Shown here: positions 1 through 64,000 of the stretch, one piece after another | Numbering within the stretch: position 1 is the first letter of the stretch | Layout: each line of letters starts with the position of its first letter | Assembly (NCBI RefSeq): GCF_000203815.1 | Contig: NW_004457737.1 | Span: 620,001-684,000, forward strand | Length of the DNA: 64,000 nt | Direction of reading: 5' to 3' | Source: Cavenderia fasciculata | Lineage: Eukaryota; Evosea; Eumycetozoa; Acytosteliales; Cavenderiaceae | Notes under the pieces: model-generated | Told to the model about the DNA's origin: nothing | Seen by the model: only the letters and a program-made list of their open reading frames with translations | The model's database searches: none | Made by a program: the position numbers and the translations under genes

Positions 1-85
1 TTGTTTCTTTTTAATTTTCTTTTATTTCCTTTTTCCTTAATGTTGCAATTTACTTAGTCTAAATAAAACTATACTAGTATTTGAT

Positions 86-2926
86 TTATTTTTTAATTAC
101 CAAATTAATTGTAAAATTATTAGTTTTTGTTGTAGCAAAGAAGGTTTTCATGATGGTTTGACCATCCAAACGACTACCAAGATGTTTCTTGGCAATTTGT
201 TCCAATTCAGTTTGGTCATCTGTCGAAACATCAACGACGGCACGTGTCTTTCCATTGGTCATAATCACCAATTGCTTGACACGTTGTTCGAGACATTCAC
301 GTGATGGTTGTGGCCAACCTTGACGACGAACCTCGAAAATGGCAGAATCACCACTTGCATGACTAGTGTACGATGGACCATGTTCACACAACATCTTCCA
401 ATAATCTTGAGCGGTATTTGGTGCAAACGTAGCCAATAGGATGACCAGCGTACGAACAGATTCATAAAATTCAAGACTGTTTCTTTGTGATGGTTCAACC
501 TTGGCCAATGTATTTGAAAGTGTCATCAAAAAGGCAATACCAGTATTAAAAGTATACTTTTCAATCGATTGTGTAACATTGTCAATAGTTGAATGAGTCT
601 CGTATCTCAGTGGCTTGACACCTTCAACCTTTCCAAATTCACCAATAAATGATTGTTTGTTGGCACTATATTCATCGACAAATGATTTAACCAAAGTCTC
701 TACTCTCTTTAACCATTTACGACATCCTTCTATACCTTCAGTATCCCATTCCAATGATTTCTCTGGTGGTGCTTTAAATAATATATAAAGTTTTAATATA
801 TCTGATCCATATTGTGATATCATTTCCTAAAAAAAGTATATTAATAATCTTTTCTATTACTTTTGTTTTTTAAACATACAGATGGTTCCATTCCATTTAA
901 TTTTGATTTTGACATTTTTTCAATTGTAATATTGACTGGATTACCATTTGAAGCATTGATTGGTTGTGATTTATCAAAATTGACACTTGATGGATGTAAT
1001 GGTTTGTTGGTAATAGCATCACGATAGGTTTTTGCTTTTACCAATCCTTGAATCAATAATACTTTAAATGGTTCTTCATGATCAATCAATCCATCATCCT
1101 TGAGGAATTTAGTGATAAATCTTGAATATAATAAATGAAGAATAGCATGTTCAATACCTCCAACATAAATATCAACTGGCATTAATCGATTTGCAATTTC
1201 TTTTTTAAATATTCTAAATAGAAATAATAGTTAATAAAAGATATTTAAATATATTTAATATTTAATATCTTTTTTATATTTACTCTTTTTGATTATGACT
1301 ATCTAAAAATCTAAAATAATACCAAGATGAATCAACAAAAGTATCCATTGTATCTGTTTCTCTTTGAGCATTTCCACCACATTTGGGACATTTACAGTTC
1401 TTCCAATCGTCCAAACTATTCAATAGAGAACCTTTACCAGTAAAGCTAATGTCGGTTGGAAGGACGACTGGTAGTTGATCGGATGGAACTGGAACTTCAC
1501 CACAACTGTTGCAGTGAATGATTGGGATGGGAGTACCCCAATATCTTTGACGTGAGAGTAACCAATCACGAATACGATAGGATGTATGTTTTTTAATTTG
1601 GTTGCTGTCAACCATTGATTCGATGGCTTTATCAACTCGCATTCCATTAAATTGACCACTATTCTGGAGAAGAGAGGATTGGTCCAATTGATCATAACAG
1701 ACGACTGATTCTTCAATGCCTGCAGGTCTGGGTAATACATATAGATGTGGAAGACCGAGTTCAGTAGCAACTTGGTGGTCTACTGTATTGTGTGCTGGAA
1801 CACCCATAACACATCCTGTGCCATAGTCGGCGTGTACGGCCGATGAAACAACTAGTCGTACAGTCGATCCATACGGTGAAGTTACAGTTGTCTTTGTATC
1901 AAATGCAATGATTGGATCTTCGTCTTTAAGTGTCGAGCAACGTTGAATAAAGTCGTCCAACTTGACCAATTCCTCGCGAGACATTTGTTTGCGAACCAAC
2001 TCCATGACGGGATGTTTACCGTGCACCGAGAGAAACGTGACACCGTATATAGTCTCTGGTCTAGTTGTGAATGCAGTCAGTGTCGCTGCGTCACCATTCG
2101 TCTGGTTGTACTTGAAATCCAATAGGTAGCCATGTGACCGACCAATCCACTCTCTTTGCATATTCTTGACTTCGTCGGGCCACCCATCAAGCTTTTGGAG
2201 GTCGTCGGCCAATCGATCAGCATATTTTGTAATGTGAAAGTACCATTGCTTCATTTCACGTCTCTCGACAATTGCATTTGATCTCCACGACCGTCCAGTA
2301 GCATCTACCTGCTCGTTGGCAAGTACAGTATTGTCGACGGGATCCCAATTGACAATAGCGATCTTTCGAGTTGCCAAGCCAGCTCTATACAACCTTAGGA
2401 ATATCTCTTGTGTCCATCGATAGTAGGATGGATCGCATGTTGAAAGTTCTCGGTTCCAATCAAACTCGAGATCGAGTAGTTTAAACTGTCTACGCATTTC
2501 GTCAATGTTTGAATTGGTCCATTTAGAGGGAGACACGTTCTTTTCAATAGCAGCATTCTCTGCAGGCAAACCAAAGGCATCCCAACCCATTGGATGAACT
2601 ACATCATACCCTTGCATACGTTTGAGTCTTGCTACGCAATCACTCATTGTGTAAACTCTAACATGACCCATATGCAAGTTTCCCGATGGGTATGGAAACT
2701 GTGACAATGAATAGTATTTACCATTATTATTTAATGTTGAATAGAATGAATATGATGATGTTGATAATGGTGGTACTCTAAATGATGAAGTTGAAGAAGA
2801 AGAAGAAGATAAAGAGAATGATGATGATGTCAAAGTAGTTGATGATACTGACGATGAAGATAGTACTCTACCAAGTATACAACTACTACTCTTATTGAGT
2901 AGATTAGTTGTTCTTGATATATACAT
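86..2926 (-). CDS. mleuS: Mitochondrial leucyl-tRNA synthetase, 3 exons
   Basis: Charges mitochondrial tRNA-Leu. I join 2926..1284, 1213..880 and 826..86 on the minus strand; the two introns have GT/AG ends and keep frame, giving about 905 residues, the usual size for bacterial-type LeuRS. The first 60-70 residues are rich in Ser, Thr and Arg and poor in acids, as in a mitochondrial presequence. The catalytic HIGH motif reads HMGH (in [14 protein letters not shown]), and the KMSKS motif appears as MSKSKLNG at the end of exon 2. Between them lie the class-Ia insert with the connective peptide/editing domain (TTRPETIYG, then [15 protein letters not shown]) and a CxxC...CxxC zinc-type pair. The bacterial rather than cytosolic form plus the presequence supports a mitochondrial role (inference on location). 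Exon coordinates come from reading the splice sites by eye. Confidence 0.93.
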
Positions 2927-3083
2927 CCTCCTTTTATCTCTCTATGTATATCTATCTCTATCTGTCTCTTGTGCCCGAAACATCCGATCATCACATGAGC
3001 ACCCTTCATACACATTTTTAAAATCTTTTTTTTTTTTGTTTTAGTTTGGCGATACTAATATTAATAATATTACTTTTATTTAT

Positions 3084-5573
3084 TTATTGATTTAAACAAT
3101 GATAATAGGTAGGATCAATTTGTTGAAAGATATGATTACTAACATAAGGACGATGAGAATCTTGAATTTCTTGAATCTTTTCAGATACTTGGGCAAAAGA
3201 TGGACAATAGAATTGTGGGAATTTGTCTTGTTGATTGGTCAAGTATTTGAATACTTCAAACGATCCATTTGTTTTCGTTAACATATCTTGAAAGTCAAGA
3301 GTATCAACTTTAAATACTTTTTCTTGATCCAAAAACTTGATCAACTCTAGGTTGTGCCAACTCATAGCTCTAAAAGTACCACTTGAAAATACTGGTTGAT
3401 TCTGCATCAACACTCTAAATCTTTCACGATGATCTAAATCTGGATCTAGTTCATCAAGAATTTGATCTGGAATGACTACATCAGTGTTTGATTGATTATT
3501 GTTGTTGTTATTTAAATCAATGATAAATTGATAAATAAATTGAATAGTTTCAAAATGGTTTGAATGGATTGCATAATGTAACAGTGTGATCTTGTCTTTT
3601 GAACTTGACAAATGAATGGATGGATCTTTTTGACAAAGACTGATTAAATATTTGGTGATATTTAAGTATCCACGTCTTGCAGCTTGTCCGAGTAGTGATG
3701 CAAAATGGATGTTTATAATCTCTAGAGGTGGTAGTTTATCGACCATTCTTTCATCTGGGATGAGTTTGGTAGAGTCGGTTGGCGATGTCTTCATAAACTT
3801 TTCACGAACCTGTACTTTTGACTTGAACACCTCCAAGAATAGTTGGAGAAGTGCTAGCTTTTGGTTTTCAGTTGTTGGTTGTATTGGGACGATTCGGTCA
3901 AATGCAGTCATGTTGGGTTCGATCACATCATGCAGCGTCTGCACAGTCACATAGAATGGGTGGTCAGGGGGTTGGCACTCTTTGAGAAGCTCGCTCGTGA
4001 GGATATGACGTGTGATGTTGTAGTGACCGTGTCGCACAGACAGGCTGATTGCCCCGTTGGTGCATGAATCGGGCATTTGGTCCTCCAAATACTGCACCAT
4101 CTCCATTCGACCGTACCGCGCAGCCAGATCGATCCAGTTAAAGGCATTGGTGCCACGATTGGAACTGTCTTGACAAAACTGCCCCATATACTTGTACGGG
4201 CAGAGAATGTCTCGTTTAAAAGTCGACAAGAACACATTCTCGCAGAGGAATTGGACCATGTACATGTGGTCGGATTTAATAGCGCTCGCCAAAAACTCTC
4301 GGCAAACTAGTTCGCTGTGGGGGAGCATGAGACGACGTCCGGCCATACTCGGGAACTCCTTTAATGCGCAGACTGACTGATACGTGCTCGACTGTCCCCC
4401 AAAGAAATCCGAGCTTGCGTGGGGGGCAAAGGTGAACAGCCCGTATGTGGTCGGACCTTGGGTAGTCTGCACAGTGTGTTCTTCCAACCGGCCCTTGGAG
4501 AGTATGTAGCGCTCCTGGAATGCAGCCAGTGACGGACGCTCATCTCCCGCTCTGTACCAATCGATCAGGTCTGATAACCCACTCGACACCTTTTTCCACG
4601 TGTCGTCGAGATGGTCGAATAAGAAAATGGCCCATCTAAAGTGGTGCATATTAAGGGCCCGTATAATCTCCTCGCGTATTGTCGCACCGTTAAACTTGAG
4701 ACCGAGCTTACACACCAGTTCAAAGTGGTGTGTCATGCCGAGTCGCAGCACCAGGCTCTCGACCTTGGCCAGCCCGATATAGTAGAGATTGTTGAGCTGC
4801 AGCATCGTCGGGTACTTGTCGGCCAGCCACTGCAGCACATTTGGGTATCCCTTAGACACACTCGGTTCGAGCATCACATCCAACGTCTTTTGATCCATGG
4901 AAGACTCTTCCCCTTGCATATCAAGCAAAATGATCTTGTCGAGAATATACTGTATCATCTCGAATAGACCACGTTTGGATGCACGGGCCAATGCATTCAT
5001 TCTTTGCTTTGCTTTAAATGTAAATGTTGGTGTATCAAACAAATACTTTAACACGGCCATATTATTTCGGTCGATTGCGTATAGATACGGTTCATGATAG
5101 TTGAAGTGACGTTCATGCAAGAATTTGACAATCTCTAGTGACGCTCCACAACACACATCCAAGACATAGTACGATCTATACATAACCGTGAAAAAGTACA
5201 GTCTCTCTTGTTCATCCTTTAAGATGGTGTTGTAAAAGTATAGAAACAATGGTAATGAATGATTGTTCATAAAAAAGCTTTGATCAAAGTCTTTTAAACA
5301 CCATAGTTGTTTACTTTGTTTGTATGATTTAAATATCAATGATGAAGATGAAGAAGATGAAGTAGATGAAGAGTCAGGTTGTACTAGAGTAGTATACCCC
5401 AACTTTAAAGGAATCAAGTTTTTACATTGATGAGTAAGCAAATAGCCTACAGAAAGATGTTTCAAATGATCGGCTTGAAATGTGTAAAGCTCCGAATGAG
5501 TGTGTATATCTCTAACGTATCCAAATATTAATTTCCTTATATAATGTGATTGTAGTATTTGTTGAAATGACAT
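3084..5573 (-). CDS. Ankyrin-type repeat protein of the dictyostelid F-box-like family
   Basis: Single-exon gene of 829 residues. The N-terminus (HYIRKLIFGYVRDIH) resembles the short F-box-like start seen in a very large dictyostelid family. The rest contains scattered degenerate ankyrin units such as GASLEIVKFLHERHF, NNMAVLKYLFD, GRMEMVQYLEDQ, GHYNITRHILTSE and GYLNITKYLISL. Such repeats bind proteins; the partner is unknown. A Ser run lies near residue 75 and an Asn run near residue 690. Base composition is mosaic: roughly 3900-4950 uses many C/G-ending codons, while both ends are AT-rich like the neighbours. The start ATG at 5573 is the first in the frame. Specific function not known. Confidence 0.85.
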   Translation of the reverse strand: MSFQQILQSHYIRKLIFGYVRDIHTHSELYTFQADHLKHLSVGYLLTHQCKNLIPLKLGYTTLVQPDSSSTSSSSSSSLIFKSYKQSKQLWCLKDFDQSFFMNNHSLPLFLYFYNTILKDEQERLYFFTVMYRSYYVLDVCCGASLEIVKFLHERHFNYHEPYLYAIDRNNMAVLKYLFDTPTFTFKAKQRMNALARASKRGLFEMIQYILDKIILLDMQGEESSMDQKTLDVMLEPSVSKGYPNVLQWLADKYPTMLQLNNLYYIGLAKVESLVLRLGMTHHFELVCKLGLKFNGATIREEIIRALNMHHFRWAIFLFDHLDDTWKKVSSGLSDLIDWYRAGDERPSLAAFQERYILSKGRLEEHTVQTTQGPTTYGLFTFAPHASSDFFGGQSSTYQSVCALKEFPSMAGRRLMLPHSELVCREFLASAIKSDHMYMVQFLCENVFLSTFKRDILCPYKYMGQFCQDSSNRGTNAFNWIDLAARYGRMEMVQYLEDQMPDSCTNGAISLSVRHGHYNITRHILTSELLKECQPPDHPFYVTVQTLHDVIEPNMTAFDRIVPIQPTTENQKLALLQLFLEVFKSKVQVREKFMKTSPTDSTKLIPDERMVDKLPPLEIINIHFASLLGQAARRGYLNITKYLISLCQKDPSIHLSSSKDKITLLHYAIHSNHFETIQFIYQFIIDLNNNNNNQSNTDVVIPDQILDELDPDLDHRERFRVLMQNQPVFSSGTFRAMSWHNLELIKFLDQEKVFKVDTLDFQDMLTKTNGSFEVFKYLTNQQDKFPQFYCPSFAQVSEKIQEIQDSHRPYVSNHIFQQIDPTYYHCLNQ

Positions 5574-6024
5574 AAAAGGTGTTGATATTGATGTTGATTA
5601 ATATTATTTGTTTGTTTGAGATGAGATGTATATGATGATTAGTTAATGAATGAATCAATGATTATTGCACCATATGATATTTTGTTTTTTTTGGGATTTA
5701 CCTTATTCAAGAATTTAAAAGGAAAGAAAGATAATTTCTTTTGGAATGCACATTCCAATGATTCGATAATGTAACATTAAAGATCATTGGATTGGATTGG
5801 ATTGGATTTGATTTGATATTTAATTATTTATTAACTAATATTTGTTGAGTGGTTAAAGGAAGAGAGGTATCCCCTCAATAATAATTTGGATGTGCACAAT
5901 TTAGTCGTTAAAAACAAAAAAAAACAAAAAAGCACAGATCATCAATTTTCAATAGATTTACTTATTATTAGTATATTAATAACTATAACTTGTCATTTCA
6001 TAAGAGAGAGATAAGAATAGAGAG
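5574..6024. other. Intergenic, divergent promoter region
   Basis: 451 bases between the divergently transcribed ankyrin gene and the Snf12 gene. It holds a short (GATTG)n-like tract near 5790-5810 and A-rich leaders. I see no ORF or RNA gene. Confidence 0.6.
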
Positions 6025-7649
6025 ATGTCAAAAAAGTCAAGTTCAGATAAGAAGAAGAAGAGTAAATCAAGCTCTAGTTCATCATCTTCATCGTCATCGT
6101 CAACATCACAAAACGCATCATCTAGTGTCATCAATACAAATGGCTATCAACCATTACCAACTACTATGACTTTACCAGTCGAACAACTATTATCTTTTGC
6201 TCCAGGTAGATATAGATAAATATAGATGTACACCACTATACATACAGTATATTAACAACATATATTTCTCTATAGAATGTATATTGTTTTCACAATTATT
6301 AGAGTTTGAAAAGAAATTAGATTCATCGATTACAAAGAGATTGATTGATATGCAAGAAGCACAAAAGACAAGATCAAACAAGACATTTAGAACACTGAGA
6401 TTGTCAATCTACAACACATGTGCCAATCAAACTGCATTCTATCATCTAGACAACAAGGCAATGTTGTCGGTGCAAGACAAGCCATCATGGACTCTTCGTG
6501 TAGAAGGTAAACTATTGGAAGACACTCAATTGTATCAAAGTGGAAAGAGTAGTTCTCGTTCATCTGGTATGGGTGGTCTACAAACACAAAAGAGAAAGTT
6601 CTCTTCATTCTTTAAAAAGATTTTCTTTCAATTGGGTCATAGAGATAGTTGTGAGGTAAATACATAAATATAAATATATAATATAACATACTAATTGTTT
6701 ATTCACTTATTTATTTATAGTGGGATAAATCACAATCACCATCAGATACAGATGGATTTGAAATAAAGAGAAATGGAAATCAAGAAATTGATATAAAGGT
6801 AAATTTAGATATCATGATTTGAAAGAAGGAAGAATATATGTACAAAAGAGACTAATATTTATATTTATATTTATATTTATTTCTTTAGATATTAATGTAT
6901 TTAGATCATACACCACAAAAGAATAAGGTATTGGGACCATTATCAACATTACTTCATATACATACAGACACTAAACCAAAGATTATTTCAGCATTATGGA
7001 ATTATATAAAAGTGAATAGATTATTGGATTTGGAAAGTAAAAAGGTTCTTTGTGATGATCAATTAAAGAATGTAAGAAGAAGTTGACAAATATTTGATTC
7101 GATTTAATTTAGACATTAATGTTTTATTTATATTTTTAGATATTCGGAGTTGATAGTATGCAATTTAATCAAATACCACAATTATTAAGAGAACATTTGG
7201 GACCAGCAGATCCATTAGAATTTAGTTATCAATTAAAATTAACAGGCGATCCAAGAGATTTTGAACAGGCTTATGATATTTCAGTAGAGGTTGATGATCA
7301 AATGTTTGGACAACCAACTTCATTGCCAAGAAAAGAGATTGCACCATTGGACGAGGAAATCAACCAAACCATCGTCAAAATACACAACCACAAACGAAAG
7401 AGAGAGTTTATGGACCAATTATCAGAGGATCCCATTTCTTTCCTCTCTGACGTCTGTATCCACCAACTCAAAGATTACCAAATCTCAAAGTCACTACCAT
7501 CCACTGGCTTTGAAGAAGAGAGACATTCTTCATTCTACTATCAACCAATGATGGATGACATCGTCACTAAATATCTTTCAAAACATAACAATGAAACCCC
7601 AACTCCTCAAACTGTAATCCCATCAACTCCTCAAGCCGATAGTAGTTAA
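6025..7649 (+). CDS. snf12: SWI/SNF complex subunit BAF60/Snf12 (SMARCD), 5 exons
   Basis: Structural subunit of SWI/SNF chromatin remodelers in the nucleus. Exons read as 6025..6205, 6276..6655, 6721..6798, 6889..7071 and 7140..7649; frames join cleanly. The N-terminus is a Lys/Ser-rich tail. Residues around 60-85 match the family block (LLEFEKKLDSSITKR), followed by the conserved TLRLSIYNTCANQ region. The SWIB/MDM2 fold lies in exons 4-5 (YLDHTPQKNKVLGPLSTLL, then SALWNYIKVNRLLD, then IFGVDSMQFNQIPQLL). The C-terminus matches the family (PLEFSYQL and a DISVEVDD segment). Family membership is firm from the SWIB block; dictyostelids can carry more than one Snf12 copy, so the exact paralogue is open. 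Confidence 0.9.
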
Positions 7650-7753
7650 ATTTAAAAAACAAAAAAAGATAAAAGAAATAAATATAAATTTAATAATAAT
7701 AATCACATTTCTAAATAAAATACCTATATCTATTCTAAAAAGATTGAGATTGT

Positions 7754-9114
7754 TTATTGACCTTGACCTTGTTGTTGTTGTTGTTGTTGTTCTTGATGTT
7801 GTTGAATAAAATCAAAGATGGCTTGAGCTTGTAATTGAACACGTCCTTTCATTTCTCTAGATGCCCATCCAATATATTGTACTCCTCTTGGGTCTTGAAC
7901 AACCTCTCTCCAAGTCTTGCCAGCATATTTTTTAAGTTGTGGTGGAACAATTGAATCAATATCAATCTCTTCAGAATTGACATAATCATTGGTAGAACTA
8001 TTATTTGAAGAGGCTTGAGAGGAGGGAGATGGACCAACTGGTAAAGTATCATCCATTTGTAAAGATTGTTGATGATTAAGTGAAGCTTGATTTGGATTAA
8101 ATTGGGTTGGTTTTTCTACTACTAATTGTCTTTCTTCTGATGTAATTGGTTGAGAAATAGATGATGATGAAGAATATTGTTGTTGTGATTGTTGTTGTTG
8201 TTGTGGTTGTTGTGGTTGTCTAGATGAAAATGATTGTTGTGGTTGTTGTTGATTATCAAAACTATTAGCTTCTTTCCATGGATAACCCATTGGATTTGAA
8301 CCATCCTTTAGAGTCCATAATTTCTTTTTATCATTTGTCTTTACATGAACGTAGAATTTCTCTTCGGCATTGTTTTGTTTCCATTCTCTGATAAAGGTTG
8401 GATCCCATAGACTAGAACCGATACCCAAATCTTTGCAGCATCTAACAAGAGCATTTGACTTTGCGGCCTCGTTGGCAGTTGCAAATGACAAATGTCCTCC
8501 TTCGACGTATGGTTGTTCTCCAAGACTCTCACTAACATAACGTCCCATACAATACAATGCATATGGTCTAATAAGACTACCATCAATTACTACTGGTGGT
8601 CCAAATGGTTTTAATGCCCATCCTCTAAATACAATAGAGAAAAAAACGAACAATTGATTAGTGTTTCATGAATTACAATAGTTGTGTTTATATTAACATA
8701 CCCAGGTCCGAAAGCTTGATTTAAAATTCTACGATATTTAATCTCTGGAAGATAAATGATACCATCTGGTTTAATTTCGATATCTTGACTATCTAATTCA
8801 CCCATCAAGATATTATTAATCTCTTTTGCAAATGGTTCCTTTGCAATCCCAATAAACTTTTCTTCACTATAGAATCTTTCATCATTTAATAATGATTGTT
8901 GTTGTTTGTTTGCGTTACTAGTACTACTATTGTTGTTATTGTTATTGAATGATGATGGTGTAGCAGCAGTCTTGTTGCTGTAGTTTGGTTGAAACGATGC
9001 ATTACCAGTCGAGTAATTCAAGCAACTTGTAACAGAAGAAGCAGTAGATCGTTGACCATAACCCAACAATAAACTTCTAGTTACTTTATTTGATAGTATC
9101 TTATTTGTTAACAT
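7754..9114 (-). CDS. mgm101: Mitochondrial genome maintenance protein Mgm101, 2 exons
   Basis: Rad52-like single-strand annealing protein that maintains mitochondrial DNA in yeast. I join 9114..8702 and 8624..7754 (intron gtatgtt...atttag), giving about 427 residues. I prefer the ATG at 9114 over the upstream in-frame ATG (9168), because from 9114 the protein opens with [20 protein letters not shown], an Arg/Ser/Leu-rich mitochondrial presequence. The core reads [20 protein letters not shown], then [20 protein letters not shown], then [13 protein letters not shown] across the splice, and [17 protein letters not shown], all diagnostic of the family. Downstream comes a long Gln/Ser-rich tail. 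A second short conserved block ([19 protein letters not shown]) precedes a C-terminal poly-Gln run; I do not recognise its role. Confidence 0.92.
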
Positions 9115-9312
9115 TTTGAATATATAAATATAAATAAATAACTCGACTTTATCTCTTTCTATTTTCAAGATAATAAAATGATTTTTACAAAACTAACGAA
9201 GACACCTCCGCAAAATACCACGGAATTTCAACGTATGACTTCTAGGAAAAAAGGTCTAGTACTACAATACCAATCATTTTTTATTATTTAGTTTTATAAA
9301 TTATATTTAAAT

Positions 9313-10549
9313 TTATAGTAATGCCGAAAAAGATAATAAAATAAAAATTAAAATGAATGATGTAAAAGTTGAAGTTGAAGATGCAGAGCCAGTTGTATTA
9401 CCTGTAGTTGTTGGGTCAGACGATGAAGATGTATTTGCAGCTGGATCATAGGTTGGGAAATACACATCAATGACACTAGTGTACGATGCTGAAGTGAACG
9501 ATAAGACATAGGTACCCGTTGGAATGGAAGATGGTAGTGTACAGACAATAGTCTTGGTCGTGTTGGACTTGATACTGCATACTTTATCGGTACCACCAAT
9601 ATTAACTGTAATACTCTTCGAGTAATTACCAAACATACCATTTAATACTACTTGTTGACTACTAGATACATTTACACTATTTAATTTAATATTTAATGCT
9701 TTGAAATAGTAAATTTGGATATTAATTATTTGTATTTTTGTTTGTATATATTAAATTATTTATAGTTTTGGTAACATACGATCTAAATCAGCAATGATAT
9801 CAGTTATTAATTCATAGGAATAATATAATCCTTTGATTGAAATAGGGTAGTTTTCACCATTTGGCAAGAATGGGAAAATAGTTGAACGACATGTAATTAT
9901 CGATGAGTGGTACATTGTAATATTACAGGCGGTACCATTGATAGTGATTATACTTGGATTAATTTGACCATAGAATCCATTCAATTGGATTGTATCATCA
10001 GTAACAGTATAATTATTAATTCTATAAGGTGCTTTAGAGAGAAAAAAAAAAAGAAAAAAGAAAATAATTAATATATACTTTTTATAATATCCTGGTAGAG
10101 TATACTGTATACAATACTACATACTAGAAGTTGGAATATTAAAGACAGTTTTATATTCAACTGGACCGCCAATTCTGAATAAAATGTTTATACTGCCAAG
10201 TTGATAGTTGGCCGTTGGAATATAACATTCAACAATAAGATCAGTGTATCTAATAATGGGACATACGATACCATTTGATTGCTCGGTAGAGTTGAGTGCT
10301 ACGTATGGGGCAAGACCATTATAGTTAAATGATCCTGTAAATGTAAGAACATTTCCAATCAGTTGAACACTATTAACCGTTCCACTAAATAAGAGAGAGA
10401 AAGAGAGAGAGAAACAATGATAGTTAATTAATAATTGAGAATATAAAGTAGAGAGAGAGATATATATATACTTACGTTTGAGCATTACAAGATGTAAAGA
10501 ATTGACAAAAGAGTACAATCGATGAAATGAATAACAAAGATTTATTCAT
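9313..10549 (-). CDS. Secreted IPT/TIG-like protein with GPI-anchor signal, 4 exons
   Basis: Exons 10549..10476, 10384..10125, 10031..9780 and 9698..9313 join in frame to about 323 residues. The start MNKSLLFISSIVLFCQFFTS is a clear signal peptide. The body has beta-sandwich style repeats with NG-rich turns (LNGFYGQINPSIITINGTAC, LNGMFGNYSKSITVNIGG), each ending in a Cys-containing strand, typical of IPT/TIG folds in dictyostelid adhesion proteins. The last 50 residues are Ser/Thr-rich and end in a hydrophobic stretch (TSFILIFILLSFSALL), as in GPI-anchored proteins. It is divergent from adhesin-like copy A, about 760 bp away. Role likely at the cell surface; ligand unknown. Confidence 0.75.
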
Positions 10550-11311
10550 GGTTGATGTATTTTATAAAAGTGAATGATTGCAATGAATGAATGAATAGAC
10601 GAGAAGAGAGGGACCATGGTAACCATACCTCCAGGTCAAGGTCACGCGTTGTTGAGCTTGTAAACATATTATAAATTAAATAAAAGAACATAAAATAATA
10701 TCTTCCTCCAAGTGTACCTTTCACTCATCCTTTGACAAAAAAGTGTAGTGATTCTCTGCACATCTTTTTTTCGACCTCTTCATCTGAACGCAAATTGATA
10801 TTTAAATATCAAAAATATTATCTGTCTTATTATCCTGGACCGACTTTAAGTCTTTAGATTAATATTCTGGAGGTGTTGAGAAAATACTACAATAATAAAT
10901 AAATAAATAAATAATAATAATTGTCCGTTCCACCCACTTTTGATGAGTATGTAGTTCCCTCTTTTTTTTTTTTTATCATTAAATTTGTACGCAAACCATA
11001 ATCTCATCATCGATCTTCTACAAAGAGAGAGACAGGATGTATGCGAGAGATGACAACCTCAACAATCAAGAAGAGCAATGAACATCAATCACCTTCTCGA
11101 TTCGGTAGTAGTGGTTTCGACAGTCTCGTCTCCGTGAGAACATGCATCGAAGCCAACCACCACTACTCAACATAGATATCTCTTCTCATTATATCTTTTG
11201 TTTGGCCCAAGGGATGTATGTCAGGCAAAAGGTTCCAACATTAAAAAGGAGTGATAAAGTTTAAAGTTTGACAGTGATATATTGTAGATAGAATACACTG
11301 TTAAAAAGATA
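10550..11311. other. Intergenic, divergent promoter of two surface-protein genes
   Basis: 762 bases between the GPI-type gene and adhesin-like copy A. The right 300 bases (from about 11020) resemble the region upstream of copy C, so the promoter was duplicated with the gene. No ORF supported. Confidence 0.6.
11243..11270 (+). promoter_or_regulatory. Conserved proximal promoter block of adhesin-like copy A
   Basis: The block AAAAGGAGTGATAAAGT followed by a TTAAAGTTTG stretch lies about 70 bases before the ATG at 11312. Nearly the same block lies at 46816-46843, about 90 bases before copy C. It is the best conserved piece of the two upstream regions, which suggests a regulatory role (inference). 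Confidence 0.45.
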
Positions 11312-13435
11312 ATGCATGTAATAGTAAAAGTAGCAGCTGCTTTAATGCTTTTATTGTTGAATATTGGTACTATTCACTGTCAATATGATACTATCCCAGA
11401 TGTACATGTTTGGCCAACTTCAGAAGGAGGGAATGGTCATGGATATAAAATATTCTCTTTGCAACATTTGACAATCACATCGGCGATGGAGAAGTGTTTG
11501 GATTAGAAGGAGATAATACATATAAATCATATCTTGTCACGCTTGATTCAAAACAAGAATGGGATTTTATTGGAACCAATTTGAGTACAACTGCATGGGT
11601 ATCTGGTAGAGACTTTGAAGGGAATGGGAATTACACCTATTCAAGTGGACCACAATCAAATCAACCATTATTTAATATGTTTACTGGTCAATGTTGGGGT
11701 ATGTAAATTAGAAAATGAAACAAATAATAATAATATTATTATTAATAAGAAAATTTATTAATTGATTTTTGTTTTGTTTTAGGGTATTGTCGATGCAGCT
11801 GAACCATCTTTAACTCCTGTTGGAGAGGATTTTATTTATATTAGAGGACCAACTTGGAATTTCATTCATAAAACTAATCTTCTGTATGCTAGTGTAATAT
11901 GTGAAATAGAACCTATCGAAGAGGTATACATTCCATCAATTGGTACAAATGGAGGATCAATAACAATCAACAATCTATCACAATTCAACACACAAACAAT
12001 CAACATTACATTTTCCAATCCAACCAAACAACTAGAAAAATCATGTAATATAACATCAAAACAAGAAACATCAGTCACTTGTATAGTTCCACCTCTATCT
12101 GGATTTCATAATGTCACTGTTCAAGATGCTAGTGGAGTCAACTCAACACACTATGCATGGCAACCATATCCACCATTTATTAAAGCTGTCTATCCATCAT
12201 TCACTGCCAATGGATTGATTACACTGATTGGTGATAACTTTGGTGATAACACAAATAATATAGTATTTGTTAATGTTTCAACATCTAATATTACTTGTAA
12301 TATTACATTTGCAACATCAACTCAAATCATTTGTCAACTTGAATCATCTCTTGCTGAAGGTACCAAACTACTTCCGATTTCAATTTCAGTTGACGATGTT
12401 TATACTCGAACCTATAAACCTCATATTTGTATGTATATATATTAACTTTTATTTAAATATTTTGAACTACTTTATTCCAATTCTAATCCAACATTTTCTT
12501 TTTTCAATAGTCTGTGACAATAGATTCCATTCAACTGTTATATTTGGTGGAGACTATAAAACAATGAGCCAATTAATGATTGATAATGTAAAGATGTAAC
12601 AATGGGAGCAACACCAAATGCTCCATATATTGGTGCAATAGAATCAGCTGAAATGTATCAATGTTTTAGTCAATCATTAAATATAATTGGATACGAGTCA
12701 TATAGATTTTGGCAGGGCGTATCATACAACAGTAACAACAATAGTTTTACAAGAAATAATGGTCCATTCAAAGGAACAATATCTCCATTGAATTATACCT
12801 CTATTACTTCAAAAATGAAAGAAGGAAAGAATATTCTATATAATATTAATGATGGAACTATTTCATCAAAGATTGAAGATGTTAGATATTACACACCATT
12901 GATTACATTTTATACAGGTGATACACCAATCATTGATAATATTACCAGCACCAATATTCAAAATACAACTCAATCACTTGTTACAATCAATGGTAATCAT
13001 TTTGGAAAAGATCAATCATATGTTTTAATATCCATTGAAGGACAACAATGTAAATCACCTCAGTTTATTGGAACCGATTTTAAACAATTTACTTGTTTAT
13101 TATTGGATATTGTTGAACCATTATCAGAGTATAATGTAACGATAAGAGTTGCTGAAATGGTTACATCAAAGATGGTAGTATCAAAAGCAGTGGTAGGACC
13201 AGAATCTCAATATGATGATGAATATCCTGACAAGTCATTTGCAACATGGAAAATCATTGTCATTGTATGTCTATCATTTTTGATCATACTCGTCGCCATT
13301 ATATTGTTGGTTGTCTTTGTATTTAAGAATAGAAGAGGAAGTAGAAGAGCACCCAAAAGGAAGCAATCAGTCGTTGTCTTAAAGACAGTACCAATTTATT
13401 ATGGTGGCAAGGTCAATAATATCGACGGCCATTAA
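11312..13435 (+). pseudogene. Adhesin-like copy A (lectin-like + IPT/TIG + membrane segment), damaged
   Basis: Starts with a signal peptide (VAAALMLLLLNIGTIHC). A C-type-lectin-like segment follows (SKQEWDFIGTNL...WVSGRDF...GQCWG), then IPT/TIG units (PPFIKAVYPSFTANGLITLI; TPIIDNITSTN...VTINGNHFG). It ends in one membrane segment near 13250-13320 with a short basic tail (KNRRGSRRAPKRKQ). Compared with copies B and C, one base is missing near 11505. The exon junction near 11783 is out of phase. An 8-base insertion near 12592-12599 brings in a stop. Introns near 11701-11782 and 12430-12510 look normal. It lacks the large membrane-proximal domain of B and C. Probably a recent pseudogene; if these are assembly errors it would be an intact surface receptor. 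Confidence 0.65.
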
Positions 13436-13669
13436 TTCATTCATTCTCAACCAACCAAACAAACAAATACAATAAATTTATAATCCATACATTTCCTTTT
13501 TTGAACAACGATGATATCATCATGGGAAACAAATAAAAAATTAAAAAAATAAAAAAGATGGTTTGCCTCCCATTGCCCAAAGAGGGGCGGATGATCAATC
13601 GAAACCCCTCTGATATCACACTTTTTTGTTGTATTTTGTAGTTTGATAAGAGATATACAATAAGAGAGA

Positions 13670-14875
13670 ATGAAGATCACTATAGTATCAGGTGGCGCCT
13701 CAAAGAGAACTATTTGCGAGTTGGAACTTAGCACTAGTACAACTATCAAGGAGTTGAAGAAGAGCTTTGCTCAAAAGAGTATGAATGAAATGAGTTATAG
13801 AGACAGAGAGAGAGAGAAGAGAGATACAGATATATATATAGATATAGATTATTAATAATCATCTCATCATTGTTTAATAGACCCAAAGTATTATGTAGAT
13901 AGACAAAGATTTGTAACATCACAATTGGGACCTGACAACAAGCCAATCGTCTTGTCTGATGACAACAAGACATTGTCACACTACAAGATCACCAGTGACA
14001 ACACCTTGGTCTTTAAAGATCTCGGACCACAAGTGTCATGGACCACTGTCTTTTTGACAGAGTATGCAGGTCCACTCTTGATCTACCCAATCTTTTACTT
14101 CTTTGGTCAACAAATCTATGGTCAAGAATATACTCATGGTTACACTCAACAGTATGTAAAAAAGAGGAATAACATAACATAACATATCAGATGATTGATT
14201 GTATCATTATTCTAACTCTTATATTCTTTTATTTTTTTGATCGAATTCTCTAGATATGCATTATTATGTTACTCACTTCATTACATTAAGAGATTGTTAG
14301 AGACTATTTTCGTTCACAGATTCTCTCATGCCACCATGCCAATTTCCAATATCTTTAAGAACAGTATCTACTATTGGGGTAATACCATCCTCGTCTCTTA
14401 CTTTGTCAATCATCCATTGTTCACTTCTCCACCACCTGCTCGTGTTCTCATTGGTTTATGCCTTTGGGTTGTATGTATACAGTTAAACAAAAAACAAATC
14501 ATCGAATATCATAATATAATTTAATCATTTTATTTATTTTCAATTCTCTTTTAGGTTGGTGAATTATTCAACTTAATTAGTCACATTCAACTCCGTAATT
14601 TAAGACCAGCAGGTTCAACTGTTCGTCAAATTCCAAAGGGATTGTTGTTTGAATACGTGTCATGTCCAAACTACACCATGGAGATCTTGGCCTGGATTGG
14701 TTTCTCTATCATGACCCAAACCCTCACCGCCTATGTCTTTACTGTTTTAGGTGCCGTTCAAATGTACGTCTGGGCTGTTGCCAAACACAGACGTTATCGT
14801 AAGGAATTCGATGGTAAGAATGGTGAACTCCAATACCCACGTAACAGAAAGATTATTGTTCCATTCCTCCTCTAA
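13670..14875 (+). CDS. gpsn2: Very-long-chain trans-2-enoyl-CoA reductase (TECR/Tsc13), 4 exons
   Basis: Catalyses the last step of the very-long-chain fatty acid elongation cycle in the ER. Exons 13670..13778, 13881..14151, 14254..14470 and 14555..14875 join in frame to about 305 residues, the normal family length. The N-terminus is ubiquitin-like (MKITIVSGGASKRTICELEL), then come hydrophobic segments and the steroid-reductase-like C-terminal domain with the family signatures HYIKRLLETIFVHRFSHATM, LRNLRPAGS, FEYVSCPNYTMEILAWIGF and a basic C-terminus (RYRKEFDG). Both the TECR signature and the ubiquitin-like N-terminus fit. Ends with a hydrophobic IIVPFLL as in yeast and human proteins. Confidence 0.93.
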
Positions 14876-15156
14876 AAAAAACAAAATAATAATAAAATAA
14901 AACTATTAATTAATAATAAATAAATAAACAATATTATTTTAAAGATTAGAGATTGAGGAGAGAGAATTTTTGAACTTCAAAAAAAAATAATATATATTTG
15001 TTTTTTACAAATATTTCCAAAATAATCCAAATACTAAACCCGAGTTACTTTTTGTTTTTTCTAAATTAATATTTCCAACCTTATTATTAATAATATAAAT
15101 TATTAAATCCTAAATAAATAAATAGATAATATTATTTATTTTTAAAAGTAGAAAAA

Positions 15157-15351
15157 ATGCATGTTCAATGTAGTGGATACGATGACAATGAATTGTCACA
15201 AAAATGTGATAAACTTGGAAACTGCAATCTAATAATGGATGGAAAATGTTTCTGTAGTGCAACACATATGATTGGTTATTGTCAAAAAGTTAATCTCCAT
15301 TCATTTAATCAAATAGTAAAACAACCAGTTTTAAATATAATCGATTTATAA
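15157..15351 (+). CDS. Small Cys-rich ORF, EGF-like fragment
   Basis: 64 residues with an A-rich leader directly before the ATG (gaaaaaATG). It has seven Cys in the first half, with an EGF-like spacing (CDKLGNCNLIMDGKCFC). No signal peptide is visible, which argues against a stand-alone secreted protein. It could be a small gene or a remnant of a larger surface protein; I cannot decide. Confidence 0.3.
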   Translation: MHVQCSGYDDNELSQKCDKLGNCNLIMDGKCFCSATHMIGYCQKVNLHSFNQIVKQPVLNIIDL

Positions 15352-15411
15352 AATAAATAAACATAATTATTTTTACAAAAATTAAAAAATATATTAATTA
15401 TATTTGTTTCG

Positions 15412-17007
15412 TTAACCATAAAATAAATTTGAAAGGGTAGATGCATAACTACTATTTTGTTGGACTGGAGACTTGAATTGTTTTTCATTCAATGATTCTT
15501 CAGTTTGATAGAATAACAAATAACCACATTCATTTCTACCAACCAATTCTTGTTGTGATCCAAATATTTCAAATATATCACTTTCTGGTATAATCTAAAA
15601 TAATATTGTTAATAATAGTCCAAATGTGTTTGTGATTAATAATAGTTTACATACACCCATATTTTCATCATCAAAACCAATCCAATGACCATTACTTTTA
15701 ACCATACTAGTGTAATGTCCATGATTTGGTCCATTACCAGCATGAATAACAACTGCAAATAAATGATATTTCTTGTCTGGTTCTTCAATTGTATTTGTCT
15801 AAATAATAATAATAAAAAATATATTAATTTCTTATCTCTCTATTTCTTTTTTCTTTTTTCTTTTCTATTTCTTTTGTCTTACAGTATTTTGAATAATAAT
15901 TTCAAATGGAAATACAACACGATAATTTAATTTTTGAAATTGTTGATATTGTTCTACAAATTTGAATCTCTTTAGATGAATGATGAGAGTATTTGGTAAT
16001 TTTTTAATCTTCATTCTCTTTTGAGCCTCTTGAAGTGATATACATTTGTCACAAAAGAATTTATCATTCTTGGAGAGTGTTTCAACTGAACTAAAGTTTG
16101 ACAGACAACTAGTAATCGATGTGTTTTGTTGAATGTCAATTGATAAATCCAAAAATGATTCATCTTTACTCGTTATCGATTCACATGTTAAACATTTAGT
16201 TTCATTTGTTAAAATTCCTTCAAATATTTCTTGAATAAATGTTTTTACTGGTAGAGAGAGTAAAATAATTAATAATTAATTAATATTCATATCTTTTTAA
16301 AATTGATTCCATTTTTTCTTTAAAATTTACCTTCTTCTTTCTTTTCTTCATTTTTTGTAGATTGTTGTTGTTGTTGTTGTTGATTTGATGAATTAAATGA
16401 TTTACTATTTGTTGCTTTTGAATTTTCCATTTTTTTCTTTTCCATCTTTCCCAAGTGTTCTGATATCGAGTTCATCAAGAAATTAAGGAATTCATGTGCA
16501 TCTTGATGCATATGACCTCTAAATAATTCTAATCAATTGTATGTTTGTTTTGTTAATCAACCATAATCTAATGATGTCAAATAATAACATATATAATACA
16601 ATACCATTTTCAAATTTTAATCTTTCTACAAACTTTCTAGGAGGTACTACACCAGTTCTTTTTTTCTGTTGTGATATATTTACAAAGAGATCGGCCAATG
16701 CCAAGAAGAGATTATCTGTTGATTTTCTGTTCTGTGGCAAATGAAGTCCATTTTTATAGTAATACTCTAATATACTGTTTCGGAATGGTATACAATGATA
16801 TAATGCTTGAAGTACTGAATTACAATAACAAGTATTACCAAACTAAAAAAGTAAAAGTAAATCAATTAAGTAAGTAAGTTCAAACCACGTTTGTTTGAAT
16901 TTCTATTTAAATGAACAACCTACATTCTCTAAACCATAGAATCGTTCACTCTCAGGAATAGATGTTGATAAAAGGTCCTTTTCAAACCTTGATGCTCCTA
17001 TTCCCAT
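15412..17007 (-). CDS. Ubiquitin-specific protease of the USP12/USP46 type, multi-exon
   Basis: Cysteine protease that removes ubiquitin. Exon 1 is 17007..16924 and exon 2 starts at 16842; later introns lie near 16525-16610, 16245-16330, 15800-15880 and 15595-15655. The start [13 protein letters not shown] could be N-myristoylated (Gly2). Catalytic Cys box: [17 protein letters not shown]. His box: [11 protein letters not shown]...[10 protein letters not shown]. The [14 protein letters not shown] block and two CxxC pairs for zinc (CLTC, CDKC) are present, and IIHLKRF is the usual family motif. A poly-Gln/Lys-Glu linker is inserted after the QDAHEF block, a common dictyostelid expansion. USP12/46 enzymes work with WD40 activators; whether that holds here is inference. 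Confidence 0.9.
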
Positions 17008-17756
17008 TCTATTCTATTCTATTATTATCAATCTATTCTTGTCAAGATTCAATATATAAAGTAGCAGTTCAATTCAGTTACAATATTTGTATCTCCTACC
17101 CTTCTACCTATCTATCTATACTATCTTTATCTATCTATATTTAACTTTTTATCGTTGTGTAATGTATGTGTTTGTGTATGTATATATTTATATATATTTA
17201 GATATCAGAATCAATCAATGAATGAATATTGTGTTCTTCAATGTTAAAAGTGATTCACCATTAAAAATTTAATTTAATTTTTGGAATTTAATTTATTTCA
17301 CTATCACTGACTATAACTATCTATTCCCGACAGACATGTCAAAGTCTACAAGTAGAAGTAGAGTATTTATTTATTTATTTATTTTTAAATCTTAAATATT
17401 GTTTCTTCAAGTTCACATATACATGTATGTGGGTTTGGGTTTAATCTGATGGTAGATTTACGAAAAATAACCATTTATATTATTTGTTTGGATGTGTATG
17501 TATGTTTGTGGGTGTGGTAGACTGGGAATGAACGAAATAATTAAACCACAATAATTACAAGCAAATCATCCTGAAAACAACGGAATCGAACAAAAATAGA
17601 AATGAATAAAAATAATCAACAAATTCACTGGAATTTATGTACTATTTTATTTGTGTCACAAAAATGCATTCATCTTCGTATCTGTATCGATGGAATGGTA
17701 TAAACAGCAACCCATGTCATTATTAATATTATTTTATTTAATGATATTTTATTAAA
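17008..17756. other. Intergenic, AT-rich
   Basis: About 750 bases between divergent genes. Contains short (TCTA)n/(TATC)n and (TTTA)n tracts (17100-17150, 17365-17385). No coding potential or RNA seen. Confidence 0.6.
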
Positions 17757-19275
17757 ATGAATAATAACAAGGTATGGAATAATAATAAAGATCATAGTTT
17801 TAGTAGGGAAAGGAATAAAATTAAATTGACAAGACTATTCTATTTTTTAACTGATTTGTATCTAGTATTTCCCTCCAGTTTTTGGAAACCAAGATTTAAT
17901 CAATTACTTTTTGTCAATTGATCCATGCAATAGTGGAAGAAAGACAACCATCTATGATGACCCTTCAACTTTATTTGCTAGATTTGGACAAATGAATTTA
18001 ACTTCAAAGATCCCTGAGACCAATACTCGTGTGGATCTTACTCCAAAGGATTTTATTGGTGCCCATCAACAAGAAGATGAATCTGACGATGATTCCAATG
18101 AAGATGATGGTGACGATGATCTTTCAGGACACTACAACTCTAAATTAATGGAAAAGTTCAAGGACCAATACATTGACGATGACTGGTTGAATGTGACCAA
18201 TCATAATAGAGGTGTTGTTGACAAGATACTCATGAATGCTGTCAAGGCAAATAATGGGTGTTGGGTATACACCAAATCAACAAAAATACATCGTGATGTC
18301 ATCAAAATGAAAGACAGTGAAGACTATGGTAGTAATAACAACAACAACAATCTAAATGTCCTTCATTCACTCAAATGTGAGTCAAATAGAGACCCAAACA
18401 ATCCGAAGGACCATGTAAACTGTTGTCGTCCAAGTCATCTAAGATGGGGTACCCAAAAAGAGAATAATATAGATCGAGTGGCCAGAACACAAATGGAAAA
18501 AAGTCAAGAATATAAAGATCTAGAAGATCAATATTGGAGGGATCTAACAGGTATACATGAACAATTTAAAAAGAAAGTATCAATTGGTGATAATAAACAA
18601 ACAACCAAGACAACAAAAACAACAACAACTACTCCAACTTCATCGTCATCAAGATCAAACAACAACAGCAACCAATACAATGATATTAAAAATAATAAGA
18701 ATTGTCAACCAGAACCAGCAATATCAATTAAATCAGGGTATATCAATTCCAATGGTAACCATAATAACCATAATAATTATAATAATAATTATAATAATAA
18801 TTATAATAATAATTATCAACCTGAACCAAGATACTTAAATTATAATAGTTATGAATCTGGAATTAATTTCAAACAAGTCAATAATTATAATAATAATAGT
18901 AATAATTATAAACAAAATCAATTAAGTTATGGCCAACCAGCATATTGTAATGCCACACAATTCCAAAAATTATCTTTCCAACAAGAAGAAGAAGATGATT
19001 CAGATGATGATGATTCCGATTATGATTCCGATGATTCAGATGATGATGATTCAGATGATGATGATAAATATTATAAACCCTCCTCAAAAACAAGAACATC
19101 ATTAAAATCAACTACAGCTAAATATGTCCAACAAGAAAAGAAATCCACCACATCTTCATCATCAAGATCAACAGTAAAAACAGTAACTCAAAAGAATACA
19201 ACTAGTAAAAAATTATCCATATTTAATGAAACTGAAGCAAATTGGTTTAATTCAATAAAAGGAAAAAGAAGATAA
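17757..19275 (+). CDS. Asn-rich protein with zinc-binding loop of His-Me finger endonucleases
   Basis: I place the start at 17757: exon 1 (17757..17771) encodes MNNNK and is followed by an intron to 17865; exon 2 continues YFPPVFGNQDLINYF. The total is about 474 residues. An acidic stretch comes first, then WLNVTNHNRGVVDKILMNAV. The core reads GCWVYTKSTKIHRDVIKM, HSLKCES, NCCRPSHLRWGTQKENNIDR. The C..H/CC..HLRWGTQKEN pattern is that of the zinc-binding loop domain known from I-PpoI-like homing endonucleases. The C-terminal half is low complexity (Asn, Tyr, Asp/Ser runs). A domesticated DNA-binding role seems more likely than a live homing enzyme, because no host intron or mobile context is seen (inference). 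Confidence 0.75.
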
Positions 19276-19327
19276 CCTTTATTCTACCATTTAATAATTT
19301 CTTTTATGTCCACAATTATTTAGTTAT

Positions 19328-22300
19328 TTAAATGTTTGATAATTCCTTGATTAAATCTAAATTGAAAACTGATTCTATTGCGATATTATTATTATCATTA
19401 TTATTATTGTCGGATTGGTGTTGTTGTAGTTGTTGTTGTAAATTAGTTGATTGTTGTTTAATAAAATAAAGTAATTCTGTGAGATGTTTGGGTTGGGTAG
19501 TAGAACGATCGATAAAATTATGTTCTTTTTTCAATTCGAATAAATAGATGACTTGATTGGTACCCTTGCCCAATAAAGACTTTGGAGGTTTATAATCCTT
19601 CTCATCTGTTATAACCAATGATACGGGTTGATTCTTTTTGTTAACAACCAAAGAATAATAAAGTGGTAATGTCAAATCACTCGGTGATGATATGTGTTGA
19701 TGAATTGATAGTTGACTATTAAATAATTGTCTATAAAGTAACATTTCTGCTGTAGTACCACTGTCATTATCGTTGTCTTTGCCAAATCTTAACTTTATAT
19801 ATCTTAATACTCCATAACGATTAGACATACTTTGATCGAGAATCAAAAAGATTGATTCAAATGCCTTTCTATCCTCTTGTCTAATGAATCTGTTTATCAA
19901 TCCAGGTCTAAGATCCAAATGTTCAAACATTGAATAAAATATGAAAAGTTTACTTGTTTGTTGTTGTTGTTGTTGATGTTGATTATTTTCCACTATTTGA
20001 TTATTTTCTACTTGTATTATTTCTTGATAATTTGAATTTAAATATTTATCACCCAATGATAAACATAATGTATCACACATTTTTTGACTATAATATAAAA
20101 GATCGGTTGATTTTAGACCAAGTCGAAGATAATCCCAATCCTTTTCAGGATAGACTGCACTGAGCATGACAGCCACTGGGAGTGGGAAGGTATAACCAAT
20201 GTCTTTGGCAGCTGGTAGATTATAGAAATCATCCAATGACTTGAATCCAAGTCTGTCTCCGATGTATTGGAAATATTTCTTTGCTCTCTCCAAAGACCAA
20301 TCCTCTTCTTCTTCTTGTTCCTTTTGTTCCTTTTTAATTGTTTTTTTACTCTTTTTTACAGCTGTTTTGTTTTGTTGGAGTTCCAACAATCGTTGTTCTT
20401 GTTCGTAAAGTTTATACTCGCTCAAAAACTTTGATCTTTCCAATCCCAATAAATCGGGGTATATACCCTTGATCATAACCACCGTGGTATGATAGATGGT
20501 TTTAAATTGTTTTCTAAGTTTTTCTGCATGTGGATTGGAAGAGATACAGAAATTATACCAATCGGTAGGTTTTTGTATCGTCTTTTTACCATCTTCACTT
20601 TGTAAAAACTCTTCCAATACACGTTTATCATGTTCTCTATCTTGATTAACTTGTTCTTGATTTGAAAATTGATTTGAGAATTTTGATATATCCCATGCGA
20701 TCGTAGTCGTCGTCGTATCACCACCCTCTTGTTCTTTTGATGGTACATTTGGTAGATTGTCAATGATGTATTGGGGAATACGGGATGGATCAGACTTGCA
20801 AAAGAGTCTATTGAAATGACGTGGAGCGACGGTTGCGTACCAATCTTCTTTGGTCTTGAGATGAAGACTGTCTGCTAAATAGGCCAAGTATGGCTTGGTG
20901 TAGTGTACACGCCACCTGTTTTCAAACTTGAACAGCCATGGCACCAAAGTGACATAGTGATGTGTCTTGTAGTATTTACAAACAGCCTCGATGAGTTCAC
21001 CACGCGACCTGAAATAGTATCTTAGCGTGTCGAGTCGCGCATCGGTCCATTTGACAGTGTACCATTCATCGCCTTTAACCTCGCATGTAGCTAATGCCCA
21101 CTCGATAGCGTGTACGATAAACCCGGGGTAAAATCGAATCGATGGATGGAACTTTTGAGGGTTCCATTGGATCGTTGGGTGTGTCTCTCGTAACACCCTT
21201 AACAGATTCTCGTTGACATAGTCTGCTGTCTCTTTTAGCATTGGTAATCCATCGACAATCTCTCTTTTGGTAATATGGTACCATAGTTCCTCGGTCATTG
21301 CATCATCCAACACTGCATTTAATGCCAGTTTTCCAGAGGAAGACGACAGCGACCGAGAAACGATACGATCACTCACACCAATCGTTCTAGAGTGATTTGA
21401 CAGTGTGTCATCTCTTGACTCTTCAACCAACCGATTATACTTGTGAATCAACATCTCCTTGACAGCGACAGCTCGATGAGTGGCTGTTTTCCAAATCCTC
21501 CAACTCGCTTCCTTGTCTTTATGTTGGTAGTCCCAAATCGATGCCATTGGATCTTCCATTTGATCATGTGCCAAATAAGCCAACGGAACAGTCTCATAAT
21601 AATCCAATAACCCAATGCCACCCAACCTTGTCAAATCTGTTTTATTATCTGATCCAATATCTTTTCCAAGTACTCTATTATATCTAAAAAAATAAACAAC
21701 AAATAATTAAGATATAATTGTATACTTTTTTTTTCTTTCTTTCTTTGTTTGTTTATACATACAATGTTAAGAATCTTAAATATCGTGCTTGTTCATTTAC
21801 ATTACTCCAATTTGATATTTCAGGTTGTTTTGATTTGATTACTTCCAATAATACTTTCTTTTTCTTTCGTAGTACTGAACGTCTTTGATGTACCAAATGA
21901 ATCATATCATCAGTCTTTGACATGATACCAGAGAATTTAATGTTGTGACGACTCTGTTCATTGTCAAACGTCATGTTTAGTTGATTCAACGTGTCACTGA
22001 TAAAGTGATCAATCTCTTCTGAAGTATATTTTTTTTTTGATGATGCTGATGAACTACCCAATTTTACTTGATTTATTTTATCTCCTTCTTCTCCATTGAA
22101 ATAATCCAAATTCTCGAATAATTTCTTATCTTTTGATAAAGGATAATCATCTAGATCATCATCATCATCATCATCCTCTTCATTATCCAAATCTCTTTCA
22201 TCTTCTTGAAAAAAATCTAATCTATAATCTTCTTCTTCTTCTTCCTCCTCTTCCTCTTTCTCTTTCTCATCTTCAACAACTACTTTCTTTTGATTCTTTG

Positions 22301-22559
22301 TTGGTTGATATATTGGTGTTGCAGGAGGAGAAGAAGAATAAGTCATATAGAGACGTCTGTTGTTGAAACCTTGGTATATTCCATAATTGACCAATGTTTG
22401 AGTAGGAGGTGTGTTTCTAAAAAGTACTTCATTTCTTGTACAAGATTGAAGAGTTGATGATGATGAATAGTAAAGTGGTTGATATGACAATGATGAAGAT
22501 TGTTGTTTCAAGTAAGGGTGTTTGATTAATAATGGAAACCCCTTGTTTCTAGTCCACAT
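19328..22559 (-). CDS. Large protein of unknown function with repeated Trp/Tyr motifs, mitochondrial-like N-terminus
   Basis: Exon 1 (22559..21763) and exon 2 (21683..19328) join in frame to about 1050 residues. I use the ATG at 22559, since the reading frame before it is low complexity. The N-terminus (MWTRNKGFPLLIKHPYLKQQ) is basic and lacks acids, as in mitochondrial targeting. An acidic run follows (residues 95-145). The main body has repeated units with a DWY/EEDW start and a YPDLLGLER or VYPEKDWDYLRLG style end, for example RGELIEAVCKYYKTHHY, VPWLFKFENRWRVHY, KTKEDWYATVAPRHFNRLF, and SLDDFYNLPAAKDIGY. I do not recognise the family well enough to name a function. Confidence 0.8.
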
Positions 22560-23015
22560 CCTCTCTCTCTCTTTCTCTATCTTTATCTCTCTCAAACAAA
22601 CAAACAATCAATGATGATCATGATTTTCGTCGTCAACATCTTGAATCATAATTTTTGTAAAAAAAATAAACCAACTCACCTCTTCCCTTCTCCCAACTAT
22701 TATTATTGAATTGGGTATTAGAATTATTTATTATTATTATTATTATTATTATTTTAGTATTTTTATTATCATCTTTTATTCCCAATACTTTTTAGTATGA
22801 GGTATAGCGTGCTTATACAAGCCAGTCGGACGATTCTTGTTTTTTTTTTAATTTTATTTTTTTTCTCAGCAGCGGTCGATCATCACACCACTCCCTGAGA
22901 GGGGTGTGTTCTTTTAAGAAGGGGAAGTTTTAATTTCGTTACTTTTTTATTTATATATATAAATATTATATTATTATTTGTAGTATTAAATAGAATTAGA
23001 AGAAATAGTGAAAGG
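22560..23015. other. Intergenic, divergent promoter region
   Basis: 456 bases between the 1050-residue protein and cysS. Contains an (ATT)n tract at about 22730-22755 and poly-T runs near 22840. No gene seen. Confidence 0.6.
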
Positions 23016-24984
23016 ATGTCAGAACAAACATCACCAACATTAAAATCAGCCAACAAGAGAGAACAACCACAATGGCACCAACCACAAGGCAAGCCAAGCG
23101 GATTGTTTATCAACAACAGTTTGACCATGTCAAAGAACGAGTTTGTGCCATCATCGGGCACCAAGGACGTCAGCTGGTACATTTGTGGTCCAACCGTCTA
23201 CGACGCATCGCATATGGGTCATGCACGTAGTTACATCTCTTTCGATGTGATTCGTCGTATCATGCGTGACTATATGGGTTTCAACATCATGTACGTCATG
23301 AATATCACCGACATTGACGACAAGATCATCATCAGAGCGCGTGAACGTGGTATCACCCACACCGAGTTGTCACGTGCCTGCGAAGCCTCCTTTTTCGAGG
23401 ACATGAAGGCACTCAATGTGTTGCCACCCGACGCATTGACACGTGTCACTGAATACATCACCGAGATTGTCACCTTTGTCGAAAAGATCATAGAAAATGG
23501 TTTTGCATACGAGTCTAACGGCTCGGTCTACTTTGACACTGTCGCCTACTCCAAGCAACACGATTATGGAAAGTTGGATCCAAACGCCGTCGGAAACGAG
23601 AAGCTCAACAGCGAGGGTGAAGGTGCTCTCTCTGCCGCCGTCTCTGAAAAGCGTAACAACAACGACTTTGCACTCTGGAAAAAGTCAAAAGAGTTGGAAC
23701 CAAAGTGGAACAGCCCATGGGGTGAGGGTCGTCCAGGATGGCACATTGAATGTTCCGCCATGGCATCGGATATCCTCGGACCAAACATTGACATTCATAG
23801 CGGTGGCGAGGATCTCAAATTCCCACATCACGACAATGAAATTGCTCAATCAGAAGCTCATTACAAGTGCAAACAATGGATTAATTATTTCATCCACTCC
23901 GGTCATTTATTAATTGATGGTTCTAAAATGTCAAAATCTCTTAAAAACTTTATTACTATTCAAGTATGAAAACATAGAAAAGAAAATAGAAAAGAAAGAA
24001 AAGAAAATGTATTTATTAATTATTTTATTTTGTTTATTTTTGTAGGAAGCATTAAAAAAATATACAGCACGTCAAATGAGAATGTTATTTTTAATTCATA
24101 AATATGACAAGCCAATGAATTATTCTGTAGAGTCAATGACCAATGCGATCGAGATTGAAAAGATCTTTACCGAGTTTTTCCATTTGGTCAAGGGTATTAT
24201 CCGTAGCACCTCGATTGCTGGCGAGCAAAACTGGGAAAAGGCCGACAAGGAACTCAACGCCGAGTTGCAACAGGCCAAGCGCGACGTCGACAAGTTTATC
24301 ATGGACAACTTTAACACGGTCGACGTCATCCACCGTCTCAAGGAGCTCATCTCCAAGAGCAACATCTACATCAACGACAAGTCGCGTGCACCACGTGTCG
24401 CCATCATCCAAGGTGTTGCAGACTATGTCACCTACATTTTACGTGTCTTTGGTTTGACCGAGGCTGGTGGCGTCGGTTTTGGCGTCGCCGGAGAAGGCAA
24501 CGTCGAAGAGACCATGACACCCATGTTTGACGCCATCGTCGATTTCCGTAACCAAATGCGTTCACTCGCCATTGCCAAGGACACCACCAAGATCCTACAA
24601 GCTTGTGACTCGTTTAGAGACGATGTCCTCCCATTGCACGGTGTCAAGATTGACGATCGTGCAACTGGCAGCACTTGGAAGTTTGAAAACAAGGAGGTCT
24701 TGAGAAAAGAGATGGAGTTGAAAAAGGAGATTGAAAAGAAAAAGCAACAAGACAAGTTGGACAAGCTCAAAAAGGAACAGGAAAAGTTGGAACGCTCCAA
24801 GATCCTCCCAGACCAACTCTTTAAGAGCGAAACTGACAAGTACTCACAATTTGACCAACGTGGTGTTCCAACTCACGACAATACCGGCAAGGAAATCACC
24901 AAATCTCAACTCAAAAAATTAAACTCTACCTATGATGAACACGTTAAAAATCATACCAAATATTTAGAGTCTATCAAGAATTAA
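23016..24984 (+). CDS. cysS: Cysteinyl-tRNA synthetase, 2 exons
   Basis: Class-I synthetase that charges tRNA-Cys. Exons 23016..23963 and 24046..24984 give about 628 residues. HIGH motif: [20 protein letters not shown], where Cys and the later WHIECSAM Cys and the His pair provide the zinc site. KMSKS motif: [12 protein letters not shown], just before the intron. The eukaryotic-type C-terminal helical extension is present, with a Lys/Glu coiled-coil ([20 protein letters not shown]). No presequence, so cytosolic (inference). Codon use is strongly biased to C-ending codons, as expected for high expression. Its stop lies 21 bases inside the 3' end of adhesin-like copy B on the other strand. Confidence 0.95.
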
Positions 24985-27108
24985 ATTAAAAGAATAATAA
25001 TAATAAAACATTTCCATTTCAATTGGGGCTTCTCTATTTGGTGGTCTGTTTGTTGGTGGTCGTTTTATGAATACAATGACTAACACTACTACTATGATAG
25101 AGAGTAGTGCAGCCGATAAGACAACAGCGACTATGATAAATGTCCATTGTTCAGTAGTCTCTTCAGTGCACTCATATGGCAAGTTGGAGTCGTCGCCAAG
25201 AATGAGTGCGTTGAAGACGGGGTCGAGTTCAACCGAATGAGAGAATCTGGGTATGTGGAACGTGGTTAAAAGGTTGAATTTTCGACTTTTCCAGATTTGT
25301 TGAGAGACTGGATCATCGTTGGTGAGAAGTGTTACTTTGGATGGAATGATTGTCGAGTTGTCGATAACCATTCTACTTGCTATCTTACAGTTTAAAAGTG
25401 TTCTTCCAACTTGAACTCTGGTCCATATAATCTGATCACCACGAGATATATCACTTCTGACTTTTAGCTTACCACACTTGTCAAATTCTACTGAATCTGA
25501 TTGTGTATGGAATATCACCTGCAGTGTGTTGATTGGTGATGACCATACCCAATTAATGATTTTGATTCGATATTTGACTGAATTTGGTGATACTTGAATA
25601 TCTTCACCAAGAAATGAAGTGGTGTTGGTGTCTTGGAATTGACCAACTGTGACTTGTAATTGTGTGCGTTGATTGAACATTCTTGCATTAAATACTGATT
25701 CACCGGAAGATGTCTTCTCCTCTTCTTGCGTCCAAGCGAGATTATCTATCGATAATGTTTTAATTATTGATTTGTCTTGATTAATATCACGAATGAATTG
25801 TATACCAGTTGTGAAATTGACAATCACACCAGTGATAGTTTGATCGGTTGATAGTAGTGACGCTCCGTTATCCCAAATGGTTGTGTTTAGGAGTTGACTA
25901 CGATTATCCAATGATGAACAATCCAATAGGGGTTCATGACCACTATCACATTTGCATGTCCCAAATGTTTGGTTGCAAATGCCATGTGCCGAGCAATCGT
26001 TAAGACACTCTTTAGCAAGAGATACAACTTTGGTTGTAAGCATTCCACCAACTCCAATTTTAACAGTATAATTTAGATCGGTTGAATAAGGTTCAACACT
26101 ACCCAATGAACAAGTAATTTGTTGATAGTTGTTTTCAATAAACATTGGTGATTTACATTGACTTCCTTGAATCGAAATCAAAACATATGAACTGTCTCTT
26201 CCAAAATGATTCCCATTGATCGTAACCTGTGATGCTTGTCCAGGTATAATACTAGTAATATTGTCAATCGCCGGTGCATCTGTTATATTAAATGCTATCA
26301 ATGGTGCTTAATAATTAACTTTTTCAATGTTGGATGAAATAGTCTAACCATAAATATCATATGGAATATTATTTGATGGTGTCAAATTTGAAGTATTATT
26401 ATTATAATAGAATTGAGATGGTGTCCCTTTGAATGGACCATTATTTCTTGTAAAGCTGTTATCACTACTGTTGTACGAGACACCCTGCCAAAATCTAAAG
26501 TCAGGGTAGTCTTTGATATTCAATGATCGATTCAAACAATCATACATTTCTTCGGATTCTATTGCACCAATATATGGAGCATTTGGAGTTGCACCAATTT
26601 TGATGTTGTCAATCATCAATCGATTGTCTTTTTGATATTCTCCACCAAATAGAATGGTTGAATAGAATTGGTTGCCCCATCCTATTGAAAATAGAGTATT
26701 GCATTAGAATTAAATAAAACTATAAATAATATTATTTAATCATTTATATACATACAAATATAAGGTTATAGGTTTGAGTATAAACATCATCAACTGAAAT
26801 TGAAATCGGAAGCAATTTGGTAGTTGCATCGAGAGATGTTTCGAGTTTACAAAAAATCTGATTTGGTGATGCAAACATAATATTACAAGTAATATTAGAT
26901 GTTGAAACATTAACAAATACTAGATTATCGGTGCTATCACCAAAGTTATCACCAATCAGTGTAACCAATCCATTGGCAGTGAATGATGGATAGACAGCTT
27001 TGATAAATGGTGGATATGGCTGCCATGCATAGTGTGTTGACTTGACTCCACTGGCATCTTGAACAGTGACACTATGAAATCCAGATAGAGGTGGAACTAT
27101 ACAAGTGG
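24964..27108 (-). pseudogene. Adhesin-like copy B (IPT/TIG + EGF-like + ComC-like domain + membrane segment), 5'-truncated
   Basis: A long open part (26301 to 24964, 445 codons) encodes an IPT/TIG unit (TITGVIV follows later), an EGF-like Cys cluster (CSAHGICNQTFGTCKCDSG), and a large beta-rich domain starting near NTTIWDNGASLLSTDQ, which resembles the membrane-proximal domain of Dictyostelium ComC. It ends in one membrane segment (WTFIIVAVVLSAALLSIIVV) and a short tail. Upstream coding parts (26619-26344 and 26968-26744) match copy A. Against copy A, two in-frame stops lie near 26344 and 26306. The gene breaks off at about 27108, so signal peptide and lectin-like part are missing. A 5'-truncated pseudogene; expression of the 3' ORF alone is possible but would lack a signal peptide. 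Confidence 0.7.
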
Positions 27109-27148
27109 AATAGGAATACTCCTATTTCATATTGACTTGGAATGATGG
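27106..27148 (-). repeat. Fragment of X/Y module spacer at the broken 5' end of copy B
   Basis: On the minus strand this stretch (ATCATTCCAAGTCAATATGA, then GGAGTATTCCTATTCCA) is nearly identical over about 40 bases to 50880-50915, which lies in the spacer between X2 and Y1. It marks the breakpoint of copy B. Confidence 0.7.
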
Positions 27149-27154
27149 TGAACG

Positions 27155-27245
27155 AATATTGCAATCTTTGAATCGACCACACATTCCAAAGCATACCAAC
27201 CACCATAAAGCAAATAAAATGTAAAATTATTTATTCTATCAGTCA
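27155..27245 (+). repeat. Dispersed repeat R, copy R2
   Basis: About 90 bases. Core TGAATCGACCACACATTCCA followed by AAAATGTAAAATTATTTATTC. Similar to 27690-27785 (same strand) and 52565-52655 (opposite strand). Confidence 0.6.
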
Positions 27246-28665
27246 GTTCTTGGGAACATGTCCTGCATTTATAATGGAGCCAAAGAGAAATTAATTGATT
27301 TGTTTGGATTTTAAAAAATGATATAAATAAGTTGACCAATCAAATCAATCTATCTAATGAGTCCCAACTATAGATAATGACTTTAAAACCATAATCATTC
27401 CAATGATTTAATGATCCTTGGTTCTCACGTAACCCTCCTATTACTCCTCAACTGTCTCATCAAATGTTAAATTTATATTAAAAAGCCGATTATAAATCTT
27501 ACTTGTATTTTTTTTTTATCAAATATTAATAAAAGTATGATGGTTCATCAGTCAGTCAGTATGTGTGAGACTAGTGTTGATCAATGATCTCATATGATGA
27601 TGATGAAGATAGACTCATAGAGATATTTAATGGGTGGTTGGGTGGTTGGATTCATAAGGTTTACCTTCATCTTCTAGAAGAGGCAGAGAATTTTAAATAC
27701 AATCTTGGAATCGACCATACCAAAGCATATCAATCACTATTAAGCAAAGGAAATGTAAAATTATATATCCTATCAATCAATCAATCCAACCAGAACCAAT
27801 GAGTTATTTAAAAAATGTCTCTAATCTAAATATCCTTTTCCAATATTATTTATTCTACATTTGGGGATTAATATATATATTATGATTGTTTATCCCTTCA
27901 CCCCAAACCACTTTCCACTTCTCGTCCACCACTACAACCACCACAATTTTTCATCAATTTCCCTAACCATTTCCATCATTTTACAAAAGTAGAATTGAAA
28001 ATATCAAAAAAAATATAAATCAGTGGTCGACCTGTGACCAGTCAGTCAGTCATGGTAGTAGTATTTAAATAATTCTATTTACCATTAATCCTATTTACTA
28101 ATTTGTTTCACTACTACTTACTTAACAATTTACCATTCCCAATAATCATTTCATTTACACTCATACACTACACTTGTTGATTTAGCAATCACCATCTATC
28201 TGCTAGTACATTCATTCATTCATTCATCTATCCATCCATCAATCAATCAATCAATATAATTTCATATTTTCTATATTATTGACAATAATAATAATAATAA
28301 ATTACGAAAAATCGATATCTTCTTTCCTCTCTCCTTACCTTCTTGTTTATTTTGTCCAAAACCAAAAACAAAAAAAGAAAAAGAAAAGTTCTGACTCAAA
28401 AGCAAAGGAAAAGTCTAAATTAATTGTAGTTCAACCACAACGCTTAATTAAAAATAGATAGACAAATAGAATAGACAAATAGATAGACAATTAGATAGAT
28501 AGATACTAATAATAATAATAATTGTAGTAATAATAATAAGATTATTATAATAATCATATTCATCTCATTCATTTAGTAGTCCCATCTATTACTACCTCAC
28601 CCTCGTCTCTCGTCTCTCTCGGTTATAGATAGATATATATAACCTTTTTCAAACTCAAGAGCACA
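27246..28665. other. Intergenic region with short repeats
   Basis: Holds a 72-codon ORF at 27584-27802 that overlaps repeat copy R1, plus (CATT)n/(CCAT)n/(CAAT)n tracts at about 28205-28250 and (ATA)n near 28285. The ORF (starts MISYDDDEDRLIEIFNGWLG) has no recognised domain. No other gene seen. Confidence 0.5.
27690..27785 (+). repeat. Dispersed repeat R, copy R1
   Basis: Core CTTGGAATCGACCATACCAA followed by AAATGTAAAATTATATATCC. Same orientation as R2, 530 bases away; R3 is at 52565-52655 in the opposite orientation. Confidence 0.6.
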
Positions 28666-29992
28666 ATGGTACCAAATAATAATTCGCAAGAAAAGGAATT
28701 GAGTATTAGTATAGATAGTGGATCAAGTCTAAATAATAGTATTGGTTTAAACAACAACAACAACAACAATGTAAAAGAGAAAGAGATTGTATCGATATAT
28801 GATATTATCGACAAGAACAAAGGATTCCTCGTCGCTCTCGGTTACGGTGTAACCTCTGTATCAATCACCTTTTTCAACAAGGCAGTACTCAACTATTATG
28901 GATTCAACTATTCAAACGCACTCACTCTTGGTCAAATGGTCTTTTCACTCTTTTTCCTTCACTTTTTGAAATTATTTAAATATATTAACTATCCAGATTT
29001 AGATTATAATCTATGTAAAAAGGTAATTTAAAATATATATATATAATATATATATATATACTTGTCAAGACTATTATATTGTATACTAATATATATATAT
29101 CTTTTCTTTATTTATTTTTAGTTATTTTCATTATCAACATTATTTATATTAATGGTTGTATCTGGATTGGCAGCACTGGCAAAAACCAATGTACCATTAT
29201 TCAGTGCTCTTAGACGTTTATCAACATTGATTGTAATCGCTGGAGAGAAAGTGCTTCTTGGAAAGGTTACACCTGCTAATGAAATTCAATCGGTCGTTTT
29301 AATGGTAGTCGGTGCAATGATTGCAGGTTGGGGTGATGTCACCTTTGATTTTGTTGGTTCCCTTTATATTTTATTTAATTGTTTTGTTACTGCTGGCTAT
29401 TTAATTTATATTGGTAAATATATAAATGATAAATGATACAAATACAAATATAATAGACGAACAACTAACTAATATTTTGTTTTGATTTATTTTTGGTTTA
29501 GCCAAAAAATCACAAGAAACTGGATTAAATACATTTGGATTAATGTTTTATTGTAATATTTTGTCGCTTCCAGCAACCATTCTTTTAACTCTTTTAACAG
29601 AGGGTAAAGGATTATTGACATTTGAAGGTTATAGTAATCTTGGATTCCAAGTATGTAAAAACAACAAACAAACAAATATATTATTCTTGTACCTAAACAA
29701 TAATATTAACTTTTATTTCTACTAGTTTTGTTTTTTAATGTCATCAGTACAAGCATTTTTGTTAAACTATTTCATCTTTTTGTGTAGTACCTATAATTCA
29801 CCTTTGACAACTAGTATTACTGGTCAAATCAAATCGGTTCTTCAAACTGTCATTGGATTGTTTATGTTTAATGACGTTGTCTTGTCACTTTTATTAATCT
29901 ATGGTTTGTTACTTAGCACGGCTGCCAGTTTCTGGTATACTTTTATTAAATATTCTCAAACTTTAAACAAACAAAGATCTCAAAATAAATAA
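28666..29992 (+). CDS. Nucleotide-sugar transporter (SLC35D/GONST type), 4 exons
   Basis: Golgi/ER antiporter that brings a nucleotide sugar into the lumen (family knowledge; the sugar cannot be read off). Exons 28666..29022, 29122..29413, 29512..29649 and 29726..29992 join in frame to about 350 residues. The N-terminal 45 residues are Ser/Asn-rich cytosolic tail. About ten hydrophobic segments follow. Family blocks: FFNKAVLNYYGFNYSNALTL in the first pair, AKTNVPLFSALRRLSTLIVI in the middle, and STYNSPLTTSITGQIKSVLQ near the C-terminus, which is the most diagnostic. The C-terminus is Lys/Gln-rich. The closest named groups are SLC35D1/D2 and plant GONST1. Confidence 0.88.
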
Positions 29993-30392
29993 ATAAATAA
30001 ATCAAACATTAATTAATTATATATCTATTATTTTTTTTTGTTTATTGGATTAAAATGTTTGGGGAAAATTAAAACACCAATTATTATTATTATTATTATT
30101 ATTAATATTTTTGATTATTATTGAAAAGTACTGGATGATTTTTGTTTTGATTATTTGAAAGGTAGATAAAGATAAGATATTAAACAAAAGAATATTTAAT
30201 CAAAAACTCCCTCTTGAAAAATCAGCCACTTTAGATAATAATTATAATTATTTTTGGTTGAGTTTAAGTTGTTGTTTTGTTTGTGTTTGTTTGTTGAAAT
30301 CCAATTATGTGAATGTGAGTGAACCTTTTTGTTATACTTTTTTTTTTGTTGTTATAGATATATTATTTGTTTGATTGCGATTTCAATTGGGA
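29993..30392. other. Intergenic between convergent genes
   Basis: 400 bases, AT-rich, with an (ATT)n run near 30080-30100. No gene seen. Confidence 0.6.
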
Positions 30393-32051
30393 TTAATCGG
30401 AATGTGGTAAATTATGACTCATTGAAATCTTGTCAACTTGAGGTGGTTTTTGTTCGGTCTTTCTGTTGTGCTTTAAGTGACTTCTGACCAAGTGACCGGC
30501 GGCGAGGGCGGACATTAGGGAGAGTTCACCGGCCATGACAGCACCGGCGACGACACGGGCAAGTTGCTCAGAGTTGGCACCTGGCTTTTCGAGGTTGGCG
30601 CCACGGATCTTGAGGAGGTCGAGACAGGCAGCTTGGGCGGGGAGATGGGTGCCACCGCCGACAGTTCCGACTTCGATCGATGGCATGGTGACAGAGATGT
30701 AGAGATCCTTGCCGTCGTTGATTTGCTCCATCAAAGTGATACAGTTGGACGACTCGACGTTTTGGGCGGGATCTTGACCGGTGGCAATGTAGAGAGCAGT
30801 GACAATGTTGGAGGCGTGGGCGTTGAAACCTCCGACCGAACCGGCCATGGCCGACCCAATGAGATTCTTGTCAATGTTGAGCGAGACGAGCGAGTCGACC
30901 GAGGTCTTGAGGACGTCGCGGACAATGTCGCCCGAGATGATGGCCTCGCAGACGACCGACTTGCCACGACCCTCGAGCCAGTTGATGGCCGATGGCTTCT
31001 TGTCGGTACACACGTTGCCCGAGAGCGAGAGCACGTCAATCTCTGGGAAGTACTCGGTGATGACCTCGAGAGCCTTCTCGACACCCTTGCTGACCATGTT
31101 CATGCCCATGGCATCGCCCGTCGAGCTCTTGAAACGAAGGTATACAAGACGGCCGGCGACGACGACCTTGATCGACTTGAGACGGGCAAAACGCGAGGTG
31201 CTGTTGAATGCCGACGCGATTTGGTAAAAGTTTTCTTGTGTCTCGATCCAGCTCTTGAGCTCGGATGCACGGACGGCGCTGGGGAAACGCACAACGGGGG
31301 CACGGGTCATGCCGTTTTGGAGGACGACCGACTTGGCGCCGCCGCTCTTTGTGATGGCCTTGCAGCCACGGTGGGTCGAGGCGACCAAGCAGCCCTCGGT
31401 CGTGGCCATTGGGATGCTCACCAACTTGCCGTCCAACAACAATGGACCGGCGACACCGACGGGGATGGGGATATAGCCAATAATGTTTTCACAGCAGCTT
31501 CCCAATACATTGGTGTAGTCGTAGTGGTCGAGTGGCAAGTTCTCCATCGACTTTTGGAAATCAACCTTGGATTCGGGTGGCACGACCGTTGGAATAGAGG
31601 CGGGGTCCTCGCCAGAGGTGGCAGCCTTTTCGGCGGCAGCTACCACGGCGGCAGCGTGCAAGGCACGTTGGTGTTCTCTCGAAAGGTCACGAGCCAACAA
31701 TTGACGACGAATGTTGACGGCACGTGTATAGTTTTCGGGCAAACGTGTCTCCAAGTTGTGTGGTTGGATCTCTCCTTTGTCTACCATATCAATAATCTCC
31801 TTGTCACTATACTGTTCAACATTTACACTCTTTGTTTTTGGTGTTTCCTCTTTTACACATGATGGTGGTTTATAATTCTAAAATTAAAAATTCAAATATC
31901 AAAAGGTGAGTCAAAATGATCATGGGATGATGTTGGTTTCAATGTTTGGTTTGTTTGTACTTACATCGGTCGAATAGGAACGAACAAAACTATAGTTGGA
32001 GATTAAACGGCTTTGGTTGGTTCTTAAAGATGAAAATACACTTCTAATCAT
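30393..32051 (-). CDS. hmgA/hmgB: HMG-CoA reductase catalytic domain with presequence-like start, 2 exons
   Basis: Makes mevalonate for sterol and isoprenoid synthesis. Exon 1 (32051..31965) encodes [20 protein letters not shown] and about nine more residues; exon 2 (31877..30393) carries the rest, total about 523 residues. The catalytic signatures are all there: [39 protein letters not shown] (catalytic Glu), [18 protein letters not shown], the [20 protein letters not shown] block and the late [20 protein letters not shown], with the catalytic His in [11 protein letters not shown]. There is no multi-span membrane anchor as in animals and yeast. Exon 1 looks like a mitochondrial presequence (Arg/Ser-rich, no acids for 28 residues), which is unexpected. 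Codons are strongly C/G-ending, implying high expression. Dictyostelids have two paralogues; I cannot assign which. Confidence 0.92.
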
Positions 32052-33059
32052 TTTTCTTTTTCTTTTTTCTTTTTAATTAATACTACAAAATTGTGTTGGG
32101 AAAATAAGGGAAATATTAATATTAATATTATTTCCAAACAAAAAAAATGAAATGAACAACAACAAAGAACAACAACTTTTAAAAAAATGAAACGAAAACT
32201 AAGTAAAGTTGAAGCAAGCTATTATTATTATTAATTATTAATTATTATTATTTGTGTTGGGTAATTGTTTAATTAAACAAAAAAAAAACAGATCTATTAG
32301 ATTAATTTACAAAGGATGAATGAAGGGGGAGGTGACAGGTGGTGGTAGATTATATAATTTATACAACAAGATAGATAGATATGTATTGGAATGTTTGTAT
32401 GTATATGTTTTAAAGAGTTAAATGATGTTGGATTGTTCGTCGTTGTTGTTGTTGTTGTTTAAAAATGACACTACACATTCATATGATGATGATGATGATG
32501 ATCAAGAGAGAATCGATCATTTTAATCGAGCTCTATGTCTGCTGTATTGCAAGAGGAGCCTCACCCTCGGAGGTTTGACATCAACAACATCAAACCCTTT
32601 CCTTCAACCTTTTGACTTCAAACTAAATGTTTCAAAATCATAAGATTTTTGCAAACATGTGTGTTGCCCGCTCTCTTGGCTGCATGTCAAAGATGAATGT
32701 GGGTGGTTTAAACGAATACCATCTCGGGTGTGACGAGGGTGTTGGGGTTGTGTGTGATGAATGGGGTCGTTTTGGTTGTTGTTGTATGACATGAAGTTCC
32801 TGTACATTCTATATAGATCGATCGTTTTTTATATAGTTGTTGGGTTTGGTTTGGTTTCCAAATTGGATTGCTATCTTGATGATATAACTATCGCTATGGT
32901 TGGTTGGATGTTGTTGTTGTTGTTGTTGTCTGACCTGCCCGACGTCGTAGTCGTGAATGGGATGATGGTGTGATCATCATCATCATTCTATTCTATTCCA
33001 TGACTACTACCACTGAGTTTGATTGATTGACTGTCTACTTTTTTACCAAACTATTTTGT

Positions 33060-33096
<37 letters not shown>

Positions 33097-33861
33097 GTTG
33101 TTGATGAATCAAAAACGAAAGATTTATTATATATAAATATAAATATAATTGTTAACCTACCAACAAAAATGGATAATAAAATAAAGGGTAGTCGTCGTCT
33201 GTGTTTTTTAAATATAATGATGAAAAGATGAGGGAGGAGGAGATGGATGATGATTCGGGAATGATGGGATTGGTAGTTCCTTTCTGTTTATCTAATCTAT
33301 CTATCTTTTTATCTTTAATCTGATTGCGCAACACACAGAGAAACACGAGGATCAAAAGGGGAAGTATGATCATCGTCTGATAAAAAAAAAAAAAAAACAA
33401 AAACAAAATTCTCTTGGTTTGAAAAGATATTTTCCTTTTGAGAGCTCATCTCTCTTCTTGGCTCACCAGATGATAGATATCGAACGATCTATCTATATCT
33501 ATCTATCCATTAGTTAAAGAAGAAAGTACAAACAAACAGATAATGAATGATACAGTTAAATAAAAAAATATGAAACTAATACTAATACTAGTACATCCAT
33601 CACCCATACGGGATGATCATCATCGTCACACTATTATGATAATTTTTAATCCAAAGACAGCAGAAAAAAAAAATTTCATTTTAATCAAGAATTGACCAAG
33701 CCACTAAACTAGTTTTGATGAAAAGGACAACATTGTAGTTAGTGTAGTTTGTTGTATTTGTATTGGTTACGTCCACACCTATTTATTTATTTATTTATTT
33801 ATCATTGTTGTTGTATTATATAAAACCCTCCTAAAAGAGAGAAAGAAAGAAAGAAAGAGAA
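32052..33861. other. Long intergenic region between divergent genes
   Basis: About 1.8 kb. Contains a (TTG)n tract at about 33058-33096 and several GATGAT and TTG short tracts. Short ORFs here follow the repeats and I do not support any as genes. Confidence 0.55.
33058..33096 (+). repeat. (TTG)n microsatellite
   Basis: About 13 perfect trinucleotide units outside any coding region. Confidence 0.85.
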
Positions 33862-34570
33862 ATGACAGAAGAAGACTATTTCGAAGATGAAATCATCTTT
33901 GCTGCTGCTAAAAAGTAAAGATAGAAATAGAAAGAGATATGATGATGAATGATGATGTAGAGATACAAGTGATGTAGAGATATTAACCTTTCATTCATTC
34001 ATTTGGTGTTTGTTTTCCTATTATTACTCCTATAGGAATCATATTTCGATGTTACAAGAGTTTCATGAACAAAGAGTCAAGAAGAATGCTTTCAATGCCA
34101 GTTTGACAGATGCACTTGGCAATACGCCACTTCACTATAGTGCCACGTTTGGACACTATGATATCAGCAAGTATTTATTAGAGTTGGGTGCCAACCCAAA
34201 CATACAAAACAAGGCTGGCGAGACAGCCCTCCACAAGGCAGTATGGTACAATCAAATTGAAATTGCCACCTTGCTCATTGAGAAGGGTGCCGATCCAAAC
34301 ATAACCAACAATGCCAAACAAAAGGTGATTGGACTCACAAAGTCTACCGATATGCATGCACTCCTCAATCAAGCAGTTTTGGCACACGCATTTAGCAAGA
34401 GTGATTATGCCGATGAAGATGAAGATGATAATGATGAAGAGGCTGCTGGAAGTGGAAGTGGCAGCGATCAAGGAGGTGTCAAAAAGCCAAAACCAGCAGC
34501 TCCACCAAGAAAATCAAATAACTCAAATTTCCATAGTGATATGATTGCCAATGATAGTGATGATGAATAA
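33862..34570 (+). CDS. Small two-ankyrin-repeat protein, 2 exons
   Basis: Exon 1 (33862..33914) encodes MTEEDYFEDEIIFAAAK; exon 2 (34036..34570) completes about 195 residues. Two good ankyrin repeats (LGNTPLHYSATFGHYDISKY; AGETALHKAVWYNQIEIATL) are followed by an acidic stretch (residues 135-148) and a Pro/Ser tail. Size, two central repeats and acidic end resemble yeast Yar1, a chaperone of ribosomal protein uS3, but this is only a resemblance in layout; other small ankyrin adaptors fit as well. Confidence 0.85.
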
Positions 34571-35165
34571 ATCAATCACATAATTAATTAAATAATAATA
34601 TTAAATAATAATAATAATAACATGTAATAAATCTCCAAATATATGTACCTAGTTTGAGTAGTAGCACCCCCAACACAACAATAATTCATTCAAAAAAAAA
34701 CAACTCTCCTCTCCTCCGAACCATCCCCCCCAAATCATCCTTTAAAAAATTATTCTTTTAAAATGTCTAATCTAAATTTGCTCATCTCTCTCTCTGTGAT
34801 CAAAAGACTGTATAGGATAGAAAAAAGTTTTAAGGTAATGTCTGTCTTTGTCTTGTCTGGTTTCTTGTGTCTTAATGTTTAGGTTATTATCACCGTGTGA
34901 TTATAATGTACGTCCGCGCTTCAAGCGAAAGTGTCGATTATCAGAATTGATGTTTTTCTTTCAACAAGAGGTGATGTCTAAAAAAAAAATGGGTGGGGAA
35001 ATTTTCAAATAATTTTTTTTAGTGCAGTTGCCCGCTGACCTCTCATCAACATCATCACAGACAGACTCTCTTATCACTTTATTTTTATTTATTTATTTTA
35101 CATACTTTTATATATATATTTATTTATTTACAGAGACATAGACATTAGACATTAGAGAGAATATA
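34571..35165. other. Intergenic, promoter region of cortexillin
   Basis: 595 bases. Includes a pyrimidine-rich part at 34700-34800 and a GC-richer piece near 34905-34935. No ORF or RNA gene supported. Confidence 0.55.
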
Positions 35166-36648
35166 ATGGCAGGCAAAGATTGGGAAATAGTACAAGAAAA
35201 GGCTTTCACCGCCTGGGTCAACTCAGTATTGGATAGAAGAGGTGAAAAGATTGCAGATGTAGCCAAAGACCTTAGCGATGGTGTCAAGCTCATCTTTTTC
35301 CTCGAGTTGGTATCGGCCAAGAAGTTCAACAAGAAGTTTGATTACGAGCCAAAGGCCCGTATTAATATGATTCAAAATATTGCTTTGGCTCTTAAATTCC
35401 TCGATGAAGATTTAAAGATTAAAGTTCAAGGTATTGGTGCTGAAGGTATGTAATCAATCAATCAAATAGAATCAATCAGAGATAGAGATAGATAGATTAT
35501 ATACTCTATCTATATCTATCTCTTCATCCATCACTTTATTCATATACTTGGCTTATTAACTTTTTTTTTGTTTATTTTTTTTTTTGTTAGACTTTGTTGA
35601 TCATAATAAAAAGATGATTCTTGGATTTTTATGGACATTGTATCGTAAATATCGTATTGCAGTCATTTCAGAAGGAGACAAGTCATCAGAGGAAGGTTTG
35701 TTGCTCTGGACCAAGAACACTACCAACGGGTACAACGGTGTCAACGTGACAACCTTTGGCAAGTCGTTTAGAGACGGTCTTGCCTATTTGGCATTGGCCC
35801 ACAAGTTTGAGCCATCTCAATTCAGTTATGCCGAGCTTGAGAAGCTCGACCCAGTCGCCCGTCTCAACGCCGCCTTTGACTATGCCGAAAAGAACTTGGG
35901 TGTGCCCAAGTTACTCGAGGCCGAAGAGGTCATGCGTGGCACCACCGACGAGCGTTCACTCGTCCTCTACACCTCGCTTTTCTTCCACGCCTACCGTGCC
36001 AAGGAAGAAAAGGAGCGTCTCGAAGAGAGCAAGTCGGCCATTGCCTCGCGTCTCGCCGGTCTCCAATCATCACTCGAAAATGAAAAGATGTCTCGTGAAT
36101 TGCTCATCAAGCAAAAGGAAGAGCTCAAGAGCTTGCTCGCCTCGCTCGAAGGTGAAGCCGCCTCACGTGAACACCATCTCCGTGAACTGGAAGCCAAACT
36201 CGACGAAGTTCTCAAGAATTTGGAATTGGAAAAATTGGCCCGTCTCGAGCTTGAAAACCGTCTCGCCAAGACTGAAAAGGACAAAGCTTTGCTCGAACTC
36301 GCCTTGGCCGAAGCCACCGACGCCAAGAACCGTCTCGAGGCCCAAGTCGAGGCCGACCGTCAACGCGCTGCTGCCGAAGCCCAAGGTCTCGGTTTGTTGC
36401 GTAAGCATCTCGACCAACACGTCCAAGGTCTCCTCAAGTGGCAAAAGCTCGCCATCGAGAGCTCTGCCTCTGGCTCCACACTCGACGACCAAATCATCGA
36501 CGAAGTCTCTGGTTTACCATTTGGCGAACAAGTCAAACACTTGGCCAGCAAGTTGGATGATGAAAATAAGGCTATCCAAAAGTTACTCGTTCAAAAGGAA
36601 GATGACTTGAAGATTTCTCAAAAGAAAAATTCTTCAAAGGCCAAGTAA
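35166..36648 (+). CDS. ctxA/ctxB: Cortexillin (actin-bundling, two CH domains plus coiled coil), 2 exons
   Basis: Dictyostelid actin-bundling protein of the cell cortex and cleavage furrow. Exons 35166..35445 and 35591..36648 give 445 residues, matching known cortexillins (about 440-445). Residues 1-227 form tandem calponin-homology domains: the first with [20 protein letters not shown] and [16 protein letters not shown], the second with [20 protein letters not shown] and [14 protein letters not shown]. Residues 240-370 form a long heptad coiled coil for parallel dimers. A basic tail ([10 protein letters not shown]) ends the protein, as in the PIP2-binding end of cortexillin I. Codon use is strongly C-ending, as for an abundant protein. 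Whether it is the I or II paralogue cannot be settled. Confidence 0.95.
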
Positions 36649-36828
36649 AAAAAAACGTTTAAATTAAAAAATAATAATATTTATATAAATGGTAATAGTT
36701 GTGTGTAGAATAATTTAAATTAATTACTATTGTAAAAGAAAATAAAAAAAAAAACTATTTTTGTATAATTTCTAAAAAAAAAAGAAAATAATTTATTATT
36801 ACTACAATTTTATTATTTATTTATTTTT

Positions 36829-38910
36829 TTAGTGTCGAATACCAGAAATATCTTGATGTTTCATAATAGCACGATTAAGTGAATCTTGAACAGGAGATAT
36901 AAGACTGACTTGATTGGTTTTGTTTTCATCTGTTAATTTTTTCTTTCTTTCTTGTAGACGATCGAAAAGAATGACAATTTCATTTGCCAATCTATTATTC
37001 TTTTCAATTTGTTGTTTGGTTGGTGGTCTTCCAATGCCAGGTGTATAAGATGATGCCCAAAAATGTCGTAGCAATTCATTTGCTTTTCTAAAATTCAAAA
37101 GGAAATCTGTTTTAAATTTGGATTCTGGTAATGAATATTCTGTTTGTCTTTCTGTACTACTTGATACTTGTGCTATATCATCCAATACTGGTTGACATGA
37201 ATTTAATAACTAAATTAAAAATAAAGGTTATAAATAATTACTCCTTTTTTTTCTATTTCTAAAATTTATAAATTTTTTTACTTACTTCAGAATTAAAATG
37301 ATTTAAATTAAAATTTGAAATATTTGATTGAAATATTTTTAAAAGATGATTCTTTTCTTGAGAATCTTTAAATTGTTCATTTTGTTGGAAACCTTCAAAA
37401 TAACGTCTTTGATCTTGAATTTTTAACTTTTTAGTTAGGTTACTCTTGTCTATAGGTTCTTCTAAATCTTCAAACAAGGCATGTTCTTTGATGATTTGTT
37501 GTTTATCTTTAATTTGTTTTTCTTTTTCTTCAATGGTTGTGGTTGCTTGTGCATTGGCACTATTATTAATATCATTTGAATTGTACAATATATCTTTTGA
37601 TCCCAAAACCAATGAACTATGTCTATTGAAACGTCTCAACAATGGTAGACATTGTTTTAATTTTTCTGGATTTTGACTTGCATCCAATAATACTCCATAT
37701 CCATCTGATACTTGTTCTTCATCTCCATCATTTGATATATCAACCAATGGATTAATATCAACTAATTTTTTTTTTAATAATTTTGTAACTAAATTAAAAG
37801 AAAATAGAAAAAGACTAAGTATATTTCCAACTCTTTCTTTCTTTCTTTCTTTCTTTGTTGTTCTTACCAGAATCATCATTTGTATCATATTTTGAAAATA
37901 AATCATCACTACTTGGAACAGGATTACGATCACGATGAAAATGTTTAGAGTGAACATATTTTTTCCAAAATTCTTGTTCAGTGTATTTGTGTGGTACATT
38001 GTCTCTGTAGGCACGTTCAACCGATGGATGTTGGATAAAGATTTGTTTGATGATGGTGGGAGTCAATTTATAGGTGACTGCATTACTAGAGTGTGTTGTA
38101 GGTCTGACATCGGCCAACAACATGCTAGGCATACCAACTTGTTGCTTTTCCGAACGAATAGAGTCGTTTTTAAGCATTGTCTTTCTAGTCTCCCAAAAGT
38201 CTGCTTCACTAATCACTCCACCACCTACCAATTGGTCAAACAGTTGTTTCAACTCTTGATTGGCCGATAACAGCAATACACGTTGTTTAATCTCGTCTTC
38301 AGTGATGGTTCCACCACGATAAGTCTCTAGTTTTTTCTTTGATTCTGCAAGAGCAGCAGCAGCGGCCGCGGCAGCAGCAGCAGCAGCAGTAGAATTGTTG
38401 GAAGCAGCTGTAGATTTGATAGAGTTGGGAGATGTAGTAGAAGGTGTTGTCGATTTGGCAGTTGCAGGTGTTGCAGGTGGTGTCACCAATCTAACCACCT
38501 GTGCTATACGATCTCTAAACGTATTTAAATCCTTTCTTGCGTCTTGTCCATGAATAAATTCAAACAAAAAGTCTTTGGTCTGTATAGAATCTCTTTGTTC
38601 TTTTACACTTAATCTAAGTAATGCTTTTACTGATTGTTCTGTACTTATAAATTGTGCTAGAAAAAAGAGAGAGAATAGAAACAATAGTCAATACTATATA
38701 CTAAATACTAAACAATCATACCATATAGCTATGGTTTACATACGTACTCTTAATATCAGATAGATGAAAATGTAAACTAGCAGAATTCTTTCCCAATTGA
38801 ACCCAAACAATACGCAAGTTGGTACAATACAAAGTGCCTTGTTCTTTATTAAACTTTGTTGATGCTTTCAAATGAACTATTTCACCAGGTTCTTTTGTAA
38901 ATCTATCCAT
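36829..38910 (-). CDS. gtf2h1: TFIIH core subunit p62 (GTF2H1/Tfb1), multi-exon
   Basis: Subunit of TFIIH for RNA polymerase II transcription and nucleotide excision repair. Starts MDRFTKEPGEIVHLKASTKF, the beginning of the PH-like domain that binds activators and TFIIE. Introns lie near 38660-38750, 37790-37870, 37210-37285. The first splice joins LSDIK to TQFIST. Two BSD domains carry their Phe-Trp signatures: EADFWETRKTML and TEQEFWKKYVHSKHFH. An Ala run (11 residues) sits in the linker before the first BSD. The C-terminal region (ANELLRHFWASSYTPGIGRP) is the conserved helical end that binds other TFIIH core subunits. Order and spacing match the family. Confidence 0.9.
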
Positions 38911-39095
38911 TCTAAATACAAGTATGCAAAGTATTAATATAGAATTGAAATGAATGTGAGGATGAAGTTGTGAATATTAACTTAATTTTTTTTGATGAAT
39001 TGTTATTAAATATTCAAAAACGTGCAGAGAGAGAGATTAGAGTATCTGGTCATTTCATTGTTTGTTGAAGAGATAGATAGATAGAAAGAAAGAAA

Positions 39096-41720
39096 ATGAT
39101 GATGTTAAACCATACAATTAAATATGGGTATACATCAGCCATCAACAATATTGCTAGATATGGTGTAAACCGTATTGGTCAATTCAAGACTACTACGAGT
39201 ACACCAACATCAATACTAGACAATACATCATCAATCTCAAACATTAGATATTATTCAACAACAACAACAACAACAACAAAAACAACAACAACAACAACAG
39301 CAGAACCTCTCTTGAATATTAGTAATGTTAATAAGAATAATAATAAGAAAAAGACAACTACTACAAATACTCCTCCTCCGACTACTTCTGATACAACTAC
39401 CATTTCATCAAAAATTCAAGATTATGAAAATAATTATAGCAAGATTGAACAATTATTAAAGAATGGAAAGATTGTGATGAAGTTGGTAAAGAGTTTAGAG
39501 TATCATGCAAGATTGGATCTATTGGTAAAGATCTTTTCATACTCTACATTGGTGGTTTCAACGAGGTTGATTGATCAGATCATTTATGACTGTGAAAATT
39601 CAAAAACATCTTTGGGTGAAATCGAAACATTCTTGGATTCTTATAATGACAGTGCTGAAGGTGCTACTTCTGTCGCTGCTAGTTTGGTCGGAGCAGAATT
39701 CAAAAGAGGTACCAAAGTAAAGGTATCACATCACCATACATTCAACACTAAATTGTTGGGTGATGCATTTGTAGTATTGGATGACAATGTATCGGCCGAT
39801 CTGATGAAAGGTCTGTTTGAAATTGCCAACAGCAATGACAGTGTTGGAGGATTACACAAGTTTATCTGGAGAGATAATATCTGTCAACATATTGTCCGTA
39901 CCCTTTTAAACCTCAATCGTTACAATGTCGCCCTACGTTGGTTTGCACATACCAGTGAACTTGAAAATGCTTGGGAGTTAAGATTATCATTACTTCATCT
40001 TTTCCAAACTTATCATACAATTAAATCAACTCCAAAAGAAAAAGAACAAGATGAAGGAAAAGAAAAAGAAGAAAAACAAGATAATAATTTAATATTAGTA
40101 CATCAACAATTGGCAACTAATTATGGACAAATTGTTGTAAGACAAGTTGATGCAGCTGCTATAAATGGTTATAAAAAATCAAAACAATCATCGATGAATA
40201 GAATTGAATCAAGTATTAGAAATTCTAGAACTCTTCCACCTACCCATCCACACCAAGAACAACTAAGTAATCTTGTTCAAAAGTACAACGATTGTTTGTT
40301 GGCATTGAATACACCGGGGCCACGAGACTCTGGAAAGATTATTGGCGAGTTGAAATTGGCTAGTTCCAAGATCAAAGACTTGTTGCTCAATAGTCCACAG
40401 TTTTATTCAACACCGCGTCAATCAAAGCTGCCATCGGGGACGGTGTTTTTAGAGGCTGTCAACATTATCACCGATTCAAGAGCCAAATATTTTGAATTGA
40501 TGAAACCCAGTACTCCATCGATCGTCAGAACACTTGCATTCAAACCAAGTTACTATCAAAACTATCTATTCAAAGGAGATGGAGATGTACCAGATTTACT
40601 CGAGATACTCGAGCACAGTCAATCAAACACTGTCGTCTTGTCGAGTATGGTGCCAAGAATGCTGTTCCGTGGACTCACCAAGGCCAGATACGTCCAAGAT
40701 GCTGTTGCACTCATGGAGTCGACCCCTGTCCGTCTAAACTACCACGATTTTGCCCGAATCGCTGAATTGATTGCCAGTCACGAGGCTGAGACCTTTATCC
40801 GTACCGAGACGCTCAAATTGCTCGAAAAAATGATGGAAGCAACACCCAAGACCAAGGTACAAGAGGATATTGAACAACAACAAGAGGAAATGGAGAGCAA
40901 AACAAAACATCAACTACACCCAGCACACCAACCAAAAGTCTTGCTCAACAATTCCACCTACAATCAAATCAATATCAAGATTGCTCAAATCATGGCTGGA
41001 TTACAAAGATATGATTCACAAACCTACAATGATTTACAATACTTGCTCAATTTCTATAATGATATGACTACACGTCTATTAGAATCAAGAGATGGTGTAT
41101 GGTATATCAAACCAACAAAAGACGAGTCAAAAGAAACAGCAGATCTAATCCCTCTGCCAAAGAGACAATTACAAAGATTGTATAATCTAGCAATTAGATT
41201 ATGGTTGGCTAATCGTTACCCCAACAACAACAACAACAAGGTGGCTATTGATGATGAAGTAGTGATTCAAGAGTTGATTGGTGCCGAAATTCAACATTAT
41301 GCCAAGATTACTCTAGACACTGAAGCTTCGATGAGAGAGTGGATCGGTCCAGTCTGCAGCGTCCTAGTCAAACGTAAACAAGCACATTTGGTCGATCTAT
41401 TTTTGGATTCTGTCGAACCAATTGCCAACATCAAAACAGCAAATGGATCCATTCATTCAGATACACTCTTTAGAATCTTTAATCGTTATGGCAATCAAGA
41501 TGAAAAGGTTAGACTCATGGAAACCTATGGTAAAGGAAAACGTTTGATTGGTTGGAGTGAACCACTCTACAGATACCTAAAGAAATTCATCAGAAAGGAT
41601 ACAAGAGACGATAAAAAGGACAATATTGCTCAACACTTGATGAGTCAATTAACTAGAAGGGACAAAGATTTAACTGATCAAAATAGAATTTATCTTTCTA
41701 ATTTAAAAAGAAATAAATAA
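39096..41720 (+). CDS. 874-residue protein, mitochondrial-type start, unknown function
   Basis: Single exon. The N-terminus is Arg/Asn/Thr-rich without acids and ends in a RYYSTT motif, similar to cleavage sites of mitochondrial presequences. A Thr-rich low-complexity stretch covers residues 50-110. The rest looks all-helical (for example KNGKIVMKLVKSLEYHARLD, SNTVVLSSMVPRMLFRGLTK, VQDAVALMESTPVRLNYHDF), reminiscent of helical-hairpin repeats such as PPR, but no clear 35-residue period is visible. I do not recognise a family; it may be dictyostelid-specific and act in mitochondrial gene expression (weak inference). Confidence 0.75.
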   Translation: MMMLNHTIKYGYTSAINNIARYGVNRIGQFKTTTSTPTSILDNTSSISNIRYYSTTTTTTTKTTTTTTAEPLLNISNVNKNNNKKKTTTTNTPPPTTSDTTTISSKIQDYENNYSKIEQLLKNGKIVMKLVKSLEYHARLDLLVKIFSYSTLVVSTRLIDQIIYDCENSKTSLGEIETFLDSYNDSAEGATSVAASLVGAEFKRGTKVKVSHHHTFNTKLLGDAFVVLDDNVSADLMKGLFEIANSNDSVGGLHKFIWRDNICQHIVRTLLNLNRYNVALRWFAHTSELENAWELRLSLLHLFQTYHTIKSTPKEKEQDEGKEKEEKQDNNLILVHQQLATNYGQIVVRQVDAAAINGYKKSKQSSMNRIESSIRNSRTLPPTHPHQEQLSNLVQKYNDCLLALNTPGPRDSGKIIGELKLASSKIKDLLLNSPQFYSTPRQSKLPSGTVFLEAVNIITDSRAKYFELMKPSTPSIVRTLAFKPSYYQNYLFKGDGDVPDLLEILEHSQSNTVVLSSMVPRMLFRGLTKARYVQDAVALMESTPVRLNYHDFARIAELIASHEAETFIRTETLKLLEKMMEATPKTKVQEDIEQQQEEMESKTKHQLHPAHQPKVLLNNSTYNQINIKIAQIMAGLQRYDSQTYNDLQYLLNFYNDMTTRLLESRDGVWYIKPTKDESKETADLIPLPKRQLQRLYNLAIRLWLANRYPNNNNNKVAIDDEVVIQELIGAEIQHYAKITLDTEASMREWIGPVCSVLVKRKQAHLVDLFLDSVEPIANIKTANGSIHSDTLFRIFNRYGNQDEKVRLMETYGKGKRLIGWSEPLYRYLKKFIRKDTRDDKKDNIAQHLMSQLTRRDKDLTDQNRIYLSNLKRNK

Positions 41721-41811
41721 ATTAATAATAATATTCAAAAGTACTTTTACTTTTGTTCAGAGATATAGATAGATATGAAAAATATTTTACATGTTTTATT
41801 TATTTGTTTGT

Positions 41812-42865
41812 TTAGGAATGAGATTTTTGACAAGATGGATGAGGTATGGAATTTGAAAATTGTGATGGATTTCTGGTACTAATATAGATACGACCCTTGC
41901 CAGTAAAATGAGTTACAATTCCTTCTCCTACTCTTACACCAAGTAATCCACCTCCACTTTTAATTGTATATTCTAAACTTGATTCCCATGCTACTACATG
42001 TTTTTTATCAACTATTAATTCTTTTAAATAAGAATTCTTCTTTTTTGGTTCTTCTTTTTCTTCTTTTGTTTCTTCATTTCCTAGAGTTTGTTGTTGATTG
42101 TTTCTATTTGTCAATGTTGATGAATTTAATAATTGTACGGAATATTTTTTACTTGTTCTTTTTTTATCAGGTGTATTGTTGTATAATTCTTCTTGATCAT
42201 CTGAATCTTCTTGATCATCATTATTATTATTATTATATCTATCATTTTCTTCATCATCATCATCATCATCTCTACCAAGATCAACAGCAGCGATATCACC
42301 AAATGAATGAGCCAAGATTGTACCATTTCTTTGAGCAATAGTTTTCATTACCCACCAACCTCCAACACCAAACAATGAATTGGAGATTGATTGTTTGATC
42401 ATTTTGTAATTGACGTGAGTGTCACTTGCAAGGTAGGCACCATCATTGATAAACCATGATGTTGATTCTACAGGTTCTCCATCTTGGTCGTGATCTACTT
42501 GTATGGGAAGTTCAAATACACGTCCAAAGGTGGGTGGTGCAATGACAATGGATCCTCCACCCATCGACGATGTGACTCTAGTCACCCAGAAACTCTCACC
42601 ACTCGAAAAACTTCTTCCAATTGCATTAAAGAATCGTCTAAAGAAGCCAGCATTTTGGTCGCCACCATTCATCACTGCTTGCAATGTGATGCCTCCAGAA
42701 TGATAAACCATCGATTGTGGTTCAATATCTATTGTTTCTCCTTTCTATATAAAAGAAATTAGAACAATCATTGTTTACAATTGTAATCATAATAATAATA
42801 CAAACCTCTAGAAAGATTTCAACCATAGAGAATGGACAATTTTCTTTTGTAAATTTATATTTCAT
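41812..42865 (-). CDS. AIM24 / TIGR00266 family protein, 2 exons
   Basis: Exon 1 (42865..42806) encodes MKYKFTKENCPFSMVEIFLE; exon 2 (42744..41812) continues KGETIDIEPQSMVYHSGGI, total about 330 residues. The family pattern is clear: SMVYHSGGITLQAVM, then a SGESFWVTRVTS block, then GGSIVIAPPTFGRVFEL. Members include yeast Aim24 (mitochondrial inner membrane organisation) and many bacterial proteins of poorly known role. Residues about 175-240 are a dictyostelid-type acidic/Asn insertion. The C-terminal part resumes the fold (VVAWESSLEYTIKSGGGLLG; VTHFTGKGRIYISTRNP). No presequence, so a cytosolic location is possible. Confidence 0.88.
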
Positions 42866-43353
42866 TCTATTTTTGTTTGTATTATAATTAATTATATAGT
42901 AGTTGTAGTAATAATAATAATTTAATGTATTGATTGATGAATGAATAAATTTCAATATCAAGTTGGGTATTATTAATAATAATATATGCTTTGTGGTCAA
43001 CTGATTGCCTCGTCACACATTGTGAACCCTTTATAAATTACGTGTATTATTATATTTTATGCTCTTGAAAATTTGGGGGTATTAAACTATTAAATTTTCA
43101 TGTCTCGTCACCACCTTTTGTTTATGAAATTTAAGTAATTAAAAATAATTAAATGAATTTTTATAGCTCTCTATCAAATAATCAAAATGAACATTTCTCG
43201 CTACCAAAACAACACTATTTTTAAGAGCATCGTGGTTGGTGTTGGGTGTTCATCTATTAAAAAGATTGAAACATCAACAACACCAACAACACCAACAACA
43301 GCATATACAATAAATATTGTATTTAACATAACAAAAATTGTTTATTTAGATCG
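42866..43353. other. Intergenic between AIM24-like gene and G1
   Basis: 488 AT-rich bases; the right end has (CAACAC)n-like tracts before G1. No gene seen. Confidence 0.55.
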
Positions 43354-44070
43354 ATGATGTCATCATCAATATATACATCACTATCACTATCACCATCGCC
43401 ATCACCGCCACCACTAATTAGATATCATACTAAAACGATTAGAGGAAATGTTGAACAATATACAAAACAGTACCGTTGTTTCTCTGAAAGATTCCCACCC
43501 GATCTAGGTCGACTCTTGAGTGAACAAGAGTATGTCACCATCATAAGATCTTACAATCAGACTCTAGGCTTACGGATGGACCCAAATCACTTTGTCAGAG
43601 TAGGGCTAGCCATTCTGATTGTGTCTGCCGTCTTGTTCGCCCTCTTTCCATCTCTCAATTCTGACGTTGTCATTGCTTATGGAGGAGCCGTTTTAGTATT
43701 TTTTATGGTTTATATGATGGCTTGCATGTTTGTTCATGAAGCCAAAGTATGTACAATCCCGATTGATCAAACTGTACTGTTTTCTAATAGTTATTATTTA
43801 TATATTTATTGTATATATTTATTTTATATATAGAGGAAAAGAGGGATCCGTGAGTTGAATGAAGAATACACGATGATGTTTGCACATCGATGTGTATCAT
43901 TTCAACTAGAAATTGATCGTTTTGGGGGTCTATACCTACTTGCAATTCGGTATCCTTTAGAATCATCATCATCGTCATACTCTGACGTGAATGAAAGTAA
44001 TAATAATAATAATAATTACAATAATCAAGATATCATTATTGAAATTTCAAACCAAAGATTAATGGAGTAA
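43354..44070 (+). CDS. G1: two-membrane-segment protein, possibly Erf4/GOLGA7-like, 2 exons
   Basis: Exons 43354..43746 and 43834..44070 give 209 residues. The N-terminus is Ser/Pro-rich. Then RYHTKTIRGNVEQYTKQYRC, FSERFPPDLGRLLSEQEYVT, IIRSYNQTL, two hydrophobic segments (VGLAILIVSAVLFALF; AVLVFFMVYMMACMFV), and after the intron RKRGIRELNEEYTMMF. The FPPDL...EQEY..II..NQ pattern resembles the Erf4/GOLGA7 domain of palmitoyltransferase cofactors, but the membrane pair is unusual and the match is by eye only. First of three tandem relatives (G2 at 45455, G3 at 49191). Confidence 0.7.
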
Positions 44071-44237
44071 TTTAAATTTAGATTAAATAATTATAAATAA
44101 TAATTATAGATTTTATTTTAAATATGGGGTTTTTAAATAAATAACGCTCGGTTTAATGATTTCTTCGGTCAGTCAGTCGGATGGTCAGATGGATTGTGTT
44201 TACAATTGTACAATTAAAATTATATCATTGATCAAAT

Positions 44238-44491
44238 TCACCATTTGCACCAATATGGACGAGAGAATGCAGATGTTTGATTGCTATTCATCATTGATTG
44301 ATGTGATCCATTATTACTATTATCATATGAATTCATTGATTGTGATTGTTGTTGACCTATCGATGATGAGAATTGATTGATCGATGAAATATTGGATAAT
44401 GTTTCTAGAAAATTAATAAATAAATTAATATTAGAATAAATGTTTAAATTAATGACAATGATTATTATAGGTTATACATACTGAAAAGCAT
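44238..44491 (-). CDS. X1: small protein of X family, 2 exons
   Basis: Exon 1 (44491..44482) is only ten coding bases, ATGCTTTTCA; the intron starts GTATGTATAAC. Exon 2 (44404..44238) ends in TGA. 58 residues: MLFKTLSNISSINQFSSSIG, a Gln/Ser/Asn-rich middle, then TSAFSRPYWCKW. No signal peptide or membrane segment. Ends 168 bases past the stop of G1 (convergent). Not recognised outside this cluster. Confidence 0.75.
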
Positions 44492-45454
44492 TTTAATAAT
44501 TAAAGTATTTGGTGTGTTTAAAAGATAACTTGAATATTTAGTTGATTGTTGTTGTTGTTGTTGATTTGATGATATTAAATAATAATGAATTGTAATTGTA
44601 TTTATAGTCGTCTATCATTTGTGATTATCATCAGTCACTGAGGGGGTTGACAACACCTGTTTAACCAACATTGATAGAATGTTGTTGTCATCAGTAGAGT
44701 GACAATCTGGAAAATGATAGTGTCATGTGTTTAAACATTGAATTCCATGCCCGATATTCATTTGATTGGAATGCGTTATGTGTGTGTTGTGAGTTGTGTG
44801 TGATGATGTATTAATCTACACAATATTAGTTGTGTGTTGTGTTGATGTGCTTGACAAAAACTTAAATTCGATAGTATCTATTATCAACTCATTCTATCAC
44901 TACTATTTTTTAACAAACTATAGACACTAGTATTCCAAAAGACAGGTCATCTGTTATTATCATTAGCATTCCATCATCATATCATTCCAAAGGAGTATTT
45001 CCATTTCCAAATGACACCATTCGAATGATGATGATGACAGCACTTAAACGTTGGTGCGTAATGTTATAGATTAAGATTATTATAAACTTTTAAAATACTC
45101 TATCCACTATCTATTCACATCATCGTCATCTGATGCAAACATTAAGAGAGGAGAGTCCCAGAAGATGAAAGTAAAAATCATCAATCCAAATTTTATTGAT
45201 ATGAAATATTCGGTTTTGGTGTTTCGAGTTGGAGTAGTATCGTTGATGGTATATTAATTTGGATGATGAATCATCAAACTTTGATACCCAAGAAATCAAA
45301 TTGAGCCAACCTTTTGTTGGCTACATTCATGGGCGATGGTGGACCAAACAACACTAAAAAAACGCATCGTGCGGGTGTTGTCAAGTATTAAGATTTAACG
45401 ACATATATAATATAAACAAAATTATTTAGATTAATGTCATAAATTTATGTATCA
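44492..45454. other. Module 1 spacer and remnant of lost Y gene
   Basis: Closely matches the X2-Y1 spacer up to about 44870, and again at 45050-45190, but the Y-side TATA box and the Y coding region are absent. After about 45190 the sequence changes to G2 upstream DNA. Confidence 0.65.
44597..44606 (-). promoter_or_regulatory. TATA box of X1
   Basis: TATAAATACA on the minus strand, about 105 bases before the X1 ATG, followed by a CAA-rich leader. Same word at the same place in X2, X3 and X4. Confidence 0.65.
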
Positions 45455-46080
45455 CCATCACCGCCACCACTAATTAGATATCAAACTAAAACGATTAGAG
45501 GAAATGTTGAACAATATACAAAACAGTATCGTTGTTTCTCTGAGAAATTCCCACCCTACCTATGTAATGCCTTGAGTGAACAAGAGTATGCCACAATCAT
45601 AAACTCTTATAATCAAACTCTCACTCTAAGGTTGGAGTTTGGTCGCTTTATCAGCATGCTAGCCATTATGGTGGTATCTGCCATCGTGCTCTTCATCTCA
45701 CTGGACAATTCTTACATTGCCTATGCCAGTGCTGGGGTCTTTATCTTTAGTTCATTTTATATGCTTGCTTACATTCTCATTCTAAATGCCAAAGTATGTA
45801 CACTCGATCCATCAAATTGTTTCTAATCAACCCTGGTTCTTGGCAAAGTATTAATGAATTATCGCAATATATATATCTTTGATATACATGTATTTATTAT
45901 AGAGGAAAAGGGGGATCGATCAGTTGAATGACGAATACACTATCATGTTTGCACATAGAGGTGTCTCATTTAAACTGGACCATGACCATCTTACAGGTCA
46001 ATTCAGTATCCTTTGGCATCTCCACAATACTCTGTCATGAATAATAATAATAATAATAATTACAATCAACAACACGATTG
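45455..46080 (+). pseudogene. G2: broken copy of the G family
   Basis: Matches G1 from the Pro-rich start (about 45455), the RYQTKTIRGNVEQYTKQYRC stretch, FSEKFPPYLCNALSEQEYAT, two hydrophobic segments and the intron (GTATGTAC...TATAG). No in-frame ATG remains before the conserved part; a stop lies just upstream. Exon 2 begins like G1 (RKRGIDQLNDEYTIMFAHRG) but is shortened after about 45990. A likely pseudogene. Confidence 0.65.
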
Positions 46081-46906
46081 AAAGATGGCAATCCCTGAAA
46101 AATTAAATAAATTAAATAATTATTTATTTATTATAACACTTCCCCAAAAGATACGATATGATGGTGAAGTTCACTCCACCCATTTTTTATTAGAGAGATA
46201 CCTTTGTATTAAATGAGATTACGTACTATTATCAACAATAACGTATAGCAACACACATCTTATCAACAACAACAAAGACATCAATCAATGATATCATTAA
46301 ACACCTACAAATAGAAATCATGCTTGGAATATCATCAACAACATATACACCATCAAACCCCCCAACAACCTACAATAATAATAGCCGATCATACCTTCCC
46401 TTCAACAACAACAACCAAAACAAGTAATAATATAAAGACGAGATAGAGAGAGAGGATAGGATGTATCTGAGATTATGATGCCAACAAACAAAAGAACAAC
46501 TTGACCATCACATTCTCTCTCGTTGGTAGTTCAACTGTCTAATCACCACCACCACCAACACACAAACATATATATATACCAAAGCCAAACAACATAAGCC
46601 AACAAGCAACCGAAATAATATAGTGATTTATATCGATCGGTGGTTTGTGTCTGTCAATGCATAGCTATGGTGTGGTGCTAACTGCCATTTTTTGGACTCA
46701 AAGAAATTGGGTTTGGTTGATTGATTGATTGTTGGCATCGATCGGTCAATGAATGCGATGGGAATCACTCAAAATGATGTTTAGTCAACCAACTGTCGCC
46801 AAAAGTGACATCATTTAAAAGGAGTGATAAAGTGTATAGTTTGGCACTCATAAAAGTAAAAGAGAGAGAGATAATAATAACAATAATAGATAAATAATAC
46901 ATCACA
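46081..46906. other. Intergenic, promoter region of adhesin-like copy C
   Basis: 826 bases. From about 46440 it resembles the copy A upstream region (GAGAGAGGATAGGATGTAT and later blocks). No ORF supported. Confidence 0.55.
46816..46843 (+). promoter_or_regulatory. Conserved proximal promoter block of adhesin-like copy C
   Basis: AAAAGGAGTGATAAAGTGTA then TAGTTTGG, about 90 bases before the ATG at 46907. Counterpart of the block at 11243-11270. Confidence 0.45.
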
Positions 46907-49138
46907 ATGTCACATTTAATAGTAATAGTAACAGCTGTTTTAATGCTTTTATTGTTGAATATTGCACCTATTCATTGTGAAAATGACCCTATCCAGGGTG
47001 AAGGATACGTTTGGTCAACCTCAGAAGTAGGGAATGGTCACAGATACAAAGGATTACTTTTGACCACTCCTACAATCAAAGAGGCGATGAGTAAATGTTT
47101 AGGCTATGGAAACAATACATTTAAATCATATCTTGTCACAAGTTGAATCAAAACAAGAATGGGATTTTATTAGAACCAAGTGGTGGCCACCTACGATATG
47201 GGTCTCTGGTAAAGACATCAGAGGTATTGGGAATTACACCTATTCAAGTGGACCAGGAACCAATCAACCACTATTTAATATGTATACTGGTCAATGTTGG
47301 GGTATGTCTATTAAAAGTATCAACTCTTTATAAAATTAATTGTATTAATCATTTTTGTTTTTATTAAAGGATATTGTACATTCAATGCAGGCCAGCCATC
47401 CTTAACTCTTGCTGCTGAAGATCAATATATTTACATCAGAGGACCGACTTGGAATTTTAATAATGATAATGGTTCTAATGATCAAGTTCATACAGCAATA
47501 TGTGAATTACAGCCCATTTCAGAAGAATATATTCCATCAATCGGTACAAATGGAGGATCAATAACAATCAACAATCTATCACAATTCAACATACAAACAA
47601 TCAACATTACGTTTTCCAATCCAACCAAACAACTTGAAAAATCATGTCAAATAACTTCAAAACAAGGAACATCAATCACTTGTACTGTTCCACCTCTATC
47701 TGGACTTCATGATGTCACTGTTCAAGATGCTAGTGGAGTCAGCTCAGCACACTATGCATGGCAACCATATCCACCATTTATCAAAGCTGTCTATCCATCA
47801 TTCACTGCTAATGGATTGGTTACACTGATTGGTGATAACTTTGGTGATAACACCAATAATACGGTAGCTGTCAGTGTCTCAACATCTATAACAGATGCAC
47901 CGGCGATTGACAATATTACTAGTATTATACCTGGACAAGCATCACAGGTTACAATCAATGGGAATCATTTTGGAAGAGACAGTTCATATGTTTTGATTTC
48001 GATTCAAGGAAGTCAATGTAAATCACCAATGTTTATTGAAAACAACTATCAACAAATTACTTGTTCATTGGGTAGTGTTGAACCTTATTCAACCGATCTA
48101 AATTATACTGTTAAAATTGGAGTTGGTGGAATGCTTACAACCAAAGTTGTATCTCTTGCGAAAGAGTGTCTTAACAATTGCTCGTCACATGGCATTTGCA
48201 ATACCACGTTTGGGTCATGCAAATGTAACAGTGGTCATGAACCCCTATTGGATTGTTCAGAGTTGGTTAATCGTAGTCAATTGCTCAACACAACGATTTG
48301 GGATAACGGCATGTCACTTTTATCAACAGACCAAACGATTAGTGGTGTGATTGTCAATTTCACAACTGGTATACAATTCATTCGTGAAATCAATCATGAC
48401 CAATCAATAATTAAAACAATATCAATGGATAGTGCCGTGTGGACGCAAGAAGAGGAGAAGACATCTGCTGGTGAATTAGTATTTAATGCAAGAATGTTCA
48501 ATCAACGCACACAATTACAAGTCATGGTTGGCCAATACCAAGACACCAACACCACTTCATTTCTTGGTGAGGATATTCAAGTATCACCAAATTCAGTCAA
48601 ATATCGAATCAAAATCATTAATTGGGTATGGTCATCACCAATCAACACACTGCAGGTGATATTCCATACACAATCAGATTCAGTAGAATTTGACAAGTGT
48701 GGTAAGCTAAAAGTCAGAAGTGACATATCACGTGGTGATCAAATTATATGGACCAGAGTTCAAGTTGGAAGGACACTATTAAACTGTAAAATAGCAAGTA
48801 GAATGGTTATAGACAACTCGACAATCATTCCATCCAAAGTAACACTTCTCACCAACGATGATCCAGTCTCTCAACAAATCTGGAAAAGTCGAAAATTCAA
48901 CCTTTTAACCACATTCCACAAACCTAGATTCTCTCAATCGGTTGAACTCGATCACGTCTTCAACGCACTCATTCTTGGCGACGACTCCAACTTGCCATAT
49001 GAGTGTACTGAAGAGACATCTGATCAATGGACATTTATCATAGTCGCTGTTGTCTTATCGGCTGCACTACTCTCTAAGTGTTTTGATCAATATATTTGCA
49101 GATCGAAGATCTCTTCAAACAACATATTGTTGTATTAA
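46907..49138 (+). pseudogene. Adhesin-like copy C (lectin-like + IPT/TIG + EGF-like + ComC-like domain), damaged
   Basis: Signal peptide (VTAVLMLLLLNIAPIHC), lectin-like part, then one long open stretch from about 47350 to 49138. IPT/TIG: PPFIKAVYPSFTANGLVTLI and VTINGNHFGRDSSYVLISI. EGF-like: CSSHGICNTTFGSCKCNSG. The ComC-like domain follows. Damage relative to A and B: one extra base near 47140 shifts the frame inside the lectin-like part; about 600 bases between VSTS and TDAPAID are missing (the join is in frame); and the membrane segment stops after VVLSAALLS, then foreign sequence adds about 20 residues. Probably non-functional as a receptor; expression cannot be judged. Confidence 0.68.
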
Positions 49139-49190
49139 AGATTTTCAACGACATATAATATATAATAACACAAACCTGTTGTTTAGATCG

Positions 49191-49876
49191 ATGACATCAA
49201 TATATATATCAATATCACCAACACCACCACCACTACTTACATATCACACTAAAATAATTATAGGAGACCCTAATAAATTTACAAAAGAGCACCGTTGTTT
49301 CTCTGAGAAGTTCCCACCCGATCTATGTAATGTCTTTAGTACACAAGAGTATGCCACCATCATAAGCTCTTACAATCATGCGACAAAGGTGGATTTAAGT
49401 CGCATTACTGGCATACTAGCCGTTATAATGGTGGCTTCCTTTGCGATCATGCTCTTTCAAAACGATACAGTCACATACGCTGGTGCTGGAGTCGCTATCG
49501 TTGGTTCATTTTATATGATTGCTTACCTTCTCTTTATCAATTCAAAAGTATGTACCAATCAATCATAGAACTGCTGTTTATACACACTATGTATATTTAC
49601 GTCAACATATATTTATAGAGGAAAAGAAGCATCCATGAGTTGAATGAAGAATACAATATGATGTTTGCGCAAAGAGGTGTATCATTTGGACTAGAATATA
49701 TAGCTTCTCTATACAGGCTTTCAATTCGGTATCCTTTAGGACCACCACAATCACCACCAACATACTCTGACATGAATCATAATCAAAATAATTATATTAT
49801 TAATAATAATTACAACAATCAAGATACCATCATTGAAAATCCTTGGAATGGAGTAATGTTAAATAATATTAGTTAA
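49191..49876 (+). CDS. G3: two-membrane-segment protein, paralogue of G1, 2 exons
   Basis: Exons 49191..49547 and 49619..49876 give 204 residues. I use the ATG at 49191, which matches the G1 start region; the reading frame upstream is the tail of copy C. Sequence order as in G1: Pro-rich start (SPTPPPLLTYHTKI), FSEKFPPDLCNVFSTQEYAT, two hydrophobic segments (GILAVIMVASFAIMLF; GVAIVGSFYMIAYLLFI), then after the intron RKRSIHELNEEYNMMFAQRG. The Asn-rich tail is low complexity. Looks intact. Confidence 0.72.
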
Positions 49877-50174
49877 TAATTAAAATTCAATCGGAGGGTC
49901 CCAAGCACAATTAATATTGTATTATTATTAATCATCTAAATATCATCTAATCAGGTGATGCATCTTCATCATCATCAGCACCCAAGAATTAATTAATTAA
50001 AAGATTAGATATACTATATTACAATATAATTATTATTATTATTATTATTATTGTACATTTTATTTTAAATTAAATAAATAAATAAAGTTTTGTTCATTCG
50101 TCGGTCAGTCGGTCGGATTGTGTTTGTATAGAATTAAAATACAATTATAAATTAAATTAGATCATTGATCAAAT

Positions 50175-50423
50175 TTACCATTTGCACCAATATGGACGAG
50201 AGAATGCTGATGTTTGATTGATATTCATCATTGATTGATGTGAACTATTATTACTATTATTGATCATTGTATTTGAATTAAATGATTGACCAATTGATGA
50301 TGAGAATTGGTTGATCGATGAAATATTGGATAATGTTTCTAGAAAATTAAATGAAATAATATTAATATAAATATTCAATCGAAATGACATCATTGGGCTA
50401 TAGTTATACATACTGAAAAGCAT
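50175..50423 (-). CDS. X2: small protein of X family, 2 exons
   Basis: Exon 1 50423..50414, exon 2 50338..50175, TAA stop. 57 residues: MLFKTLSNISSINQFSSSIG, an Asn/Ser-rich middle, TSAFSRPYWCKW at the end. Upstream about 400 bases are nearly identical to those of X1. Divergent partner Y1 starts 844 bases away. Confidence 0.78.
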   Translation of the reverse strand: MLFSMYNYSPMMSFRLNIYINIISFNFLETLSNISSINQFSSSIGQSFNSNTMINNSNNSSHQSMMNINQTSAFSRPYWCKW

Positions 50424-50992
50424 TTTAATAATTAAAGTATTTGGTGTGTTTAAAAGATAACTTGAATATTTAGTTGATTGTTGTTGTTGTTGTTGATTTG
50501 ATGATATTAAATAATAATGAATTACAATTGTATTTATAGTCGTCTATCATTTGTGATTATCATCAGTCACTGAGGGGGTTGACAACACCTGTTTAACCAA
50601 CATTGATAGAATGTTGTTGTCATCAGTAGAGTGACAATCTGGAAAATGATAGTGTCATGTGTTTAAACATTGAATTCCATGCCCGATATTAATTTGATTG
50701 GAATGCGTTATGTGTGTGTGTGTTGTGAGTTGTGTGTGATGATGTATTAATCTACACAATATTAGTTGTGTGTTGTGTTGATGTGCTTGACAAAAACTTA
50801 AATTCGATAGTATCCAGAATCAAATCATTCTATCACTACTATTTTTTGCTGTATCTATCCATCCATATACATCATCATCATTCCAAGTCAATATGAAAAA
50901 GGAGTATTCCTATTCCAATTAAGATGACGAAATCAATCAAGCCAGTCGACACTTGATATTAGCATTCCCATTTCCAAATGACAACATTCGAT

Positions 50993-51023
<31 letters not shown>

Positions 51024-51266
51024 AGCGCTTAACGTGTGTGCGTAATGTTATAGATTAAGATTATTATAAGCTTTTAAAATATTCTATCTTTCTATCATCA
51101 ACACCACGCAAGTGAGTAGATACAACAATGTAAGAGTATAAATAGAGAGTGTCCAAGAAGATGAAAGTTATAATCATCAATCCAACCAACCATCCAATTA
51201 ATTAAATAACGATACCCAAATTAATTAAATTCCAAAGCAAACTCTTATCTCTCCATTCTAGAAAAA
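50424..51266. promoter_or_regulatory. Bidirectional spacer of module 2 (X2/Y1)
   Basis: 843 bases with TATAAATACA toward X2 (50529-50538) and TATAAATAGA toward Y1 (51137-51146). Contains a (GAT)n tract at about 50995-51021. Shared with module 1 over most of its length. Confidence 0.7.
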
Positions 51267-51505
51267 ATGATATTTAGTAAGTATTAATAATAATAAGGTG
51301 ATACAACTTTTATCAAATATACTAACCAATCTATTCTATTCCCATAGCAACTCTTTCAAAGATCTCTATCTCTATGAAGCAATCTGTATCATCATCATCA
51401 AAGCAATTGATCAGCTCTAATGACCAACTTGAACAACTCCAACAACAATCAACCAATTCATTATGTAGATTCAGTCGTCCATCATGGGCATTTGGATACT
51501 GTTAG
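51267..51505 (+). CDS. Y1: small protein of Y family, 2 exons
   Basis: Exon 1 51267..51276 (ATGATATTTA), intron GTAAGTATT...CATAG, exon 2 51348..51505. 55 residues: MIFTTLSKISISMKQS, Ser-rich, Gln-rich, then CRFSRPSWAFGYC. No signal peptide or membrane segment. The early intron, the M-[LI]-F-x-TLS start and the RPxW near the end are shared with X. Confidence 0.78.
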
Positions 51506-52729
51506 CTGTTTATTGATTAGATATATACACTACGACTTGTTGATATATATATATATACAAACATAGACTGACCGACCTATTTATTACTATTTTCATTCAT
51601 CGATATTTCGAATGATTAAAACAATAAAAAAAAACAAAGAAGTAATGATTGTACATCGATTTTTTTTGTTATTATTTTATAATGATCATCAAATGCATTG
51701 ATATAATAGATAGATTTAGTTGAATGTTTACTCCCAGATACTTATAAGAGTCGCAAGTTCAGAGAAAAGGAAGAGGAAGAGGAAGAGCACCAATTTTAAT
51801 AACTTTCGAGACCTTTAGTTTTAGATCTTCTAGTGTTGATTGACATGTAATGGTATGACATAAAAGCATTGACACAGTTTACAAGTTCTTGTAATGATTC
51901 TTGCTTAGCAACATAGTTTAGATTACTACATTTAGTGCTAGCAGGTAGATTGTTGATGTGGACCTGGCGACATACCATTTTTAAGACTAAAATGGCAGCA
52001 ACGTGTTCTGCCGATTAGATCTCATTTGTCAAGAGTTGGGCATTGGGATTAACGACTTGTGTCATGTTGTTCAACCATGTTGGAGATGGATGAGCTTTCT
52101 CTTTTGATGGAAGCTTGATCATTGGTTAATGAAAGAAGGTCAACTTTGCTGGAGAAGGGTGGATGTAAAGGAAAGTGTTTAGCCAATTTGAACAAAACAG
52201 ATTCCCAACTTGCTAGAGTTGGCGACAATTAGTATGGCGAAGTGCACACAGATGGTTAAGTAAAGGTACTCTGTTTTTAACGGACCAATTTGCATACCAT
52301 GATAATATACTATCTCATTTTGCAATCGATATCTATTTTTAGGGAGCTACACATCAGTATTCTGAAAAAAACCAAGGTTTAATTATTGTTGGAAGCCGGT
52401 CTTTATTGGAGATGTTTGTTGAATTGGGATTCATTGGAATAATATTGATTGTAGTTCAAATATTCTCAATTCAACAAACAAATCCACCGGTCCATCTTTA
52501 CACAACTAAAGGTAGGTAGCAATTATAATTTATGTATGTATAAAATAAAATAAAATATGGATTGGATTGATAGAATAAATAATTTTACATTTTATTGTTT
52601 TAATTATTAGTGATTTGGTATGGTCGATTCCAAGATTGCATTTAAATTCGTCTCGGTGAATTTTAAATTGCTTTAATAAATAGAATAGAATAGGATTGAT
52701 CGATTGGTACGATTATTGATCAATCAAAT
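51506..52729. other. Intergenic stretch of unclear origin
   Basis: 1.2 kb between Y1 and X3, less AT-rich at 51960-52330. It carries repeat copy R3 and a 35-codon open stretch at 52411-52512 that starts MFVELGFIGIILIVVQIFSI and is followed by a GTAGGT donor-like site, but no convincing continuation. No gene supported. Confidence 0.45.
52565..52655 (-). repeat. Dispersed repeat R, copy R3
   Basis: On the minus strand: TGCAATCTTGGAATCGACCA then TACCAAATCAC and AAAATGTAAAATTATTTATTC. Matches R1 and R2 25 kb away. Confidence 0.6.
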
Positions 52730-52994
52730 TTACCACTTGCACCAATATGGACGAGAGAATGCTGATGTTTGATTGATATTCATCATTGATTGATGTGATC
52801 CATTATTATTATTATTATTATCATATGAATTCATTGATTGTGATTGTTGTTGACCAATCGATGATGAGAATTGGTTGATCGATGACATATTGGATAATGT
52901 TTCTAGAAAATTAATAAATAAATAATATTAATATCAATGTTTAATAGGTTAATGACAACGTTGATAGTTATAGGTTATACATACTGAAAAGCAT
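52730..52994 (-). CDS. X3: small protein of X family, 2 exons
   Basis: Exon 1 52994..52985, exon 2 52902..52730, TAA stop. 60 residues: MLFKTLSNMSSINQFSSSIG, Gln/Ser/Asn-rich middle, NQTSAFSRPYWCKW. Upstream block just before the TATA box differs from X1/X2 and matches X4. Divergent partner Y2 is 848 bases away. Confidence 0.78.
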
Positions 52995-53841
52995 TTTAAT
53001 AATTAAAGTATTTGGTGTGTTTAAAAGATAACTTGAATATTTAGTTGATTGTTGTTGTTGTTGTTGTTGTTGTTGATTTGATGATATTAAATAATAATGA
53101 ATTGCAATTGTATTTATAGTCATCCAAAAGGTGTGTGGAATAAATGAATGGTGTTGTTTATAATAAACCAACACTGATAAAATGTTGTTGTCATCAGTAG
53201 AGTGACAATCTAGAAAATGATAGTGTCATGTATTTATAAACATGGAATTATTCGGATATTCCAAAATTCCAATTTAAATTGATTGGAAATGTGGTGCGTG
53301 TGGAGTGATGATGTATTAATCTACACAATATATTATTGTGTGTTGGTGTTGTGGTTGAAAAAAAATATCTCTAATCAAAATGATTCTATCACTATAGAAC
53401 ACGTGAATGATAAGGATGATCGTTTTCACATGGAATGTACGTCAAACGAACGGTATTAGCATTCCAGCATCATCATCGCTGCGCTGTTATATATATATTC
53501 CAATAGGAAGAATTCCAAGATGAATGACGACAAATCAATCAATTTGAAAAGAGACGACATTTGTTGACACTTGATATTAGCATTGTTGCCATATATCGAA
53601 ATGACAACATGCGAGTTGTGATTGTTCGAACACATGGTGGTAATTGGCAAATGATGACATGACCACAACTCGCGTGCGATACATCCTGATTCGTCGTCAA
53701 GTTTACATCTGTAAAGATTATCAACACCGTCATGATCCAGTATAAATAGCTCTTTTGAATATCTAGTTTATCATCAAGACAATCCAAATAAACTATATTA
53801 ATTAATTAATTAATAATTAAACCAACCTCTATATTCTAAAA
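52995..53841. promoter_or_regulatory. Bidirectional spacer of module 3 (X3/Y2)
   Basis: 847 bases with TATAAATACA toward X3 (53109-53118) and TATAAATAGC toward Y2 (53741-53750). Part near X matches module 4 at high identity. Confidence 0.7.
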
Positions 53842-54101
53842 ATGATATTTAGTAAGTATTAATAATAATAACAGGTCAGATTATCTCTATTTGAATACTA
53901 ACCATATTCTTTCTATCTATAGCAACTCTTTCAAAGATCTCCATCTCTATATCTATGAAGCAATCTTCATCATCCTATTCTGTATCATCATCATCATCAT
54001 TGAACCAATTGACCGATCATCATACCGTCCAACTCCAACAACAATCTACCAATTCAATGTGTAGATTTAACCGTCCATCATGGGCATTTGGATACTGTTA
54101 A
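53842..54101 (+). CDS. Y2: small protein of Y family, 2 exons
   Basis: Exon 1 53842..53851, exon 2 53933..54101. 62 residues: MIFTTLSKISISISMKQSSS, a Ser run, Asn/Gln-rich middle (LTDHHTVQLQQQST), then MCRFNRPSWAFGYC. Nearly identical to Y3 in the second half. Confidence 0.78.
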
Positions 54102-54545
54102 TAGCACTACTACTTGTTGATATACACTGACATAAACATAGACCGACCAACCTATTTAAATATCATTCATCGATAAAGAATGATTAAACCAAACTACATA
54201 GTTTACAATAAACTTTTTCTTGTACATTTTATCTAACTATAAGTGTTTTGGTTCTTCTACTTCTTTCATTTTAATTATTAATTGTAACACTGATCTCGAA
54301 CTTCTTCTTGTGCTACGAACCAATGAAAAGAGAAAGCCAATGGGACTCAAACTATGAGGGTCACCCCACCAAAAAGTTGCCTCATTAATATTTTGTATGG
54401 TAGGAAATAAATAATTTAGTTTATTTTAGTTTATTTTAGTTGTTAGATATTCATTCTATAGTCGACCATGAATGAATATCTCTCTTTATTATAATCGATA
54501 GGTAGAGTAAAGTTTAGAATATTATATTATATATTATTTGTTGAA
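54102..54545. other. Centre of the inverted repeat of modules 3 and 4
   Basis: 444 bases between the ends of Y2 (+) and Y3 (-). AT-rich, no gene seen. Confidence 0.6.
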
Positions 54546-54795
54546 TTAACAGTATCCAAATGCCCATGATGGACGATTAAATCTACACATTGAATTGGTT
54601 GATTGTTGTTGGAGTTGGACGGTATGATGATCGGTCAATTGGTTCGATGATGATGATGATGATACAGAATAGGATGATGAAGATTGCTTCATAGAGATCT
54701 TTGAAAGAGTAGCTATAGGAATAAAATAGATTGGTTAGTATATTTGATAAATAATGTCGATTCTTTTTAGTGTTATAATACTTACTAAATATCAT
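54546..54795 (-). CDS. Y3: small protein of Y family, 2 exons
   Basis: Exon 1 54795..54786, exon 2 54712..54546, TAA stop. 58 residues: MIFTTLSKISMKQSSSSYSV, Ser run, NQLTDHHTVQLQQQST, then MCRFNRPSWAFGYC. Divergent partner X4 is 839 bases away. Confidence 0.78.
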
Positions 54796-55633
54796 TTTTA
54801 GAATAGTTAATTTAATTAAATTGGTTGCTTGGGTTGATTTGATTGTGATGATGATTATAAACTTATTGTCTTGGACACTCTCTATTTATACTCTTGCATG
54901 TTGTCATCACACGACTATGTTTAAAGTAGGATCAATCAATCAATCAATCAATCTTGCAAGTTGATCAACATGTATATCGCATTATCCATTAAATACAAAT
55001 TGTATGGAGTGTTGTCATCATTTATGTCATTTGGAAATGGGGAATGCTAATATTACTTGATTGATTTCGTCATCCATCTTGGGTTTGAACACTCACACAA
55101 TATTATTATTGATGATGGAATGCTAATATCATACATCGGTTCGTATTGTTTTATTGGACAATTGTAAGAGCTTAAAACATATTTTTGCCTTTAATATTAA
55201 CCTTTGGTATTTAGAAAAAGTAGTGATAGAATCATTTTGATCATAGATACTATCGAATTTAAGTTTTTGTCAAGCACATCAACACAACCCACAACTAATA
55301 TTGTGTAGATTAATACATCATCACACACAACTCACAACACACACATAACGCATTCCAATCAATTTGAATTGGAATTATGGAATATCCGAATAATTCCATG
55401 TTTAAACATGACACTATCATTTTCCAGATTGTCACTCTACTGATGACAACAACATTCTATCAGTGTTGGTTTATTATAAACAACACCATTCATTTATTCC
55501 ACACACCTTTTGGACGACTATAAATACAATTGCAATTCATTATTATTTAATATCATCAAATCAACAACAACAACAACAATCAACTAAATATTCAAGTTAT
55601 CTTTTAAACACACCAAATACTTTAATTATTAAA
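54796..55633. promoter_or_regulatory. Bidirectional spacer of module 4 (Y3/X4)
   Basis: 838 bases with TATAAATAGA toward Y3 (54881-54890) and TATAAATACA toward X4 (55519-55528). Inverted relative to module 3. Confidence 0.7.
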
Positions 55634-55881
55634 ATGCTTTTCAGTATGTATAACCTATAATTATAATAATCATTGTCATTAATTTAAACATTTATGCTAA
55701 TATTTTTTCTTTTATTAATTTAGAAACATTATCCAATATGTCATCGATCAACCAATTCTCATCATCGATTGGTCAATCAAATACAATGATCAACAACAAT
55801 AATAATAATAGTTCACATCAATCAATGATGAATATCAATCAAACATCAGCATTCTCACGTCCATATTGGTGCAAATGGTAA
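55634..55881 (+). CDS. X4: small protein of X family, 2 exons
   Basis: Exon 1 55634..55643, exon 2 55724..55881. 55 residues: MLFKTLSNMSSINQFSSSIG, short Asn/Ser middle, NQTSAFSRPYWCKW. The plus-strand copy shows best the ten-base first exon and CAA-rich leader. Confidence 0.78.
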
Positions 55882-56887
55882 ATTGATTGATCAATGATCA
55901 AATCGATCGATCATACTATTGTACTATTTAATTAATTAATATTTTGGCCGACTTTTATTTATTTTAACCTATTTATTTAATAAATGCATATTTAATTTAA
56001 TATCCATGTTCAACAACATGGATACTATACACCCCTACCCAATTCAAATCATCGTTAGAAGAGTATAGTTATCATCTGAAGAAGTTTATTTCTTTTGCTA
56101 CTTTTGGAGATCGATCCTTTGAGTGGACCCAAAACCTTGTGTTTTTCTTGTGGTCTGGAAAAAAAAAAAGTGTGACTTCTTGTTCGACTTACTTGCTACT
56201 GGTGTCAATAAACTTAAGACTGAGATATCAATGAAATGAAGGGTTTTAACGTTAGTTTACATGGTTTAGAGCGTAGCTCTATTGAGCGTAAAATCATGAG
56301 AAAAAAATTTAAATCTAGAAAATAAAATTATTTATTTGAATCCCAGGACTTGTGACGGTGATGAAAAAGTAAAGGTCACGGATACAACTCAAACAGATAA
56401 TAATAAATTATAGATAGATATAAAGTCACTAAAACATTCAAAGCATTTGTAAGATAACAAATGTTCAATATGTGATAGAGCAGCACTCAATCATCACTAG
56501 TTCAATCACTAATTGATCAAATTGATGTCAACCACTGAAAAGAAGAATTTAAATTAAATATCTAGAGTTGCGCTATGTGAACAACTTACAAGTGCGCCAT
56601 GGCATTGTCGATGTCGGTTTTTAGTGTTTCATATTCTACCTACCCTTTCGCAAAACCACGTGTAGCGTCAACGTCATTTGCAAAGGTAAAAGGACCTTAT
56701 TCAATATCTGTTTGACTTTGAACATATTCTCAATTATACACGTGTTTATGTTTGTCACGTGTGTACACTCCGCACATATCTAAATTAGGAAGAAGGAAAC
56801 CTATAAATATGAATGTGAAACAACGCTGACCCTTCAAGTCATTTAGTTTCTTTGTAGATAGAGCTCTATACTAGAGTAATTCAAATC
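55882..56887. other. Intergenic, with a possible relic of the next gene's 3' end
   Basis: 1 kb. At about 56418-56438 the word ATATAAAGTCACTAAAACAT matches the region just after the stop of the downstream gene (59088-59108). No ORF supported. Confidence 0.45.
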
Positions 56888-59053
56888 ATGGCAGTCGACA
56901 CAATGACAGTAAGAAATGGTATTTATTTATCACTTTACAAACATTATAATAATAATAATCAATCACTAGCTAATATTCTTTTTCTTAAAGCTTGCCCATT
57001 TCCAGTTGTATTTTATGCAATTGCAGGACCAAAGTTTGTATTGAAACCTTTAGAAACTCAAAGTGCTAAAGCTTGTGCTATCTGGTTTTCAACAAGAGTA
57101 CTGTGTTTTGATAAATATTATCTATCTATCCATCATTATAGATTGCAATACAAAAGGAATACTTTAATACTTATACTTATTCTTATTCATATTCACATTT
57201 ATTTTTAGGTCTATGGTAAAATTTAATATGATTAAAAAAAGGTTTATATTAGTTGTAATAATTATTCCCTATTTTCTATTATTATTATTGTAGCTCAATT
57301 CTCTGAGATGAATGAAAACAAATTCAAGGATATGAAAGATGACTACACCACTGATCTCAAGAATGGAGGATACAAACCAGATGACTGGGAAGGTGGTAAG
57401 TAACTAATAAGCATATATATATAACCAAAATTAGTAACCTTTCTTTCTTTTTATTTTATTTTTAGGAGGTTCTGGTGCAACTGCTGGTTCACTCCTTGGA
57501 GTTTTGGTTGGAGATTTAACAGAGGTTTTCCAAGTTACAAACACGATTGATACATCAAACAACACTTGCTACTATGGTGCAAAGAGAGAGGGTGTTTATG
57601 GACATTGTAATCTTGTTATTACTGCTACCCCAGATCCAGGTAAATATATATATACATATATATATATACATATATATATATACATATATATCAAGACAAT
57701 ATATCATTCAAAATTACTTATATATTTTATTTTTTAAATGATCTATTTTAGCCTACAAACTTACCCTTTCTCCACGTATGTGTTTATATTTTTATAAATA
57801 TATAATATATTGTACATTTACTTACCATTTAAATAACTATTTTTTTTATTATTAGCTCATCCAGCATGGTGGAGACTCAAGATTGGTATGTTATATATAT
57901 ATAATGTTATTAAATAATGTTATTATTTATTTATTTTAATTTAATATTTATTTTATTTTATAGAAAAGGAACAAGGACAAACAGTACCAGATTTTAAAGA
58001 CTTTTTAGATAACAATTTACCTCCAGCCTATGTCTATTCGGTTCCCAATCTCGACGCTTACAAATCCACCTATTTTGTTAGAATGAGAAACAAATCTTCT
58101 GGATTCTATTTGTCAGCCCCCAATGATGTAACCGACATGGGAGCACCTCACATGATCGGTCCAGGTTCTCCATACAGCCCTTTGGAGGTTCGTCAATATT
58201 TTACTGCCAGACCACTCGGCACCTCTGGCGGATACGACATCAACTTGTTAAACATTGCCAAAAACTCTGATGGCTCTGTAACCAACCGAGTTCTTTACAG
58301 TAGAAACGAAGACAATGGTTTAGGCTTTGCTTCCGATGTTGATGACCAATCAAGTGCCAGAGTTTGGACCATCAAGCAAATTCAACAAAACCCGACTGTT
58401 ATCAATCTGTTACGTGGCGTTAACTATAAAGCATTGTCTCTTGTTCCTGGGGGAGTTGGTGTTAATCTTGTAGATGGTCAAGATGATCAAAATGTAAGAA
58501 AAAAAAAGGAAGAGTAATCGATCACTCTGATTTCATTTGGTATTAATATTTTTCTTCTTCTTCCTCTTCTTTTTCTTTTTCACTATAGTGGGAAGTTGAG
58601 ACCTTTACATGTGATATTCAAAACTATCCATCTGACAAGGGCTTCAATTTGGTATTTTGCCAGAGTGGATATCCATTGGGCACAAACATGTACTCTCAAC
58701 CGATAATCATACAAAGACATGATGACATTCAAAATTGGTACTTGGAACCTGTTGATGATGCTCGTACCCAATTCCGTATCAAGAATGCCCAAAATTTCTA
58801 TCTTACCTATGTTGAAGATAACAATACTCTCACCGTTTCCACTGCAAAGGATGGTGTCCATGAAGTCTTTAGCTTCAAAACCATTGACCATTATGCTGGA
58901 TTCATCATCACCAATACCAGAGCCAGCCAGAATCATGGATGGGACAACGGATCATTCCGCCAAGTCAGACTTTGCTATTCCGGTGGTTCCTTTGGTTTCC
59001 ACAACGACATTTCTCAACCAGATTCAAATGCTTTATGGATTTCCTATTTCTAA
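56888..59053 (+). CDS. Multi-exon protein with beta-trefoil (ricin-B-like) C-terminal half
   Basis: Starts MAVDTMTVRN; a first intron (about 56919-56990) joins to ACPFPVVFYAIAGPKFVLKP. Further exons lie at about 57294-57395, 57466-57640, 57752-57774, 57857-57886, 57962-58496 and 58588-59053; exon ends before 57294 are uncertain. Two exons are under 40 bases. The middle has a Gly-rich hydrophobic stretch (GGSGATAGSLLGVLVGDLTE). The C-terminal half has repeated aromatic units, RVWTIKQIQ, NWEVETF, NWYLEPV, LWISYF, with loops like FYLSAPN and FYLTYVED, resembling QxW repeats of beta-trefoil lectins. I read no signal peptide. Role unknown; carbohydrate binding is an inference from fold. Confidence 0.65.
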
Positions 59054-59886
59054 ATCAAGAATATTCTAAATTAGACTAAATAAAATATAAAGTCACTAAA
59101 ACATTACAAATGTCCATTATATGGTAGTCAACAATAACCGCAGCTGTCTGACAGAGTGTTCAATCTATATCCTTGTCAGTCCTAGTCAGTCGGCCACTCA
59201 TTGTTGGATGTGTGTTTTATATAACTGTCTTCGATGATTTAAAAAAAAATGGTTTATGATGTGGGCTTGCAAGAGAATACCTTTTTTCTTTTTTTTAGAT
59301 CTTCAAACTCAACCCAAATACATAGCTCTTAAGAGCTTCTAATAATTGTATACACAACAAGGTAGATTAACATTAGATCTATCAACGAGTTACCAACCAA
59401 AAGTAAGTGAGTAATCTTTAAAAAAAAAAAAAAACGACTTTCGTTCGTTTTTTTTTTTTTTAGTTCCCATGATCAAAGTATGGTTCTTTGTTTACTATTA
59501 GTAGCATAATCAAAGTTGACAAAGTTTTGTGACACTTGATGAATAGAAATATTTATCATTTTTCATCCTATGTGTCGCACTTAAGACCAAAGGACTTGCT
59601 CCCACGTCTTTGATCGGGTCATTGCAGCACTAGAAAGATGAACCCTTTGAACCTACCACCTTGAGTACTAGTTTTTAGTATGAAAATCGGATGTGTTTAT
59701 TTATCCAATAGAAACAATATTTGTTTTTTGGGTTACACTTTGTCTAAATATATTAAGTAACAATAATAATAATGTTAAAAATAAATAGAGTATCAAGTTG
59801 ACTTTTTCTCTATACTTTTTTACTTTACAATTTGTTTTATTTAATTTTAAATTTCTTTCTTTTTTTTATTTTAATACTCTAATAAT
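59054..59886. other. Intergenic between convergent genes
   Basis: 833 bases, contains a perfect inverted repeat (59421-59461). No gene or RNA supported. Confidence 0.55.
59421..59461. repeat. Perfect 17-base inverted repeat, A-run / T-run
   Basis: Arm A14-CGA, 7-base loop, arm TCG-T14. Could form a hairpin in DNA or RNA between two convergent genes. Confidence 0.8.
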
Positions 59887-61794
59887 TTATAAACCAGAAA
59901 CATAACCTGGATTTGTTTTAGCCTTTTCACGTTCTTGAATTCTTTTACTATAGTAGGAAGCAAATGCAGTGTCCTTGGGAACAGGTTTTAACGTTTTGAG
60001 TGGTGGGTCTAGAGTGTAGAGGACTTGGAATTGATAGCGTTCACGTAAATAGTCTGGCAGTGTTTTGTTGGCACCAATTTCCTCTGGTTTGACTAGGAAA
60101 TGTTTGACACGTTCCTGTTCATCATTGGTGACATAGGCCACTGCAAATGAACCTGGTAAACTATCACTATATCTAATTAAAAATGATCCTTCTGGTGAAT
60201 TGTACAATATACTATTACATTCATTTTTACTAATTAATCCATATATTAATCTAAAATGAAAAAAAAAAAAAAATTAATAAATATTTATGTTTTTGTTTTT
60301 TTAATCTTTTTTCTATTTTACTGACCCTTCAAACCAAAGTGAAGAAATATGTCTTTTAAAATGAATAGTTTGTAATATTGGACCAAATTTAACCCAAAAT
60401 TCCTTTACTTCTTGTCTAGTGACACGAGGTTTCATTGCGAAATGAGTTTGTTGAATATAATCAAATTCCCAAGTATGTAATTTTCTTTTTGGATCGTATG
60501 GTGTTTGACTAGTGGCAACAAATAGAGTACCAAGCAACATGTTTGCAAACAACTCCCAACTAATTTCATCCTTGTCTTCAAAGGCTTCACCAATCAATAG
60601 TTTACCTGCTGCCTCTGCCCATTGACTTTCATTGGTAATGACTAGAATTGGATTGGTTGGTACACTTTCAATTGGTTTTCCTTGTCTATTTGATTTATCT
60701 CTAATCGTTGCTGAAAATTTTAATGGTGTTGGTGTCATTCTTGTTGATGCATTTATCCTAAAAAGAAAAAAGAAAATTAATAAATATAAATAAATATAAA
60801 TAATAAATTTATATATATACTTTAAATTTGTAAAAGTAGCCTTATTTTTTTCAAATGGGATTTCATAATTTTCAATTGGTAGAGCAGACTTTTCCTTTTT
60901 TGAATTTGATTCTGCCTTGTCAAGTTTGGCAGTTACTGGACTAACATGTTCAGGTGATAATACACCAGTTACCAATTCAACCTTGTATGCATCTGGTATC
61001 ACCTTTTTAATAAAAAGTACTTGTGATGGTGGTTGTGATAATAATATAATTGCACAACAACTATGAAAAATAGATGGTTAATAAATGATTATGATTTAAA
61101 TGAAATGATTATTCTTTTCTTTACCTTTCAGGTTTCTTTTTGTTTAAAATATATTGTAATTCAGTATAAAGTACATCTACAATACGATGATGAGATTTTA
61201 AACCTTCAATGGTAACACGAATTTGATGAAGATCAGGTGGTTGAAGAATGGTTTTTGATAAAAGATTCTTTAATTCCATCTTTTCCTCTTCAATATGTTT
61301 TTTCATATCTGTATAAACTACTTGTAATTCTCTTGCCAAATTTATATCATTATTATGAATTACTTTAATTTGATTTTCTTTTGCCTAAAGAGAAAGAGAA
61401 TAGTATTAATATTTGTTGTTGATTCTTTTTTTTTTTTTTCTATTTTCTTTTTTTTACCTTTAAAAACCTTTCATTTCTTTCATGATAACGATTTAAAAGA
61501 CTATTATAAAATTCTTGAGAGATTTTTTCTGTATTTGTGCCAGTATATTCTTGATTTTGAAGAAAAGAATGAGATGAAAGATTTGAATTGCTTGAATGTT
61601 TGAGTCGTTCAACATCACCCTCTATACGTTCAGTATGAGACCTAAGTAAACTAATTTGAAGATCCAAATTGGTTTCAACAGGTAATTTGTTAATTTGTGC
61701 TTCATAGGTTTGAGTATTTGTTCTTTGCATTTTAGTTAGTGATTCATATTCATTGATTTGAAATTCTCCACTTCTACCAGTATTTTGTTGTCCG

Positions 61795-61838
<44 letters not shown>

Positions 61839-62612
61839 TCCACCAAATTGGAAAATATTTGACATTGTTTGTTGACCCATTAAACCAACTACACTAGATG
61901 ACATTAAATTCATATCACCAGCTTGAAGAAAACTATTTCCATAGCTAATTGGTGGTGTAGAGTGGTGAATTGGTGGTGTATGAATAGGTGGTGTAGGTGG
62001 CGTAGCTGGTTGATCTTCATAATCATCTTCTTTCATTGGTGAACTTTGTTGTGATGATGACATTGTTACTGATGTATTTAAACCATTATTTGTAGAGGTT
62101 GTAGAGGTGGTAGAAGTAAGATGATGTAAAGGATTATGTGTTGATAAATCACCCATATGAATATTATTATTATTATTATTTGTAGATGTATTATTAATAT
62201 ATGGATTAAATATTTGTTGTTGTAAAGGTTGATTATGAGTATTAATGATAGAAGTAGTAGTATCGTTTGACATTATATTTGAAGTACGTAGAAAAGAGAA
62301 TGAAGAGAAACTGTTTGTACGACCACTAGCCCAATCCAAACTATTGTTTGGTGCATCACCTCCATTTGGTAATAAAGATGTAGTACCTGCTCCAGTCAAC
62401 CCAGCATTCAACATGTTACTAATAGTATCTTGTTTTGTCAATGGTGTTATCATTGTATTATTATTATTATTACTATCAAAATAATTTAATACATCTGAAC
62501 TTGTTGACATCCAATTACCATTGTTTTGTTGTTGTTGTTGTTGACCTCCTTGTTGAAGCTGTTGTTGCTGTTGTTGAAGTTGTTCTTGAAGTTGTTTATT
62601 TAATTGATCCAT
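59887..62612 (-). CDS. dstA: STAT-family transcription factor (STATa type), multi-exon
   Basis: Signal-activated transcription factor with SH2 domain. N-terminus MDQLNKQLQEQLQQQQQQLQ is Gln-rich, followed by an Asn/Ser/Thr-rich low-complexity region to about residue 270. A helical coiled-coil region follows (61700-61130), then the DNA-binding beta-domain, the linker (WELFANMLLGTLFVA), and the SH2 domain at the end: EGSFLIRYSDSLPGSFAVAY contains the phosphotyrosine-binding Arg. The C-terminus KTNPGYVSGL places a Tyr four residues before the end, as in Dictyostelium STATa, where Tyr phosphorylation drives dimerisation. Introns lie near 61385-61455, 61070-61120, 60760-60820, 60255-60320. Assignment to STATa rests on the C-terminal tail. 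Confidence 0.88.
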
Positions 62613-63422
62613 TTTCTTCTTTTTCTTTGAACAACAAAAGAAATGAATTTGATCAAGTGTAGTGTGATCTATACTATATCTCTATATCTCTATATTGTCG
62701 CTTGTTCTAAATTGAAGAGATGAATATCGAATATCTCTATCTAACAATATTCCTAAACCAACTAAAACAAATAGAAGAAAATTGAGGTTTTTAGTCAAGA
62801 ATTCACTTTTCCTCTAATTAAATTTTAAAAACATCCTTCATTCAATTAACCCCAAAGCTATGAAGAGATGAGATGATCGATCAAAGAATATGAATATGTT
62901 TTATTTATCGTATACATAATAATAATAATAATAATATTATACCCCATTACTCAACTCTATCACAAATGTAGTAGTAACACATGATCATTGATCGTTGTTG
63001 TTGTTGGTAACAGGGTTACTAGTAAAGTCATTGAAAGTATTAATAATAATAATCAAGTGACAGACAATCACGACGATCGTTGACTTTTTAATTTAATGTT
63101 TTTAAAAGAGATCTAGACAAGAATAGAAAGAAAACAAAGAATAAGAAATAATTTATCAAAGTTATGAGTTTCTCTGTTATCTTTTTTTTTTCCTCGTCTT
63201 GACACGAAAGCGCGTGAACCAGCCCTTATCGCTCTCTATGATGTATCTCTCGCAACCGTTACAATGACAGGCAAATTTTTAAACCAAGTCAAGTGACGAT
63301 GAAAAATTAATTTTTTTTCGTTTTTTTTTTTTTGGCCCTCTGTTCTCGCGGAACGATCAAACTCATACAAAACAAGGCCAGATAAAGTTTTTTTCTAGTT
63401 TATCCTCTTCAAAGCATCTACA
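62613..63422. other. Intergenic, divergent promoters of STAT and rpl3
   Basis: 810 bases. The part 63180-63360 is GC-richer with short CG-containing words (GAAAGCGCGTGAACC, TCTCGCGGAACG), plausible promoter elements. No gene seen. Confidence 0.5.
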
Positions 63423-64000
63423 ATGTCTCACAGAAAGTTCGAAGGTACTTATAAATTATAATTTAATATTCTATTTAATTTCTATACTCTCTCTACTCTC
63501 TATTACTATTCCTAATCTACTCTTTAAACTACTACTACTACAATATATTTATATAAAAAGAAAATATATATTATAATTATTATTCTACAGCAACAGCAAA
63601 ACAAGTAACACTCAAAAAATGATTTCAAAAGGCTTCAGGTGATAAATTAAATGGTTCTTTCTAAATTATCATTTTCCTTCATTTAATACCTCACTTTCAT
63701 ACATACGGCTACCGATGATGGTAATTGCTGGCTGTGCTTGAGTGGTTTTTGCTAGGCATAAATGAATACCCTCTCTCTATCTTCTTTTCCAAATATCTTT
63801 CTATCTCTTACACACTACAAACAACAACGTATCCGTGACAATCATTTAACAAATATATCAATCTTTGTTCTTAGCTCCACGTCATGGTTCCCTTGGTTTC
63901 CTCCCAAGAAAGAAGGCCAACAGACTTTTAGGTCACGTCAAGTCCTTCCCAAAGGATGACCGTTCCAAGCCAGTCCATTTGACTGCCTTCATTGGTTACA
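63423..64000 (+). CDS. rpl3: Ribosomal protein L3 (uL3), 5' part, cut by window end
   Basis: Large-subunit protein at the peptidyl-transferase centre. Exon 1 63423..63444 encodes MSHRKFE; exon 2 starts at 63875 and reads [20 protein letters not shown], then HVKSFPKDD and HLTAFIGY to the window edge. [20 protein letters not shown] is the universal start of eukaryotic L3. The 430-base first intron is much longer than others here (60-130 bases). Codons in exon 2 are C-ending, as for a highly expressed gene. Confidence 0.95.
63591..63638 (+). other. Candidate poison cassette exon in rpl3 intron 1
   Basis: 48 bases bounded by TTATTCTACAG on the left and GTGATA on the right. Spliced after exon 1 it keeps phase but reads [11 protein letters not shown] and then a TGA (63620-63622). 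Length divisible by three. Predicted from splice-site words only. Confidence 0.4.

Follow-up and report, generated by a model that had tools for sequence, protein, structure and literature searches.

The window analysed here, a stretch of 64,000 nucleotides of Cavenderia fasciculata DNA, raises the question of why two different small genes, X and Y, should be repeated as divergently transcribed pairs. The initial annotation had described four X and three Y genes with intact coding sequences and splice sites, diverging from each other, and two-exon models confirmed this for all seven (Table 1). In each gene the first coding exon is 10 nt long and is followed by a phase-1 intron of 71–82 nt with GT..AG ends. 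The encoded proteins, 55–62 aa in length, are rich in Ser, Asn and Gln and carry an N-terminal M[LI]F.TLS.[IM]S and a C-terminal F-x-[RK]-P-x-W, both conserved among the window copies. The window holds four cassette copies, one of them half-lost, in which X and Y are transcribed outward from the two ends of a 0.84-kb spacer. Re-measured start-to-start distances were the same as before (844, 848 and 839). TATA words, previously placed at fixed positions on both sides, were near-constant in position for X (-115, -115, -124 and -115) and variable for Y (-130, -101 and -95). The surroundings had been said to be full of broken genes; the single neighbour examined closely does look broken.

Table 1. 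Genes, spacers and conserved spacer elements of the cassettes, in window positions
Feature	Position	Strand	Remarks
X1 gene	44238..44491	-	58 aa; exons 44482-44491 and 44238-44404; orphan, Y partner gone
Spacer remnant upstream of X1	44492..45189		82% identity over 764 columns to X2/Y1 spacer
25-bp X-promoter element, X1 copy (GACACTATCAWTTTCYAGATTGTCA)	44700..44724	-	upstream of X1
Second conserved spacer block, X1 (GATWCTATCGAATTTAAGTTTT)	44857..44878	-
X2 gene	50175..50423	-	57 aa; pairs with Y1
Shared spacer X2/Y1	50424..51266		843 nt; 4.7 separate GBF-like sites per kb
25-bp X-promoter element, X2 copy	50632..50656	-
Second conserved spacer block, X2	50793..50814	-
Third spacer block (GTCATTTGGAAATGGGAATGCTAA)	50959..50982	-	X2/Y1 spacer, nearer the Y side
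Y1 gene	51267..51505	+	55 aa; pairs with X2
X3 gene	52730..52994	-	60 aa; pairs with Y2
Shared spacer X3/Y2	52995..53841		847 nt
25-bp X-promoter element, X3 copy	53203..53227	-
Y2 gene	53842..54101	+	62 aa; pairs with X3
Y3 gene	54546..54795	-	58 aa; pairs with X4; convergent with Y2
Shared spacer Y3/X4	54796..55633		838 nt
Second conserved spacer block, X4	55246..55267	+
25-bp X-promoter element, X4 copy	55410..55434	+
X4 gene	55634..55881	+	55 aa; pairs with Y3

X1 has clearly lost its partner, as had been proposed. The spacer remnant kept upstream of it aligns with the X2/Y1 spacer to a point 81 nt short of the expected Y1 start, and the Y TATA word TATAAATA is absent from it. When Y1–Y3, Ya and Yb (the latter two from outside the window), each with 130 nt of promoter, were used as queries against the 2009 bases upstream of X1, no Y gene was found; 49 nt of the Y1 promoter matched, and the three other matches were 18–32 nt long, two of them wrongly oriented and the third past the stop codon.

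A search of the genome (30,995,898 bases in 21 contigs) showed that the earlier four-copy view was too narrow. At least 26 genes of this type were found, comprising 7 X, 6 Y, 6 P, 5 Q and two singles (Z and R); 19 of them fall outside the window, with the extra copies on contigs C13 and C16. The total is a lower bound because two weak matches, at C5:313411 (E 1.9) and C1:874649 (E 0.03), were checked by a model scan alone, which yielded no gene model at either locus. All 26 models share one layout, in which a first exon of very few nucleotides is followed by a single short phase-1 intron (63–104 nt) and exon 2 holds the remainder; the scan required this layout, yet exon-2 similarity had found every gene first. 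The first exon measures 10 nt throughout X and Y (13 genes) and 13 nt in five of the six P genes. Ser, Asn and Gln together make up 29–52% of the proteins, which have 0–4 cysteines and no Gly-rich tail, Pd having a short Gly run. The end motif F-x-[RK]-P-x-[WY] is present in 26/26 modelled genes, although this count, like that of open frames, depends on the search, as the scans sought open frames and partly that end.

Eleven divergent pairs on three contigs take in 22 of the 26 genes, bearing out the repeated X/Y pairing claimed for the window. Every pair is X/Y or P/Q, and no same-class divergent pair was found among the 11. In 20,000 label shuffles, heterotypic neighbours in all 11 pairs were never reached (maximum 9), and 11 divergent neighbours were reached in 7 of 20,000 strand shuffles; since the copies are related, come from one genome and are non-independent, these figures are not to be taken as probabilities. 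X1, P5, Z and R are without a partner, so pairing is not a strict requirement; at P5 the partner has probably been lost. The idea that a constant distance is functionally required was rejected, as the start-to-start distances of the eight non-window pairs span 906–1844, and the near-constant distance in the window is best read as reflecting recent shared ancestry.

Profile comparison indicates that X and Y are distantly similar paralogues. Matches were obtained between X and Y (E 2.8e-8), X and P (E 1.3e-11) and P and Q (E 2.1e-7), with 0/100 shuffles as high in each case; X and Y partners are approximately 30–37% identical (X1 against six Y). In the tree, single branches set apart X, Y and Q (support 86/98, 98/95 and 98/98, respectively) but not the P class, and 12 of the 23 inner branches were open. 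Exon-2 histories were discordant among the X copies.

Two hssA-like proteins encoded in this genome were also matched by the P profile (E 7.8e-4, none of 100 shuffles as high); X, Y and Q alone gave E values of 0.17–0.25, scores that were reached by 1, 1 and 3 of 100 shuffles, respectively. Seven of the 26 proteins were scanned against PF05710, which has a curated cut-off of 21.4 bits. X3, X4, Y1 and Y2 gave no match at E ≤10 and P2 and Q2 none; Pd was the best of those scanned, at 13.9 bits (E 0.1), below the cut-off. Of the five PF05710 loci of this genome that were examined, only two gave models with the expected layout. The X, Y, P and Q genes are probably a sister family of hssA/sigN, the small-protein genes of Dictyostelium, and their earlier placement in a dictyostelid-type short-peptide family is supported. 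Pfam searches with four proteins (two X, two Y) yielded only sub-threshold noise (Vir1p 0.34, Sec8_N 0.037), which was discarded, and a profile built from alignment A1 had 0 matches in the PDB at E ≤1.

Three blocks are conserved in the spacers. Exact matches to the 25-bp element GACACTATCAWTTTCYAGATTGTCA number six genome-wide and lie upstream of all but one of the seven X genes; GATWCTATCGAATTTAAGTTTT has five exact sites, upstream of X1, X2, X4, Xa and Xb. Block GTCATTTGGAAATGGGAATGCTAA has two sites at ≤3 mismatches, both exact, one in the X2/Y1 spacer and one in the Xb/Yb spacer on C13. All three are exact in C1 and C13 cassettes and occur at no more than two places elsewhere in the 31 Mb (up to three mismatches). 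In addition, the 12-mer CATCAAATCAAC was detected in the leaders of six of seven X and five of six P genes and in none of those of Y, Q, Z and R. One of its 12 copies in the C1, C13 and C16 stretches examined lies outside the X and P leaders, by eye in an Asn/Gln-rich reading frame, and it is also present in the 5′ region of one of seven hssA-like or weak-match loci scanned. A promoter-like match upstream of R (C13, ~229.4 kb) was rejected, since it proved to be the CAACAA-rich leader belonging to another gene, of secreted type.

GBF-like sites, (T/G)G(T/G)G(T/G)G(T/G), exceeded the shuffle mean in 11/11 spacers, the observed count being reached by 0–10 of 200 shuffles. Their density was 2.2–6.0 separate sites/kb versus 1.08 in 722 background windows; the enrichment is only modest because 52 background windows without long ORFs already hold 1.75/kb. 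Self-comparison was run on six of the 11 spacers, including four of the six X/Y spacers. These four showed no inverted likeness of the X side to the Y side, save for 14-nt self-palindromes in X4/Y3, so the X and Y promoters are not mirror copies; inverted matches of 37 nt and 120 nt were present within the P2/Q2 and Pd/Qd spacers, respectively.

We consider it likely that the two small-protein genes of a pair are expressed together under developmental control and have been amplified as two-gene cassettes, in a sister family to hssA/sigN. The X/Y cassette is part of a larger family of at least 11 pairs, each with two partner classes (X with Y, P with Q). Judging from the G-box-like sites and the likeness to sigN, the common spacer may turn on both genes together in multicellular development, probably in prestalk/stalk-type cells. 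Both products would be required in high, roughly matched amounts, with the dose set by copy number. By analogy, the likeliest role is that of small structural, adhesion or matrix proteins, as proposed for sigN, or of aggregation-modulating proteins such as SRCP1.

It is possible, though not the likelier case, that the partners hitchhike passively, an old inverted duplication having been copied each time as a whole short unit in which they stay together without a functional link. The duplicated homology is indeed largely confined to gene-spacer-gene, the 200 bp downstream of the genes being 47–69% identical in 11 comparisons with short local matches remaining; all pairing statistics are inflated by related copies, and X1, and probably P5, lost its partner while the remaining gene is intact. 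However, X/Y and P/Q, amplified separately, both keep the heterotypic divergent order, and the single, more distant pairs Xc/Yc and Pd/Qd are likewise heterotypic, with 0/11 same-class divergent pairs. Rather doubtful is a tighter arrangement, in which X/Y and P/Q would be two-component systems from one ancestral inverted duplication, their proteins working together (e.g. in mixed assembly) and their cassettes co-regulated and amplified for dose, with exon 2 homogenised by gene conversion.

Selection on the coding sequence of the pair had been claimed and a dN/dS check suggested; run as pN/pS, this gave 0.17 for the three nearest window pairs (p 2e-4) and 0.29 over nine nearest pairs, both below 1, and the nearest window copies are under purifying selection. 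Against this, the X2–X3 dN/dS was 0.91, and Xa and Xb differ by two non-synonymous and no synonymous changes. Values well below 1 over the nearest pairs, together with the end motif in every modelled gene (a count partly tied to the search), make it improbable that the transcripts act and the proteins do not, as reported for hssA, whose frame-shifted over-expression likewise suppresses a statA defect (PMC6198379). Low-complexity proteins would suit such a mode of action, as would the synonymous sites of Xa and Xb, with 0 changes in 29.7 sites versus a 27% difference between their introns. A self-spreading mobile or selfish element is very improbable, for although copies lie in both orientations on three contigs, their number is modest, they are clustered on two of the three, and the unit ends share no common long repeats among the inverted and direct repeats listed.

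The divergent arrangement has a precedent. No paired divergent arrangement had been known to the initial annotation; the sigN genes of D. discoideum, however, are described as lying in duplicated inverted pairs that enclose GBF-like sites (Vicente et al., PMC2257962). They are induced at 10–12 h, and two promoters tested were active in prestalk cells (PMC2257962). Like X/Y, sigN genes encode short proteins (<120 aa) and have a tiny first coding exon and a short intron (66–111 nt, Table 1 of PMC2257962), and their divergent pairs are duplicated into clusters with G-rich GBF-like sites in a common spacer (PMC2257962). Group 1 spacers are non-palindromic, like the four X/Y spacers tested, whereas the Group 2 spacer is palindromic (PMC2257962). 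The partners differ. Group 1 proteins are 94–99% identical to sigN1 and Group 2 proteins ~95% to one another (PMC2257962), far above the X versus Y values, and X and Y form two fixed classes. The sigN proteins are Ser/Cys/Gly-rich with a 13-nt first exon, whereas X/Y are Ser/Asn/Gln-rich with a 10-nt first exon and the F-x-[RK]-P-x-[WY] end; the 13-nt exon, found in 89 of 96 D. discoideum hssA/sigN family genes (PMC2257962), is shared by five of the six P genes.

Likewise, hssA/2C/7E genes (PF05710, 'Coiled') are interrupted by a phase-1 intron one base past the third or fourth codon, as are the genes here, and the N-termini are alike (P, MSLFASLSKIG; an hssA-like gene, MTILASLSSMN), but the scanned X/Y, P, Q and Pd proteins fall below the PF05710 cut-off and have no Gly/Cys-rich tail. 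D. discoideum also has small prestalk proteins of 57–59 aa with expression raised in mef2A mutants (PMC3640940); they resemble X/Y in size, in being multi-copy and in being described as without significant hssA similarity, a likeness by description that serves only as a lead. The serine-rich chaperone protein SRCP1 (88 aa), which suppresses polyglutamine aggregation, is small and belongs to the same broad D. discoideum class (PMC8578527, PMC8554618).

In D. discoideum, close to 100 genes belong to the hssA/sigN-type family, and certain members reach very high expression in cup cells (PMC6198379). No developmental phenotype was reported after deletion of 13 sigN genes or of six family genes singly, for which the authors suggest redundancy as the reason; mounds were disturbed only by antibodies against Group 2 peptides (PMC2257962, PMC8554618). 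Divergent pairing is not new; the novelty lies in the heterotypic partners, within a family whose members, where tested, miss the hssA Pfam cut-off. Cassette duplication of divergent small-protein pairs extends to another subfamily, in a species other than D. discoideum, and two clearly different partners that stay together in repeated cassettes offer a testable handle.

All four X and three Y genes reported in the window by the initial annotation were present where it had placed them. Each has a first coding exon of 10 nt (ATGCTTTTCA in X and ATGATATTTA in Y) and a single phase-1 intron of 71–82 nt bounded by GT..AG. The second exon holds all of the remaining coding sequence, and the proteins are 55–62 residues long. 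The first observation was sound, and the family is broader than first described, with at least 26 such genes in the genome (7 X, 6 Y, 6 P, 5 Q, and the singles Z and R). Eleven divergent pairs, X/Y or P/Q, share a spacer and are referred to as cassettes; Z and R have no recognisable divergent partner.

Coordinates of family members and of an adjoining repeated gene
Feature	Coordinates	Remark
X1 exon 2	44238-44404	
X2 exon 2	50175-50338	
X3 exon 2	52730-52902	
X4 exon 2	55724-55881	
Z	C13:152355-152102	single family member, Y-like in tree
R	C13:227043-226795	single family member
Small gene, three copies	43395-43911, 45451-45980, 49214-49696	apparently two exons; repeats D2, D5, D7

Every family gene was initially detected through exon-2 similarity. 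The proteins start with M[LI][FY] in X, Y, Q, Z, R and one P copy (Pd), and with MSLF in the other five P. The C-terminal motif F-x-[RK]-P-x-[WY] was found in every one of the 26 modelled genes, 25 of which have W at the [WY] position; the count is partly biased in that the model scans asked in part for such an end. At the level of protein profiles, X and Y are homologous relatives (E 2.8e-8), and the other comparisons gave 1.3e-11 (X-P), 3.4e-7 (X-Q), 2.1e-7 (P-Q), 7.6e-6 (Y-P) and 1.5e-5 (Y-Q); in each of the six, none of 100 column shuffles scored as high. X1 is 30–37% identical to the six Y proteins.

The start-to-start distances of 844, 848 and 839 bases claimed for the window were confirmed, and such near-constancy is most simply explained by recent copying. 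Outside the window, the distances were 906 (Xb/Yb) and 1040 (Xa/Ya), both on contig C13, 1289 (Xc/Yc), 1511–1598 (four P/Q pairs of C13) and 1844 (the pair of contig C16). TATA words, said to lie at fixed places on both sides, were near-constant on the X side (-115, -115, -124 and -115 for X1 to X4) but variable on the Y side (-130, -101 and -95 for Y1 to Y3).

X1 had been described as having lost its Y, and this was borne out by a spacer remnant without a Y gene. Upstream of X1, the X2/Y1 spacer is retained over 764 alignment columns (82%), ending at most 81 nt from the expected Y1 start, and the position aligned with the TATAAATA of Y no longer has this word. With five Y genes as queries, no Y gene was found in the 2009 bases upstream; one match covered 49 nt of the Y1 promoter, and the remaining three were 18–32 nt long, of which two were wrongly oriented and the third lay past the stop codon. 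Because the spacer is retained and no Y gene matched, X1 is a cassette minus one partner.

Contigs C1 and C13 have five complete X/Y spacers (those of X2 to X4, Xa and Xb), whose alignment revealed long invariant stretches on the X side, common to X1 too, despite a dS of 0.48–0.70 between C1 and C13 X genes. The 25-mer GACACTATCAWTTTCYAGATTGTCA had six exact matches in the genome, all upstream of X genes, and one more at three mismatches; it was absent from Xc, and the reversed control had no genome match. GATWCTATCGAATTTAAGTTTT was exact upstream of five X genes, with two further matches at three mismatches and four for its reversed control, and GTCATTTGGAAATGGGAATGCTAA, closer to the Y side, occurred only in the X2/Y1 and Xb/Yb spacers, exact in both. 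These conserved blocks may be footprints or leftover homology; function is favoured because their conservation exceeds that of the surroundings. GBF-like sites, (T/G)G(T/G)G(T/G)G(T/G), had a density of 2.2–6.0 separate sites per kb across the 11 spacers, against a background of 1.08 (722 windows) or 1.75 (52 windows lacking an 80-aa ORF), and 0–10 of 200 dinucleotide shuffles per spacer reached the observed count. This enrichment is modest, with TG-repeat accounting for part of it. No palindromic structure was seen in four X/Y spacers compared with themselves.

The X copies have discordant exon histories. Among sites dividing X1 to X4 two against two, X1+X2/X3+X4 was backed by 31 of 31 in the 400 bp upstream and 8 of 12 in the 150 bp downstream, X1+X3/X2+X4 by 8 of 10 in exon 2, and X1+X4/X2+X3 by 3 of 5 in the intron, as would arise if exon 2 had undergone gene conversion or recombination. 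Xa and Xb (within C13:250001-259999) have introns 27% different and coding sequences with 2 non-synonymous and no synonymous changes (29.7 synonymous sites), reflecting either recent exon homogenisation or synonymous-site constraint.

Substitutions were counted by NG86 in nearest non-overlapping pairs, which, owing to exon exchange, are not simple sisters. The window pairs X1-X3, X2-X4 and Y2-Y3 together showed 11 synonymous changes against 7 non-synonymous ones, which gives a pN/pS of 0.17 (binomial p 2e-4); pN/pS was 0.36 for all X and Y (5 pairs), 0.17 for P and Q (4 pairs) and 0.29 for all nine (p 5e-11). Pairwise dN/dS among X and Y, where defined, was 0.07–0.91, mostly 0.2–0.5, with constraint weakest in X2-X3 (0.91) and X1-X2 (0.61); Ya-Yb was close to saturation (dS 1.56). 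Selection on the window genes, as proposed initially, thus withstood the dN/dS check, the overall value not being near 1, and the substitution counts indicate purifying selection on the family.

Adjoining the cassettes, the three-copy small gene is a local expansion, one copy of which weakly matched Golgin A7/ERF4 (PF10256; 22.6 bits, cut-off 29.3). The gene at 46907-49138 matched IPT/TIG (PF01833, 7.8e-10) and ComC supersandwich (PF22933, 1.4e-5), both over cut-off, and an EGF-like domain below threshold; in this it resembles adhesion/recognition proteins known in dictyostelids. It looks broken, because its first exon reaches a stop codon and there is a frameshift near 47140.

Both the architecture and the repeated pairing of different classes were observed directly. 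The initial annotation knew of no paired divergent arrangement of this kind, but a D. discoideum study describes divergent sigN neighbours with common spacers and GBF-like sites (PMC2257962). The new part is heterotypic pairing that preserves the classes; no description of it was found in titles and abstracts of the literature searched, which omits most subscription journals. The likelier reading is joint regulation, in which one spacer would switch on both partners together in development and the number of cassettes would set the dose; the two products of a cassette may also act jointly. The main rival is that the partners simply hitch-hike, passively, within a duplication unit of two genes.

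The profile of PF05710 ('Coiled'), the hssA/sigN family, found 10 places over cut-off in C. fasciculata, including loci on C21 and C5, and none in 14 control genomes. Gene models were obtained for two of five loci fetched (starting MTILAAISSLG and MTILASLSSMN) and not for the other three; both have a 13-nt first exon and a phase-1 intron, and a 13-nt first exon is also found in 5 of 6 P genes (MSLF|A). The P profile matched these two proteins (E 7.8e-4, 0 of 100 shuffles as high), and the X, Y and Q profiles singly did not (E 0.17–0.25). The seven proteins scanned (X3, X4, Y1, Y2, P2, Q2 and Pd) all fell short of the PF05710 cut-off, Pd scoring 13.9 of 21.4 bits. Because the architecture is the same and P matches, yet the cut-off is unreached, X/Y/P/Q is probably a sister family to PF05710 and not a member.

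In D. discoideum, a first coding exon of 13 nt is shared by 89 of 96 related genes (Vicente et al. 2008, PMC2257962); sigN genes are induced at 10–12 h, two promoters tested had prestalk activity, deletion of 13 genes had no effect, and one antibody caused mound disaggregation (PMC2257962). Six single knockouts gave no phenotype (PMC8554618). The hssA/7E/2C genes are described as numbering nearly 100 and having a first exon of 13 bp, some being very highly expressed in cup cells (PMC6198379), and a review terms cup-expressed hssA-type peptides Group 4-specific (PMC8067170). Prestalk proteins of 57–59 aa, reported as dissimilar to hssA (PMC3640940), are a possible D. discoideum counterpart of the X/Y family.
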